A DNA stretch of 60,021 nucleotides from contig NZ_FOTI01000016.1 of NCBI RefSeq assembly GCF_900114545.1, positions 1 through 60,021 on the forward strand. Reading direction: 5' to 3'. The first letter of the stretch is position 1, and each line of letters begins with the position of its first letter. Below the pieces are notes generated by a model that saw nothing but the letters and a program-made list of their open reading frames with translations, did no database searches and had not been told where the DNA came from. The position numbers and the translations under genes are program-made. This document shows positions 1 through 60,021 of the stretch, piece after piece. This DNA is from Halanaerobium salsuginis (lineage in GTDB: Bacteria; Bacillota; Halanaerobiia; Halanaerobiales; Halanaerobiaceae).

Positions 1-217
1 CAAGTCTAATAACTGTTTTTTTATCTCGAAGAGAAGTATCCTGAATCATTTGAGTTTTTCTATCATGAATCTTTTCTGCTTTTTTGCCGCAGACAGGACA
101 TTTAACATGATCTATTTTATAGTCAGCTACAAAAACTAAATATTCCTCCGTTTTAATTAAATCTGTTGCAACTAGGTCTGGTAAATCCATTAAATCTGTG
201 ATAAGATTATTATGCAT
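1..217 (-). CDS. ISL3-family transposase, N-terminal part (cut by window edge)
   Basis: Translation from the ATG at 217-215 gives 72 residues with the N-terminal layout of ISL3 transposases: a helical start rich in D, L and I, a strand segment (EYLVFVADYK), a CPVCG half of a zinc finger, then IHDRKTQMIQDTSL leading into the basic region that precedes the helix-turn-helix. An AGGAGT ribosome binding site sits 7 bases before the ATG. The catalytic DDE domain lies outside the window, so activity cannot be judged. Family assignment rests on the zinc-finger/IHDR layout. Confidence 0.75.
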   Translation of the reverse strand, partial: MHNNLITDLMDLPDLVATDLIKTEEYLVFVADYKIDHVKCPVCGKKAEKIHDRKTQMIQDTSLRDKKTVIRL

Positions 218-334
218 TTGCTTGACTCCTTTATTGAATTTTTGGTGTTGTAACTATTTAATTCAACGGAGCCAGGCAAATGCCTTTTTTATTTAGATAT
301 TTTTAGATTTACAGTTTTTTCTTCACAACATTAA
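1..334 (-). mobile_element. ISL3-family insertion sequence, right-hand end (partial)
   Basis: The stretch holds the first 72 codons of an ISL3-type transposase on the minus strand plus about 117 bases of upstream non-coding DNA. The element continues beyond the left edge, so its other end and inverted repeats cannot be compared. The right boundary is inferred: regulator coding sequence resumes in frame at about position 335, and protein homology to a PRD domain is visible from about 365. A short stem (GGCAAATGCC) followed by a T-run lies at about 278-294. Confidence 0.6.
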
Positions 335-1873
335 TTATACAACCAAGAAAAATTACTTAATTTAATCGGACTGGATACAATAAACTTATTAGATACTTTT
401 ATTAAAGAATTAGAAGATAAGTTGACTTATAAATTAGCTGATGATGCTTATGCTGCCTTAATGGTTCATCTGGCGATTGCGCTTAAAAGAATTAAAGATG
501 GAGACCAGATTACAATTGATTCCAGATTATTACTAGAAATAAAAAGCAGCAGAGAATTTACGCTTGCTGCTGAATTAGTAGCAGCAATGGCTGCTCAATC
601 TTCACTAGAAATTCCCGAAGCAGAAATAGCTTATATTACAATGCACTTAATGGGAAGTAAAGGTAGGGGTAGTATTTATAATGATGAAATTTCTTTACTT
701 GATGACTATCGCTTAGTTTATTTAACTAGAAAAATGATTGAAACAGCTGAACTTGAACTTGGTGTATATCTGGAAGATGATGAAGAACTTTTAATTGGGC
801 TTGTTCGTCATCTTGAACCAAGTATTAAAAGAATAAAACTTAAACTTGAAATTAGAAATCCTCTTTTAGAAGATATCAAACTTAAATATCAAGCTTTATT
901 TAATGCTGCTCAAAAATGTGCTGCAATTCTAGCTCGAGAAGAAAATATAGCTGTTCCTGAGTCAGAAGCAGCTTATATTGCAATGCACCTTGGCTCTGCT
1001 GTTGAACGGAAAAGACAGCCTCAGCAAAAATTTAGAGCCGCAGTTGCCTGTACTAGTGGAATTGGTGCTTCTCGCTTACTGGCATCACGTTTAAGCAAAG
1101 AGTTTAAGAATATAGAAATAAGTTCACTTATTTCTGCTCTTACTTTTGACAATAAATTAGTTGAAGATTTGAAGCTTGATTTAATAGTCTCTACAGTTGA
1201 TATTCCTCAAAGTAAAGTTCCAGTAATCGTAGTTAGTCCTCTTTTAACAGAAATACAGCAGCAAAAAATAAATGATTTTTTATCTAGTCATCAGGCACGC
1301 CAGATATCGCCACGAAATAAAATAACTTTAGCAGAAAAATTAGAAATAATTAATAAGTATAATCAAGGTATTTTAGAAGTATTAAACAATTTTATGATTT
1401 ATAATGACTATCAGTTTAGAAATTTAGCCGAATTAATTAATGATGCTGCTTATTTTTTGACTACAGAAATTGAATCTATAAGTCAATTAGCTAAAGATTT
1501 GCAATTACGAGAAGAAAAAGGCAGTACTGTACTAAAAAAAAATAAAATAATGTTACTCCACTGTCAAAGTAAAGCAATTACTGAATTAAAGATAGCTATT
1601 ATCAAACCTCAATACAAATTTGAACTTAAAAATAAACAGGGAGAAAAAAATGAAATTGAAGTTGTTATTTTAATGGCAGCACCGTTAAAAGGAAGTATTC
1701 AGGGAAGAGAAGTGTTAAGTGAAATAAGCCGTTTATTAATTGAAAATTCTAACTTTATAGCAGCTGTAAAGAATACGGATCAAGAAAAAATCTATGCTGA
1801 ATTAGCTGTTCATTTTGACTATTTTTTACAGCAAAAAAGTATGGTTAACTATTATAAGGAGGAAAATAGATGA
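335..1873 (+). pseudogene. mtlR: MtlR-type PRD/PTS-regulated transcriptional activator, 5' end lost
   Basis: The reading frame is open from 335, but PRD-like sequence begins in mid-domain (about 365) and no N-terminal helix-turn-helix is present; full-length MtlR relatives have about 200 more residues before the first PRD. A TTG at 422 could start a 483-residue product. What remains is PRD1 (part), PRD2 with the VPESEAAYIAMHL motif, a EIIB-like domain (VACTSGIGASRLL, Cys kept), and a EIIA-like domain with a His in LLHCQSK. The ISL3 element directly upstream explains the loss. Its stop overlaps the next gene by 4 bases (ATGA), so translation was coupled to the transporter. Without its DNA-binding part it probably no longer activates transcription. 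Confidence 0.8.
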
Positions 1874-3747
1874 AAAAAAGTAGTTTTCAAAATAACATTC
1901 AGAGCTTTGGCAGGTTTTTAAGTGGAATGGTAATGCCTAATATAGGGGCATTTATTGCCTGGGGTTTAATAACTGCTTTATTTATTCCAACTGGTTGGTC
2001 ACCAAATGAAGATCTAGCAACCTTAGTTGGACCAATGATTAATTATTTACTGCCTTTGTTAATTGCTTTTTCGGGAGGTCGCCTAGTTGCAGGAATTAGA
2101 GGCGGAGTAATTGGAGCAATTGCTACAATGGGAGTTATTGTTGGTTCTAATATCCCAATGTTTATTGGAGCAATGATTATGGGACCACTTGGTGGATTTT
2201 TAATTAAAAAAGTGGATAGCCTTTTTGCAGACAAAATAAAATCTGGCTTTGAAATGCTGGTTAATAATTTCTCTGCTGGTATAGTTGGTGGGATTCTGGC
2301 AATTTTAGCTTTTCAGGTTATTGGACCAGTAGTTTTAGCTTTAAATGAAGTTTTGAGAATGGGAGTTCATACTTTTGTTAATCATGGTTTATTACCATTA
2401 GCAGCTATTTTTATTGAACCAGCTAAAATATTATTTTTAAACAATGCTATTAATCATGGTGTTTTAAGTCCACTTGGCATTCAACAATCAGCTGAAACAG
2501 GTAAATCTATCTTCTTTATGCTTGAAACTAATCCTGGTCCAGGTTTAGGAGTTTTATTAGCTTACTGGGTTTTTGCGAAGGGGATGGTTAAACAATCAGC
2601 ACCCGGTGCTGTAATTATTCACTTTTTTGGTGGAATTCATGAAATATACTTTCCTTATATTTTAATGAAACCGGCTTTGCTTTTGGCAGTAATTGGGGGT
2701 GGAGCAAGTGGAATTTTTACTTTTAGACTTTTTAATGTTGGTCTGGTAGCAACGCCCTCTCCTGGTAGTATTTTTGCTTATTTAGCAATGACACCCCGGG
2801 GAAATTACTTAGGTGTTTTAGCTGGAGTAATTATAGCAACTTTAGTTTCATTTTTAATTGCTTCAATTTTAATTAAAAGATCTGTCTTAAAAGGAGATAC
2901 AATGGAATTTGAATCAGCTCAATCTCAAGTTAGAGATTTAAAAGGTAAAGATTTACACATAGATAAAACAGATAAAAAATATACTGTGGATGAAATAAAT
3001 GAAATTATTTTTGCCTGTGATGCTGGTATGGGGTCAAGTGCTATGGGAGCTGGTAAACTTAGAAAAAAACTGAGGGCAGCTGGCTCACAAATAAAAGTGA
3101 TAAATAAAGCAATTGATGAAATACCGGCTGACGCTAAATTGGTAATTACTCATCATAATTTAACAAAAAGAGCTAAAAATCAAGCCCCTCAGGCAGAACA
3201 TGTTTCGATTCAAGATTTTTTACAAACACCAGCTTATGACCTTCTAGTAGAAAGATTTACTTCTGATAAAAATAAACAAAGCCGATCTGCAGAAAAAAAA
3301 TCTAGACAACAGACCAGTTTAAACACAGAAATTCTTAAAAAAGAAAATATCAAACTTGGTTTAAAAAGTGTTCAAAAAACTGAAGCAATAAAAATGGCTG
3401 GAGAACTATTAGTTAAAAGTGATTATGTAGATCCTGATTATATAGATGCTATGTTAGACAGAGAAAAGGAAATGTCAACCTATATCGGGGAAGGTGTTGC
3501 CATTCCTCATGGAGTAGGAAGTGCGAAAAAGAAAATAAAGCAGACTGGTATTGCTATTTTGCAATTTCCTGATGGAATAGATTTTGATGGTAAAACAGCC
3601 TATCTTATTATTGCGATTGCAGGAGTTGGCAATGAACATCTTAAAATATTAGCTAACCTATCAGAAGTAATTGAGGAAAAAAATACTGCTGAAAAGTTAA
3701 GAACAACTTCTGATTTGAATTATTTTTATCGTCAGTTTACTCTCTAA
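1870..3747 (+). CDS. mtlA: Mannitol-type PTS transporter, EIICBA fusion
   Basis: This 625-residue membrane protein should import and phosphorylate mannitol (or a close hexitol) using PEP-derived phosphate. The N-terminal ~340 residues are the multi-spanning EIIC channel, beginning with the typical MVMPNIGAFIAWG segment and holding the GGIHEIYFPYI substrate-site motif. A linker leads to EIIB with the phospho-cysteine at about residue 383 (CDAGMGSSAMGA), and to a C-terminal EIIA with the phospho-histidine at about 547 (AIPHG). Length matches full EIICBA proteins. It starts inside the end of the truncated regulator and is followed by a dehydrogenase and an HPr, giving a complete phosphorelay except enzyme I. 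Exact substrate is inferred from family similarity. Confidence 0.9.
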   Translation: MKKSSFQNNIQSFGRFLSGMVMPNIGAFIAWGLITALFIPTGWSPNEDLATLVGPMINYLLPLLIAFSGGRLVAGIRGGVIGAIATMGVIVGSNIPMFIGAMIMGPLGGFLIKKVDSLFADKIKSGFEMLVNNFSAGIVGGILAILAFQVIGPVVLALNEVLRMGVHTFVNHGLLPLAAIFIEPAKILFLNNAINHGVLSPLGIQQSAETGKSIFFMLETNPGPGLGVLLAYWVFAKGMVKQSAPGAVIIHFFGGIHEIYFPYILMKPALLLAVIGGGASGIFTFRLFNVGLVATPSPGSIFAYLAMTPRGNYLGVLAGVIIATLVSFLIASILIKRSVLKGDTMEFESAQSQVRDLKGKDLHIDKTDKKYTVDEINEIIFACDAGMGSSAMGAGKLRKKLRAAGSQIKVINKAIDEIPADAKLVITHHNLTKRAKNQAPQAEHVSIQDFLQTPAYDLLVERFTSDKNKQSRSAEKKSRQQTSLNTEILKKENIKLGLKSVQKTEAIKMAGELLVKSDYVDPDYIDAMLDREKEMSTYIGEGVAIPHGVGSAKKKIKQTGIAILQFPDGIDFDGKTAYLIIAIAGVGNEHLKILANLSEVIEEKNTAEKLRTTSDLNYFYRQFTL

Positions 3748-3847
3748 AAAGAGACAGGATATTATTTAAAACAGGTAAGTATAGTTGCAGGTTTTATTGC
3801 TGGTACTAGTGGTTTATTTATTAAAGTTAATTAGAAAGGTGATAAAA

Positions 3848-5113
3848 ATGAAAACAAGAGCAGTTAGAATATATGGTGAAAATGATCTTAGATTAGAAGA
3901 TTTTGAACTACCAGAAATTAAAGAAGATGAAATTCTGGCTCGAATAGTATCAAATAGTATTTGTATGTCAACATATAAAGCGGTTATTCAGGGGGCAAAG
4001 CACAAAAGAGTACCAGATGATGTTGCTGCAAATCCTACAATAACTGGTCATGAATTTGCAGGAGAAATAATTAAAGTGGGTGCAAAATGGCAGGATCAGT
4101 TTAGTTCAGGTGAAAAATTTGCTGTTCAGCCTGCTTTAAATTATAAAGGTAGTCCCTATGCACCTGGTTATTCATATCACTATTTTGGTGGTAATACCGA
4201 ATATACAATTATTCCACCTGAAGTTATGGAACTTGGCTATTTACTAAAATATGAAGGTGAAGCCTTTTATGAAGCATCTTTAGCAGAACCAATGTCCTGT
4301 ATAATTGGTGGTTATAATGCAATTTATCATACGGAAAGTAATAATTATGTTCACAAAATGGGAATTGTATCTGGAGGAAAAACTGCCCTGCTCGGTGCCG
4401 CTGGTCCAATGGGACTAGGAGCAATTGATTATGCATTACATGCAGATCGTAAACCTGCTGTTTTAGTTGTAACTGATATTAATCAGCCTAGATTAGATAG
4501 AGCTGCCTGTCTGTTTAGTGAAGAAGAAGCAGCTCGCCAGGGAGTAGAATTACATTTTGTTAATACAGCAAAGCTGGATGATGTAGTCCAGGGGTTGAAA
4601 GAATTAACTGATGGAACTGGCTTTGATGATGTCTTTGTTTATGCTCCAGTTCAAGAGCTTGCTGAGCAGGGAGATCAAATATTGGGCAAAGATGGCTGTC
4701 TTAATTTCTTTGCAGGTCCAACTGATAAACAATTCTCAGCTCAAGTTAATTTTTATAATATTCATTACTCTCCAACTCATATTATGGGATCAACCGGTGG
4801 TAATGATCAGGATATGCGTGAATCTCTTAAAATGTCAGCAGCAGGTAAACTAAATCCTGCTACAATGATTACTCATGTAGGAGGACTTAATAGTGCAGCA
4901 AATACAATTCAGAATTTACCAGATATACCTGGTGGTAAAAAATTAATTTATACCGGGATTGATTTAGCACTAACTCCACTTAAAGATTTTGCCAAAAAGG
5001 GTGAAAATGATCCCAGATTTACAAAATTAGCAAAAATTATTGCCGAAAACAATGGACTCTGGTCTGCCGGAGCAGAAAAATATTTATTAAATAATTTTGC
5101 TAAAAAAAATTAA
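3848..5113 (+). CDS. Zinc-dependent MDR dehydrogenase, sorbose/hexitol-phosphate reductase type
   Basis: The 421-residue product is a medium-chain dehydrogenase: an N-terminal GroES-like domain with GHEFAGEI and an internal Rossmann fold (ALLGAAGPMGLGA). The opening MKTRAVRIYGENDLRLE and the SICMSTYKA segment are those of the SorE/L-sorbose-1-phosphate reductase group; the four-cysteine structural zinc lobe of classical alcohol dehydrogenases is absent. The ATG at 3848 follows GAAAGGTG; an earlier in-frame TTG at 3785 has no ribosome binding site. In mannitol loci this position is normally held by mtlD, which is absent here, so this enzyme probably oxidises the imported polyol phosphate to fructose-6-phosphate. 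That role is inferred from position. Confidence 0.75.
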   Translation: MKTRAVRIYGENDLRLEDFELPEIKEDEILARIVSNSICMSTYKAVIQGAKHKRVPDDVAANPTITGHEFAGEIIKVGAKWQDQFSSGEKFAVQPALNYKGSPYAPGYSYHYFGGNTEYTIIPPEVMELGYLLKYEGEAFYEASLAEPMSCIIGGYNAIYHTESNNYVHKMGIVSGGKTALLGAAGPMGLGAIDYALHADRKPAVLVVTDINQPRLDRAACLFSEEEAARQGVELHFVNTAKLDDVVQGLKELTDGTGFDDVFVYAPVQELAEQGDQILGKDGCLNFFAGPTDKQFSAQVNFYNIHYSPTHIMGSTGGNDQDMRESLKMSAAGKLNPATMITHVGGLNSAANTIQNLPDIPGGKKLIYTGIDLALTPLKDFAKKGENDPRFTKLAKIIAENNGLWSAGAEKYLLNNFAKKN

Positions 5114-5129
5114 GACAGGAGTGAAAAAA

Positions 5130-5408
5130 TTGAAAAAAGGAGAGTTCACTTTACGAACAGAAGCAGGGTTTCATGCGCGACCAGCAGGCATATTTTCCAA
5201 ATTAGCCAGTCAATTTGAAGCTAAACTTATTTTACTTAAAAATAATAATCAAAATAAAGAATATAATCCTAAAAGCATTATTTCAATTATGACAATGGCA
5301 GCAGTAAAAGGTGATACAATTACAATTATTGCTAATGGCAATGATGAAAAAGAGGCGGTTAATGCTCTATTAAACTTAGTAAATAGTAACTTTGAGTTGG
5401 CTAATTAA
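5130..5408 (+). CDS. HPr-family phosphocarrier protein
   Basis: Ninety-two residues of HPr fold. Starting at the TTG at 5130, which lies 8 bases after AGGAG, puts the phospho-accepting histidine exactly at residue 15 (GFHARPAG), the canonical number, which supports this start over the GTG at 5121. A serine at residue 49 (NPKSIISIM) matches the regulatory Ser46 site of Firmicute HPr. Because it sits directly after the transporter and dehydrogenase genes, it is likely a dedicated paralogue for this PTS rather than the general ptsH, which is usually next to ptsI. No ptsI is in the window. Confidence 0.85.
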   Translation: MKKGEFTLRTEAGFHARPAGIFSKLASQFEAKLILLKNNNQNKEYNPKSIISIMTMAAVKGDTITIIANGNDEKEAVNALLNLVNSNFELAN

Positions 5409-5442
5409 ATAGAATAAATATTTAGATTTTTATTTTTTCCTG

Positions 5443-5480
5443 GTGTTTTTAATTTAAATTAAAAACACTAACTTTTTTAA
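5443..5480 (+). terminator. Terminator after the mannitol operon
   Basis: A perfect 13-base-arm palindrome, GTGTTTTTAATTT paired with AAATTAAAAACAC (5443-5468), is followed by CTTTTTT. It lies 35 bases after the HPr stop. Confidence 0.75.
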
Positions 5481-5489
5481 TGAAAATAA

Positions 5490-5517
5490 TTGCTATTGGA
5501 AGCGCTTTTATGATACT
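5490..5517 (+). promoter_or_regulatory. Promoter with LacI/CcpA-type operator upstream of GH31 gene
   Basis: TGGAAGCGCTTTTA at 5497-5510 matches the cre-type consensus TGNNANCGNNNNCA at all but one defined position and has the GCGC centre typical of LacI-family operators. It lies between a possible -35 (TTGCTA, 5490-5495) and -10 (GATACT, 5512-5517), where bound repressor would block transcription. The -35/-10 calls are weaker than the operator. Confidence 0.55.
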
Positions 5518-5567
5518 ATTTTTATAGATTATTAGTTTGTAAATATTTACTTAGAGGAGCTAACTGG

Positions 5568-8207
5568 ATGGAAAAATTAGCAGAATACTTAAAAATAAAA
5601 ACAGCGCCCAGGGCTAAAAGTGAAAATTTGGTTTATTGTGATAATTTGAGATTTACTATTTTAACAGAAAAAATTATCAGAATTGAATATGATACCGATT
5701 TAAATTTTGTTGATCAAGCTAGTCAGTTGGTCTGGTATCGTAATTTAGCAGAAGTTGACTTTAAAATAAAAAAAACTAAAGAAAAGTTAATTATTGAAAC
5801 AAATCAACTTAAACTTAATTATTTACGAAATAAAAAAACACTAAATTCTAAAAATTTAACTATTAAAGTAAAAGACTCTGCGGAAATTTGGCATTATGGG
5901 GAAGGCAATCAGCAAAATTTTAAAGGAACTCATCGAACACTTGATGGAATTGATGGTGCAATAAGTTTAGAAGAAGGACTCTTATCTAAATCTGGCTGGA
6001 CAATAATTGATGATAGTAATAGTTTGCTATTTACAGAATCAGGTTGGCTTGAGAAACGTTCTAACAATTCGGACTATTGCGATTTGTATTTTCTGGCTTA
6101 TGGCACTCAATATAAAAGTATTTTGCAGGATTTTAGTAAATTGACTGGAGAAATACCTTTGATCCCCCGGTGGGCACTCGGTAACTGGTGGAGCAGATAC
6201 TGGGAATACTCAGCTCAGGATTTAAAAGAGTTAATGCTTGAATTTAAAAAAAGGAAATTACCTCTCTCAGTTTGTGTTATTGATATGGATTGGCATCAAG
6301 TGAAAAATGATTATACAACTGGCTGGACAGGTTATACCTGGAATAAAAATTTATTTCCTCAGCCGATTAAGTTTATTAATTGGCTTCATCAGCAAGGTTT
6401 AAAGACTGCATTAAATTTACATCCTGCTGATGGAGTATATCCGCATGAAAAACAATATTCTGCAATGGCTAAGTCATTAGGAATCAATCCTGCATCTAAA
6501 CAGGCAATTAATTTTGATTTAAGCAAAATTGATTTTATTAATGCTTATTTTAAATTTTTACACCATCCATTAGAAGAACAAGATGGAATAGATTTCTGGT
6601 GGCTAGATTGGCAGCAGGGAGATCAAAGCGGTTTAACTGGACTCGATCCTCTCTGGGGACTAAACCATCTACATTACTATGATCTGGGGCGGGAGAATAA
6701 GAAACGCAGTTTTATATTTTCACGTTGGAGTGGATTAGGCAGTCATCGCTATCCTATTGGTTTTTCTGGAGATACTGTAGTTAGCTGGGATTCGCTTAAA
6801 TTTCAACCTTATTTTACTACGACAGCAGCTAATGTACTTTATAGCTGGTGGAGTCATGATATAGGTGGTCACTGTATGGGAACAGAAGACCCTGAATTAT
6901 ATCTGCGCTGGTTACAATTTGGAGTTTTTAGTCCAATTATGCGCTTACATTCTACCAAAGATGATTTTTTGGATCGGCGTCCCTGGGCTCATGGAGCTGA
7001 GATATTAAAAATTGCTCGCTTTTATCTGCAGTTAAGACATCAGCTAATTCCTTATCTTTATACACACAGCTATTTAGCTAATCAAACTGCTGTCTCTCTA
7101 CTTAGACCAATTTATTATGAGGATCAATCACCAGCTGCTTTTGCAGTTCCTGATCAGTATTTTCTGGGTAGTGAACTTATTGTAGCACCATTTCTTGAGC
7201 CAACTGATCAGACAACAAGTTTAAGCAAACAAACTATCTGGCTGCCTGCTGGAGACTGGTTTAATTTTTTTGATGGCCAGAGTTATAAAGGAGCAAGTTG
7301 GCATAATGTTTACGGATCTCTAGCAGAAGTTCCAGTAATAGCTAAAGCAGGAGCTATTGTTCCTCTGGGAGCAGCAAGCAAGTTTGGAAGTACAGATAAT
7401 CCAGTTGAACTGGAGCTTAATATTTTTCCAGGGGCAGATAATAGTTTTGAATTATACGAAGATGATGGAGCAGCAATAAATCCAGCTGCTGCCCGGACTA
7501 AATTTAATAGTAATTGGAAACCTAAACAGTTAAAATTTACTATTGAAAAATTATCTGGTAATGCAGATGTTATTCCAGCTGAAAGAAGGATCAAGCTTAA
7601 ATTTAAAGCAGTAAAAAATGCAGAAGTTAAATTATACACTGATGGCAAAGCAACTAAAATTAAAGGTGATTATAACCTGCAAAACAATTGTCTATGCTTA
7701 GAGATTGATTATCAACCAACAAGTAGATACGAAGTTGTTTTAACTAATCAAAGTGGTTTGCTAAAAAAGAAAGATATTTCTCTAAGTAAAATTAAGCGGA
7801 TAATTAAAAATTTCAAACTGGAGACAGTAGTTAAAACAGAATTATTTAAGGCAGTAAAAAAAGCTCGACAGAGAGATAGTGAAGTTGATTTTTTAAATCG
7901 TTTTTGCTCTGTTTTAAGTAATTCACAATTAGAAGTTTTAATTGCACTTCTCTATGATGCAGGAACAGCTCAGATAAAAACTGCTGAATTTAATAATTTA
8001 GTTATCTTTCAAGGCAAATTATCCGAATTAAATTATAATTTTTCCAGCGCTTTATTAGCTGCTGGTCATCATAAAGCTCAAGTTAATAATACTTCGGCTA
8101 AAACTAATCCTAATAAATTAATTGATTTGAATCAGCTTAAAGCAGATAAATGGAATTTAACTGTTAATTTTACTAAATTTATTCAGCATAGATATAGTTC
8201 AGATTAA
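5568..8207 (+). CDS. GH31 alpha-glucosidase/alpha-xylosidase, intracellular
   Basis: The 879-residue protein has a GH31 layout: an N-terminal beta-sandwich (about 1-195), then a TIM barrel opening with WALGNWWSRYWEYS. The catalytic nucleophile is Asp at about 347 (FWWLDWQQG) and the acid/base Asp at about 402 (FSGDTVVSW). GHCMGTEDPELYLRW and HSTKDDFLDRRPW close the active site. There is no signal peptide, so it acts on imported alpha-glycosides. About 140 residues at the C terminus (740-879) extend past the usual beta-sandwich and are not recognised. ATG with GAGGAG; the gene stands alone under a cre-like operator. Precise substrate (maltose, isomaltose, nigerose or xyloside) cannot be read from sequence. 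Confidence 0.88.
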   Translation: MEKLAEYLKIKTAPRAKSENLVYCDNLRFTILTEKIIRIEYDTDLNFVDQASQLVWYRNLAEVDFKIKKTKEKLIIETNQLKLNYLRNKKTLNSKNLTIKVKDSAEIWHYGEGNQQNFKGTHRTLDGIDGAISLEEGLLSKSGWTIIDDSNSLLFTESGWLEKRSNNSDYCDLYFLAYGTQYKSILQDFSKLTGEIPLIPRWALGNWWSRYWEYSAQDLKELMLEFKKRKLPLSVCVIDMDWHQVKNDYTTGWTGYTWNKNLFPQPIKFINWLHQQGLKTALNLHPADGVYPHEKQYSAMAKSLGINPASKQAINFDLSKIDFINAYFKFLHHPLEEQDGIDFWWLDWQQGDQSGLTGLDPLWGLNHLHYYDLGRENKKRSFIFSRWSGLGSHRYPIGFSGDTVVSWDSLKFQPYFTTTAANVLYSWWSHDIGGHCMGTEDPELYLRWLQFGVFSPIMRLHSTKDDFLDRRPWAHGAEILKIARFYLQLRHQLIPYLYTHSYLANQTAVSLLRPIYYEDQSPAAFAVPDQYFLGSELIVAPFLEPTDQTTSLSKQTIWLPAGDWFNFFDGQSYKGASWHNVYGSLAEVPVIAKAGAIVPLGAASKFGSTDNPVELELNIFPGADNSFELYEDDGAAINPAAARTKFNSNWKPKQLKFTIEKLSGNADVIPAERRIKLKFKAVKNAEVKLYTDGKATKIKGDYNLQNNCLCLEIDYQPTSRYEVVLTNQSGLLKKKDISLSKIKRIIKNFKLETVVKTELFKAVKKARQRDSEVDFLNRFCSVLSNSQLEVLIALLYDAGTAQIKTAEFNNLVIFQGKLSELNYNFSSALLAAGHHKAQVNNTSAKTNPNKLIDLNQLKADKWNLTVNFTKFIQHRYSSD

Positions 8208-8212
8208 ATATA

Positions 8213-8258
8213 TAACCAGCTAACTGCAGATTTTGTTAAGTCTGCAGTTAGCTGGTTA
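8213..8258. terminator. Bidirectional terminator between GH31 and nhaC
   Basis: An 18-base-pair perfect stem (8213-8230 with 8241-8258; arms contain CCAGCTAACTGCAGA and TCTGCAGTTAGCTGG) around a 10-base loop lies 5 bases after the GH31 stop and about 57 bases past the convergent nhaC stop. Confidence 0.75.
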
Positions 8259-8314
8259 ATTAAAATTAAAGATTTAATATTTTTATCTAAAAATTATAAA
8301 TTAAGCTCCAGAAT

Positions 8315-9691
8315 TTATTCTTCTCTAAAAACAAATTTACCATTAATAGCATAAATTATTGCAATTATGGGCGCAATAAAAGCCAGGAAAGTATAGGGAA
8401 TATAGCTGAAATCTATATTTAAAACATGTTGAATATAAACAGAAACTACTCCCCAGGGAAGAATAGAGCAACCTAGTGTAGAAGCTGTTTCTAGAGTTCT
8501 AGATAATACATTTTTTTTAATACCTAATTTTTGATAAGCAGGTGCAAGTGTTCGTCCAGGAATAATAATTGAGACCATCATTTCTCCTGTTGCCAGTAGC
8601 ATTAGATAGGCTGAGCCAAGTGAAATAAAGACCAAATCTCGCGGCTTTTTGATATATTTAGTCATTTCTGTCAAAATAGCACTTAAAACACCAGTTTCTT
8701 CTAAAATACCTCCCATAGCAGTCCCTGCCATGATAATTGCTACAGTACTCATCATATTATTAATTCCACCTTGAGTTAATAATTGATCAATTAGCGTAAA
8801 GCCTGTATTAGCCTGGTATCCATTAGCAGCTGTAGTTATAATTTCAGCTAAACTTACTCCTTGAGTTAAGATGGCCAATAAAGATGCTGTCAGAAAACTA
8901 ACAGCTAGAGAAGCAATGGCTGGAGTCTTTTTAAAAGATAGAGTCAGCATAATAAATGGTGGGATTAAAGTTAGCAGACTAATATTAAAATTATGATTAA
9001 GATTATTAAGTATCCGATTAATAGTTGCCAAATCTGCTTGTGCTGTCAGATAATATTTGCCAATTATTGTATAAGCTACTAGACTAATTAAAGCAGCTGG
9101 AATAGAAACATACAGCATTGATTTAATATGGCTAAATAAATCTGTATTACTCATAGCAGCTGTTAAATTAGTAGAATCAGACATTGGAGATAGTTTGTCA
9201 CCTAACATAGCTCCAGAAACAATTGCCCCAATTGTAACTGCTTCAGGGATATTCAGGCCCTGAGCAACTCCTACTAAAACTAATCCCATAGTAGCTATCG
9301 TTCCAAAAGAACTACCGATTAAAATTGAGGTTATGGCAGCCAGAATAAAAGCAGAAGGAAGAAATATTTTTGGAGAAAGCAATTTCAATCCATAAAAAAT
9401 TAAAGTAGGGATAGTTCCTGCTAAAATCCAGGTTCCAATTACCATTCCGATAATAATTAAAATAATAATTGCTCCTAAAGAATTTTTAATCCCTTCAATA
9501 ATTGCTAATTCTATTTTTTGCCAGCTATAGCCAAGATAAATAGCAAAAATTGCTGCAGTCATTGTGCCTAAAATTAGTGCTGTTTCTAAAACTAAAGCTG
9601 TTCTAATTGAAATCAAAATTACTGCAATTACAGTCAATAAGATAATTACAGCCTGTTTTACATCTGGTTTTTTAACTCCAGATTTATTCAT
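8315..9691 (-). CDS. nhaC: NhaC-family Na+/H+ antiporter
   Basis: A 458-residue, about eleven-helix membrane protein of the NhaC type. The diagnostic segment GAIVSGAMLGDKLSPMSDSTNLTAA is present, the acidic and polar residues there forming the cation path, along with the upstream ILIGSSFGTIATMGLVLVG. It should expel Na+ in exchange for protons, supporting pH and salt balance. The chosen ATG (MNKSGVKK) follows AAGGTGG at proper spacing; an upstream in-frame start 29 codons earlier adds a poorly membrane-compatible tail and has no clear site. It is convergent with the GH31 gene and divergent from msrAB. Substrate could also be another cation or a malate/lactate pair, as in MleN relatives. Confidence 0.85.
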   Translation of the reverse strand: MNKSGVKKPDVKQAVIILLTVIAVILISIRTALVLETALILGTMTAAIFAIYLGYSWQKIELAIIEGIKNSLGAIIILIIIGMVIGTWILAGTIPTLIFYGLKLLSPKIFLPSAFILAAITSILIGSSFGTIATMGLVLVGVAQGLNIPEAVTIGAIVSGAMLGDKLSPMSDSTNLTAAMSNTDLFSHIKSMLYVSIPAALISLVAYTIIGKYYLTAQADLATINRILNNLNHNFNISLLTLIPPFIMLTLSFKKTPAIASLAVSFLTASLLAILTQGVSLAEIITTAANGYQANTGFTLIDQLLTQGGINNMMSTVAIIMAGTAMGGILEETGVLSAILTEMTKYIKKPRDLVFISLGSAYLMLLATGEMMVSIIIPGRTLAPAYQKLGIKKNVLSRTLETASTLGCSILPWGVVSVYIQHVLNIDFSYIPYTFLAFIAPIIAIIYAINGKFVFREE

Positions 9692-9917
9692 TAAAATCGC
9701 CACCTTATTCAAGTAAAATGATTTTGAAATTATATTCACACCATTACTATAATATCTAGTTATTTCACTAAAAGTCAAATCAAATTTGAGTAATCTAGTT
9801 ACTATTAATAAACTGTTAATATTTGTATTATAGATATAGTTAGGATGTGATTGAAAATGATTGTATTTAAATTGCTTTATTTTATTTAATTTAAATAAGC
9901 TAAAGGAGGTTTTTTAA

Positions 9918-11138
9918 TTGAATTATTTTTTAACTTTTTTAACCTTATCTTTTATTATTTTTATTTATATAAATCCAGTATCTGCTTTTGATTATCCCAA
10001 TTATGATAAGCGATTAGCAAATAAAGAATTTAAAACAGCTACCTTCTCTTTAGGTTGTTTTTGGGGGCCAGATGCTTCTTTTGGCGCTTTGCCAGGTGTA
10101 ATTAAAACTAGAGTTGGCTATGCAGGAGGAACAACTACTGATCCCAATTATCAAATAATTGGTGACCAGACTGAAACTATTCAGATTGATTATGATCCTG
10201 CTAAAATTTCTTATCAAGAATTATTAGAAAAATTTTTTGTTTCTCATAATGCTTATGCTGAACCTTATTCTTCGCAATATGCTTCAAAAATTTTGTATCA
10301 TAATCAAAGTCAGCAAAAAGCAGCTCTGGCTTTTAAAGAAAAACTGGAAACAAAGACTGGTCAAGAAATTAAAACAGAGATAAAACCGCTAAAAAAATTT
10401 TATTTAGCTGAAAACTATCATCAAAAATTCAGATTACAGCAGCATAAAGAATTTAAAAAATATTATTTAACCCAGATGAGTTTTAATGAATTTTTAAACT
10501 CTCCAACCATTACTAAACTAAATGCCTATTTAGCTGGTAAAGGTAAAGAAGAATGGCTGCTGCAAAATTTAAATGACTTAGCTTTAACTAATCATTTAGC
10601 TGAACAGCTTCTGAAAATAAATAAGATTGATCCAGCTGCCTGTACCAATCTCTGTCAGACTAAACCAGCTGCTGAAGTTAAGTTAGAACAAAAAGATTAT
10701 TCTAAAAAAAGTGATTTAAAAACTAAATTAAATGATTTAGAATATAAAGTTACTCAGCTTGGTGCTACAGAACCAGCATTTAATAATCGCTATTGGAATC
10801 ATAAAGAAGCTGGTATTTATGTTGACGTTGTTTCTGGAGAAGCTCTTTTTGCTTCAACAGATAAATTTCAGTCAGGATCAGGGTGGCCCAGTTTTACTAA
10901 GCCGCTTGTTACAGACAACTTGATAGAAGAAACAGATAATTCACTCTGGATGCAACGAACTGAAGTTAAAAGCAAAAAATCAGGTTCACATTTAGGCCAT
11001 GTTTTTGCTGATGGACCAGAACCAACCGGGCTTCGCTATTGTATAAACTCTGCTGCGCTTAAATTTATCCCGGCAGCTAAGTTAGAAGAAAACGGTTATG
11101 GAAAGTTTAAATATTTATTTAAAAAAGAGGATGATTAG
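9918..11138 (+). CDS. msrAB: Secreted MsrA-MsrB fusion, methionine sulfoxide reductase
   Basis: The 406-residue protein begins with a signal peptide (hydrophobic run to about residue 22, cleavage after VSA), so it works outside the membrane. MsrA follows with the catalytic Cys47 in GCFWG, then a helical linker, then MsrB of the zinc-free type ([10 protein letters not shown]) with its catalytic Cys at about 375 in [11 protein letters not shown]. Together they reduce both S- and R-methionine sulfoxide in exported proteins. TTG start with AAAGGAGGT 7 bases upstream. An electron donor for the exported enzyme (a CcdA or thioredoxin-like partner) is not in the window. The following gene starts 1 base after its stop. 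Confidence 0.92.
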
Positions 11139-11139
11139 C

Positions 11140-11817
11140 TTGAGTCAAATAAAAAAATTAATTCAATCAGCTAAAAATGATCTTAGTAAAATTAAACAAA
11201 AAAAATTAATAGATTTAAGTCAGATAATTGATCAAAACATGCCTGTTTATCCAGGTGATATTAGCACAAAAGTGGAACAAGATCATAATTTGACTGAAGA
11301 TGGATATGTTAACCATAATTTAACTATGGGAGTTCATAGTGGCACGCATCTTGACTTACCTGCTCATATGTTAGCAAGTAAATTAACTGCGGCTGATATT
11401 TCCCTTAACCAACTCAGCGGTCGAGCTGTAATAATTAACGCAACTGAACAAAAAGTAATTAGCTGGCAGTCTCAATATGACAGTTTAATTAGAGCTGGAG
11501 ATAGAGTTTTAATTTATACAGGTTTTGACCAAAAATATGGAAGTAATGAGTATTATCAGGAACATCCTGCTTTAGATCTTGATTTGACCAGACATTTAGC
11601 TGATAAAAAAATTACTTTATTAGGAATTGATTTTCCATCTCCAGATTATTTTCCTTTTCCAGTTCATAAGCAGCTTTTTCAAACTGGAATTTATATTCTA
11701 GAAAATCTCTGTAATTTAGATAAACTAATTCAGTACAGTAGCTTTAAACTGCTAGTATTTCCGCTTAAAGTTACAGCAGAAGCAGCCCCCTGCAGAGTAG
11801 CAGCTCAACTTGATTAA
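11140..11817 (+). CDS. Cyclase/kynurenine-formamidase-like metal hydrolase
   Basis: The 225-residue protein carries the HSGTHLDLPAH motif that defines the cyclase (KynB-like) family, whose histidines and aspartate bind a divalent metal. Other family marks are DLSQIIDQNMPVYPGD near the start and LLGIDFPSPDY in the second half. Members hydrolyse amide or lactone bonds in N-formylkynurenine, isatin and other substrates; the substrate here is unknown. The TTG at 11140 follows AAGAGG by 9 bases; the ATG at 11131 lies on top of that site and is less likely. It begins 2 bases after the msrAB stop and is probably co-transcribed with it. Confidence 0.82.
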   Translation: MSQIKKLIQSAKNDLSKIKQKKLIDLSQIIDQNMPVYPGDISTKVEQDHNLTEDGYVNHNLTMGVHSGTHLDLPAHMLASKLTAADISLNQLSGRAVIINATEQKVISWQSQYDSLIRAGDRVLIYTGFDQKYGSNEYYQEHPALDLDLTRHLADKKITLLGIDFPSPDYFPFPVHKQLFQTGIYILENLCNLDKLIQYSSFKLLVFPLKVTAEAAPCRVAAQLD

Positions 11818-11822
11818 ATAAT

Positions 11823-11851
11823 TTGACAGCTAGCAGGTTATCTGCTAAACT
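11823..11851 (+). promoter_or_regulatory. Promoter P1 of the pfl leader
   Basis: A consensus TTGACA (11823-11828) is followed after exactly 17 bases by TAAACT (11846-11851, four of six matches). Transcription would begin near 11858, just ahead of the folded leader element. The spacer contains the short inverted repeat AGCAG/CTGCT. Confidence 0.5.
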
Positions 11852-11881
11852 TAATAATGTAATTACTAAAATTTAAAATTT

Positions 11882-11990
11882 GAGATTATATAACTGGCAG
11901 ATAATATGGAATTAACCATAGGGAAATATAATCTTTGTTTTTAAATCGCCTGCCTGGATGTTACTAAAATTTATCCAGGAGGCGATTTTT
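11882..11990 (+). promoter_or_regulatory. Candidate ZTP (pfl-motif) riboswitch with terminator
   Basis: The leader shows the elements of the pfl/ZTP aptamer in order: P1 GATTATA/TATAATC (11884-11890 with 11927-11933), the internal-loop motif TAACTGGC (11891-11898), a hairpin TATGG/CCATA (11905-11909 with 11916-11920), then GGGA (11921-11924), a linker, and the conserved CYGCCTGG block (CTGCCTGG within 11946-11957). That block is also the 5' arm of a terminator: AAATCGCC..CCTGGAT (11943-11959) pairs with ATCCAGG.GGCGATTT (11973-11988) followed by T residues. This mutually exclusive arrangement is how ZTP riboswitches turn genes on when ZTP signals low 10-formyl-tetrahydrofolate. The aptamer call rests on remembered consensus, not a covariance search. 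Confidence 0.72.
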
Positions 11991-12075
11991 CTGTTTAAAT
12001 AAGCAATTAATAATATAAAAGATAATTAGCTACGAATAACTAGGTCAGGATAAATCATAGTTATTAACTCAAGAT

Positions 12076-12104
12076 TTGACAGCAATCTTTAATTTTGGTA
12101 ATAT
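12076..12104 (+). promoter_or_regulatory. Promoter P2 of pflBA
   Basis: Perfect TTGACA (12076-12081), 17-base spacer, TAATAT (12099-12104). The start would be near 12111, about 95 bases before the pflB ATG and independent of the upstream riboswitch terminator. Confidence 0.75.
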
Positions 12105-12118
12105 TAATGTGCGAATTA

Positions 12119-12137
12119 GATAATGATAATCAGTATC
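12119..12137 (+). promoter_or_regulatory. Fur box in the pflB promoter region
   Basis: GATAATGATAATCAGTATC matches the classical 19-base Fur consensus (GATAATGATAATCATTATC) at 18 positions, and the Firmicute 7-1-7 form TGATAAT-N-ATTATCA at 14 of 15 (12124-12138). It lies just downstream of the P2 start. A larger inverted repeat, AATTAGATAA (12114-12123) with TTATCTAATT (12149-12158), overlaps it and would form a hairpin in the mRNA leader. A Fur-family protein (Fur, PerR or Zur) is the likely ligand; which one cannot be told. Confidence 0.65.
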
Positions 12138-12206
12138 ATAAAGCTTTGTTATCTAATTATTTTAAATTCCAAAATAATCTTATAAGCTCAAAAGGAGGAA
12201 ATTTAT

Positions 12207-14429
12207 ATGCAATTAGATTCACTGGCAGGAAATAAGTGGAAGTCAGAGATTGATGTTCGCGATTTTGTGCAGCATAATTATCAAGAATATCTTGATGATG
12301 CAAGTTTTTTAGCTCCGGCTACTGAAAGAACAGAAAAGCTGTGGGAAAAATGCCTGGCTTTATTGAAACAGGAAAGAGAAAATGATGGTGTACTTGATAT
12401 TGATACTAATACTGTATCTGATATTAATGCTTATGATGCTGGTTATATTGATCAGGAAAATGAAAAAATTTTTGGTTTACAGACTGATGCGCCTTTAAAA
12501 AGAACAGTTAATACTTATGGTGGTATTAGAATGGCCAGACAGGCTACAGAAGCTTATGGCAAAAAGCTTGATCCTGAAATAGATGAAATTTTTACTAAAT
12601 ATAGAAAAACACATAATGATGGTGTTTATGATGTTTATACACCAGAGATTAGAGAAATTAGACGTTCAGGAGTTATAACTGGTTTACCAGATGCTTATGG
12701 ACGAGGTAGAATAATTGGTGATTATCGGAGGATTGCTTTGTATGGAATTGATCGTTTAATTGAAGCTAAGAAGAAAGATAAAAGTAATTTAACTAGTCCA
12801 ATGACTGAAGAAACAATTCGGCTGCGTGAAGAAGTTAGTGAGCAAATTAAAGCTTTGAAAAAATTAAAAGGACTTGGCGAAACATATGGGTTTGATTTAA
12901 GCAGACCCGCTGAAAATGCCAGGGAAGCTATCCAGTGGACTTACTTAGGTTATTTGGCTGCAATTCAGGAAAATAATGGTGCAGCAATGTCCTTTGGTAG
13001 AGTTGCCGAATTTTTTGATGTATATATTGAACAAGAATTAGCTGAGGGAACTTTGACTGAACAGGAAGCGCAGGAATTAATTGATGACTTTGTAATTAAA
13101 TTACGGCTTGCCCGTCAATTAAGAACTCCTGCTTATAATGAATTATTTAGTGGTGATCCACTCTGGGTTACTATTGTGTTAGGTGGGATTGGAATAGATG
13201 GTCGTCCTCTGGTTAGTAAAACAAGTTTTCGTATCTTAAATACACTTTATAATTTAGGACCAGCACCAGAACCTAACTTAACAATTCTCTGGTCAGAATT
13301 ATTACCAGATTCATTTAAAAAGTTCTGCACAAAAGTATCAAAAGATACCAGCTCATTACAATACGAGAATGATGATTTAATGAGGTTGAAATTTTCTGAT
13401 GACTATGGTATTGCTTGCTGCGTTTCAGCAATGACTCCTGGTAAAGATATTCAATATTTTGGAGCTCGCTGCAATCTGCCCAAAACATTGCTTTATTCTT
13501 TAAATGGAGGGCGTGACGAAAAATCAGGTACTCAGGTAGGCCCTGAATTTAAAGCTTATCAGGGGGATTTATTGGAGTATAAGCAAGTAATGGAAAATTT
13601 TGAACTTTTCCTGGACTGGTTAACTGAACGTTATGTTGATGCACTAAATATTATTCACTATATGCATGATAAGTATGCTTATGAAGCTGTTCAAATGGCT
13701 CTACATGATACTGAAGTTCGCAGAATTATGGGCTTTGGGATTGCTGGATTATCAATTATTGCAGACTCTTTAAGTGCTATTAAATATGCAGAAGTTAAAC
13801 CTATTCGCAATGATGAAGGTCTAATTATTGATTTTGAAATTAATGGAGACTTTCCTAAATATGGTAATGATGATGATCGTGTTGATCAAATAGCTGTTGA
13901 AGTCGTTAAATTATTTATGAATAAATTAAAACAACATGAGCTATATCGTGATGCTGTCCATTCAATGTCTATTTTGACTATAACTTCGAATGTTGTTTAT
14001 GGTAAAAAGACAGGTGCAACTCCAGATGGACGTCCAGCTGGAGAACCATTCGCTCCTGGCGCTAATCCAATGCATGGACGTGATAAATCAGGTGCAATTG
14101 CTTCTCTTAATTCTGTTGCTAAAATACCTTATGAATATTGCCAGGATGGTATTTCTAATACCTTCTCAATTATTCCTAATGCACTTGGTAAAGGTGAAAC
14201 TGAACAAGTTGACAATCTAAGTTCAATTTTAGATGGTTATTTCTCTCAAGATGCTCATCATTTAAATGTTAATGTTATGGAAAGAGAAACACTACTTGAT
14301 GCAGTTGATCATCCCGAAAAATATCCTCAGTTGACAATTAGAGTTTCTGGATATGCAGTTAACTTTATAAAATTAACTCCCGAACAACAGCAAGAAGTTA
14401 TCGCTAGAACCTTTCATAAGTCTATTTAA
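12207..14429 (+). CDS. pflB: Pyruvate formate-lyase (formate C-acetyltransferase)
   Basis: The 740-residue glycyl-radical enzyme converts pyruvate and CoA to acetyl-CoA and formate. The adjacent catalytic cysteines are at about 404-405 (GIACCVSAM) and the radical glycine at about 715 (RVSGYAVNF); the N-terminal segment and the [12 protein letters not shown] and [11 protein letters not shown] blocks are those of true PFL rather than glycerol dehydratase. ATG preceded by AAAGGAGG. It forms an operon with the activase gene and has two promoters, one behind a riboswitch and one with a Fur box. In a fermenter it also supplies formate for one-carbon metabolism, which fits the ZTP-type leader. Confidence 0.97.
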
Positions 14430-14445
14430 ATTTAACTTTAGCTGG

Positions 14446-14469
14446 TGGCAGTCTTTTAAAAGACTGCCA
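14446..14469 (+). other. Intercistronic hairpin between pflB and pflA
   Basis: A perfect palindrome with 12-base arms (TGGCAGTCTTTT/AAAAGACTGCCA) lies 16 bases after the pflB stop. No T-run follows, so it is more likely an mRNA-stabilising or processing hairpin that sets pflB above pflA than a full terminator. Confidence 0.6.
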
Positions 14470-14515
14470 TCTTCAAGTTTATTTAAAAAAATGATTAAAG
14501 GGGGAACAGGATATT

Positions 14516-15244
14516 ATGACAGTAGGATATATTCATTCAATTGAAACATTAGGAACAAGAGATGGGCCAGGAGTAAGATTTGTTGTTTTTCTGCAGGGCT
14601 GCCCGCTGCGCTGTAAATATTGTCATAATCCTGATACCTGGCAGCTTAAAGATGGTCAGAAAATTACAGTTGAACAGCTAATTAAAAAAATAATTAGATC
14701 ACGTCCCTATTTTGAACGTTCAGGGGGAGGAGTTACAGTTTCTGGTGGAGAACCAACTTTACAATTTGCTTTTACACTTGAATTATTAAAAAAGTGCAAA
14801 GAAGAAAATATCCATACTGTACTTGATACCTCAGGCTGTACAGATCCAGATAAGTTTCGCCAGTTAATCCCTTATCTTGATCTTGTTTTACTTGACATTA
14901 AAGAATTAAATAAAGAACGTCATTTAGCTTTAACAGGTGTTAGTAATGACAAAACTCTAGAGGTTGTAAAGATTATGGAAAAAGAAAAGCAGCCTTACTG
15001 GATTCGACATGTAGTTGTACCTGGTTATACTGCTAATAAGTCAAATATAGCAAGTTTAGGTCGCTTTTTAAAAAATAAAAAACATCTCGCAAAAGTTGAG
15101 TTATTACCATATCATAAATTAGGTGAATATAAGTGGGAAGAGTTAGGCCTTGATTATCAGCTTACTGATGTAGCAGAGCCTTCAACTCAATTAATGCAAG
15201 AATTAAACAGTATTTTGGAGCAATACAATTTAAATATTGCCTAA
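14516..15244 (+). CDS. pflA: Pyruvate formate-lyase activating enzyme
   Basis: A 242-residue radical-SAM protein. The iron-sulfur cluster ligands are Cys29, Cys33 and Cys36 (CPLRCKYC), preceded by the GTRDGPGVRFVVFLQG opening typical of PFL activases, and followed by the SGGEPTLQ motif that contacts SAM. It uses SAM to make the glycyl radical on pflB. Length is normal for PflA and lacks the extra ferredoxin-like insert of glycerol-dehydratase activases. ATG with GGGGG upstream; it follows pflB by 86 bases. A [4Fe-4S] enzyme in a Fur-box operon gives a plausible reason for iron control. Confidence 0.96.
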   Translation: MTVGYIHSIETLGTRDGPGVRFVVFLQGCPLRCKYCHNPDTWQLKDGQKITVEQLIKKIIRSRPYFERSGGGVTVSGGEPTLQFAFTLELLKKCKEENIHTVLDTSGCTDPDKFRQLIPYLDLVLLDIKELNKERHLALTGVSNDKTLEVVKIMEKEKQPYWIRHVVVPGYTANKSNIASLGRFLKNKKHLAKVELLPYHKLGEYKWEELGLDYQLTDVAEPSTQLMQELNSILEQYNLNIA

Positions 15245-15247
15245 TTT

Positions 15248-15296
15248 AAATTGTTCCCCTACACTTTTATAGTCAGGGGAACAATTTTATTTTTTA
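15248..15296 (+). terminator. Terminator after pflA
   Basis: AAATTGTTCCCCT (15248-15260) pairs with AGGGGAACAATTT (15275-15287), followed by TATTTTTT. The T-rich tail overlaps the 3' end of the convergent mscS gene. Confidence 0.85.
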
Positions 15297-16297
15297 ATTT
15301 CAACTCTACTTTTAGGCAGGGCTTCAGGATAGTTTTGCTGAATAAATTTTATTAAATTTTCTCTTAAAAAAACTCTTAGCTCCCAGGAAGTGGGAGAATC
15401 TTTAGCACTAACTAAAATTCTTAATTCCATTACTTTTTCTGTGGTATCGGTTACTTGAACAACCTTTACTTTTTTATCCCAGAGCTTATTATCTTGCAGT
15501 AAATTATCTAATTCTTCTCTAACTTCATCAACTGGAATACTATAATCAGTATATAAAAATACAGTTCCTAGAATAAATGATGACTTTCTGGTCCAATTCT
15601 GAAATATATTGTCAATAAAATATGTTGTTGGAACAACTAATCTTCTGCGATCCCAGACCTTAACTACTACATAAGTTAAGTTGATTTCTTCAATAGAACC
15701 CCATTCACCATCAACAATAACTACATCATTTACCCTAATGGGCTGAGCAATTGCCAGCTGAATACCAGCAATAATAGATGCGATGATCTTTTGAGCAGAA
15801 AAACCTATTATAATACTGGCAACTCCAGCTGAAGCAAAAAGACTAACTCCAATACTTCTGATTGGCTTAAAAGTCATTAAGGCTGCTGCAACTGCAAAAA
15901 ATAGAATTAAAATCCTGATAACCCTTTCTAAAATACGATACTGCGTATGAATTTTACGTGCTTTTAAATTATCTTCAACATCAATCCGGTGCTTTTGAGC
16001 AAGATAAAGTCTAAATTGATGCATTGATTTAATAATAATCCAACTAAAAATAAAAATTATACTAATTTCTAAAAATTGAGTCAAAGCTGAGTAAAGAAAT
16101 TTACTTTTTTTATGCAAAATAAGTGGTATAATTAAAGCAATATTTAAAAATAATAGAAAGACTGGCAGTTTAAATTTAGTAATTAATTCTCTAAAAATAG
16201 TTTCATAAAAGTTATTAGCTAAAACTCGAGCTGTAAAAAAGATAAGTAAATAAATACTTAAAAAGATTAATAAACTATAAGTTAGGCTTAACAGCAT
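15287..16297 (-). CDS. mscS: MscS-family mechanosensitive channel
   Basis: A 336-residue protein with about four N-terminal helices and the MscS core. The pore-lining helix is seen in SIGVSLFASAGVASIIIGFSAQ, rich in alternating G/A and small residues, followed by IIASIIAGIQLAIAQPIRVND and the beta domain (VDGEWGSIEEINLTYVVV) and the PTTYFIDNIFQNW segment. It should open under membrane tension and release solutes during hypo-osmotic shock, useful in a salt-adapted cell. ATG with AGAGGTGA 6 bases upstream. It belongs to the longer YbdG/YnaI-like branch judging by its extra helices. Confidence 0.9.
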   Translation of the reverse strand: MLLSLTYSLLIFLSIYLLIFFTARVLANNFYETIFRELITKFKLPVFLLFLNIALIIPLILHKKSKFLYSALTQFLEISIIFIFSWIIIKSMHQFRLYLAQKHRIDVEDNLKARKIHTQYRILERVIRILILFFAVAAALMTFKPIRSIGVSLFASAGVASIIIGFSAQKIIASIIAGIQLAIAQPIRVNDVVIVDGEWGSIEEINLTYVVVKVWDRRRLVVPTTYFIDNIFQNWTRKSSFILGTVFLYTDYSIPVDEVREELDNLLQDNKLWDKKVKVVQVTDTTEKVMELRILVSAKDSPTSWELRVFLRENLIKFIQQNYPEALPKSRVEIKK

Positions 16298-16316
16298 TTA
16301 AATCACCTCTAAATTA

Positions 16317-16345
16317 ATTATAGGTATAAATATTGCTGATTACAA
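16317..16345 (-). promoter_or_regulatory. Promoter of mscS
   Basis: Read on the minus strand, TTGTAA (16345-16340), a 17-base spacer and a perfect TATAAT (16322-16317) lie 20 bases upstream of the mscS ATG. Confidence 0.6.
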
Positions 16346-16497
16346 ATCAGTTTTTAATTATCAGGTTATTTTAATAAAATAAAGAAAAATATGTTAGCAA
16401 AGAGGTTTTTTAACTTTTCTCTAGAATTATTAAAATAAGTTTTACATTTTTATACAAAATATTTAGAGAATTATCTATTTTAATAAGGGGTGCTGGT

Positions 16498-17721
16498 ATG
16501 GTAGAAAATTTTTCAGCTAAAGATATATTAGAAAATTTAACTGTAGGAGTTGCTTTAATTGATCAGGAATTTAATATTTTTTATACTAATAATTTAATTA
16601 CAGAGATTACTGGTTATACCTTAAATGATATTAGCACTCTGCAAGAATGGTTTGAAGCAGCCTATCCTGATTCTGCTTTAAGGAATGAAGTTCAAGATGA
16701 TTTTTTTACTAAAATAAAAAAAGGTAGTTATAAAGATGTTTTTAAAATTAAAACGAAAAATAGTGGTTATAAATATATAGAATTTAGAGTAAAAGAACTT
16801 AATAATAAAAAATTAATGGTAAACATAATTGATGTTAGTAAAAGAAAAAGCAGAGAAAAAGAAATTGCAACAATTAAGAACAGGTTAGAATTAGCAGTAG
16901 ATGCTGCTGAAATAGGAATTTGGGACTGGAATATTAAAAATAATCAGACCTATTATAATAGGTTCTGGACAGAGATGATTGGTTATCAAGAAGATGAATT
17001 AGCGCAAACTATTTATACCTGGTTTGATTTAATTTATGCAAAAGATGAATTAAAAATTAAAGAAAATTTACAAGCACATTTATCAGGTGAGACTGATTTA
17101 TATAAATGTGAATATCGTTTAGAAAGTAAGAATGGTGATTTAATCTGGATTAGAGATGTGGGAAAGGTAATCACTAGAGATAATAAAGATAATCCAGAAC
17201 GAGCAATTGGGATTCACATTAATATTAATGAATATAAAAAAAGAGAGAAACGAATTGAGTATCTTTCGTTTCATGATGACTTGACTGGTCTTTATAATAG
17301 ACGTTATCTTGAAAATGAAATGAGAAGACTTAGTGAATCACGTAAATATCCGATTAGTATTATAGTAGGTGATTTAGATAATTTAAAAGCAGTTAATGAC
17401 AATTATGGTCATCAAATGGGAGATGAGTATATTGTAAAATCATCTCATGTTTTTGAGGAAGTTTTGCGCAGTGAAGATATAGCGGCTCGAACTGGGGGAG
17501 ATGAATTTGCAATTTTACTGCCAGAAACTGATCATGAAGATGTAAAACAGATTTGTCAAAGGATACAGAATAATTTTGCTAAATATAATAAGCAGAGTGA
17601 ATTTCCAGCTGAGTTTAAAATTTCACTTGGTCATTCAACAATGAAGAATAAAGAAATTGATCCCTTTTTAGTTTATAATATTGCTGATCAAAATATGTAT
17701 ATTAATAAAGGCAGAAAATAG
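16498..17721 (+). CDS. PAS-PAS-GGDEF diguanylate cyclase
   Basis: The 407-residue soluble protein has two PAS domains (about 8-120 and 130-250) and a C-terminal GGDEF domain (about 258-407). The GGDEF motif is intact at about 333 (RTGGDEFAILLPE), with metal-binding DLDNLKAVND upstream, so it should make c-di-GMP. An RSED inhibitory site lies five residues before GGDEF, so product feedback is expected. The second PAS carries the WDWNIKNNQ and IGIHININEYKKRE features of the PAC-containing type; a cofactor is not evident. ATG with AAGGGGTG. The next gene, 47 bases on, encodes the opposing phosphodiesterase. Confidence 0.92.
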   Translation: MVENFSAKDILENLTVGVALIDQEFNIFYTNNLITEITGYTLNDISTLQEWFEAAYPDSALRNEVQDDFFTKIKKGSYKDVFKIKTKNSGYKYIEFRVKELNNKKLMVNIIDVSKRKSREKEIATIKNRLELAVDAAEIGIWDWNIKNNQTYYNRFWTEMIGYQEDELAQTIYTWFDLIYAKDELKIKENLQAHLSGETDLYKCEYRLESKNGDLIWIRDVGKVITRDNKDNPERAIGIHININEYKKREKRIEYLSFHDDLTGLYNRRYLENEMRRLSESRKYPISIIVGDLDNLKAVNDNYGHQMGDEYIVKSSHVFEEVLRSEDIAARTGGDEFAILLPETDHEDVKQICQRIQNNFAKYNKQSEFPAEFKISLGHSTMKNKEIDPFLVYNIADQNMYINKGRK

Positions 17722-17768
17722 CTGTAGTACTTAACTAATGACTTAATATTATAAGAAAGGATGATCTT

Positions 17769-20054
17769 GTGAATAAAATGTCCTATAACTCTGTTAAATT
17801 TGATGCATTTATTATACCTTTACTAATTATTACTATAATTTTTACTGCCTTAGCTTATTATGGTATAACTAATACTAGAGATTATTTTTATCAAAGTAAA
17901 ATTGCAAGATCAAACCAGATTACGAATAGCTATGCTTATGCTTTTCATAAATCGGCAGATGCTGAAACAATAATTGATAATCTTATTACAGAACGCTTAA
18001 AAATTGCCAGTGATATTATAATTAGAGCTAAAGAATTAAATACTGACGCTGATCTAGAAAATCTAGCTAATTTACTGCAGATTGATTTCATTTATCATTA
18101 CAACAAAGAAGGGGAAATTATTAATTCCTCTACTGTTAATCATTCAGAAAATTTTACAGTAAAAAATAATCAATCTATTAATTTTTTAAAAAGTAATAAT
18201 AAAAAAAAGATAGGAGAATTTGTTAAAAATAAATTTAATGATGATTATTACAAATATGCATATTTAAAACTTGCTGATGATAGTTTAATTGAAATAGGTA
18301 TCAAAACTGAAAAAATTCATAAATTTTTAGTTAGTTTTTCGCCTAATAATTTATTAGCTGAAATTAAAAAGATTGAGTCAATAGATAAAATTTATTATTT
18401 AAATGCCAGCTATCAGATTATAGCCAGTACTGACACCAGTATTTTAGGTAATAAAATTGATAATAATGAAATTATCAATCAGCTTGCTCAAAAAAATCAG
18501 TATTCACGAATAATTGAAATTGGGCAAAAAAGATTTTATGAAGTAATTAATCCAATTAAAGATTTTGATCATACTTTTATTAATGAAAACTATCAGCACC
18601 AACATCAAAATTCTGGTTATCTTGCTTTGCGTTATCCTTTAGCAGAAAATGATGCATTAATTAAACAAATAACATTTTATGGTGTTATTTTTCTAGTTTT
18701 TTTATATTTGGTTTTTGCTTATATTTTTTATCTATTTTATCATAAAAATAAAAATTTATTACAATTAGTATATTATAATCAAAAAACTAAGTTACCAAAT
18801 CGCAAATTTTTTGAGGAATTTCTTACTGATAAATTATCAGATTCTTCGCAGGAAAAAAATATTTTAATGGTTGATTTTAATAACTTCAAAACAATTACTC
18901 TTAATTTTGGTTATAAATATGCAGATGATTTAGTTAAAAAGTTAACTCTGGAGTTAGTAAAACTAAATAAAGAAGCAACTGTTTATCATTTTAGTTCTAA
19001 GCAGTTTATTTTTTATATTGAAAACTATGATTTTAATGAAATTTTACATTTAAGTAAAAAAATTAAAGAATTTAGTAAAAATGTTTTTGAAAAATGCCAG
19101 GTGGAAGAGATTCTACAGCCACAAATTGCTGTAGTTAAAATTGATAAAAGTGAAGATAATGTTGAAGAAGTTTTAAAAAAGGCAAATCTTACTTTAGAAA
19201 AAGCTCGAGAAAAAAAAGTGGATTTTTTATTCTATGATGACTATATTGCAGGAGAAATAACTAGAGAAAGTATATTAAAAAGAGAGCTTAGGCTGGCAAT
19301 AGATAATGAAAATATAGATGCAATTCACTTAAAATATCAGCCAATATTTTCTTTAAAAAAGAAAAAAATAATTGCTTTTGAAGCACTAGCGAGAATGAAA
19401 TCAAAATTTTATGGAGAAGTTTCTCCAGTAGAGTTTATTAATATAGCTGAAAAAAATCAGCTTATCTTTCCCCTAACTAATTTGATTTTAAAGAAAGCCT
19501 TTTATTTTTCAAACTTAATTACTAAGGCTAATTCTACTGAGATCAGAGTTTCAGTAAATATTTCTGGAATAGATCTTATGCAGGATAATTTTATTGAAAT
19601 GATCAATAATAATTTAGTACTTACTGGAGCTAGTCCCCAAAATATAAAATTAGAAATAACTGAGTCAGTTTTATTAAATAATTTTAATTTACTTAATAAT
19701 AAATTAGAAAAGTTAAGAAAAAATAAAATAAAAATTGCTTTAGATGATTTTGGAACTGGCTACTCTTCATTTTATCATTTAGATGAGTTGAGTCTTGATT
19801 TAATTAAGATTGACCGTTATTTTTTAAATAAAATTTCCAAAAGTCAGCAAGATAATATGGTTATTGCTTCTATTATTGAAATGATTCATAGACTTGGTTT
19901 AGAAGTAGTAGCAGAAGGGGTAGAAACTAAAGCTCAGCTAGATTATTTACTAAGTAATAACTGTGATCTCATTCAGGGCTATTATATCAGCAGACCTGTA
20001 AATAAAGAAGAAGCTCTGGCACTGCTCAAAAAAGACTGGTCGGGCCTTTATTAA
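17769..20054 (+). CDS. Membrane sensor with degenerate GGDEF and active EAL (c-di-GMP phosphodiesterase)
   Basis: The 761-residue protein starts with a membrane helix (about 13-31), an extracytoplasmic sensing region of about 265 residues, and a second helix near 300-320. The following GGDEF-like domain has lost its signature (FSSKQFIFYIE in place of GGDEF) and cannot be a cyclase. The C-terminal EAL domain keeps FEALARM (Glu about 538), LEITES, LDDFGTGYSS, LIKIDRYF and VVAEGVET, so it should hydrolyse c-di-GMP. The GTG start follows AAAGGA; an ATG three codons later is an alternative. Paired with the upstream cyclase it likely forms a local synthesis/degradation module controlled by an external signal. 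Confidence 0.9.
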   Translation: MNKMSYNSVKFDAFIIPLLIITIIFTALAYYGITNTRDYFYQSKIARSNQITNSYAYAFHKSADAETIIDNLITERLKIASDIIIRAKELNTDADLENLANLLQIDFIYHYNKEGEIINSSTVNHSENFTVKNNQSINFLKSNNKKKIGEFVKNKFNDDYYKYAYLKLADDSLIEIGIKTEKIHKFLVSFSPNNLLAEIKKIESIDKIYYLNASYQIIASTDTSILGNKIDNNEIINQLAQKNQYSRIIEIGQKRFYEVINPIKDFDHTFINENYQHQHQNSGYLALRYPLAENDALIKQITFYGVIFLVFLYLVFAYIFYLFYHKNKNLLQLVYYNQKTKLPNRKFFEEFLTDKLSDSSQEKNILMVDFNNFKTITLNFGYKYADDLVKKLTLELVKLNKEATVYHFSSKQFIFYIENYDFNEILHLSKKIKEFSKNVFEKCQVEEILQPQIAVVKIDKSEDNVEEVLKKANLTLEKAREKKVDFLFYDDYIAGEITRESILKRELRLAIDNENIDAIHLKYQPIFSLKKKKIIAFEALARMKSKFYGEVSPVEFINIAEKNQLIFPLTNLILKKAFYFSNLITKANSTEIRVSVNISGIDLMQDNFIEMINNNLVLTGASPQNIKLEITESVLLNNFNLLNNKLEKLRKNKIKIALDDFGTGYSSFYHLDELSLDLIKIDRYFLNKISKSQQDNMVIASIIEMIHRLGLEVVAEGVETKAQLDYLLSNNCDLIQGYYISRPVNKEEALALLKKDWSGLY

Positions 20055-20161
20055 ATTAAATTAAATTTAAAATAAGACTAAAAAAAGTTTGCTAAATATG
20101 ATAATATAATTAAATAATTTATTATGTTAATTAAATCTAGATTATTAAAGGAGCTAACAAC

Positions 20162-21244
20162 TTGCCAGATAAATCAATTAAATTAATAAAAAAATTGTCG
20201 AATGCAAATGGAATCTCTGGTTTTGAAAACGAAGTTCTGGATGTAGCTAAAAATGAAACAGCTGCAAATTTAAATTTTGAACAAGACGCAATGCAAAATT
20301 TGTATTTATATACTAAAAATTACAATTCAGATAAACCTACAGTTATGCTGGATAGTCATTCTGACGAAGTTGGCTTTATGGTTAAATCAATCAATAAAAA
20401 TGGCAGTTTGAAATTTGTAACCATTGGTAATTGGGCCCCTCAGAATATTCCAGCCCATAAAGTTAGGATAAAAAATAGATATGGTAATTATGTAAAAGGT
20501 ATTGTGGCTTCAACTCCTCCTCATTTTTTAAGCCAAGCTGAAAGAGAACAGCTGCTGCCAGTTGAAAAATTGATTATTGATCTTGGCTCAACTTCTTATC
20601 AGCAAACAATTGATAATTATGGAATTGAAGTTGGAGCTCCTATTATTCCAGATGTAGAATTTGAATATGATGATTCTAACCAGATTATGATTGGAAAAGC
20701 CTTTGATAATCGGCTAGGAACTGCAATTGTGATTGAATTAATGCTTTATTTTGCTAATCAAAATTTAGATTTCAATCTAGTAGGGAGCCTTTCAGCTCAA
20801 GAAGAAGTTGGGACTAGAGGAGCAGAAGTTACTGCCCGCAAAATCAGGCCAGATCTTGCTTTAGTATTTGAGGGGACACCAGCTGATGATAATTTTAGAG
20901 ACCACTATGATTCTCAGTCAGCTTTAAATAAAGGACCACAAATTAGGCACCGTGATATTTCAATTATTTCAAACCCAGCTCTGGTTAAATTTGCTAAAAA
21001 TTCGGCCAGACTAAATAAAATTCCTTTTCAAGAAGCAGTTAGAATTGGAGGAGGTAATGACGGAGCCCGAATCTTACTTAGTAACTATTCAGTACCCACA
21101 GCTGTGCTTGGAGTTCCAGTTCGTTATGCTCATACCCATTACTGTATTTCCTCTTTGCCTGATTATAAAAACACAATTAAATGGGCTAAATCTATTCTTA
21201 CAGATCTTTCGTCTGCTCAATTAAAGCAGTTTAATTATATTTAA
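20162..21244 (+). CDS. M42-family metallo-aminopeptidase
   Basis: A 360-residue protein of the M42 (glutamyl aminopeptidase/FrvX/PepA-like) family. Visible metal-site segments are DSHSDEVGFM (His, Asp), KAFDNRLGTA (bridging Asp), SAQEEVGTRGA (catalytic Glu pair), FEGTPADD (Asp position) and THYCISSLPDY near the end (His). These enzymes form large tetrahedral complexes that trim peptides in the cytosol; some relatives have been mislabelled as endoglucanases. TTG start with GGAG 8-9 bases upstream. It stands alone between the c-di-GMP genes and the small peptide gene. Confidence 0.88.
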   Translation: MPDKSIKLIKKLSNANGISGFENEVLDVAKNETAANLNFEQDAMQNLYLYTKNYNSDKPTVMLDSHSDEVGFMVKSINKNGSLKFVTIGNWAPQNIPAHKVRIKNRYGNYVKGIVASTPPHFLSQAEREQLLPVEKLIIDLGSTSYQQTIDNYGIEVGAPIIPDVEFEYDDSNQIMIGKAFDNRLGTAIVIELMLYFANQNLDFNLVGSLSAQEEVGTRGAEVTARKIRPDLALVFEGTPADDNFRDHYDSQSALNKGPQIRHRDISIISNPALVKFAKNSARLNKIPFQEAVRIGGGNDGARILLSNYSVPTAVLGVPVRYAHTHYCISSLPDYKNTIKWAKSILTDLSSAQLKQFNYI

Positions 21245-21283
21245 ATTAATTTCTGTATCCAGAAATATTGTATAATATTTTAC

Positions 21284-21311
21284 TTGACAATAATCATTCC
21301 TTTTGTATAAT
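21284..21311 (+). promoter_or_regulatory. Promoter of the 30-residue peptide gene
   Basis: Perfect TTGACA (21284-21289) and perfect TATAAT (21306-21311) separated by 16 bases, about 60 bases before the small ATG. This is among the strongest promoter matches in the window. Confidence 0.75.
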
Positions 21312-21370
21312 TAAATTATAACATAAAACATCTAATAATTTTATAAGCAAATAAGAGAGGGATGATAATT

Positions 21371-21463
21371 ATGAGAAAAGTAATGAAAAAAGTTGCTGGA
21401 GCAGGTGCAGTTGTTGGTGCCGCTACTGCGTATGGAAGTCTATTGGTTCACATTTGGTCATAA
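21371..21463 (+). CDS. Small cationic membrane-like peptide, 30 residues
   Basis: The peptide opens MRKVMKKVAGAGAVVG and ends SLLVHIWS: a basic N terminus then a Gly/Ala-rich hydrophobic stretch (GAGAVVGAATAYG) long enough for one short membrane helix. A GAGAGGG site lies 9 bases before the ATG, a consensus promoter stands upstream and a rho-independent terminator follows 24 bases after the stop, so it is a complete single-gene transcription unit. I do not recognise a family. It could be a small membrane protein, a stress peptide or a toxin-like peptide; the GxxxG-type spacing suggests helix packing. No antisense RNA is obvious. Confidence 0.6.
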   Translation: MRKVMKKVAGAGAVVGAATAYGSLLVHIWS

Positions 21464-21486
21464 ATAATTTATATAAAAACAAAAGC

Positions 21487-21514
21487 AAACCTGGCAGTGC
21501 TGCCAGGTTTTTTT
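21487..21514 (+). terminator. Terminator of the small peptide gene
   Basis: AAACCTGGCA pairs with TGCCAGGTTT (21487-21510), followed by a run of T residues. Confidence 0.88.
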
Positions 21515-21638
21515 ATATAAATAAAGGAATTACCTTGTCTACTAAAGAAATAATTATATATAAGCTAAATTAATAATTAGACAAATTAAATATTTTAATA
21601 ATGATTAATAATTTATTATAATCAGGAGGAAATAAATA

Positions 21639-22493
21639 ATGTTAAGAAAGGTAAAAAAATATTTAAAAGGTAATTTAAGCCAGGATGGAGCAGGAGTAAA
21701 GTTAAGAAGAATGTTTGGTTATCATGATCTAAATGAATTTGATCCTTTTTTGTTACTTGATTTTTTCGACAGTACAGATCCAGCTGACTATTTAAAAGGA
21801 TTTCCCTGGCATCCTCATCGTGGCATAGAAACTATTACTTATTTAATAGAGGGTGAAATAGATCATGGTGACAGTTTAGGCAATAAAGGAGCCATTAAAT
21901 CTGGACAATGTCAGTGGATGAAGGCTGGCTCAGGAATTATTCATCAGGAATTACCACAAGAGTCAAACTTAATGCTGGGAGTTCAAGTCTGGCTTAACTT
22001 AGCAGCAGATGACAAAATGTCTAAACCAGAATATGGAGATTTAAGCGCAGATAAAATAACTACTTATCAAGATAGCAAAAAAACAGTCCATATCTTGGCA
22101 GGAGAATTTGCTAATCAGAAAGGTCCTATCCAGCGAGAAAAAACAAATCCTACTTTTCTAGATGTTGAATTAACTGCTGAGTCAGAATTTAATTATCAAC
22201 TGCCAGCTGAACAACAAGTTTTTGCTTTTTTAATTAGAGGTAAAGCAAATTTTGAAGTGAATTCGGAAAAGTTTGTTGAAAAACCTACAATTGTGCTTTA
22301 TGAATCTGGCACAGAAATAAAAGTTAAAACTGCTGAAGAAAAAGCACGCTTTTTCTTAATCGCCGGGCAAAAATTAGCTGAACCAGTTGCCTGGGGAGGT
22401 CCAATAGTTATGAACAGTCGGGAAGAACTGGTAATTGCCTCTCGGGAACTTGATAATAATTCTTTTATTAAAACAGAAGCAGAGTTAGATTAA
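21639..22493 (+). CDS. Pirin-family cupin protein
   Basis: The 284-residue bicupin shows the pirin signature: FPWHPHRGIETITYLIEGEIDHGDS provides the three histidines and glutamate that bind a single iron, and MKAGSGIIHQE follows. The C-terminal cupin (QQVFAFLIRGKANFEV) lacks metal ligands, as usual, and ends with LAEPVAWGGPIVMNSREEL. Bacterial pirins have quercetinase activity or bind pyruvate dehydrogenase; the role here is unknown. ATG with CAGGAGG. It is a single gene between two others with their own promoters. Confidence 0.9.
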   Translation: MLRKVKKYLKGNLSQDGAGVKLRRMFGYHDLNEFDPFLLLDFFDSTDPADYLKGFPWHPHRGIETITYLIEGEIDHGDSLGNKGAIKSGQCQWMKAGSGIIHQELPQESNLMLGVQVWLNLAADDKMSKPEYGDLSADKITTYQDSKKTVHILAGEFANQKGPIQREKTNPTFLDVELTAESEFNYQLPAEQQVFAFLIRGKANFEVNSEKFVEKPTIVLYESGTEIKVKTAEEKARFFLIAGQKLAEPVAWGGPIVMNSREELVIASRELDNNSFIKTEAELD

Positions 22494-22520
22494 TTCCTGA
22501 TTAAATTTAACTTTACAATT

Positions 22521-22548
22521 TTGATAATTAAATAATAAATGATATAAT
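22521..22548 (+). promoter_or_regulatory. Promoter of the TraB-family gene
   Basis: TTGATA (22521-22526), 16-base spacer, perfect TATAAT (22543-22548), 43 bases before the ATG. Confidence 0.55.
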
Positions 22549-22591
22549 ATAATTTATAAATGTAATAGATTTTGTAAAAGGAGTTGTTTTT

Positions 22592-23761
22592 ATGGACGAG
22601 GACAATATTCAACGATTGCATTATCAGGACAAAGAAATAATTTTAATTCCTACTGCTCATGTTTCTAAAAAAAGTGCAGAGCAAGTTGAAACAGTAATTA
22701 ATTCTGAACAGCCTGATAGTGTTTGTGTTGAATTAGATCAAGAAAGATTTGAGTCTATCAATGATCAAAATAAATGGGAAGAAATGAATATTTTTGAAGT
22801 TATAAAAAAGAAAAAATCTCTTTTGTTATTGGTTAACCTAATTATTAGTTCATTTCAAAGTAGAATGGCAGAAAAGCTGGGAATAAATGCAGGGCAGGAA
22901 ATGAGACAGGGAATTGCCTCTGCTCAGGAAATTGGAGCAGAATTGGTTTTGGCAGACAGAAATATTCAGATAACATTTAAAAGAGTCTGGCGCGGTTTAG
23001 GTCTCTGGGAGAAATTAAAACTTATTTTCCAGATTATTTCAATGCTTTTTGTTGATGAAGAAATAACAGAGGAAGATATGGATCAATTAAAAAGTGGAGA
23101 TGCACTGAATGTTATGTTAACTGAAATGGGTAAATCTTTTCCTGGAATAAAAAAATATTTGCTTGATGAAAGAGATCAATATCTGGCTTATAAAATAAAA
23201 AATGCTTCTGGGCAAAAAATAGTTGCTGTTCTTGGAGCAGCTCATGTTCCAGGAGTAAAAGAAGAAATTTTTAAAACTCAAAATCTAAATGAAATAACTA
23301 AACTTCCTCCTAAAGCAAAGTGGACTAAACTGATAACTTGGGGAATTCCAATTGTAATTTTATTTATTATTTTATATAGTTTTTTTAATAATTTAAGTAC
23401 TGGGATTGATGTCACAAAGACCTGGATAATCTGGAATGGTTCTTTAGCTGCTCTGGGTGTTTTATTAGGAAGAGGTCACATTTTAACTATCTTAATAGCT
23501 TTTATTGTTGCACCACTTAGTTCTCTTAACCCTGCCATAGCTGCTGGGTGGTTTGCTGGACTAGCAGAAGCCTATTTTAAAAAGCCTCAGGTTAAGGACT
23601 TTCAAAAACTTTCGGAAGGAATTACCATTAAGGATATCTATACAAATAAAGTTACCCATGTTCTTTTGATAGTTATTTTAGCTAATCTAGGTAGTATGAT
23701 TGGAACCGCTGTTGGAGGAGCAAGTTTACTTAGAACCTTTTTCAACTTATTTAATTTCTAA
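22592..23761 (+). CDS. TraB/PrgY-family membrane protein
   Basis: A 389-residue protein. The N-terminal ~235 residues are the TraB domain, with PTAHVSKKSAEQV, the acidic VCVELDQERFE and the late AVLGAAHVPG motif; these conserved His/Glu positions resemble a Tiki-type protease site. Four or so C-terminal helices (from about 245) anchor it in the membrane. In enterococci PrgY/TraB proteins remove or block a sex pheromone, but chromosomal copies are widespread and uncharacterised. No pheromone or conjugation genes are nearby. Its closeness to the small hydrophobic peptide gene is noted but may be chance. Confidence 0.85.
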   Translation: MDEDNIQRLHYQDKEIILIPTAHVSKKSAEQVETVINSEQPDSVCVELDQERFESINDQNKWEEMNIFEVIKKKKSLLLLVNLIISSFQSRMAEKLGINAGQEMRQGIASAQEIGAELVLADRNIQITFKRVWRGLGLWEKLKLIFQIISMLFVDEEITEEDMDQLKSGDALNVMLTEMGKSFPGIKKYLLDERDQYLAYKIKNASGQKIVAVLGAAHVPGVKEEIFKTQNLNEITKLPPKAKWTKLITWGIPIVILFIILYSFFNNLSTGIDVTKTWIIWNGSLAALGVLLGRGHILTILIAFIVAPLSSLNPAIAAGWFAGLAEAYFKKPQVKDFQKLSEGITIKDIYTNKVTHVLLIVILANLGSMIGTAVGGASLLRTFFNLFNF

Positions 23762-23796
23762 ATTTAAAATTCAATTTGTAATTGGTCTTGAGGGAA

Positions 23797-23830
23797 GGCT
23801 CTGCTCATATTTATCTGGGGAGAGTTTTTC
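23797..23830 (+). terminator. Probable terminator after the TraB-family gene
   Basis: GGCTCTGCTC (23797-23806) pairs with GGGGAGAGTT (23817-23826) with one mismatch and wobbles, followed by TTTC. Confidence 0.45.
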
Positions 23831-23905
23831 TATATGATATTGATTAAAGTAAACTTTGTAATTAAATTCTTAGCAGTAATGATTAAATAAAAACAAATTA
23901 ACTAG

Positions 23906-23934
23906 TCGACAAGCTAGCAACTCCTTGATATAAT
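23906..23934 (+). promoter_or_regulatory. Promoter of the hom cluster
   Basis: TCGACA (23906-23911), 17-base spacer, perfect TATAAT (23929-23934). The leader is only about 45 bases, too short for an amino-acid riboswitch or T-box. Confidence 0.6.
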
Positions 23935-23985
23935 ACATAATAATAGAGTAGCCAGGAGTTTAATTTAACTTAGGAGGTCATAAAT

Positions 23986-25269
23986 TTGCTTAAAATTGGA
24001 ATTTTAGGATTAGGTACTGTGGGTAGTGGAGTAGTTAAAATTTTAGAAAAAAACGAGGAAAACATTAAAAACAAAGTTGGAGCAAAATTAAAGATAGAAA
24101 AAATATTAGTTAATAATTTAAATAAAAAACGAGAACTTAACTTTGCTCAAGGCATACTAACTAATGATGCAGCAGAAATTATTGATAATCCAGAAATTGA
24201 TATTGTAGTAGAATTAATTGGTGGTGAATATCCAGCTTATGATTATATCATTAAAGCAATAGAAAATGGTAAAAATATCGTAACTGCTAATAAGCTAGTA
24301 ATTGCAAAACATGGTAAAGTTATTTTTAAAAAAGCTGATGAAAATAATGTGCAAGTCTGTTATGAAGGTAGTGTAGCCGGTGGTTTACCAATTATTAGAC
24401 CGCTACAAAATTCTTTAGCAGCTAATAAAATCAAAAAAATATATGGTATTTTAAATGGAACCACAAATTACATTTTAACTGACATGAGTAAAAAAAATAA
24501 AGAATTTGCTGACTCCCTTGCTCAAGCTCAAAAATTTGGTTTTGCTGAAGCAGATCCTGCCTCAGATATTGAGGGGGCAGATGCTGCTTATAAAATAACT
24601 ATTTTATCACTGCTTGCATTTGAGCGCTTTGTTGATGTTAATTCTGTTTATGTTGAAGGAATTACTAATATAGCTAGTGAAGATATTAAATTAGCAGCAG
24701 AAATGGGATATATAATTAAACTTTTAGCAATTGCTAAAAATTCTGATCAGGGACTTGATATTAGGGTACATCCTGCTTTCGTACCTCAGGATCATCCATT
24801 AGCCATGATTAATGGTACATATAACTGTGTTTATCTTCATGGCGATGCAGTTGGGCAGGTTATGTCTACTGCAAGGGGAGCAGGACAAATGCCAACCGGT
24901 AGTGCTGTTGTTTCCGATATTATGCAGGTTAGTAAAGATATTAATTTCAATCAACGAGAAGTTCAGAGAATTGATAAGTTTTTGGATAGCCAAGTGGTTG
25001 ATATTAATGAAATAGAAAACAGCTTTTATTTGCGATTAGAAGTTTATGATCAACCAGGAGTAATGGCTCATATAGCCAAGATATTTGGGGACAATAATGT
25101 TAGTCTTGCTTCAGTACTACAAAAACAAAAAGATAACCCAATTGTTCCACTTGTTTTTATCACCCATCAGGTTAAAGAAAAAGATTTAAATAAGTCACTT
25201 AAAGCAATTGAAAGTTTAAAAGATGTGGTAAAAATTAATAACATAATTAGGGTGGAAAATAATATTTAA
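23986..25269 (+). CDS. hom: Homoserine dehydrogenase with ACT domain
   Basis: The 427-residue enzyme reduces aspartate-semialdehyde to homoserine, on the way to threonine and methionine. The NAD(P)-binding GILGLGTVGSGVV opens the protein; VTANKLVIAKHG, YGILNGTTNYIL and the FGFAEADPASDIEGADAAYK block form the catalytic site. A C-terminal ACT domain (about 345-427, RLEVYDQPGVMAHIAKIFG) is the usual threonine-feedback site. TTG start with TAGGAGG. It is the first gene of a cluster with citrate synthase 50 bases downstream. Confidence 0.95.
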   Translation: MLKIGILGLGTVGSGVVKILEKNEENIKNKVGAKLKIEKILVNNLNKKRELNFAQGILTNDAAEIIDNPEIDIVVELIGGEYPAYDYIIKAIENGKNIVTANKLVIAKHGKVIFKKADENNVQVCYEGSVAGGLPIIRPLQNSLAANKIKKIYGILNGTTNYILTDMSKKNKEFADSLAQAQKFGFAEADPASDIEGADAAYKITILSLLAFERFVDVNSVYVEGITNIASEDIKLAAEMGYIIKLLAIAKNSDQGLDIRVHPAFVPQDHPLAMINGTYNCVYLHGDAVGQVMSTARGAGQMPTGSAVVSDIMQVSKDINFNQREVQRIDKFLDSQVVDINEIENSFYLRLEVYDQPGVMAHIAKIFGDNNVSLASVLQKQKDNPIVPLVFITHQVKEKDLNKSLKAIESLKDVVKINNIIRVENNI

Positions 25270-25319
25270 TTTTATTTAGTTAGTTTTCCATTATGAATGT
25301 AGAATTGAGGAGTGATAAT

Positions 25320-26675
25320 ATGGAAAATAGGGAATGGTTAATTAGAGATTTAAAACAAAGTTGGTTGGCAGAAAGAGCTAAAAAAGTTGCTCAGGTAGGT
25401 AAAATAGATAAAGAGTATTATCATCAGTATGATATTAAACAGGGTTTAAGGAATTCTGATGGTACTGGAGTGGTAGTTGGGTTTACTAAGATTGGCTCTG
25501 TACACGGATATACATATTGTGATGGTATAAAGACTCCTATAGAAGGTAAACTATTTTATCGTGATATAGAAATTGATACTCTAGTTAAAAATACTGGTGA
25601 ATTTGGCTTTGAAAAAATAGTTTATTTATTATTATTCGGTGAATTACCTGGTGATAAAGAATTAAAGCAATTTATTTCTATTTTAGATGGATTTCGCAAA
25701 TTACCGACTCATTTTACTGAAAATACTATTTTAAAAAGCCCTAGCAAGGATGTTATGAATAAATTGCAAAGGGCAATTCTTGTCTTATATTCATATGATG
25801 AAAAACCTGATTGTTTAGAAATAGATAGGATTTTACTGCAGAGCTTAAAATTGATTGCTAGATTCCCAACAATTATTTCTTATGGATATCAAGCAAAAGC
25901 ACATTATTTTGATGACCAGAGTTTATACTTGCATAATCCAAAACCAGGCGCTGGAACAGCAGCTAATATTTTACATATGATTAGATCAAATAATGAATAC
26001 ACTAATCTAGAAAGAGATACTTTAGATTTACTATTAATTCTACATGCTGAACATGGAGGAGGAAATAATTCAGCTTTTACTACTCATGTTGTTTCTTCAA
26101 GTGGTACTGATACTTACTCAGCTGTAGGAGCTGCTGTAGGCAGCTTAAAAGGTCCAAAGCATGGAGGAGCAAATTTACGAGTAAAAGCAATGGTCGATAA
26201 TATTAAAGAAAATTTAGCTGATTATTCTGATCAGAGTGAATTAAAACTTTATTTAGAAAAGATATTAGATAAAAAGGTATTCGATCAAAAAGGATTAATC
26301 TATGGTATGGGACATGCTGTTTATACAATTAGTGATCCCCGGGCAGTTATTTTAAAGTCTAAATCAAAAGAACTAGCTTTAGCTAAAGGAAGAATGCAAG
26401 AATTTGAATTATATAATAACATAGAAAAATTAACTAAAGAAATTTTTAAAGAGCGTCGTGGAGCAGATGTAAATATTTGTGCAAATGTTGATCTTTATTC
26501 TGGATTTGTTTATCAATTACTAAATATTCCAGAAGAACTTTTTACCCCTTTATTTGCTACTGCTCGGGTTGCTAGCTGGTGTGCTCACCGGATAGAACAA
26601 TTAGTTAGTGATACTAAAATAATCAGACCAGCTTATAAATCAATTAAAAACGAAGAGAAATGTACTATTATTTAA
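25320..26675 (+). CDS. gltA: Citrate synthase
   Basis: The 451-residue enzyme joins oxaloacetate and acetyl-CoA. Key segments are LILHAEHGGGNNSAF, KGPKHGGAN, the catalytic-histidine segment YGMGHAVYT, DPRAVILK and the late NICANVDLYSGFVY with the catalytic Asp. The N-terminal extension before the core is typical of longer clostridial citrate synthases; a methylcitrate role cannot be excluded. The ATG at 25320 follows GAGGAG by 5 bases. With pyruvate carboxylase at 33.7 kb it gives carbon flow to citrate and glutamate; aconitase and isocitrate dehydrogenase are not in the window. Confidence 0.9.
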   Translation: MENREWLIRDLKQSWLAERAKKVAQVGKIDKEYYHQYDIKQGLRNSDGTGVVVGFTKIGSVHGYTYCDGIKTPIEGKLFYRDIEIDTLVKNTGEFGFEKIVYLLLFGELPGDKELKQFISILDGFRKLPTHFTENTILKSPSKDVMNKLQRAILVLYSYDEKPDCLEIDRILLQSLKLIARFPTIISYGYQAKAHYFDDQSLYLHNPKPGAGTAANILHMIRSNNEYTNLERDTLDLLLILHAEHGGGNNSAFTTHVVSSSGTDTYSAVGAAVGSLKGPKHGGANLRVKAMVDNIKENLADYSDQSELKLYLEKILDKKVFDQKGLIYGMGHAVYTISDPRAVILKSKSKELALAKGRMQEFELYNNIEKLTKEIFKERRGADVNICANVDLYSGFVYQLLNIPEELFTPLFATARVASWCAHRIEQLVSDTKIIRPAYKSIKNEEKCTII

Positions 26676-26749
26676 ATATTTTTGCAGGACTAAATATTTT
26701 TTGGTAAAATTAAATTAGTTTATAAAATAAAGATTTAGGAGGAAAAAGA

Positions 26750-28099
26750 ATGAATAGAAAGGTAATTGAAGTAAGTAATCTTGCCGAATTTGCAGAAGAC
26801 TTTAAAAAAAGAGATAGTAGTCAGCTCATTGCAAATGCAGTTATTAAAAATGGTATTGATAATACAGCTTTAAACAATGAAGCAGTTAAAAAAATGCACT
26901 ATGATTTTTCCGAAGAAATTGATGTTGGTAAAGTTACCAATCAGAAAAAAAGTGGACGCTGCTGGATGTTTGCTGCCTTAAATAATATTCGCTATAGTAT
27001 TTCTAAAGATCTAAATATAAAAGATCATGATTTTGAATTATCCCAATCATATACTATGTTCTGGGATAAACTAGAAAAGGCTAACTTTTTTCTGGAAAAT
27101 ATTATTGAAACAGTTGAACTTGATATTGACAGCAGAAAAGTAATGTGGCTTTTAAATGAACCCACTAATGATGGTGGTCAGTGGGATATGTTTACTGCTT
27201 TAATTGAAAAGTATGGTATAGTTCCTAAATATGTTATGCCAGAAAGTTATCATAGTAGTAATTCAAGCGGCTTAAATAAAATTTTAAATATGAAGTTGCG
27301 CTATCAGGCTAAAACATTGCGAAATGATTTTAAATTTGGAGCAGATAAAGAAAGCTTACGTGAAGAAAAAGAGGATATGTTAGCTGAAATTTATGCTGTT
27401 TTAGCTTATTTTCTGGGAGAGCCACCTCAGAAATTTGATTTTGAGTATCGGGATAAAGAAGGCAATTTTACTCGCGATAGTGGACTTACTCCGGTAGAAT
27501 TTTATCAAAAATATTCTAAAGTAAAGATGACTGATTATGTAAGTTTGATTAATGCTCCAACTAAAGATAAACCTTTTGAAAAAACTTATACAGTTGAGTT
27601 TCTCGGTAATGTTAAAGAAGGACAGCAAATTCATTATTTAAATCTTCCTATTGAAAAATTAAAAAAATATACTCAAATGCAGCTCAAAGATGGTGAACCA
27701 GTTTGGTTTGGCTGTGATGTAGGTCAATATTCTGACAGAAATCTTGGAATTATGGATTCTGAACTATATAAATATCAAGAATTACTGGAAACAGAGATTT
27801 CTTTTACTAAGGGAGAGAGACTGCAGTATGCTGAGAGTATTTTAACTCATGCTATGGTATTTACCGGTGTTAATATTACTGATGGCGAAACAGCTAATCG
27901 CTGGAAAGTTCAAAATAGTTGGGGAGATAAAGTAGGAGAAGAAGGATTTTTTGTAATGAGTGATAAATGGTTCGAAGAATTCAATTACGAAGTTGTAATT
28001 AATAAGAAATATCTATCTGAAGCTGATTTAGCGGCCTATCAAAAAGAAGCTATAATCTTAAAACCATGGGATCCTATGGGATCACTGGCCCAAAACTAA
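26750..28099 (+). CDS. pepC: Aminopeptidase C (bleomycin hydrolase family, C1B)
   Basis: A 449-residue papain-fold cysteine aminopeptidase. The catalytic triad is visible as Cys in KSGRCWMFAALN (about 74), His in LTHAMVFTGV and Asn in VQNSWGD. The C-terminal end (MGSLAQN) is close to the self-inserting C-terminal arm of the family, which fills part of the active site and makes it an aminopeptidase. It is cytosolic, normally a hexamer, and trims peptides. ATG with TAGGAGG, 74 bases after gltA, probably the last gene of the cluster. Confidence 0.94.
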   Translation: MNRKVIEVSNLAEFAEDFKKRDSSQLIANAVIKNGIDNTALNNEAVKKMHYDFSEEIDVGKVTNQKKSGRCWMFAALNNIRYSISKDLNIKDHDFELSQSYTMFWDKLEKANFFLENIIETVELDIDSRKVMWLLNEPTNDGGQWDMFTALIEKYGIVPKYVMPESYHSSNSSGLNKILNMKLRYQAKTLRNDFKFGADKESLREEKEDMLAEIYAVLAYFLGEPPQKFDFEYRDKEGNFTRDSGLTPVEFYQKYSKVKMTDYVSLINAPTKDKPFEKTYTVEFLGNVKEGQQIHYLNLPIEKLKKYTQMQLKDGEPVWFGCDVGQYSDRNLGIMDSELYKYQELLETEISFTKGERLQYAESILTHAMVFTGVNITDGETANRWKVQNSWGDKVGEEGFFVMSDKWFEEFNYEVVINKKYLSEADLAAYQKEAIILKPWDPMGSLAQN

Positions 28100-28142
28100 G
28101 AATAATATTTAATAAATTATAAATCTTTAAATTTAAGAAGTT

Positions 28143-28180
28143 AATTAAAACTGCTGTTTTTTTACAGCAGTTTTAATTTT
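28143..28180 (+). terminator. Terminator after pepC
   Basis: A 15-base stem (28143-28157 with 28164-28178; core ACTGCTGT/ACAGCAGT) with a loop of T residues and a T-rich tail. Confidence 0.85.
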
Positions 28181-28208
28181 TAAATAATAATAAATGTAAA
28201 AAAGTAAC

Positions 28209-28237
28209 TTGACTTTATGAACATGATTCATTATAAT
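28209..28237 (+). promoter_or_regulatory. MATE gene promoter with TetR-type operator 1
   Basis: TTGACT (28209-28214), 17-base spacer, TATAAT (28232-28237). The spacer is filled by the palindrome ATGAA-CATGA-TTCAT (28217-28231), so a bound dimer would block RNA polymerase. Confidence 0.7.
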
Positions 28238-28289
28238 TTAAATTAAGGTCAAAATTACAGAGAAAAATAATTAATTATTTTTTTATATT

Positions 28290-28310
28290 TTAATGAACAT
28301 CATTCATTAA
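28290..28310 (+). promoter_or_regulatory. TetR-type operator 2
   Basis: Perfect 8-base arms TTAATGAA and TTCATTAA flank CATCA. The core TGAACATCATTCA differs from operator 1 by one base. It lies between the promoter and the MATE ATG, 73 bases after operator 1. Confidence 0.65.
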
Positions 28311-28346
28311 AATCAGATTAGAATTTTTATTTTAGGAGGAATATAT

Positions 28347-29747
28347 ATGTATAAAGATAAAAAAACAGAAAAATTGGCTACCTGGCCAATTGGTAAATTA
28401 TTGACAGAAATGTCTGTTCCAGCAATAATTGGCATGATTGTTTCAGCTGTATATAATATAGTTGATACTGTTTTCGTCGGTAGAATAGGAACAGAAGCAA
28501 TTGGAGCTGTGACTATTGCTTTTCCTTTGTTTTCAATTATTGCAGCAATTGGATTAACTTTTGGAATTGGTTCTTCCTCTTACATATCACGACTTTTAGG
28601 GGAAGATAATCAGAAGATGGCTAACAAAGTTGCTACTACTTCAATTGTAACAACATTTTTAGTTAGTGTTATCATGGCAATAAGTGGTATTGTATTTTTA
28701 GAACCACTGCTCAGACTTTTTGGCGCAACTGATACTATTTTGCCGTATGCAATAAGCTACACCTCTATTATTGTAATGGGTTCAATTTTTACAATGAGTA
28801 ATATGAACATGAATAATATGATTAGGGCAGAAGGTAGTGCAAAAATGAGTATGGTTGCTATGAGTACTGGAGCAGTAATTAATATAATTCTTGATCCAAT
28901 TTTAATTTTTGTTTTTAATATGGGGATTACTGGAGCCGCAGTTGCTACTGTATTTTCTCAGGCTATTTCTACAGTAATGCTATTTGGATTTTACAAAACT
29001 GGGCGTAGTGTGCTCAATATTAGATTAAGTAAATTTAGACCTGATTTAGGAATTTATAGTGAAATAATGAAAATTGGCGTTCCAACTTTAATCAGGCAGC
29101 TCTTGAGCAGTATTGCCATGACACTACTTAATAATTTTGCAGCGGCTTATGGTGATACAGTCGTAGCTTCAATAGGAATAATAAATAGAGTTTATTCACT
29201 GGGATTTTTTGTAGTAGCAGGTTTTACTCAGGGGTTTCAACCAGTGGCTGGTTTCAATTATGGAGCCCGTCAAATTAAAAGATTAAAAGATTCGATTAAA
29301 ATCACTGTAAAACGAACTACTATTTTTGGAATTGCGCTTTTTATAATATTCTTCTTCTTAAATAGAGAAGTAATTATGTTTTTTTCTCAGGATGAAAATG
29401 TTATTCAAACTGCAGCGCTTGGTTTAAAAATTTATGCCCTTGTTTTACCTTTAATTGGGTTTAGTATTACAATTAATACTTTATTTCAGGCGCTTGGACA
29501 TGGAGTTCCTGCCACAATTCTTTCTCTATCTAGACAGGGGATATTTTTTATTCCAGCAATTTTCATTTTACCAGGTATTTTCGATTTGAAAGGATTATTT
29601 ATGGCTCAGGCAAGTGCTGATTTATTAACTTTTATCTTAACTTTAGTTTTATTTAGCTTTGTTTATAAAGAAATTAAAGAATTAGAGAGGGAAGAAAGAA
29701 TTCAAAAAATAAATTTAGACTATAAAGCAGAAAAAGCTTGCAATTAG
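28347..29747 (+). CDS. MATE-family multidrug efflux transporter
   Basis: The 466-residue, twelve-helix protein begins with PIGKLLTEMSVPAIIGMIVSA and holds YNIVDTVFVGRIGTEAIGAV, the hallmark of the DinF/NorM-like MATE group, repeated in the second half (MTLLNNFAAAYGDTVVASIG). It should export cationic drugs or metabolites using a Na+ or H+ gradient. ATG with TAGGAGG. The promoter is filled by a TetR-type palindrome, a second copy lies downstream, and the TetR gene follows 122 bases after the stop, so the pump is probably induced by a ligand of that regulator. Confidence 0.92.
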   Translation: MYKDKKTEKLATWPIGKLLTEMSVPAIIGMIVSAVYNIVDTVFVGRIGTEAIGAVTIAFPLFSIIAAIGLTFGIGSSSYISRLLGEDNQKMANKVATTSIVTTFLVSVIMAISGIVFLEPLLRLFGATDTILPYAISYTSIIVMGSIFTMSNMNMNNMIRAEGSAKMSMVAMSTGAVINIILDPILIFVFNMGITGAAVATVFSQAISTVMLFGFYKTGRSVLNIRLSKFRPDLGIYSEIMKIGVPTLIRQLLSSIAMTLLNNFAAAYGDTVVASIGIINRVYSLGFFVVAGFTQGFQPVAGFNYGARQIKRLKDSIKITVKRTTIFGIALFIIFFFLNREVIMFFSQDENVIQTAALGLKIYALVLPLIGFSITINTLFQALGHGVPATILSLSRQGIFFIPAIFILPGIFDLKGLFMAQASADLLTFILTLVLFSFVYKEIKELEREERIQKINLDYKAEKACN

Positions 29748-29869
29748 AATTAATTTTAATCTATTAGCAGGTTTTTATCTTTACTTAATGCAATTATTTA
29801 ATATATAATTAGTTTAGATAGTTATTGCTTTATTTTGAGCCATCAATAAGAGATGAGGAGAGATCTTAT

Positions 29870-30496
29870 ATGCCCAAGATAATTGAGAATTTAGAAGATA
29901 AAATTATAAAAAAATCCTTAAGTCTATTTAGAAAAAATTCTTATAAAGAAGTTGGAATGCGGACAATTGCGGAAGAAGTTGGGATAGCTGTGGGTACTCT
30001 TTATAATTATTATCCCAATAAGTGGAAATTGTATATTGAAGTTTTAGAAGAAAGCTGGCAGGAAACTTATCAGCGGCTTAAAAAAAATTGTAAAAATGTT
30101 AAGGGAGATTATTTAAAAGGGTTTTTACAAATCTTTTATTTTGAAATGAAAGATAAGAAAGGAATAGTCCGGGAATTATTTCGTTATATAATGAATGACT
30201 TAGAATTAAATGAAGAAGAACAAAAAGAAAAATTAGATAGAATTAGATTTCCTGATACAGTAATTAATCAAATTCATAAATTATTTATTATTAACCTTGA
30301 AAAAGAGTTTGCAGTTGATTTCGATATTGATGATCTTAATTTAAATAGATTATTTACGATGCTGCAGACTTATATCCCAATTTTACAAAGAAATTATAAA
30401 AATGATCAGGAAAATATTACGTATCTCTATGATTTGACTAATTCTTATTTAAAAGAAAAAATTATTAAACAAAAAAAAGCTGAGTCACTCAAGTAG
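29870..30496 (+). CDS. TetR/AcrR-family regulator
   Basis: A 208-residue repressor. The N-terminal helix-turn-helix is clear (VGMRTIAEEVGIAVGTLYNYYPNKWKLY, about 25-55), with the typical YNYYPNK recognition-helix end; the C-terminal ligand domain has no recognisable motif. The ATG at 29870 follows GAGGAG by 9 bases and starts close to the HTH as usual; an earlier in-frame start adds 15 odd residues. Two matching palindromes in the promoter of the adjacent MATE gene are its likely operators. Confidence 0.9.
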   Translation: MPKIIENLEDKIIKKSLSLFRKNSYKEVGMRTIAEEVGIAVGTLYNYYPNKWKLYIEVLEESWQETYQRLKKNCKNVKGDYLKGFLQIFYFEMKDKKGIVRELFRYIMNDLELNEEEQKEKLDRIRFPDTVINQIHKLFIINLEKEFAVDFDIDDLNLNRLFTMLQTYIPILQRNYKNDQENITYLYDLTNSYLKEKIIKQKKAESLK

Positions 30497-30512
30497 AGGA
30501 CTCAGTTTTTTA
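30478..30512. terminator. Bidirectional terminator between tetR and sigA
   Basis: CTGAGTC (30480-30486) pairs with GACTCAG (30499-30505). A T-run follows on the plus strand, and the minus strand reads eight T residues after the stem. The 5' arm lies inside the last codons of the TetR gene. Confidence 0.8.
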
Positions 30513-30545
30513 ATTTATTTAAATATAAGTTAAGAATTTTTTATT

Positions 30546-31472
30546 TTATAAATATCCTCTTAATTCTTTGCTTCTAGTTGGATGGCGTAATTTACGCAGT
30601 GCTTTTGCCTGGATTTGCCTAATTCTTTCTCTGGTAACTCCAAACTGACTGCCAACTTCTTTAAGAGTTCTCTGTCTGCCATCTTCTAATCCATAACGTA
30701 ATTTAATGATTCTTTTTTCTCTTTCAGTTAAAGTATTTAAAACTGTTTCTAACTGATCTTTTAATAATTCAGAAGATGCAATAATTTCTGGTGCAGGAGC
30801 ATCCTGATCTTCAATAAAGTCTTTAAGATGGCTATCTTTTTCTTCACCAATCGGTGTATCAAGCGAGGTGGGCTGCTGATTCATTGCTAGTTTTTGGATT
30901 TCAAGAACTTTTTCTGGTTCAAGATTCATTTCCTGGCCAATTTCTTCTATAGTTGGTTCTCTTTCTAAATCTTTTTTAAGCCGTTTTTCAATTCTACGCA
31001 GCTTGTTCATTGTTTCTACCATATGAACAGGGATTCTGATTGTCCTGGCCTGATCAGCTAAAGCTCTAGTAATCGACTGTCTAATCCACCAGGTTGCGTA
31101 AGTACTAAATTTATATCCCTTGCTATAATCAAATTTACCAACTGCTTTCATTAAGCCTTTGTTACCTTCTTGAATTAAGTCCAGAAAAGACATGCCTTGA
31201 CCGATATATTTTTTAGCTATACTAACAACTAGGCGTAAATTTGCTTCAGTTAATTTTCTTCTTGCTTCTGGATCGCCTTTTTCAATTCTTTTGGCCAGAG
31301 CAACTTCTTCTTCTTTATCAAGCAAATCAACCTTACCCATTTCCTTAAGATAAACTCGAACAGAGTCATCAATACCAGCACCTGCGGGAATTGATAAGTC
31401 TAATTCTTCCTCTTCTTCTTCATTACTATCAGTCTGGTTAGAATTATTCGCCTTATTTTCTTTATTAACCAT
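30546..31472 (-). CDS. RNA polymerase sigma-70 factor, RpoD/SigA type, short form
   Basis: The 308-residue sigma factor has regions 1.2 to 4.2: [17 protein letters not shown] (1.2), [27 protein letters not shown] (2.1-2.2), [26 protein letters not shown] (2.3-2.4 into 3.0), and [20 protein letters not shown] (4.2). The N-terminal region 1.1 is replaced by about 30 acidic residues, so it is shorter than the usual 360-390 residue primary sigma. The 2.4 and 4.2 helices are those that read TATAAT and TTGACA, matching promoters seen here. It is not next to dnaG, so it may be the primary sigma at an unusual place or a second group-1/2 sigma. ATG with GGAGG. Confidence 0.9.
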
Positions 31473-31555
31473 TGTAATTCCTCCTCAATACATAATGCCT
31501 GACACAATCATTAATTGTAACATAAAAAAAGTAAAATTTAAAGCCATTTAGTCGA

Positions 31556-32839
31556 TTATTCAGCTAAATCACTTAATTTGAGTTTACTGAAGTTCTGTTG
31601 ACGGAGATCTTTTAATTTCTGATATGTTGTTTTTAATTTTTGATCATTAAATATAATATGCAAATTTTCATCAAGTTCAGCTGGCTCAGCTTGATAAAAT
31701 TTATTGGAAAATAGATCCCAAAAGTTAATTTGATCAATCATTTTAACAGCTAGATAATTACCCCCTTCAGTTTTAGCTATTAAGTTATTCTTTAATAAAA
31801 ATTCCAGACTTTTATTTATAATTGTAAAAGGCAGGTTGATCTGATCAGTTAACTCTGAATAACTTAAAAGATTATCTTTTTTTTGCTGTGAATTTAACTC
31901 AAATAATATTTCTAAGGCTATTAATTCTTCTAAAGCAGGAGTAACTTTTTTGGCGTTGGCCAGATAAATTAAATTATGACGGTTTTGAAAAGCATAACTT
32001 ATGATAGCTCCCAATAAAATAATTAGCCAGATCAAGTACAGCCAGATTAAAAAAATTGGAATAACTGATAAAGGACCATAAATTTGATTGTAAGTAACTA
32101 AATAAGAAGTATAAACAGCATAAAATCTTTTGCTTAAAATAAAAAGAGTCCCACTAAAAAATCCTCCCAGTAAAGCAGACTTCCATTCAACATCTGTATT
32201 TGGTATAAAATAATAAGCCAGAATAAAGACAATAAAGTTAAAAAGAAAACTAAAGTTAATAAAAATACTTTCCTCTTTAATCTGTCCACCACTAAACCAG
32301 TTACCAAAATAATGTTCAGCAAATAAAATTATAATTGTTAAAAAAAGTGTAATAACAAAAGTTCCTAAAGTAATAAAAGTCCAGAAAGAAATAAATCTTT
32401 TAAGCAAATCTCTATTTTTATTGACTTCCCAAATCTTATTAAAAGTAATTTCGATTCTAGCTAGAAGAAAAACAATAGTAATTACCAGAGAAACAAAACT
32501 GATAATTCCCAACTGTTCAAGTTTTACATTAGAAATAAATATTCTCAAATAAGCAATTAGAGCTTCTCCAGCACCAGTTGCTAAATTATTTAAAATTAGA
32601 GATTCCAGAGCATTAATAATATTATCTATCCGACCAAAAAAATTAAAAAGAGTTATTATATAAAAAGAGAAAATAAGAAAAGGAACTAAAGAAAGCAGAG
32701 TAATGTAGACCATACTCATTGCCTGAATAAAAATTTCTTTAGCCTTAGCCTCTCGATAAATAATCTCAATAAATTTAAGAAGTTTATAAAGTAGAGGATA
32801 CTTTTTCAGCTGCTGAAAATAGTTGGCTAGCTTTTCCAT
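31556..32839 (-). CDS. YihY/BrkB-family membrane protein with C-terminal winged-helix-like domain
   Basis: A 427-residue protein: about 285 residues with six helices carrying YihY features (AMSMVYITLLSLVPFLIF near the start, YGPLSVIPIFLIWLYLIWLIILLGA near the end), then a soluble C-terminal part whose LLSYSELTDQINLPFTIINKSLEFLLKNN reads like a winged helix. The family was once thought to be RNase BN, which is now rejected; function is unknown. The ATG at 32839 is preferred over the GTG at 32848, which overlaps the GGGTG binding site. It lies upstream of sigA, 83 bases away on the same strand. Confidence 0.85.
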   Translation of the reverse strand: MEKLANYFQQLKKYPLLYKLLKFIEIIYREAKAKEIFIQAMSMVYITLLSLVPFLIFSFYIITLFNFFGRIDNIINALESLILNNLATGAGEALIAYLRIFISNVKLEQLGIISFVSLVITIVFLLARIEITFNKIWEVNKNRDLLKRFISFWTFITLGTFVITLFLTIIILFAEHYFGNWFSGGQIKEESIFINFSFLFNFIVFILAYYFIPNTDVEWKSALLGGFFSGTLFILSKRFYAVYTSYLVTYNQIYGPLSVIPIFLIWLYLIWLIILLGAIISYAFQNRHNLIYLANAKKVTPALEELIALEILFELNSQQKKDNLLSYSELTDQINLPFTIINKSLEFLLKNNLIAKTEGGNYLAVKMIDQINFWDLFSNKFYQAEPAELDENLHIIFNDQKLKTTYQKLKDLRQQNFSKLKLSDLAE

Positions 32840-32991
32840 TGCTGTCACCCTTAACTAATTTAAATTTTCTTAATGAAGTATTTAGCTGTTAGAATAAAAA
32901 TATTCCCTAACTCTATATTCAAGAAAATAAAAAATTATCCTTCTTCAATTTCACTGAAATTGTTCTATTGATTTATTCCTGGCTTTTTTTC

Positions 32992-33000
32992 TGCTATAAT
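32992..33000 (+). promoter_or_regulatory. Extended -10 promoter element
   Basis: TGCTATAAT is a consensus extended -10 sequence; no good -35 is seen at 17 bases. The transcript would start only about 15 bases before the ATG, leaving just room for the GGAGG site. Confidence 0.5.
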
Positions 33001-33021
33001 TAAGTGTAAAGGAGGATAAAA

Positions 33022-33510
33022 ATGCCTAAGAAAAAACTAGGAATTATTTTAATTGTTGCTGGATTATTTATTTTATTTAATAGTCTTAATCTGCTAAATG
33101 ATGATTTGTTTTTATATTTATTAGCAGCTACTTTTATTGCTGTTTACTTTATTTTAGGCTCTGTCAGACATTATCATAATATTGGCTTTTTAATACCAGG
33201 AGTAGTTTTACTTGCTATTGCTTTAAACAATGACTTAAACAGATTTGAAAAGATTGACCAACTTGGTGGAGGGATCTTTTTTATCTTGTTAGGAGTTGCC
33301 TTTTTATCATTACTCCTGCACACACAAAAATTCAAGAAATGGGATTGGCCACTTTATCCTGGTCTGGCTCTGGCTATTTTTGGTTTAGTTTTTTTATTCT
33401 TCGAGAATAGCAGCCTATTTCAAGAGTTAGCCTATCTTAATTATCTGATCCCAGCTATTTTAATTATTGGAGGAATTATTTTACTCTATTTTAGCTCTGA
33501 TCAGAAATAA
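33022..33510 (+). CDS. Small multi-helix membrane protein, unknown function
   Basis: The 162-residue protein has five or six hydrophobic helices separated by short loops, beginning KKLGIILIVAGLFILFNSL, with a conserved-looking GGGIFFILLGVAFL. The repeated G-(I/L)-(I/L) helix pattern resembles DUF5668/LiaF-like membrane domains, but I cannot assign it. ATG with AAAGGAGG. It stands alone, divergent from the YihY gene and upstream of pyruvate carboxylase. Confidence 0.75.
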   Translation: MPKKKLGIILIVAGLFILFNSLNLLNDDLFLYLLAATFIAVYFILGSVRHYHNIGFLIPGVVLLAIALNNDLNRFEKIDQLGGGIFFILLGVAFLSLLLHTQKFKKWDWPLYPGLALAIFGLVFLFFENSSLFQELAYLNYLIPAILIIGGIILLYFSSDQK

Positions 33511-33705
33511 TTTCGCGCAAGTATAATAATTATAAAGATTCTCAATTAGATGTCTGGTTAGATATTAGCTGTTAATTATGATATACTTAATAAGTGCAGT
33601 CTAATAAGTTATTCAAATACTTCTACCTAATTTGGGTAGAATTTTATTAAATATAAATACTTTAAGTTATTAAATTGTTAAAATTTTGAGAAGGGAGATT
33701 AGAGT

Positions 33706-36700
33706 ATGCCAAAAAAGTTTAAACGTGTCCTGATAGCTAATCGAGGCGAAATTGCAATTCGAGTTATTAGAGCTTGCAAAGAATTAGGAATCAGGACTGT
33801 AGCAATTTATTCGGAAGAAGACCAAACCGCACTTTTTAGAACTAAAGCAGACGAAGCTTATCAGATAGGAAAAAGCAAGGGGCCAATTGCTGCTTATCTT
33901 TCAATTAATGAAATTATAGAACTTGCTTTAAAAAAGGATGTTGATGCAATCCATCCTGGATATGGTTTTTTATCAGAGAATCCAGAATTTGTTCGCAAAT
34001 GTGAAGAAGCTGGAGTTAAATTTATTGGTCCAGATGCAGATGTAATGTCAAAACTAGGTGATAAAATAAAGTCAAAATTAATAGCTCAAAAGTTTTCTGT
34101 TCCAACAATTCCTGGCCTTGAAAAGCCAATTAAAAGTGAAGTAGAAATCAGTGAATTTGCAGCTAAAAATGGCTATCCATTAATGCTTAAAGCTGCTGCT
34201 GGTGGAGGCGGAAGAGGAATGAGAATTGTCCGCTCAGAAAAGGAATTACTAGCTGCTTTTCGTGATGCTCGTGAAGAAGCTCGTAAAGCTTTTGGTAATG
34301 ATGATATTTTTGTAGAAAGATATTTAGAAAATCCTAAACATATTGAAGTTCAGATTCTGGGAGATGAACATGGTAATTTGGTTCATCTTTATGAAAGAGA
34401 TTGTTCTATTCAAAGACGTCATCAGAAAATAATTGAATTTACGCCTGCAGTTGCTCTAAGTGAAGAAAAGAGGCAGCAGATATTAGCTGATGCACTCAAG
34501 TTGACTAAGGGAGCTGGCTATAAAAATGCTGGGACAGTAGAATTTTTAGTAGATAAAAACAATAATCACTATTTTATTGAAGTTAATCCGAGAATTCAGG
34601 TTGAACATACAATAAGTGAAATGGTAACAGGTATTGATATAGTTCAGAGTCAAATTTTAATTGCTGAAGGTTATCGACTTGACTCAACAGAAATTAATAT
34701 ACCAGACCAGCAGAGTATTAAAGTCAATGGTTATTCAATTCAGTGCAGAATAACAACTGAAGATCCAGCTAATAATTTTATTCCTGATACAGGCCGTCTT
34801 GATCATTATCGAACAGGTTCTGGGTTTGGAATTAGACTTGATGGTGGTAATGGTTATACTGGAGCTGTAATTAATCCCTATTATGATAGCCTGCTTGTTA
34901 AAACAATTTCCTGGTCAAGAAGTTTTCCCGATGCAATTAGAAAAGCAATTCGTTCTGTAGAAGAAATGAAAGTTCGTGGTGTCAAAACTAATGCTTCTTT
35001 CTTAATAAATGTGCTTAATCATCAAGAGTTTGAAGCAGGTAGCTGTGATACTGGTTTTATTGCTAATAATCCTGATTTACTTAATATTATCCCCGGTTCA
35101 AATCAGGAACAAAAGATATTAAATTATCTGGGTGAAAAAATTGTTAATACTACTAAAGGTAAAAAACCAGATTTTGATGTTCCTAAAATACCGGAATTTA
35201 ATGAAGTTGAAAATTTAACTGGCAGCAGACAAATTTTAACTGCCGGAGGGCCAGAAGCAGTTGTAGATTGGATTAAAGATACAGAAAAATTATTATTAAC
35301 AGATACTACCTATAGAGATGCTCACCAGTCGTTAATGGCAACTAGAATGAGAACTATTGATATGGAGAAAATAGCAGCAGCTACTGCTAATTTAGCTAGT
35401 GATCTATTTTCTCTGGAAATGTGGGGAGGAGCTACTTTTGATGTAGCATATCGTTTTTTAAAAGAATCTCCCTGGGACAGGCTTAAGCGCTTACGAGAAA
35501 AGATACCAAATATTATGTTTCAAATGCTTTTACGGGGCTCTAATGGAGTTGGTTATAAAAATTATCCTGATAATGTAATTAGAAAATTAGTTAGTGAAGC
35601 TGCCCGGGCAGGAATTGATATTTTTCGTATTTTTGATTCCTTAAACTGGTTACCGGGTATGGAAATAGCGCTTGATCAGGTAATTAAAGAAAATAAAGTA
35701 GCAGAGGTATCAATGTGCTATACTGGAGATATACTTAACCAAAAAAGAACAAAATATGATCTTGATTATTATCTCAATTTAGCCAAAAAAATTGAAGCTA
35801 TGGGTGCTCATATTTTAGGCATTAAGGATATGGCAGGTTTATTAAAACCATATGCTGCTTATGAATTAATTAAAGCTTTAAAAGCAGAGATTTCTATCCC
35901 GATCCATCTGCATACCCATGATACAAGTGGTAATGGTGCGGCAACTTTAATCATGGCTGCAGAAGCAGGAGTAGATATTATTGATACAGCATTTAATACA
36001 ATGGCTGGTTTAACAAGTCAGCCCCCATTAAATTCAATTGTAGCTGCACTTGAGCATACTTATCGTGATCCAGGCATTAATCTGGCTGATATTCAGCAAA
36101 TAGCTAATTATTGGGGAGCAGTGCGCCCGGTTTATGCACAATTTGAATCTGAATTAAAGTCTGGCACAGCTGAAATATATAAATATGAAATTCCTGGTGG
36201 TCAGTATTCTAATTTAAAACCTCAAGTTGAAAGTGTTGGTCTGGGTCATCGCTTTAAAGAGTTTAAAGAAATGTATCGGAAAGTTAATTTTATGCTGGGA
36301 GATATTCCTAAGGTCACTCCTTCTTCAAAAGTAGTAGGTGATCTGGCAATATTTATGGTTAAAAATGATTTAAATCCAGATAATATTACTAGTAAAGCTG
36401 CTAATATGGCTTTTCCTGATTCAGTTGAAGCTTACTTTAAAGGAATGTTAGGTCAGCCTCCCGGAGGCTTTCCAGAAGAATTGCAGCAGTTAGTTTTAAA
36501 AGGAGAAAAGGCAATTACAGTTCGTCCAGGAACCTTATTAAAAGATTATGATTTTTCAGCAGCTAAAGCAGAATTAAAAGCTGAATATGAACTTGATTTT
36601 TCAGAGCAGGAATTAGTTGCTTATGCTCTATATCCTAAAGTGTTTAAAGATTATCTAGATTATCAAAAGGATTATGGAGATCTTAGCTATATGGGAAGCG

Positions 36701-37137
36701 ATGTCTACTTCCATGCTCTTGCTGAAGGAGAAACAAGCGAAATAAAAATTGGGGAAGGTAAAGCTATGGTTGTCAAACTACTTGAAGTTTCTAAAGTTGA
36801 TGATCAGGGTAATCGGAGATTAGCTTTTGAGGTTAATGGCTTTAGAAGAGAAATAAAAATTTATGATAAAGCCAGCATTAAAAATGCTGATCAAAATGTC
36901 AAAAAAATGGCTAATCCAGATAATGAACTGGAAATTGGAGCCAGCCTCCCTGGAAATGTTGTTGAAATTTTAGTTGCTGAAGGAGAAGAAGTAGCTGCTA
37001 ATCAAAGTTTAGCAATTATGGAAGCTATGAAAATGGAAACTAACATAACAGCTCCTGTAGCTGGTAAAGTGGCTGCTATTTTTGCTACTCCTGGTCAGCA
37101 ACTAGAAGCAGGAGAACTTATTTTAGAACTAGAATAA
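33706..37137 (+). CDS. pyc: Pyruvate carboxylase
   Basis: The 1143-residue biotin enzyme makes oxaloacetate from pyruvate. Domains in order: biotin carboxylase (1-450) with the ATP loop AAAGGGGRGMR and EVNPRIQVEHT; carboxyltransferase (about 530-810) with LLLTDTTYRDAHQSLMATR and the HLHTHDTSGNG metal site; allosteric/linker region; and biotin carrier with the biotinylated Lys at about 1109 (EAMKMET). Length equals the family's. ATG with AAGGGAG. It supplies oxaloacetate for aspartate-family synthesis (hom) and citrate synthase. A weak hairpin (TTCTACC/GGTAGAA, 33621-33641) lies in the leader; no riboswitch is recognised. Confidence 0.97.
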   Translation: MPKKFKRVLIANRGEIAIRVIRACKELGIRTVAIYSEEDQTALFRTKADEAYQIGKSKGPIAAYLSINEIIELALKKDVDAIHPGYGFLSENPEFVRKCEEAGVKFIGPDADVMSKLGDKIKSKLIAQKFSVPTIPGLEKPIKSEVEISEFAAKNGYPLMLKAAAGGGGRGMRIVRSEKELLAAFRDAREEARKAFGNDDIFVERYLENPKHIEVQILGDEHGNLVHLYERDCSIQRRHQKIIEFTPAVALSEEKRQQILADALKLTKGAGYKNAGTVEFLVDKNNNHYFIEVNPRIQVEHTISEMVTGIDIVQSQILIAEGYRLDSTEINIPDQQSIKVNGYSIQCRITTEDPANNFIPDTGRLDHYRTGSGFGIRLDGGNGYTGAVINPYYDSLLVKTISWSRSFPDAIRKAIRSVEEMKVRGVKTNASFLINVLNHQEFEAGSCDTGFIANNPDLLNIIPGSNQEQKILNYLGEKIVNTTKGKKPDFDVPKIPEFNEVENLTGSRQILTAGGPEAVVDWIKDTEKLLLTDTTYRDAHQSLMATRMRTIDMEKIAAATANLASDLFSLEMWGGATFDVAYRFLKESPWDRLKRLREKIPNIMFQMLLRGSNGVGYKNYPDNVIRKLVSEAARAGIDIFRIFDSLNWLPGMEIALDQVIKENKVAEVSMCYTGDILNQKRTKYDLDYYLNLAKKIEAMGAHILGIKDMAGLLKPYAAYELIKALKAEISIPIHLHTHDTSGNGAATLIMAAEAGVDIIDTAFNTMAGLTSQPPLNSIVAALEHTYRDPGINLADIQQIANYWGAVRPVYAQFESELKSGTAEIYKYEIPGGQYSNLKPQVESVGLGHRFKEFKEMYRKVNFMLGDIPKVTPSSKVVGDLAIFMVKNDLNPDNITSKAANMAFPDSVEAYFKGMLGQPPGGFPEELQQLVLKGEKAITVRPGTLLKDYDFSAAKAELKAEYELDFSEQELVAYALYPKVFKDYLDYQKDYGDLSYMGSDVYFHALAEGETSEIKIGEGKAMVVKLLEVSKVDDQGNRRLAFEVNGFRREIKIYDKASIKNADQNVKKMANPDNELEIGASLPGNVVEILVAEGEEVAANQSLAIMEAMKMETNITAPVAGKVAAIFATPGQQLEAGELILELE

Positions 37138-37176
37138 AGAGTAAATTTAAAGTAAGTTTAATTTTATTTAATAGCT

Positions 37177-37214
37177 AAAACCCATTTATCTTGATATAAA
37201 TGGGTTTTTATTCT
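37177..37214 (+). terminator. Terminator after pyc
   Basis: AAAACCCATTTAT (37177-37189) pairs with ATAAATGGGTTTT (37196-37208), followed by a T-rich tail. Confidence 0.85.
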
Positions 37215-37325
37215 TTTAATAAAGGAAAAACTTAAAAAATAGAGAATAAAACTAAAAGAGGTCTTTAAACTAATCTAAGCTTAAATCTGGTAAATATTTA
37301 GAATAAATAATTAAGGAGTAGTGTA

Positions 37326-37784
37326 ATGTCAAAAAAATTTTCCTATTTTTTAATTAGATTTACAATTGTTCATCTAATAACATATATTTTTATTAATGTA
37401 GTATTTATGAATGCAGAAAACTACTTTAATACTTTTTCACAAATTGAAAAATATCTTGATTACCAGCTTTTAGATGTAAACATCCTACGTTTTGCTTCTT
37501 TATTTCAGATTTTTAGAGGCGCATTTTTTGCTCTAATTCTTTTTCCATTTTATAATACAATTATTAAAAGTAATTATGCCTGGCTAAAACTATTTTTATT
37601 AATCTGGGGTTTTTCTTTAATTGGTTCAGTTGCGCCTATTCCTGGTTCAATTGAAGGCTTAATTTATACAGATTTAAGTTTAAGCCAGCATTTGATTGCT
37701 GCTGTTAAAATTACTATCCAAATTTTTGTTTTTAGCTGGTTTTTTGTTAAATGGGAAAATAGAACTGAACGTGACTATAGTTAA
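37326..37784 (+). CDS. Four-helix membrane protein, unknown function
   Basis: A 152-residue protein with four predicted membrane helices (about 7-28, 52-75, 84-100 and 118-140) and a notable PIPGSIEGL segment between helices 3 and 4. Small loops and a charged C terminus suggest a simple integral membrane protein. I do not recognise a family. ATG with AAGGAG; the SbcD-like gene follows only 13 bases after its stop, so they may be co-transcribed. Confidence 0.72.
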   Translation: MSKKFSYFLIRFTIVHLITYIFINVVFMNAENYFNTFSQIEKYLDYQLLDVNILRFASLFQIFRGAFFALILFPFYNTIIKSNYAWLKLFLLIWGFSLIGSVAPIPGSIEGLIYTDLSLSQHLIAAVKITIQIFVFSWFFVKWENRTERDYS

Positions 37785-37797
37785 ATAGGGGGTTAAA

Positions 37798-39120
37798 ATG
37801 CCTAATTTAATCAAATTTATTCATACAGCGGATATTCATCTGGGAAAAAAGCTAAGCTATAATGGAGAGCCCGGGCCAGAATTAAGTAATATCTTATCAA
37901 CTGCTGTTGAGACAGCTTTTAGTAGATTAGTTAAATTAGCAATTCAGGAAAAAGTTGACTTTATTGTTATTGCGGGTGATCTTTATGATAGAGAGACACA
38001 TTCAATTAAGGCAAGCCGCTTTTTTCGCCAGCAGTGTCTATTATTGGCAGAAGAAGATATTTTAGTCTATATTATTTCTGGTAATCATGATCCAGCTGCT
38101 GAAATAAATCTGCCTTTTTCTCTGCCAGAAAATGTTTGTTTTTTTTCTAGCGAAGAGGTAGAAATAAAAGAATATAAAAGAGATGGTAAAACACTGGCCA
38201 GAATTCTTGGCCAATCTTATCGGCAGAAGTTTGAATCACGCAGTATGTATAATTTCTATACTCCTGCTGATAACAATGTATTTAATCTGGCTTTACTACA
38301 TACAGCACTTGATCCAGAAAGCAGACGTTATGTTCCAGTCAGTCAGAGTGATTTAATTAGTAAAAAAGAGATAAACTATTGGGCTCTAGGCCATATTCAT
38401 TATTTTCAGCTGTTAAATAAATCTCCTCATATTTGTTATTCAGGGACTATTCAGGGCAGAGATACTAATGAAATCGGCAGTAGAGGAGCAGTTATGGTCG
38501 AGGTAGATGATAATTTTTCTATTAAAACTAAGTTCTGGCAGCTGGCTCCAGTGGTTTATCAAGAACTTAATTTAGATTTAGAAAAATTAGCTGGTCAAAT
38601 AACTAATTTATCAGAACTAGAACAGCTTTTAAATAATGAGAGTGAAAAATTATTAACTAAGTTAACTAGTTCAGATCAAGATTATGAATATCAAGAACAG
38701 CTTTATATTATTCGTTATTTAATCAAGGGTAGGTCAGCTGTCAACAAATTTTTAGCAAATGATCAATTAGAAATTGAAGCAGAATTATTAGAACAGCTGC
38801 GCAAGAATTTTTCTAATGGTAAAACAGCTATCTGGCCAGATTCATTAGCAATTAGAACTGCTAATCCTCTACCTAATTTAGCAAAGTTAAAACAAAATAA
38901 TGATATTTTTCAAGAGCTCGATTTAATGTTAGCTAAATTTGGCAATGAAACTAAATTCAAACATGAATTACTGGCTGAATGGGGCAAAATCTGGCAGGGA
39001 GACCAGGATCAAGAAGACCGAGAAATAGATCGCTTTTACCCAGAAGAAAAATTTATTAATGAAATATTAGCAGAGGCAGAAAAGATAATTATTTCTGAAT
39101 TATTTGAGGATGGAGATTAA
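37798..39120 (+). CDS. yhaO: SbcD/YhaO-like metallophosphoesterase nuclease
   Basis: The 440-residue protein has all five calcineurin-like phosphoesterase motifs: HTADIHLG, AGDLYDR, SGNHD, LLHTALD and ALGHIHY, which bind two metals. This is the Mre11/SbcD fold, in the YhaO subgroup that pairs with the YhaN ATPase. The C-terminal ~170 residues are helical and probably form the partner-binding cap. It should cut DNA ends or hairpins in repair. Its stop is directly followed by the ATG of the ATPase gene, consistent with a fixed complex. Confidence 0.9.
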   Translation: MPNLIKFIHTADIHLGKKLSYNGEPGPELSNILSTAVETAFSRLVKLAIQEKVDFIVIAGDLYDRETHSIKASRFFRQQCLLLAEEDILVYIISGNHDPAAEINLPFSLPENVCFFSSEEVEIKEYKRDGKTLARILGQSYRQKFESRSMYNFYTPADNNVFNLALLHTALDPESRRYVPVSQSDLISKKEINYWALGHIHYFQLLNKSPHICYSGTIQGRDTNEIGSRGAVMVEVDDNFSIKTKFWQLAPVVYQELNLDLEKLAGQITNLSELEQLLNNESEKLLTKLTSSDQDYEYQEQLYIIRYLIKGRSAVNKFLANDQLEIEAELLEQLRKNFSNGKTAIWPDSLAIRTANPLPNLAKLKQNNDIFQELDLMLAKFGNETKFKHELLAEWGKIWQGDQDQEDREIDRFYPEEKFINEILAEAEKIIISELFEDGD

Positions 39121-42024
39121 ATGTATTTAAAAAATTTATATATAAGAGATTTTGGTATTTTTAATAATCAACATCTCCAGCAACTCAGTAAAAACATTGT
39201 TTTAATTGGAGGCAAAAACAGAGCTGGCAAAAGTACTTTTTTAAAAGTGCTGCGCTTTTTAGCATATGGGTTACCACAGGATGGTTCTATCCCACCAGCT
39301 AAAAACCAATATTATCTAGAAGCAGATTTAGTTACTAAAACAGGTAAAGGATATAATTTAAACTTAACTGGTTTTGCCAGACCAGAAATTTTTACTGAAA
39401 ATGGAGTAAAGGCTGAATTAGAAAATATTTATAATGGGTTAGATCAATTGAGCTATCAACAGCTCTTTACAATTACTTTAGATGAGCTGCAGCAGCTTGA
39501 TAAAGTTGTTAAAGGTAAAAAAACACGTAAACGCCTTTATTCTATTTTGCTGGGAGCTGGTTTATCTGAACTAACAAAAGTTCCTAGTTTAGCTGATAAA
39601 TATTTTAAAACAGCTCAAAACATCGGGGGTAAATTGGGAGATCCTTCTGTTGCCAACTTTAAACCGTATTACCATGCAATAAAAGCAGCTCAAAAAAAGA
39701 AGCAGACAGCCTTACAGGAAATAAATACTTTTCAGGAAAAGCAGCAGCTTTTAACTGATAATGAAACTGAATTAATTAATTTAGAAAAAAATATTAATCA
39801 GCTTGAAAAAGAAGAATTTATTTTTGATCTTTTAAAGAATAACTATCCAGTAATAGAAGAACTGGAAAAACTTAAATTAAAATTAAAGCAACAGGAAAAA
39901 GATGTTAGCCAAGATTTCAGTTCAGAAAAGTTAAATAAAGCTATTAATTACAAAGAAGATTTAACTGACTTAGAAAAGCAATTAACTGCTAAAAAGAGTC
40001 AGCTAAATAATTTTACCGGAGATATTTCAGCATTAAAATCAACTTTATTAACTAATAAATCATCAGTTAGATCATTTCTTAATAGACAGGAATTAAGAGA
40101 AGAGAAGTTGAGTCAAATTTTACAAAACGAAAATAAATTAAAACAAGAATTTAATGATTTAAAAATAAAACTTCAGGATTTAAATACTAACTGGACAGAT
40201 CCACTTTTAGAATTAACAAAAATTGAACTTGATTTAATAAACCAGCAGCAGTTAAAATCTAAGCTAACTTTGCACAAAAATTTAGCAGACCAGTTGCAAG
40301 AACTACAGCAAGAAAATTCCATAAAACAAGAAAGATTGGAAGTGCTGCAAAAACAACTGCTTGATTTTGCAGGTGGGGATAAAAAATCAATTCTAAGAAA
40401 TACCTATTTGCTTTTATTAATAACTACTTTAATTGGAGCAGGTGGCTTCTTGACTAATTTTTACTTGTTAAGTTATTTTTCTTTACTATTATTTTTCTTA
40501 ATCTTTATTTATTATAATTCCAATTATAAAGAAATTATTAATAAAGAGAAAATAATTTCTGATTGGAAACTTGAACAAAGTGATTTACAGCATCGCATAA
40601 CTAAGATTGAACATGAAGTTGATCAAATAACTGCTAATATAAATAAAGTTGAAGCAGATTTAGAACAGTTTAATTTAAAATTAGGACTCAAAGAAAACGA
40701 AAGTTTTGCGTTATTACCAGAATATTTTAATCAGCTGCAGGATTTAAAACATAAAAATAAAAATTTGAAATTAGAAAAAATGGAGCTCAGGACAAAAAAA
40801 GCAGAAATTACAGCTGAATTAAATGATTTTGCGAAAAAGCTTAGTCAAATTGATCAGCAGCTTAATTTTTCACTGTTTGATAATTACTCAGCCAGCCGTA
40901 AGCCCAGTTTAAGTCAAGAGCAGACAGAATTATATAAAGCTGCAGTCAGCTGTAAGGATTTAATTCTACTGGCTGAAGAATATGAACAGCTTTTAGTTAG
41001 AAAAGAAAATTTAGTTACTGATATAGTTAAAATCCTGGGCGATTCTACAGCGAAAAAAAATCTTAAGGCAGATCTAGATAATTATCTGCTCAATTTGCAA
41101 TTAACAGAACAATATCTTAAACTAAAAACTGATTATGAGCATAAAAAACAGCAATTGGAGCATACTCTAACTGCTTCAGATAAAATAAAAGATTTTTTAA
41201 ATGATATCCAAATCAGTCAGAGTAATGAAACCGATGAAGATCTTTTATTTAGTCAAGAAACTGCATATCAAAAGTTTATTGCTATTTTTTATAATTATTC
41301 TTCTGCTACTGCTGTAAATAAAAAATATGAAGAATGTTCGCAAGAATTAGCTATCTGTAAACAAAAGAAAAAGGAGTTAGCTGATAAAATAACTACTTTA
41401 AGAAACAAACTAACCGAACTAGCAGATTCTGCTGCAATTGAAACAGCTCAGCAAGAATTGAATCAGGCTCGAAATCATTTAAAAAAATTAGCTGAACAGT
41501 ATGCGCTCAATAAATCTATCTATTTTTTATTAAATAAATTACGCTCTCAGATGATTACTAAAGCAGAAAAAGAGCTTTTAGAACCAGCTGCAAATATCCT
41601 GGCCCGAATTACAGATAATGAATATCAGGCAATTGCCACAGGAGCTGAGCTTGATGCAACAGAGTTTAAAACTACTCTAGCAGATGGTACAGTCCAGGCA
41701 AGTGTTAATAATCTCAGTCGGGGAACTTTAGAACAGCTTTTTCTAGCTGTTCGTATCAGCAGAATTAAAGAAATTAGCCCTGCTTTACCAATAATCTTGG
41801 ATGATTCTTTTGTTAACTTTGACCGGAGTCACCTTTATCACACAGCGGAAATCATTAGTGAATTAGCAGTAGATCATCAAATATTTATTTTAACCTGTCA
41901 TCCTCATTTAATAAAATTTATTCAAAAAATAACTAATCAAGTTCAGTACTGGCAGTTAGAAAAAGGCCAATTTAATTTAAGTAAGCCTGAAGCATTGATT
42001 AAGCATCTTAGTTATTCAGATTAA
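39121..42024 (+). CDS. yhaN: SbcC/YhaN-like SMC-type ATPase with membrane hairpin
   Basis: The 967-residue protein is Rad50-like. Walker A is GGKNRAGKST (about 30-39); long coiled coils follow; the C-terminal end has the ABC signature NLSRGTLEQLFLA and Walker B with LPIILDDSFVNFD. In the middle (about 428-468) are two adjacent hydrophobic segments, a membrane hairpin in place of the zinc hook, also described for Bacillus YhaN. It would act with the upstream nuclease in DNA-end processing at the membrane. It starts at the base after the yhaO stop. Its stop overlaps that of the convergent gene (shared TTAA, 42021-42024). Confidence 0.88.
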   Translation: MYLKNLYIRDFGIFNNQHLQQLSKNIVLIGGKNRAGKSTFLKVLRFLAYGLPQDGSIPPAKNQYYLEADLVTKTGKGYNLNLTGFARPEIFTENGVKAELENIYNGLDQLSYQQLFTITLDELQQLDKVVKGKKTRKRLYSILLGAGLSELTKVPSLADKYFKTAQNIGGKLGDPSVANFKPYYHAIKAAQKKKQTALQEINTFQEKQQLLTDNETELINLEKNINQLEKEEFIFDLLKNNYPVIEELEKLKLKLKQQEKDVSQDFSSEKLNKAINYKEDLTDLEKQLTAKKSQLNNFTGDISALKSTLLTNKSSVRSFLNRQELREEKLSQILQNENKLKQEFNDLKIKLQDLNTNWTDPLLELTKIELDLINQQQLKSKLTLHKNLADQLQELQQENSIKQERLEVLQKQLLDFAGGDKKSILRNTYLLLLITTLIGAGGFLTNFYLLSYFSLLLFFLIFIYYNSNYKEIINKEKIISDWKLEQSDLQHRITKIEHEVDQITANINKVEADLEQFNLKLGLKENESFALLPEYFNQLQDLKHKNKNLKLEKMELRTKKAEITAELNDFAKKLSQIDQQLNFSLFDNYSASRKPSLSQEQTELYKAAVSCKDLILLAEEYEQLLVRKENLVTDIVKILGDSTAKKNLKADLDNYLLNLQLTEQYLKLKTDYEHKKQQLEHTLTASDKIKDFLNDIQISQSNETDEDLLFSQETAYQKFIAIFYNYSSATAVNKKYEECSQELAICKQKKKELADKITTLRNKLTELADSAAIETAQQELNQARNHLKKLAEQYALNKSIYFLLNKLRSQMITKAEKELLEPAANILARITDNEYQAIATGAELDATEFKTTLADGTVQASVNNLSRGTLEQLFLAVRISRIKEISPALPIILDDSFVNFDRSHLYHTAEIISELAVDHQIFILTCHPHLIKFIQKITNQVQYWQLEKGQFNLSKPEALIKHLSYSD

Positions 42025-43262
42025 TTATTTTTTAATTCTGTTTTAAGATCCAGAAAAAGATCTCGCGCTTTATTTTTCTGGCGATTATTAATGTTCTGAT
42101 CTCTAACCAGATCATCAAGTAAAGTTAAAGCCTTATCTTTTTGTCCATGTTTAGAATATAACACAGCCAGCAGCAATTCTAAATTAGCTGCTTCTGTTTT
42201 AGAATTAGAATTATTAGTTAAGAAATAAAATTCTTCTAAACAGGATAGGGCTTTTTGACTTGCCCGAGAGGCGAGATCATTTTCAGCAAGATCTTCATAA
42301 ATCCAGCTTAATTCACGCCAGAGAAAAGCCTTTTTATCAAGATCAAAATCTATATAATTATACATTTTAATTGCTAAGTAGTGAGCATCAAGTACTTCGT
42401 TAATTTGTCTTGGCTCACTATAATTTATTTTAAATTCTTGTCCCAGAGTGTTGCTAACTATTTCTTTAAAATTAGCTTTAATTTTATTTCGTTTAGATTT
42501 AGAAAACAATTCAAAATCATTCTTTCTAGCTGAAAACAAACAATTGGGACAGGAATCTATATTATAATAATAAATATCAAATTCTTGATAAATTGGTCTT
42601 AAATCAGTTCTAACTTTTACTACTCTAATTCTTGAATTTCTAAGTTTTTTAATCTTGAATTGATGAGAACAAACTGGACATTTAATTTCTTTTTCGTATA
42701 AATAATTATTATAATTTTTTTCAGCCTGTTTTGAATACTGTTTATGACCTGGCAAATAAAAGCCAGTTTTATTATTTTTAATTGCTTGAGTAATAATTTT
42801 TTTCTCAGGTATTTGAGCGGCTTCATCTTTTGCTTGTTTAGCTGCTGCATTATTTTTTACAATTGGGATTTCAGGAAATACTATGTTCTCTCTATTTTCT
42901 AGCTTATTTAAATAAAGACAAAGCTGGTTAATTAATTTATTAGCAAAATTATTATCTTGTTTTATTATTAATTTAAAATCACTAATTTTAAAAGCAAGTA
43001 CTTTAGTGTCAAAATGTGCCAAAGCTTGAGAAGAATAATTTTCCGCAACTAGAGCTGTTTTGCCAACAAAACTGCCTGCCTGAGAACGATAAACTTCAAT
43101 TTCCTCAGCTGGTGTTGTTAAATAAATTCTAACCAGCCCTTTTAAAATAAAGTAAATTTTATCTGCTGGTTCATTATAGTTAAAAATCATACTGCCAGCA
43201 GCAAATTCTTTTAATTCCCCGTATTCAGCTAACAAATCTTTCAATTTTATTTTTTCTTTCAC
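42021..43262 (-). CDS. Cyclic-nucleotide-binding-like domain fused to DUF2225
   Basis: The 413-residue protein starts with a Crp-type cNMP-binding beta-roll (about 10-115; AAGSMIFNYNEPADKIYFILKG, AGSFVGKTALV) but lacks a Crp helix-turn-helix. After a linker comes DUF2225, with two CxxC pairs (CPVC, CPNC) likely binding zinc and helical repeats resembling TPRs at the end. The Arg of cAMP-binding phosphate cassettes is not clearly kept, so it may sense another ligand. GTG at 43262 has AGGAAGG 10 bases upstream; the TTG at 43271 is too close to it. Function is unknown; a sensing or scaffold role is inferred. Confidence 0.78.
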   Translation of the reverse strand: MKEKIKLKDLLAEYGELKEFAAGSMIFNYNEPADKIYFILKGLVRIYLTTPAEEIEVYRSQAGSFVGKTALVAENYSSQALAHFDTKVLAFKISDFKLIIKQDNNFANKLINQLCLYLNKLENRENIVFPEIPIVKNNAAAKQAKDEAAQIPEKKIITQAIKNNKTGFYLPGHKQYSKQAEKNYNNYLYEKEIKCPVCSHQFKIKKLRNSRIRVVKVRTDLRPIYQEFDIYYYNIDSCPNCLFSARKNDFELFSKSKRNKIKANFKEIVSNTLGQEFKINYSEPRQINEVLDAHYLAIKMYNYIDFDLDKKAFLWRELSWIYEDLAENDLASRASQKALSCLEEFYFLTNNSNSKTEAANLELLLAVLYSKHGQKDKALTLLDDLVRDQNINNRQKNKARDLFLDLKTELKNN

Positions 43263-43555
43263 TAAAAACAACCCTTCCTAATTTATAAGATTTACACAGA
43301 TTAATTAGTTATTTAAATTAATTATAACACAACAGCTGGTTAATCCTCAATTCATCAATTAAGCGTTAAATAGTGCTAATTGTTTAGTACTAGCTTTTAT
43401 CTTGTAGATAATATTGTTATAATAAAAGAGGATTACCTGAAATAAACAATTTTAAAATTCAAAGCTGAGTTTATTTGATTAATTTAACTAAACAAATAAC
43501 TTATTTTTAGTTAATTAATATAGAATATTATATTTTTAGTAAAGAGGTGATGTTT

Positions 43556-44905
43556 ATGGAAAAAAATATTAATGAAATTAAACTAGATATTGATAAATAT
43601 CTAGAACAGGAAAAAACACCAGAAGATAAGTGGTTAATAGAAAACCATCCCATTGATATAGCAGAAGCTCTTTCAGATTTAGAGGCAGTTGAAATTAATA
43701 ATTTTACTAATCTATTAGATACAGAAGAATTAGCTGATATTTTTGAAGAGGCAGAAGAAGAACTGCAAATAGATATCCTAAAATATAAATCTGCTCATGA
43801 AATTATTGAGATTTTTTCACATATGGCAGCTGATGATATTACAGATATTTTAGGTCTTTTACCGATTCAAAAGCGCAAAGAGCTGCTCCGGCAAATGAAG
43901 CAGGATGATGCTTTAATTGTTAGAAATTTACTCGGTTATGATAAAGATTCAGCCGGAGGTATTATGACAACCGAATATCTACTTTTAAATAAAAACTTGA
44001 CTACTACAGAAGCTTTAACAAAATTAAAAAATATTGCTCCTGATACTGAAATAATTGATACAATCTTTGTTTCAGATAATCAAAAAAAATTAGTTGGTAT
44101 AGTTGATCTCAGAAATATTTTGAGCTCAGCAGATAATATAAAGCTGGCAGAAATTATGGATGATAATTTAATTAAAGTTGCAGCAGATGTTGATCAGGAA
44201 ATTGTAGCTCAGCTTGTTTCTAAATATGATTTAACAGTAATTCCAGTTATAAATAAAAATGATATTTTAATTGGAATTATTACAGTTGATGACATTATTG
44301 ATGTAATTGAAGCAGAAAATACAGAAGATATGTTTAAAATGGTTGGTGTTCACGAAGAAGAAAGTATAGACTCTCCTCTCTGGAAATCAATAAAAAGCAG
44401 ATTACCCTGGATGTATATTAATTTAGCTACTGCTTTTCTAGCTACTTTTACGGTTAATTTATTCGAAAGTACAATTGCTAAAGTAGTTGCTTTAGCAGCA
44501 GCAATGCCAATTGTATCTGGAATGGGGGGGAATGCTGGCAGTCAAACACTCTCAATTGTAATTCGGGGAATAGCTCTGGGAGAAATTGATTTTCAAGACA
44601 ATTGGAAACTATTATTTAAAGAGGCTTTAATTGGAATTATTAACGGAGCTGCAACTGGTTTAGTAACAGGTATTATTTTATATTTAATGTATGGGAATTA
44701 TTATCTTGGCTTAATTATCTTTCTCGCTATGATATTGAATTTGTTTGCAGCTGGGCTATTTGGTTTTCTAATTCCTCTGGGCTTAAAATTAGTTGGTATT
44801 GATCCAGCCCTGGCTTCTGCAATCTTTTTAACTACAGTAACAGATGTTTTTGGCTTTTTCGTTTTTCTAGGTCTGGCAAAATTATTTTTGCCATTTTTAA
44901 TCTAG
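43556..44905 (+). CDS. mgtE: MgtE-family magnesium transporter
   Basis: The 449-residue protein has the MgtE order: an N-terminal helical domain (about 1-125), two CBS domains (about 130-250) that sense Mg2+, and five membrane helices. The pore region MPIVSGMGGNAGSQT and the PALASAIFLTTVTDVFGFF segment carry the Mg2+ path residues. It should be a Mg2+-gated uptake channel. The ATG at 43556 is 7 bases after AAAGAGG; in-frame GTG/ATG codons just upstream overlap that site. No M-box riboswitch is seen in the 290 bases upstream. Confidence 0.94.
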   Translation: MEKNINEIKLDIDKYLEQEKTPEDKWLIENHPIDIAEALSDLEAVEINNFTNLLDTEELADIFEEAEEELQIDILKYKSAHEIIEIFSHMAADDITDILGLLPIQKRKELLRQMKQDDALIVRNLLGYDKDSAGGIMTTEYLLLNKNLTTTEALTKLKNIAPDTEIIDTIFVSDNQKKLVGIVDLRNILSSADNIKLAEIMDDNLIKVAADVDQEIVAQLVSKYDLTVIPVINKNDILIGIITVDDIIDVIEAENTEDMFKMVGVHEEESIDSPLWKSIKSRLPWMYINLATAFLATFTVNLFESTIAKVVALAAAMPIVSGMGGNAGSQTLSIVIRGIALGEIDFQDNWKLLFKEALIGIINGAATGLVTGIILYLMYGNYYLGLIIFLAMILNLFAAGLFGFLIPLGLKLVGIDPALASAIFLTTVTDVFGFFVFLGLAKLFLPFLI

Positions 44906-45059
44906 CTTTTCGCTTTTGTTTGAAATTTAAATTAAATGTTTGAATTGAAGAAAAATAAAGAATTCTATTTATTGCTCAAATTAAAAAGGATTTTAAAAAT
45001 AAACCTTGAATTAATAATAGGGATTTAAATAATTTAATAAATGAGGTGCTATAATAAAA

Positions 45060-46211
45060 GTGGAAGAACAAAAAATCACAAAAATACCATTTGGTAAACT
45101 GGGAATCATCGTTCATGAGAGCTGCAGAGATCTCGGGAAAAAAGTAGACGACTATATTGTAAAAAGGAGAAAAGAGGAGTTTGCTAAAAACTGTAGTGAA
45201 TATCATGTCGAAGAACTAAAAGATAGTTATATTATTGATAGCGAGATAATTAGATTTGCCAATGGTGAAGCAAAGGGCCATTTGAAAGAAACAATTAGGG
45301 GAAAAGATATTTTTGTTTTAGCTGATATTGGAAATTATAGTGTTACATATAATATGTTTGGGCGTGAAAATGGAATGAGCCCTGATGATCATTTTCAGGA
45401 TGTAAAAAGACTTATTTCAGCTATTGCTGGTAAGGCACGGCGAATTCATTTAATTATGCCTCTGCTTTACGAAAGCCGTCAGGATAAACGTAATAGCAGA
45501 GAATCACTTGATTGTGCAATTGCTCTTCAGGAACTAGAAAATATGGGAGTAGAGAACATTTTTACTTTTGATGCTCATGAAACAAGAGTTCAAAATGCAA
45601 TTCCCCAGACAGGATTTGAGAGCCTGCACTCTACTTATCAAATCATAAAAGCTATCAATAAAGTAGAAGATAAGATCTGTTTTGATAAAGAACAGCTAAT
45701 GGTTATCTCACCTGACACAGGAGCTATGGATAGAGCAATTTTTTATGCCAGTATTTTAGGCCTTGATGTAGGTTTATTTTATAAAAGGCGTGATTACAAA
45801 AAAATAGTTGATGGGAAAAACCCAATTATTCAGCATGAATATATGGGAGCAGATGTAGAAGGCAAAGATATTTTAATTGTTGATGATATGATTGCTTCTG
45901 GAGGTTCTATTTTTGATATTGCTGCTGAATTAAAAAGTAAAAATGCTAGAAATGTTTATGTTGCAGTTACTTTCACTTTCTTTACAAATGGGATTGAGAA
46001 GATGAATGAATTTTATCAAAAAGGCTATATTAAAAAATTATTCTCAACTAATCTAACTTATATTCCAGATAAATTCAAACAGGCAGAATGGTTCCAGGAA
46101 GTTGATATGTCTAAAATGGTTTCACTTTTAATTGATACTGTCAACTATGATGATTCAGTAAGTCCACTTTTAGATGCTACAAATAAGATCAAAAAGATAC
46201 TTGATAAATAA
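45060..46211 (+). CDS. prs: Ribose-phosphate pyrophosphokinase, long form
   Basis: The 383-residue protein makes PRPP from ribose-5-phosphate and ATP. It has the PRPP-binding loop DILIVDDMIASGGS, the flexible-loop segment (YESRQDKRNSRESLDC) and the FTFDAHETRVQNAIP region. It is about 65 residues longer than standard Prs (~315) with an extended N terminus, a divergent form found in some Firmicutes alongside the usual copy. GTG start, with GAGGTG rather far (11 bases) upstream, suggesting modest translation. An ADP-ribosylglycohydrolase gene follows after 24 bases. Confidence 0.85.
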   Translation: MEEQKITKIPFGKLGIIVHESCRDLGKKVDDYIVKRRKEEFAKNCSEYHVEELKDSYIIDSEIIRFANGEAKGHLKETIRGKDIFVLADIGNYSVTYNMFGRENGMSPDDHFQDVKRLISAIAGKARRIHLIMPLLYESRQDKRNSRESLDCAIALQELENMGVENIFTFDAHETRVQNAIPQTGFESLHSTYQIIKAINKVEDKICFDKEQLMVISPDTGAMDRAIFYASILGLDVGLFYKRRDYKKIVDGKNPIIQHEYMGADVEGKDILIVDDMIASGGSIFDIAAELKSKNARNVYVAVTFTFFTNGIEKMNEFYQKGYIKKLFSTNLTYIPDKFKQAEWFQEVDMSKMVSLLIDTVNYDDSVSPLLDATNKIKKILDK

Positions 46212-46235
46212 TTAAATTTTGTAGAGGTGAATAAA

Positions 46236-47195
46236 ATGCGTTCTACTCCATCTGATGATCAAGAATTAATGCAGGAAATTGAAGTAAGAAGCAAAGGCAA
46301 AGCTTTTGCTGCTATTTTTGGACTTGCAATCGGAGATGCTTTAGGTGCTTCAGTAGAACAGCAAAAGCGGGATAGTTTTGCTAAGATAACCGAAATGCAA
46401 GCTGGCGGTCCTTTTAACTTAAAAGCTGGTGACTGGACTGATGATACTGCAATGGCACTCTGTCTAGCTCAGAGCTTAATTGAAGCTGGTTTTGATTTAA
46501 AAGATCAGTTAAATAAATATCTTAACTGGTACCAAACTGGTTATTTAAGTTCAACAGGAAAGAGTTTTGGAGTTGGTCAAAACACTTTAAAATCACTACA
46601 ATATTTTGCGGCTGAAAATGAATTGCCGCCAAAATCTGTAAGAGCTGCGGGAAATGGTGCTCTTATGAGATTGGCACCAGTGGCAATTTATTATAAAGAT
46701 AATTTTGCAAGGGCAGTTAATTATGCCGGTAAAAGCTCTTTAACTACTCATAATAATCAGCTCTCTATAGATAGCTGTCGTTATCTGGGGGGAGTTTTGC
46801 AGCAGTTTATTAATGCAAGGCTTAAATTACCTGTATTTAAAGAAAAAGTTTTGCTTGATACTGCCGCTGATTTAAAACTTGAGCCAGATGTAAAAAAAGC
46901 AGTTGAAAATGGTCTGAATTGGGAAAGAGCCGACATAAGATCTGATGGTTTTGTAATTCATACTCTAGAAGCTGCTGTTTGGGCATTTACTAATAGTGAT
47001 AGTTTTGCTGAAGCTCTAATTAAAGCAGTTAATTTAGGTGAAGATACTGATACAGTTGCAGCTGTAACTGGTCAGCTTGCAGGGGCTTTTTATGGTTATT
47101 CAGATATTCCTGATAGATGGTTAAGTAAATTAACTAAGTTTGATTCTATTTACCAGATTACAAAAGAATTATATTATAAAAAAAATAGCAAATAA
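46236..47195 (+). CDS. ADP-ribosylglycohydrolase family (DraG/ARH-like)
   Basis: The 319-residue all-helical protein carries the dimetal (Mg2+/Mn2+) site residues of DraG: GDWTDDTAMAL near residue 70 and LGEDTDTVAAVTGQLAGA near 270, with GLAIGDALGASVE at the start. Members remove ADP-ribose from proteins, DNA or small molecules. The ATG follows AGAGGTGA by 5-8 bases; an in-frame GTG at 46227 overlaps the site. No ADP-ribosyltransferase is nearby. Being downstream of a PRPP synthetase suggests a role in ADP-ribose or nucleotide salvage rather than in a toxin-antitoxin pair; that is inference. Confidence 0.87.
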   Translation: MRSTPSDDQELMQEIEVRSKGKAFAAIFGLAIGDALGASVEQQKRDSFAKITEMQAGGPFNLKAGDWTDDTAMALCLAQSLIEAGFDLKDQLNKYLNWYQTGYLSSTGKSFGVGQNTLKSLQYFAAENELPPKSVRAAGNGALMRLAPVAIYYKDNFARAVNYAGKSSLTTHNNQLSIDSCRYLGGVLQQFINARLKLPVFKEKVLLDTAADLKLEPDVKKAVENGLNWERADIRSDGFVIHTLEAAVWAFTNSDSFAEALIKAVNLGEDTDTVAAVTGQLAGAFYGYSDIPDRWLSKLTKFDSIYQITKELYYKKNSK

Positions 47196-47197
47196 TG

Positions 47198-47232
47198 AAA
47201 TCCCCTTCTAATTTAGAAGGGGATTTTTTACT
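47198..47232 (+). terminator. Terminator after the ADP-ribosylglycohydrolase gene
   Basis: AAATCCCCTTCTA (47198-47210) pairs with TAGAAGGGGATTT (47214-47226), followed by TTTT. Confidence 0.88.
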
Positions 47233-47269
47233 ATAATAAGTACTTAGTTAGCTGAAACATATCTGAAGT

Positions 47270-47689
47270 TTAATAATTTATTTTTTTAGCATATAAATTA
47301 CCTAAATAAGGAAGTAATATTATTTGAGAGCCAATAAAACCAGCCCCTCTTTTATTTTGTTCCATTGCCAATAATAATAAAAAGTGTTCAATAAATCCAT
47401 AACCGATAATCCCCAGCAAAAAACCAACTAGATAGATTATTAAATGAGCTGGATACCAGATATAACTGGGAAGACGATAACGATATTTATTAAACCACAT
47501 TTTTAATTTATTAATTCCCCAAAAAGCTGTTCCAAAAATATAGATAAATAAAATTATAATAAAAAAAGTGATAATTTTACTTAAGCTAAAATAAAAAGTT
47601 AAAATGACAGCTAATAATAATCCAATCAGAGCACTAGTAGTTGCTTTGCGACCTAAATTAATTAAATATTGATCTTGATTATATAGCAT
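47270..47689 (-). CDS. Small membrane protein, unknown function
   Basis: The 139-residue protein has three or four hydrophobic helices (about 18-50 and 80-125) and a basic cytoplasmic loop (KLKMWFNKYRYRLPSY). The EQNKRGAGFIGSQIILLPYLG end recalls small membrane proteins of the DUF-type whose role is unknown. It starts 19 bases after the end of the ArsR-type regulator gene on the same strand, so the two are likely co-transcribed; whether they work together is unclear. The ATG at 47689 follows AGGTGTTAA weakly. Confidence 0.7.
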   Translation of the reverse strand: MLYNQDQYLINLGRKATTSALIGLLLAVILTFYFSLSKIITFFIIILFIYIFGTAFWGINKLKMWFNKYRYRLPSYIWYPAHLIIYLVGFLLGIIGYGFIEHFLLLLAMEQNKRGAGFIGSQIILLPYLGNLYAKKINY

Positions 47690-47708
47690 TAATTTAACAC
47701 CTCAAAAT

Positions 47709-48614
47709 TTATTTATAAATTAAACGCATATAAATATTTTGATTATAATTACCAAAGTTTTTACCAAAAATTGTTAAGCCACCCAGATGATCTTTCATTT
47801 CAGGAACAACTAATTTAAACTTTAATTTGCTTTTATGATCAATATTTAGATCAGTTAAATTCATTTCTGAAATTTTGGAACCATCAATAAAAGTTCCGTA
47901 CTTATTAACAGATAAAAGTTTTAATAATCCATATTGATTCCAATTTGGGTACCACCAACTAGGAGTAAAAATACCTTTAGTTTCACCAAAATCTCCCGGG
48001 CTTGTCCAACTGCCTAATTTAAGTTCATTTAAATAAAAGAAAATATCAGAAGGCCATTCACTGCAAACACCTGGTGCTTCTGAACTAATTTCCATTGAAA
48101 TCTGAAGTTCAATTAATTCCTGACCTGGTTTTAAATAATTAGGCAATCTATACTCGATAAATCCTTTGCTAAACCAGAGAATTTGACTATTTATTCTAGC
48201 TGGATCAGCAAAGTAGCTAGGGTCATCAAATTCACCAATTATATGTTCTTTATTTGCCAGACCACAGGTAGGATAAATATCATAATCAGAAAAATGACCA
48301 ACAGCGATTTCTGATTGATAAAATTTTTCTTCAGTTTTTTTCTTTAAATTAAAAATCAACTTATCTTCATGTAAATAGCATAGTTTTTGATTACCCCGAC
48401 TGGCTGCTTCAGTTGAGACTTTAATTAAGCCGCATTCTTCTAGTTTTTTAACATGAGAAGTAATTGCTCCATTGGTTAAATCAAGCTTTTCTGCCAGTTC
48501 ATTCATATTTAATTTATGATAAACAGATAATAATTCTAAAATTTTTATTCTGGATTCAGAACTTAGTGCTTTAAATGTTTTAAGACCTTCCCGGAGATCA
48601 TCTATTAAGATCAA
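47709..48614 (-). CDS. ArsR-type regulator with large C-terminal domain, linked to arabinan genes
   Basis: The 301-residue protein has an N-terminal winged helix (about 8-75; LSSESRIKILELLSVYHKLNMNELAEKLDLT, HVKKLEECGLI) followed by about 220 residues of beta-rich sequence with many aromatic residues (PSWWYPNWNQYG) that look like a jelly-roll carbohydrate-binding or sensing domain. Ordinary ArsR proteins are ~100 residues and bind metals; the metal-binding cysteines are missing. It diverges from the secreted GH43 gene, so it probably controls arabinan use in response to an oligosaccharide or sugar. ATG with AGGAGG. Confidence 0.8.
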   Translation of the reverse strand: MILIDDLREGLKTFKALSSESRIKILELLSVYHKLNMNELAEKLDLTNGAITSHVKKLEECGLIKVSTEAASRGNQKLCYLHEDKLIFNLKKKTEEKFYQSEIAVGHFSDYDIYPTCGLANKEHIIGEFDDPSYFADPARINSQILWFSKGFIEYRLPNYLKPGQELIELQISMEISSEAPGVCSEWPSDIFFYLNELKLGSWTSPGDFGETKGIFTPSWWYPNWNQYGLLKLLSVNKYGTFIDGSKISEMNLTDLNIDHKSKLKFKLVVPEMKDHLGGLTIFGKNFGNYNQNIYMRLIYK

Positions 48615-48923
48615 ATCTGCTCCTCCTTAATTAACAAGAAAACTTTATTTTAGTCAATTATAAAACAAAAGTTTTAAAAAAGCAAATACCGATTTTTGAA
48701 TAATAAAGCAAGATAATAATTAGAAAATATAAGTGACTGTAATTTATTAATAAGCTGCCTTTAGTTAATTCAAAAAATTAAGAAAACTTATTTGAATCCT
48801 AATTTTTTTTATGCTATAATTTTATTTATGATTAAATAACTTGAATAACTAATAAAATAATACTTAATAATAGTATTTTATAAAAACTTCTTTAAAATTT
48901 TATTTAAAAAGAGGGTGGTATTT
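48615..48923. promoter_or_regulatory. Divergent control region of the arabinan locus
   Basis: The 309 bases hold a plus-strand promoter TTGAAT (48792-48797), 17-base spacer, TATAAT (48815-48820) with an extended -10 (TGC before it). An inverted repeat ATTCAAA (48768-48774) with TTTGAAT (48791-48797) covers the -35 and is a candidate operator. A second, weaker repeat AATACT/AGTATT lies at 48859-48877 in the leader. The rest is very A/T-rich with no gene. Confidence 0.55.
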
Positions 48924-50345
48924 GTGAAAAAATATATTTTTTTAATATTATTAGTCAGCATTTTATTTAAGCCAGCTATAACATACAGTCAAGTAGATCA
49001 AAAACCCAATAATGTTAGTGTTCATGACCCTTCAGTCATAAAAGTCAATAAGACATATTATGTTTTTGGCTCACATTTAGCAGCTGCCAAAAGTAATGAC
49101 TTAATAAATTGGATTCAGATATCAACCGCTCCAACGAAAGGCAATAAATTAGTTCCTAATCCAACCCGAGAATTTTCTGAAGCATTAAAGTGGGCGCAAA
49201 CCGATACTTTCTGGGCACCTGATATAATTAAGTTAAACAATAAATTTTATTTATACTACTGCAATTGTGAGGGAAGTTCTCCCAGAGCAGATATTGGAAT
49301 CGCAACTTCAGATAAAATTGAAGGTCCATATCATAACCAGGGAATGTTCTTAAAATCTGGTATGTGGGATAAAGCAAGTGAAGATGGGACTATTTATGAT
49401 GCTACTAAACATCCTAATACAGTTGATCCAAATCTATTTTTTGATCATAATAGTAGATTATGGATGGTATATGGTTCTTATTCAGGTGGCATTTTTCTAC
49501 TAAAAATGAATTCGCAAACTGGAAAACCAGAACCTGGACAAGGTTATGGCAAAAAATTATTAGGTGGTAATCACAGTCGTATTGAAGGACCTTATATAAT
49601 TTATAATCCTGAGACAGAATATTATTATTTATTTTTAAGCTATGGAGGACTTAGTGCAAATGGAGGTTATAATATCAGGGTTGCTCGTTCTAAAAAAGTT
49701 ACTGGTCCTTATTATGATAATCTTGGCCATAATATGATAAATGCCCATGGCTCAGCCGAAAAATTTTTTGATGATAAGGCTATCGAACCATATGGAGTTA
49801 AATTGCTTGGTAATTTTCAATTTTATAATAAAAATAAAAAAGCAGCAGGGATTGGGTATGTCTCTCCTGGACACAATTCAGTTTATTATGATAAAGAAAA
49901 AGATAAATATTTTATTTTTTTTCATACAAGATTTCCTGGCCGGGGAGAATATCATGAACTCCGGGTACACCAAATGTTTTTTAATCAGCAGGGATGGCCG
50001 GTAATTGCGCCACATCGTTATCATGGAGAAACTATTAAAAAATATTCTAAGGCAGATATTGTTGGTCAGTATGCTTTTATCAATCATGGTCAAAAAATCA
50101 GCTCGCAAATTAAAAATTCTAGTTTAATTAAACTTAATTCAGATGGCAGTATTACTGGTTCTTTAAACGGGTCATGGCAGAAAACTGCTCAATATGGAAT
50201 AAATTTGACAATTGCAGGAGATAATTATAATGGTATTTTAATAAAAACATGGGATAGCAGCTTGCAAAAAAAAGTTATCTCATTTACTGCAATAGCAAAA
50301 AGTGGTAATAAAGCCATCTGGGGCAGCAAATTAGCTAATAACTAG
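48924..50345 (+). CDS. Secreted GH43 endo-arabinanase
   Basis: The 473-residue protein has a signal peptide (KKYIFLILLVSILFKPAITYS) and a five-bladed GH43 propeller. The catalytic residues are visible: Asp in VHDPSVIK, the modulating Asp in NTVDPNLFFDH, and the acid Glu in RIEGPYI. SPGHNSVYYD and FFHTRFPGRGEYHELRVHQMF are those of the Abn2-type endo-1,5-alpha-L-arabinanases, which are about 470 residues and have a C-terminal beta domain; the length fits. It cuts arabinan outside the cell. The GTG at 48924 follows GAGGG by 8 bases. First gene of the arabinan cluster. Confidence 0.9.
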   Translation: MKKYIFLILLVSILFKPAITYSQVDQKPNNVSVHDPSVIKVNKTYYVFGSHLAAAKSNDLINWIQISTAPTKGNKLVPNPTREFSEALKWAQTDTFWAPDIIKLNNKFYLYYCNCEGSSPRADIGIATSDKIEGPYHNQGMFLKSGMWDKASEDGTIYDATKHPNTVDPNLFFDHNSRLWMVYGSYSGGIFLLKMNSQTGKPEPGQGYGKKLLGGNHSRIEGPYIIYNPETEYYYLFLSYGGLSANGGYNIRVARSKKVTGPYYDNLGHNMINAHGSAEKFFDDKAIEPYGVKLLGNFQFYNKNKKAAGIGYVSPGHNSVYYDKEKDKYFIFFHTRFPGRGEYHELRVHQMFFNQQGWPVIAPHRYHGETIKKYSKADIVGQYAFINHGQKISSQIKNSSLIKLNSDGSITGSLNGSWQKTAQYGINLTIAGDNYNGILIKTWDSSLQKKVISFTAIAKSGNKAIWGSKLANN

Positions 50346-50360
50346 AATTTATTAAATAAT

Positions 50361-50389
50361 TTGACTAATTTATTCAAAGCATATATAAT
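50361..50389 (+). promoter_or_regulatory. Promoter of the GH51 gene
   Basis: TTGACT (50361-50366), 17-base spacer, perfect TATAAT (50384-50389), leaving a leader of about 140 bases of A/T-rich sequence before abfA. This suggests that abfA and following genes are transcribed separately from the secreted GH43. Confidence 0.65.
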
Positions 50390-50486
50390 TTTATTAAATT
50401 TATAAATGTTTTATTTTTGCTGTTTTTTTAAGTTTTATTTTAATATTAACTAAAATAGTTTAGATATTAAATAAAATATTAATTAA

Positions 50487-52040
<1,554 letters not shown>

Positions 52041-52115
52041 TCAATTTAATATGGTGTAGTTTGAAATATAAAAAATTTATTACTTAAATATAATATTTTT
52101 GAGGAGGAATTTAAA

Positions 52116-53600
52116 ATTAATAATTTAACTATTAATCTTAAACAAAAAAAAGCCAAAATAAATCCCGAAATATATGGACATTTCGCTGAGCATTTAGGCA
52201 GATGTATTTACGGAGGTTTCTGGGTAGGAGAAAACTCAGATATTCCTAATTATCAGGGAATTAGAAAAAATGTAGTAGATGCACTACGTAAAATAAAAAT
52301 TCCAGTTTTACGCTGGCCGGGAGGTTGCTTTGCTGATGAATATCACTGGCAGGATGGAGTTGGACCTCGTTCTGAAAGAATGAAAATGGTCAATACTCAT
52401 TGGGGTGGGGTAACTGAAAATAATCATTTTGGTACCCATGAATTTATGCAGTTATGTGAACTTTTAGAAGCTGAACCATATATCTCTGGCAATCTAGGCA
52501 GTGGTACAATTAAAGAAATGCAGGATTGGGTTGATTATATAACTTTTCCTGGAGAATCACCTATGGCAGATTGGCGGCGAGAAAATGGCCAAACTGAACC
52601 ATGGCATTTAAAATATTTTGGAGTTGGTAATGAAAACTGGGGTTGTGGTGGTAACATGGAACCAGAATATTATGCTGACCAGTATCGAAATTATCAAACT
52701 TATGTAAGAAATCATGGTGAAAATAAAATATTTAAAATTGCCTGTGGAGCAAATATTGATGATTATAATTGGACAGAAGTACTAATGAAAAAAGCAGCTG
52801 ATTTAATGGATGGCTTAAGTTTGCACTATTATACAATACCGGGAGATTTTGATACTGGTAAAGGAGCAGCAACTGGTTTTCCAACAGAAGAATGGGCAAT
52901 CACCTTAAAAAAAGCTCTAAGAATTGAAGAATTAATCAAACGGCACAGCAGTATTATGGATCAGTATGATCCTGAAAAAAGAGTTGCTCTAATTGTTGAT
53001 GAATGGGGCAGTTGGTATGACGTTGAACCAGGGACCAATCCTGGCTTTCTTTATCAGCAGAACACTTTACGTGATGCTCTAGTTGCTGGAGTTAGTTTAA
53101 ATATATTTAATCAATATGCAGAGCGGGTTAAAATGGCTAATATTGCTCAAACTGCTAATGTACTCCAGGCAATGGTCTTAACTGATCAGGAAAAAATGAT
53201 TTTAACACCTAGCTATCATGTATTTGAGATGTATAAAGTACATCAAAATGCCAATTTATTAGAATTTAATTTAGAAACAGAGGATTATAAGTTTAAAAAT
53301 AGTGAAATGCCAGCTTTAAATGCTTCAGTTTCCAGAAATAATTCTGGAGAAATTAATTTAACTATTTGTAATTTAAATCATCAAGATAAAATTAAAATTA
53401 GGGTTGATTTATTTGATCAGGAAGAAAAATTAACTAAAATTAATGGCAGATATCTGACCGCAGATCAGCTTGATGATCATAATACATTTGCTGAACCCGA
53501 AAAAATAAAGCCTGCTGCTTATCAAAATTTAATATTAAATGAAAATAATTTTATAGTAGAACTACCAGCTGCTTCTGTTTCTGTAATTACACTTAGTTAA
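52116..53600 (+). CDS. Second GH51 alpha-L-arabinofuranosidase, apparent ATT start
   Basis: The 494-residue enzyme has Glu173 ([11 protein letters not shown]) and Glu296 (VDEWGSWYD) as catalytic pair. Homology starts well before the first in-frame ATG (52380): [20 protein letters not shown] and [18 protein letters not shown] lie upstream and are required parts of the barrel. Between the in-frame stop at 52062 and 52380 there is no ATG, GTG or TTG codon. An AGGAGG at 52102-52107 sits 8 bases before an ATT at 52116, giving start (M/I)NNLTINLK, where orthologues begin. ATT is a rare start, discriminated by IF3. A mutation or read error from ATG is possible. The subgroup differs from the preceding AbfA and may prefer other linkages. 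Confidence 0.88.
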
Positions 53601-53634
53601 AATTAATTTTAATTAAAAGGAGGTTATATTTTTA

Positions 53635-54819
53635 ATGGCAAAGAAAAAATATAATGCTGAAATCAAAAAAATAGATCAAATCAAAATTAAATTAAAACCA
53701 GGTGAAAGAGCTAAATTACCAGAAAAAGTAAAAATATATCTGACTGACGAAATTTATAGTTATCGTGGTGTTGACTGGGAAGCAATTGATTACCAACAGT
53801 TAACAGAAACTGGTAATTATCGTTTGAAGGGAGATTTACATCAACTTGATTATCCTGAACCATTAGTTGAGCAAAGAGCTGATCCTTATATTTATCGACA
53901 TCAGGATGGTTATTATTATTTTACTGGCTCACATCCTGATTATGATCAAATTGTACTGCGGCGGTCGCAAACAATTGCTGGCCTGAAAGATGCTGCTGAA
54001 ACAGTTATCTGGCAGAAACATGCTGCTGGAAAAATGAGCCAGCATATTTGGGCACCAGAAATACATTTTATTAATGATAAATGGTATATTTATTTTGCAG
54101 CCAGCAAAACAGATGATATCTGGGCATTGAGGCCATATGTTCTTGAGTGTTCAGCTGCTGATCCATTGCAGGGAAAATGGGTAGAAAAAGGAGAAATAGA
54201 TTTAAATTTTAAAAGTTTTAGCCTTGATGCTACTACCTTTACTCATCAGAATAAAAGATATTTAGTCTGGGCACAAAAAGTTAATAATAATACCATTTCG
54301 AATTTATATATTGGAGAACTAGCAAATCCCTGGCAATTAAAGGATAAACAATTTTTGTTATCAAAGCCAGAATATGACTGGGAAACTATTGGTTTTGATG
54401 TAAATGAAGGGGCAGCAGTTTTAAAACGTAACGGTAAAATATTTATTTCTTTTTCTGCTAGTGAAACAAGTGCTAACTACTGTATGGGATTATTGGAAGC
54501 TGATCAGGAAAGTAATCTACTTGATAAAAACTCATGGCATAAATCAGAACAACCTGTTTTTAGTAGTTCAGAGCTTACTTCACTTTATGGCCCGGGCCAT
54601 AACTCATTTACCAAAAGTGAGGATGGAATAACAGATCTTTTAGTATATCATGCTCGACCATATAAAAAAATTGAAGGCAATCCACTCTATGATCCTAATC
54701 GTCATGGTAGAATTCAGGAGCTCTTCTGGCAGAAAAATGGTAAACCTTACTTTGCTTATCCAGGTTTAAGAGTCGATGATAGAAAAGTAGTTTCTGCAGA
54801 AATACAATTAGCAGAATAA
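53635..54819 (+). CDS. GH43 arabinofuranosidase with N-terminal Ig-like (Big_4) domain
   Basis: The 394-residue protein starts with about 65 residues of bacterial Ig-like type (LKPGERAKLPEKVKIYLTD, VDWEAIDYQQ, GNYRLKG), then a GH43 propeller. Catalytic positions: Asp in EQRADPYIYRHQDG, Asp in FSLDATTF, Glu in DVNEGAAVLKRNG; GPGHNSF follows. No signal peptide, so it acts inside the cell, where an Ig-like domain is unexpected. It probably removes arabinose or xylose side units from oligomers. ATG with AAAGGAGG, 34 bases after the GH51 stop, same operon. Confidence 0.88.
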   Translation: MAKKKYNAEIKKIDQIKIKLKPGERAKLPEKVKIYLTDEIYSYRGVDWEAIDYQQLTETGNYRLKGDLHQLDYPEPLVEQRADPYIYRHQDGYYYFTGSHPDYDQIVLRRSQTIAGLKDAAETVIWQKHAAGKMSQHIWAPEIHFINDKWYIYFAASKTDDIWALRPYVLECSAADPLQGKWVEKGEIDLNFKSFSLDATTFTHQNKRYLVWAQKVNNNTISNLYIGELANPWQLKDKQFLLSKPEYDWETIGFDVNEGAAVLKRNGKIFISFSASETSANYCMGLLEADQESNLLDKNSWHKSEQPVFSSSELTSLYGPGHNSFTKSEDGITDLLVYHARPYKKIEGNPLYDPNRHGRIQELFWQKNGKPYFAYPGLRVDDRKVVSAEIQLAE

Positions 54820-54913
54820 ATTATATAATTATTTTAGTAAAATAAAATTAATTAAATACTGATAATTTTAGCCTACTGATCGTTGGTCTGACTTTTAAAA
54901 AGGAGGAATTTTT

Positions 54914-55780
54914 ATGAGATACAGAAAACTTGGTAAAACAGGTTTAAAAGTTTCTGAACTTGCTTTTGGTGGAATTATGCTTATGGATAATGAACGTAAA
55001 CAAGCCGAACAAATAGTAGCAGAATCAATTGAAGCAGGTATTAACTTTTTCGATGTTGGACCAACTTATGGTAATGCTCAACAAGTTCTAGGATCTGTCT
55101 TAAGTCCCTATAGAAAGCAAATTATTTTGGCCAATAAAACTGAACCTGGGCAAAACAAAAAACAGGTTAGAAAAGATATAGAAAATTCGCTCAAATTATT
55201 AAAAACTGATTACTTTGACCTTTATCAACTACATGAAGTAACAGACAGAAAATCTCTTAACAAAGCTCTCTCACCTGGAGGAGCCTTAGAAGCAATTCAA
55301 GAAGCACAGCAGGAAGGACTAATAAAAAACATTGGATTTTCTGCTCATCAAGAATGGGCAGCTCTTCAGTTGATGGATAGTTATGATTTTGCTACTGTGA
55401 TGTTTCCAATCAATTGGAATTACTGGCTTAGTTATCAACAAGGAGCAGAAGTTATTAAAAAAGCTCAACTTAAAGAAATGGGAATTATTGCAATTAAATC
55501 ACTAGCCCAACGACGCTGGCAGGAGGGAAAAAAAGAAAATTATCATACCTGGTATAAACCAATCTATGATAATCCAGAACTGGCTGAGTTAGCTCTAAAA
55601 TTTACACTTTCCCAACCAGTCGCAACTGCTGTTAGTCCTGGTGATAGTCGAATGCTAAGACTGGCTCTTTCTTTATACAAAGAAAATCAAAAAAGACTCC
55701 AGATTAGCCAGAGTGAATTAGACCAATTAAAAGAAATGATTAATGACTATGGGGGTCAGTTATATCCAATTCCTGACTAA
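54914..55780 (+). CDS. Aldo/keto reductase
   Basis: A 288-residue TIM-barrel oxidoreductase beginning MRYRKLGKTGLKVSELAFGG. The catalytic tetrad is visible: Asp and Tyr in FFDVGPTYGNA, Lys in LANKTEPG and His in LYQLHEV. A late region with TAVSPGDSRML takes the NADPH-binding place. Its position after four arabinan genes suggests a role with pentoses or with aldehydes arising from them, though members are broad in substrate. ATG with AAAGGAGG; 94 bases from the GH43 gene. Confidence 0.88.
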   Translation: MRYRKLGKTGLKVSELAFGGIMLMDNERKQAEQIVAESIEAGINFFDVGPTYGNAQQVLGSVLSPYRKQIILANKTEPGQNKKQVRKDIENSLKLLKTDYFDLYQLHEVTDRKSLNKALSPGGALEAIQEAQQEGLIKNIGFSAHQEWAALQLMDSYDFATVMFPINWNYWLSYQQGAEVIKKAQLKEMGIIAIKSLAQRRWQEGKKENYHTWYKPIYDNPELAELALKFTLSQPVATAVSPGDSRMLRLALSLYKENQKRLQISQSELDQLKEMINDYGGQLYPIPD

Positions 55781-55785
55781 ATAAT

Positions 55786-57039
55786 TTAATTAGTTTTTTC
55801 TGCTAAAAGTTGATCAATAAATTGACGAGCACTTCTGCCCGAGCGCCCATTATTCCATTTGCTCCAGCGAAGTGCTTTTTTATCTAAAAGTTCAGCTGTT
55901 AACTCAATTTCTTCCTGTTGAGCAAGCTCATGCACAATCTCTAGATATTTTTCCTGTTCAGGTGTATTAAACATAATAGTTAAACCAAATCTTTCAGCTA
56001 AAGACAACTTTTCATTTAAAATATCATTTTTATGTACTTCAGATTGGCGATCCTGCCATTTTTCTCTAACTAAATGACGACGATTACTAGTTGCATAAAA
56101 TAAGACATTTTGGGGACGTGCTTCAATTCCACCTTCCATAATAGCTTTCAAATACTTATAATCAGTTTCAAATTCTTCAAAAGAAAGATCATCCATAAAA
56201 ATAATGAAATAAAGGCCTCGCTGACTGAGCAGTTTTAAAATAACAGGTAGCTCTTTAATTTGCTGATTATTAATTTCTACCAATCGCAATCCCTGGCTGG
56301 CAAATTTATTTAAAAGAGCTTTAACAGATGATGACTTGCCAGTACCGCTATCACCATATAATAAAACATTGTGAGCTCTTTTATCATTTAGAAAATTTTG
56401 GGTATTTTCAATTAAAAGCTGCTGCTGCTTGGAATAAGAAATTAATTGCTTAAAGCTGATCTGATCAGGATTATTTATTTTTTGCAGATTATTATTTTGC
56501 CAGTAGAAGGCAGAGCTTTGATTTAAAATACCTACTCCAGACTGATAAAAGAATTGATTTAACTGAATTAACTGTTCTGTTACTGAAGAGTCAACTTTAA
56601 TTATTTCATTATAATCGATTCTATTATTCTTACTTTTTTGTGGAGAATAATTAGTTAGGAAATTAAATTCACTTTGATTGAAATAATCTAATAGATCAGC
56701 TAATTTAATTTTCAACAATTTATTAATTAAAGTAAGTTCTTTATAAGCTAGTTGATAAAGACTGCTCTCAACAGTTAAAACATTTTTTTCAGCTGCCTGA
56801 GTGAAAGGATTTTCATCACTGATCAGTAGAAATTTTAAATAAGACTGTAAAATATCACCAGTTAGCTGATTAGCTTCAGCAAAATCAATTAATTGATAAA
56901 GCTGATTATTAAATGCAGAACGATCTTTTTGAGCAATATTTAATAAAAGATCTCCTACAAATGGACTTTCTTTTAATTTTTTAAATAAAATAAGCTCCTT
57001 GACTTCTCTTAATGACAAATAAATTTTTTCTTTATTCAT
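55786..57039 (-). CDS. DUF815 AAA-type ATPase
   Basis: The 417-residue protein has an N-terminal helical part of unknown role and a C-terminal AAA-like ATPase: Walker A GDSGTGKSS (about 230), Walker B YFIIFMDDLSFEEFE, and an arginine-rich late segment (RSGRSARQF). This is the DUF815 family. FYATSNRRHLVREKW is a typical sensor-1 region. Function is not known; membership is conserved in Firmicutes. ATG with AAGGAG. It is convergent with the aldo/keto reductase gene, 5 bases between stops, and divergent from the GH31 gene. Confidence 0.87.
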   Translation of the reverse strand: MNKEKIYLSLREVKELILFKKLKESPFVGDLLLNIAQKDRSAFNNQLYQLIDFAEANQLTGDILQSYLKFLLISDENPFTQAAEKNVLTVESSLYQLAYKELTLINKLLKIKLADLLDYFNQSEFNFLTNYSPQKSKNNRIDYNEIIKVDSSVTEQLIQLNQFFYQSGVGILNQSSAFYWQNNNLQKINNPDQISFKQLISYSKQQQLLIENTQNFLNDKRAHNVLLYGDSGTGKSSSVKALLNKFASQGLRLVEINNQQIKELPVILKLLSQRGLYFIIFMDDLSFEEFETDYKYLKAIMEGGIEARPQNVLFYATSNRRHLVREKWQDRQSEVHKNDILNEKLSLAERFGLTIMFNTPEQEKYLEIVHELAQQEEIELTAELLDKKALRWSKWNNGRSGRSARQFIDQLLAEKTN

Positions 57040-57135
57040 TTTCTCAACTCCTTAACTACTTAACTAGATATTTATTCTTATAGTATAATAGTATAACAAA
57101 AAAAGATTTATATTTCAGGAAAAAAATAAATTTTC

Positions 57136-57215
57136 TTGCAATAATAAAGTTGATATATTAAGATATAATTAACAGATAATTATTTTTTTATTATTTGCGC
57201 AATCGTTTGCACAAA
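57136..57215 (+). promoter_or_regulatory. LacI-type operator and possible promoter upstream of GH31 gene 2
   Basis: GCGCAATCGTTTGC (57197-57210) is a near-palindrome with the central CG of LacI-family operators; flanking bases extend the symmetry. A weak promoter TTGCAA (57136-57141), 17 bases, TAAGAT (57159-57164) precedes it, so the site would be about 30-50 bases downstream of the start and act as a roadblock. No LacI-family gene is in the window. Confidence 0.5.
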
Positions 57216-57252
57216 CTAGAATAAATTTTGATTAGAAGAGAGGATGATAAAT

Positions 57253-59661
57253 TTGGAAAATAGTGAAACATTATTAAATAATCTCAATGAAGATGATAGT
57301 TCAAAATATCATAAATTAGCTAAAGTTATAGATTTTGAATTAGTTGAGCATCAATTAAAACTTTATTTTAAACAAGCTCAGATAGTTATTAGTTTTTTAA
57401 AGACAGATCTATTTAGGTTAACTATGACTCCAGATAAAAAGAATTTTAATTTAACAACTACACCAGCAATAGTTGCACATAATAATAAGTATAAACAATT
57501 AGAAATGGTAGTAAATAAAAAATTAATTACGATTAAAAGTAGTAAATTAAAACTAGTAATTAATAGGAATAGATTTTCGCTAGCAGTTTATGATTCTGAA
57601 AATAATTTAATTCACAGTGATTATAAAAATTTTGCTCTAGGTTGGCAGCAAGATAAGGTACGTGCCTGGAAAGATCTTGATCCAAAAAGCCGCTTTTATG
57701 GCCTGGGAGAGAAAACTGGTTGGTTAGACAAAAAAGGCCGTAAATATGAAATGTGGAATAATGACACTTTTTTACCTCATGTCACAGATACTGATCCACT
57801 GTATCAATCCATTCCATTTTTAATTACATTTACACCAGAACATAGTTATGGAATTTATTTTGATAATTCTTATCGAAGTTTTTTTGATTTAAGCAGTGCA
57901 GGTCAGCCATATTATTCTTTCTGGGCAGAAGGAGGTCAGCTCGATTATTATTTTTTAAATGGACCTGATTTAAAGAAAGTAATCAGCAGTTACACTAATT
58001 TAACAGGAACTATGCCCTTACCACCAAAGTGGGCGCTTGGTTATCACCAATCTCGCTATAGTTATTATCCCCAGAGTAAAGTAAAAGAATTAGCTAAAGA
58101 GTTCCGACAGCGACAGATTCCATGTGATGCTTTTCATTTTGATATCCACTATATGGATCAGTACAAGATTTACACCTGGGATCAGGAAAGATTTCCCGAT
58201 CCAGCAGCAATGATTTCTAATTTACAAAAACAAGGAATTAAGGCAGTAACAATTATTGATCCCGGGGTTAAACAAGAACCCGAATATGAGCTTTATAAAA
58301 CAGGAATTGAAAACAACTATTTCTGTAAATATTTAGAAGGAAAAGTTTTTATCGATAAAGTATGGCCAGGAAATTGTGCTTTTCCAGATTTTACTCAAAC
58401 TAAGGTTAGAAATTGGTGGGCAGAACTGCAAAAAGATTTTGTTGAGCTTGGTGTTAAAGGAATTTGGAATGATATGAATGAACCAGCAGTCTTTAATCAA
58501 GATAATACAATGTCTGAACAAGTAATTCATCAAAATGATGGTCAATCTGGTAGTCATAAAAAGTTTCATAATCTCTATGCTTTACTGGAAAATATGGCCA
58601 CTTATCAAGGCTTGAAATCGGCTTTAAAAAATGAAAGACCATTTGTGTTAACTCGAGCTGGTTTTGCCGGTATTCAGCGCTCGGCAGCAGTCTGGACAGG
58701 AGATAACCGCAGTTTTTGGGAGCATCTTAAACTAACAATGCCAATGTTAATGAATTTAGGAATGAGTGGAATTCCCTTTTGTGGAAGCGATGTTGGTGGT
58801 TTTACTGGCAATAGTAATGGTGAACTTTTAACTCGCTGGATCCAATTGGGAACTTTTATGCCTTTTTTTAGAAATCACTGTGAAATAAGAGCCATTAACC
58901 AGGAGCCCTGGTCTTTTGGAAGCAAATACGAAACAATAATAAAGAAATATATAGAACTACGCTATCAATTTTTAACACATTTTTATAATCTTTTTTATCA
59001 AGCTTCCAAAACGGGCATTCCTGTGCTAAGACCTTTGCTTATGGAATTTACTACCGATAAAAACTGTCAAAATTTATCTGATCAATTTTTAATTGGGGAT
59101 AATTTGCTTATTGCTCCTATTTATAAGCCAGATACTGAACAGAGACTAGTTTATTTGCCAGCCGGGGAATGGATTAACTACTGGACAGAGGAAGTTTTAC
59201 CAGGAAAACAGCATATAATTACTGAGGCTCCTTTAGAAAAATTGCCTATTTTCGTTAAAGCAAATAGCTTACTTCCTCTCACTGAAAAGTTTAATTATGT
59301 TGGTGAAAAAAAGTTAAACTATTTAGAATTAAATCTTTACTTAGGAAGTAAAAATAAACAATTCAGCTATACTCTTTATGATGATGATGGACTAAGTTTT
59401 GACTATCAGGTAAAAAATGCTTATCAACTAAGCAAATTTAGCTGTCAAAATAATAATTCAAAATTGATTTTTAAACAGAAAAAAATATTTAATAACTATC
59501 CACAGGAATTTAAGCATTATAAGTTGATTTTTCATAATTTAACTAAAAGTCCGCAAACTATTTATATTAATGGTAAACAAATAAAAGACTATAGTTATTC
59601 AGCTAATAAACTGGAGGTTAGCGTTCCAGTTCTTATAAATAAGCTTGTTGTAAACTTTTAA
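57253..59661 (+). CDS. GH31 alpha-glucosidase 2
   Basis: The 802-residue enzyme has the classic alpha-glucosidase II/MalA layout: N-terminal beta domain (about 1-245) with FYGLGEKTGWLDKKG, a barrel starting PPKWALGYHQSRYSYYP, nucleophile Asp407 (GIWNDMNEPAVF), acid/base Asp484 (WTGDNRSFWEHL) and FCGSDVGGF, FRNHCEIRAINQEPW. No signal peptide; it hydrolyses imported alpha-glucosides. The TTG at 57253 is 9 bases after GAGAGG; the ATG at 57244 abuts that site and is less likely. It differs strongly from the first GH31 enzyme and probably has a different preference. Confidence 0.93.
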   Translation: MENSETLLNNLNEDDSSKYHKLAKVIDFELVEHQLKLYFKQAQIVISFLKTDLFRLTMTPDKKNFNLTTTPAIVAHNNKYKQLEMVVNKKLITIKSSKLKLVINRNRFSLAVYDSENNLIHSDYKNFALGWQQDKVRAWKDLDPKSRFYGLGEKTGWLDKKGRKYEMWNNDTFLPHVTDTDPLYQSIPFLITFTPEHSYGIYFDNSYRSFFDLSSAGQPYYSFWAEGGQLDYYFLNGPDLKKVISSYTNLTGTMPLPPKWALGYHQSRYSYYPQSKVKELAKEFRQRQIPCDAFHFDIHYMDQYKIYTWDQERFPDPAAMISNLQKQGIKAVTIIDPGVKQEPEYELYKTGIENNYFCKYLEGKVFIDKVWPGNCAFPDFTQTKVRNWWAELQKDFVELGVKGIWNDMNEPAVFNQDNTMSEQVIHQNDGQSGSHKKFHNLYALLENMATYQGLKSALKNERPFVLTRAGFAGIQRSAAVWTGDNRSFWEHLKLTMPMLMNLGMSGIPFCGSDVGGFTGNSNGELLTRWIQLGTFMPFFRNHCEIRAINQEPWSFGSKYETIIKKYIELRYQFLTHFYNLFYQASKTGIPVLRPLLMEFTTDKNCQNLSDQFLIGDNLLIAPIYKPDTEQRLVYLPAGEWINYWTEEVLPGKQHIITEAPLEKLPIFVKANSLLPLTEKFNYVGEKKLNYLELNLYLGSKNKQFSYTLYDDDGLSFDYQVKNAYQLSKFSCQNNNSKLIFKQKKIFNNYPQEFKHYKLIFHNLTKSPQTIYINGKQIKDYSYSANKLEVSVPVLINKLVVNF

Positions 59662-59721
59662 ATAAATTAAAGTAATACGGTAAGATGTCAAGAGAAAAAA
59701 AGAAAATAATTTAATTTATTT

Positions 59722-59791
59722 GGCTGAAAACGGTCAAATTAGGCATAGTTCTATCCGCCTAGCCTGAATAGTAATTTTTACCAATTCAGCC
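59722..59791 (-). ncRNA. Candidate structured RNA in the IS110 3' end (bridge-RNA-like)
   Basis: GGCTGAA (59722-59728) can pair with TTCAGCC (59785-59791), enclosing a hairpin of TAGGC-ATAG with CTAT..GCCTA (59740-59761). A second hairpin, CTGAAT/ATTCAG with inner GTAA/TTAC (59764-59789), competes with the outer pair. The strand is assumed from the recombinase. IS1111-group IS110 elements carry their bridge RNA in this 3' position. Folding by eye only. Confidence 0.35.
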
Positions 59792-59851
59792 CATGACTAA
59801 ATAATAGTTCTAATAGAAAATTAAGTAAACAGACTAATTTGCAATAATTAT

Positions 59852-60021
59852 CTACCTCCGTGGTTGATATATTTCGCCTTTGCTTAGCAGAGCAAAAACG
59901 AGACGGACAAATTTACGTGCTGTAAGCACGAGGGCTCTTTTGTGTTTGTGCTTTGGAACTTCATTATACTTTTTGTAGTAGTAGTTTTTATAGCTATCAT
60001 TGTGTACTCTCAATGAATTAG
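59852..60021 (-). CDS. IS110-family transposase (DEDD recombinase), C-terminal part
   Basis: The 55 visible residues are the C-terminal end of the Transposase_20 region of IS110 recombinases: SYKNYYYKKYNEVPKHKH, then the helix ALVLTARKFVRLVFALL and KGEIY. This matches the family pattern of a helix-hairpin-helix region followed by a conserved A-R-K-x-x-R-x-x-(F/Y)-A-x-L. The RuvC-like DEDD domain and the catalytic serine lie outside the window, so it cannot be judged whether the copy is intact. Confidence 0.8.
   Translation of the reverse strand, partial: NSLRVHNDSYKNYYYKKYNEVPKHKHKRALVLTARKFVRLVFALLSKGEIYQPRR

Follow-up and report, generated by a model that had tools for sequence, protein, structure and literature searches.

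The pflB-pflA operon of Halanaerobium salsuginis can be assigned, with high confidence, a ZMP/ZTP-sensing riboswitch that acts by transcriptional attenuation in front of pflB, its ligand binding and direction of switching being predicted from sequence. The pfl motif takes its name from its association with pfl genes, and the riboswitch described here is an ordinary, well-supported member of that known class at its eponymous target. It lies within a window of 60,021 nucleotides, the whole stretch of DNA that was analysed, in which a first-pass annotation had placed a ZTP (pfl-motif) riboswitch at 11823-11990, ahead of a true pyruvate formate-lyase (PFL) operon. Both assignments are borne out by the evidence below. 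The operon may also respond to a second signal, as a conserved promoter behind the riboswitch carries a candidate Fur box in this species.

The ZTP aptamer and its terminator

The check proposed in the first-pass annotation, a covariance search with RF01750 (ZMP-ZTP), gave a significant full-length match (model positions 1-86) at 11880-11966 on the forward strand, scoring 54.0 bits against a gathering cut-off of 39 (E 5.1e-6; Infernal, all Rfam, 4227 families, both strands of the 60 kb). This is the sole match, no further family of all Rfam exceeding its cut-off in the window, and a search of the 2.99 Mb genome found one copy of RF01750. Helices P1, P2 and P3 and the inter-domain pseudoknot are all present in the window RNA, and the blocks named earlier were found where they had been placed on the forward strand. 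These include the P1 stem (11882-11891/11926-11935), the ACTGGC block (11894-11899), the ATGG/CCAT hairpin (11906-11909/11916-11919), the GGGA block (11921-11924) and the CTGCCTGG block (11950-11957). The pseudoknot is formed by its 5' strand GGCAG (11896-11900), which pairs with the 3' strand CUGCC (11950-11954). Compared with shuffled sequence, the whole 119-nt leader is more stably folded (z -4.78). The window RNA is a genuine ZMP/ZTP riboswitch that is very probably functional and would be expected to bind this ligand.

Comparative support comes from an alignment of 24 aptamers gathered from the class, in which P1, P2, P3 and the pseudoknot were written out. In this set, 93.2% of cells are paired and 14 of the 26 pairs have changed on both sides, while the covariation score of 0.299, compared with 0.148 for shuffled alignments, is reached by none of 500 shuffles. 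Six control structures, slid by 1-3 columns, pair in only 36-47% of cells. The pseudoknot is paired in 24/24 sequences (100%), with both-side changes at three of its five pairs. One pair within GGCAG/CUGCC is A-U only in the window species and G-C in the 23 others, a compensatory change, and two further pairs have changed in other species. This compensatory change, together with the covariation, provides good evidence of selection on the window copy as an RNA. P3 of the window RNA contains one non-pair; since columns 76/92 are mismatched in 22 of the 24 sequences, the pair written there is probably not a real one in the group.

These data also bear on whether the aptamer has decayed, such that it still folds while the riboswitch has become unimportant and pflBA is driven mainly from the second promoter, P2. 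Decay could accommodate the score of the window aptamer, which is the lowest among nine genus members (54 against 58-63 bits), as well as the mismatch in P3 and the constitutive-looking P2 behind the terminator. It is nevertheless very improbable, because the pseudoknot change is compensatory and both partners would not survive decay. Moreover, no part of the conserved core (ACTGGC, ATGG/CCAT, GGGA and CTGG) has been lost, and pairing of the terminator arm with the altered pseudoknot strand is retained.

The expression platform of the riboswitch is an intrinsic terminator at 11943-11990 on the forward strand, comprising 17 pairs, one bulged G, an 11-nt loop and a T run at 11986-11990. This hairpin folds with -24.8 kcal/mol (z -6.86), and none of 200 shuffles is as good. 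A simple terminator scan gave none in the leader, as the 11-nt loop lies beyond the scanner limit of 8, and direct folding showed the strong terminator. The hairpin takes up P3 on both sides together with the 3' pseudoknot strand, which falls within its 5' arm, and relatives have the same overlap between terminator and aptamer. Owing to these shared strands, aptamer and terminator are mutually exclusive, so ligand should permit readthrough. The earlier view that the last block is the 5' arm of a terminator with ON logic thus held, and an ON switch acting on transcription is expected, with the direction deduced from the strand overlap.

In the proposed mechanism, polymerase starting from the first promoter, P1, would transcribe the aptamer first. 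When ZTP/ZMP is high, as when 10-formyl-THF is short and purine synthesis stalls at AICAR, the ligand would lock the pseudoknot and P3. This would deny the terminator those strands and result in readthrough into pflBA. At low ZTP, the terminator arm would instead displace P3 and the pseudoknot, and transcription would stop near 11990.

In its core, helices, pseudoknot, overlapping terminator, pfl target and one-carbon logic, the window element is the same as the ZMP/ZTP class (RF01750, pfl motif; Weinberg et al. 2010, PMC2864571). Nothing essential differs, the pseudoknot having A-U in place of the usual G-C. The pfl ZTP riboswitch of Clostridium beijerinckii, a dissected laboratory model (Bushhouse and Lucks 2023, PMC10085676), is likewise an ON switch before pfl with a bulged terminator stem, where P3 and the pseudoknot give way to an invading terminator strand. 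The comparison covers the switch part; the window also has P2 and a candidate Fur box between the terminator and pflB.

The pfl operon and its association with ZTP RNAs

The first gene of the operon, pflB (12207-14429, forward strand), encodes a pyruvate formate-lyase (formate C-acetyltransferase) of 740 aa and is preceded by a ribosome-binding site, AGGAGG, at 12193-12198. It is followed on the same strand by pflA (14516-15244), encoding a PFL-activating radical-SAM enzyme of 242 aa. Their identity as a true PFL operon is confirmed by matches to TIGR01255 (1200 bits, cut-off 994) for pflB and TIGR02493 (324 bits, cut-off 232) for pflA. The best-matching solved structures of the pflB product are pyruvate formate-lyases, such as 1h16, and the protein contains the ACCVSAM motif with the catalytic cysteines and the RVSGYA motif of the glycyl radical.

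The coupling of this enzyme to one-carbon demand, also put forward in the first-pass annotation, is sound in that formate-THF ligase, PurH and PFL/PflA are all present, but it is not new, the same explanation having already been stated for the pfl motif by Weinberg et al. in 2010 (PMC2864571). The genome's formate-THF ligase (fhs) would then attach the formate made by PFL to THF. Because the genome also encodes pyruvate:ferredoxin oxidoreductase (PFOR), the output of P1 and the ZTP switch may be as important for biosynthesis as for fermentation. Taken further, the riboswitch might mainly tune a small biosynthetic supply of PFL while P2 sets the fermentation flux, in which case folate coupling of a main fermentation enzyme would be overstated. 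The presence of PFOR and the bypass of the terminator by P2 fit such a division, as does Thermoanaerobacterium, where PFL is needed for C1 supply and biosynthesis rather than catabolism (PMC4570089). In a Halanaerobium species, however, formate is a major excreted product and PFL was detected under every condition (PMC6544827), which speaks against this division and leaves it slightly short of an even chance.

Across the class, ZTP RNAs are associated with true PFL genes. The RNA and a TIGR01255 gene occur together in 19 of 59 genomes, with the RNA alone in one and the gene alone in two (Fisher p 2.9e-12, phylogeny not corrected for). In the genome with the RNA only, the downstream genes resemble folE and folP. 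One family of the class also has a ZTP RNA ahead of fhs, the next enzyme of the same route. Outside the class, a ZTP RNA lies upstream in 20 of the 80 closest PFL homologues.

Two separate arrangements were observed during this survey. In genome G000, a THF riboswitch (RF01831, 76 bits; L067:1349-1444, reverse strand, contig C23) lies between fhs and a gene resembling a folate ECF-transporter S subunit, giving this genome two folate-related riboswitches. In genome G056 (L041:1501-1620, L044:964-1036), the T run of the ZTP terminator is directly followed by a group II intron that carries a reverse transcriptase and puts about 2.5 kb between the RNA and pfl.

Two promoters and a candidate Fur box

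Promoter P1 (11823-11851, forward strand) consists of a -35 element TTGACA, a 17-nt spacer and an extended -10 element TGcTAAACT, matching the consensus at 10/12 positions with TG and with a predicted start at about 11858. The element is found in 9/9 genus members with the aptamer, with shuffle p values of 0.000-0.020 each. Directly upstream of P1, at 11098-11817, lies a gene of the cyclase family (PF04199), and similar reading frames occur there in genus relatives.

Promoter P2 (12076-12104, forward strand; TTGACA, 17 nt, TGgTAATAT) was found by the same kind of scan 253 bases downstream of P1 and behind the terminator, with a predicted start at about 12111. The pattern TTGAC[GA]-17-TGnTAnnAT, mostly as TTGACG with an extended -10, is equivalently placed in 9/9 genus members with the RNA. 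Taken singly, P2 matches often do not exceed chance (shuffle p 0.02-0.24), but position and sequence are conserved. The layout of two promoters some 250 bases apart, read earlier from the window, is therefore upheld by both the scan and conservation in the genus. Since P2 sits behind the terminator, control by the riboswitch probably extends only to transcripts from P1, in agreement with the earlier suggestion of partial control, and P2 would supply pflBA independently of ZTP.

Between the terminator and P2, a Rex-like palindrome (TTGTAATCTAATTTACAA; TGTAATCTAATTTACA) is conserved in seven of nine genus members (L001-L009) and has diverged in G005. The palindrome TTGTAATCTAATTTACAA is missing before P2 in the window species and accordingly does not belong to the arrangement proposed here.

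A feature missed by the first-pass annotation lies just behind P2. The candidate Fur box AGATAATGATAATCAGTATCA (12118-12138, forward strand), at about +7 to +27 of P2, has one mismatch in 19 to GATAATGATAATCATTATC. It is the only site in the window at three or fewer mismatches, where 0.10 matches are expected, and it is among the two best 19-mer matches genome-wide. Compared with Fur-regulated promoters of the classic 19-mer or 7-1-7 type, the box matches at 18 of 19 positions and lies in a repressing position immediately after the -10 element. Most known Fur targets are uptake genes or flavodoxin, whereas the target here would be PFL. Through this candidate box, the second promoter likely gains a signal of its own.

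Other near-consensus boxes in the window's genome provide context for this site. One perfect box stands ahead of a cluster with genes for FeoB, flavodoxin and a Fur-family protein, a further one precedes an ABC transporter adjoining an AraC regulator, and a box with one mismatch is found 20 bp before another Fur-family gene. The remaining two of the four perfect boxes fall inside coding sequence, so such matches also arise by chance, and the motif alone is no proof of regulation. The genome does combine a near-consensus box just behind a pfl promoter with a set of Fur-family genes, four in number.

Similar boxes recur elsewhere in the class. Among its 20 pfl genes, four show a 7-1-7 box with no more than one mismatch in the 150 bp before the gene, where 0.013 would be expected, although three of the four belong to one genus. 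A fifth has a box with two mismatches; the five come from three genera, two of them other than that of the window species, and three of the five from a single genus. Where the leader was read, these boxes also sit just behind a -10 element. In a Clostridium (L104), a ZTP RNA, a terminator, a P2-like element and a box with one mismatch follow one another in that order. Within the genus of the window species, the other eight members with the RNA lack the box, which therefore does not belong to the conserved layout of the genus. Nor are Fur boxes a general trait of pfl genes, an idea that was rejected since 2 of 80 distant homologues have one, compared with 1.3 expected.

The box also overlaps the 5' arm of an inverted repeat (12114-12124/12149-12158) that would give the P2 transcript an AT-rich hairpin at its 5' end, and it might be a by-product of this hairpin. 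In genus relatives, an inverted repeat occurs at a similar place without the box, as a by-product would allow, and the four Fur-family genes mean that the site could also be read by PerR, Zur or another protein of the family. Either alternative is unlikely, given that the 18/19 match is near the genome's best, that boxes occur at the same place in genera with otherwise unalike leaders and in a Clostridium, and that the hairpin is no more stable than its shuffles (z 0.12). A box read by Fur itself is the preferred interpretation.

In relatives, the repeat of the P2 transcript (12114-12158) has a counterpart at a similar place near the 5' end, with a different sequence (GCTTAAAAGATT/AATCTTTTAAGC). 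As a conserved RNA element this hairpin was considered and set aside, because it is visible in the genus but the fold in the window has a z of only 0.12 against shuffles.

Iron as a possible second input

Taken together, a two-input arrangement of pflBA is favoured with moderate confidence. In this modest new hypothesis, the ZTP riboswitch would gate P1 according to one-carbon demand and Fur would gate P2 according to iron shortage, a combination that appears to recur in distinct lineages and might account for the increase in PFL seen when some clostridia are short of iron. Specifically, iron-loaded Fur probably represses P2 in this species through the box at 12118-12138, and iron shortage would lead to more PFL at a time when PFOR, an iron-sulphur enzyme, becomes limiting. 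Both the binding of Fur and this physiology are proposed from the arrangement of the promoter and its box.

Physiological reports differ between species. Under iron limitation, the PFL protein of C. pasteurianum is up to 8-fold higher and the formate yield triples (PMC5395762); a search of its text for a ferric uptake regulator or a Fur box gave nothing. A PFL-type gene of C. difficile goes down, not up, at low iron (PMC6311696). In the open-licence literature searched, no paper joining a ZTP riboswitch, Fur and pfl was found, nor was a PFL promoter with a Fur box. If the proposal is true, a single enzyme at the pyruvate branch point would answer two unrelated shortages, of folate one-carbon units and of iron, and this would offer a simple way in which cells could switch between PFOR and PFL according to iron.

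A further observation concerns an iron-gene promoter in genome G000 (L184:2250-2400, contig C9), in which a Fur box is accompanied by the repeats TTAGGTGAACCTAA and TTAGGGTAGCCTAA, which resemble sites of the DtxR/IdeR type.
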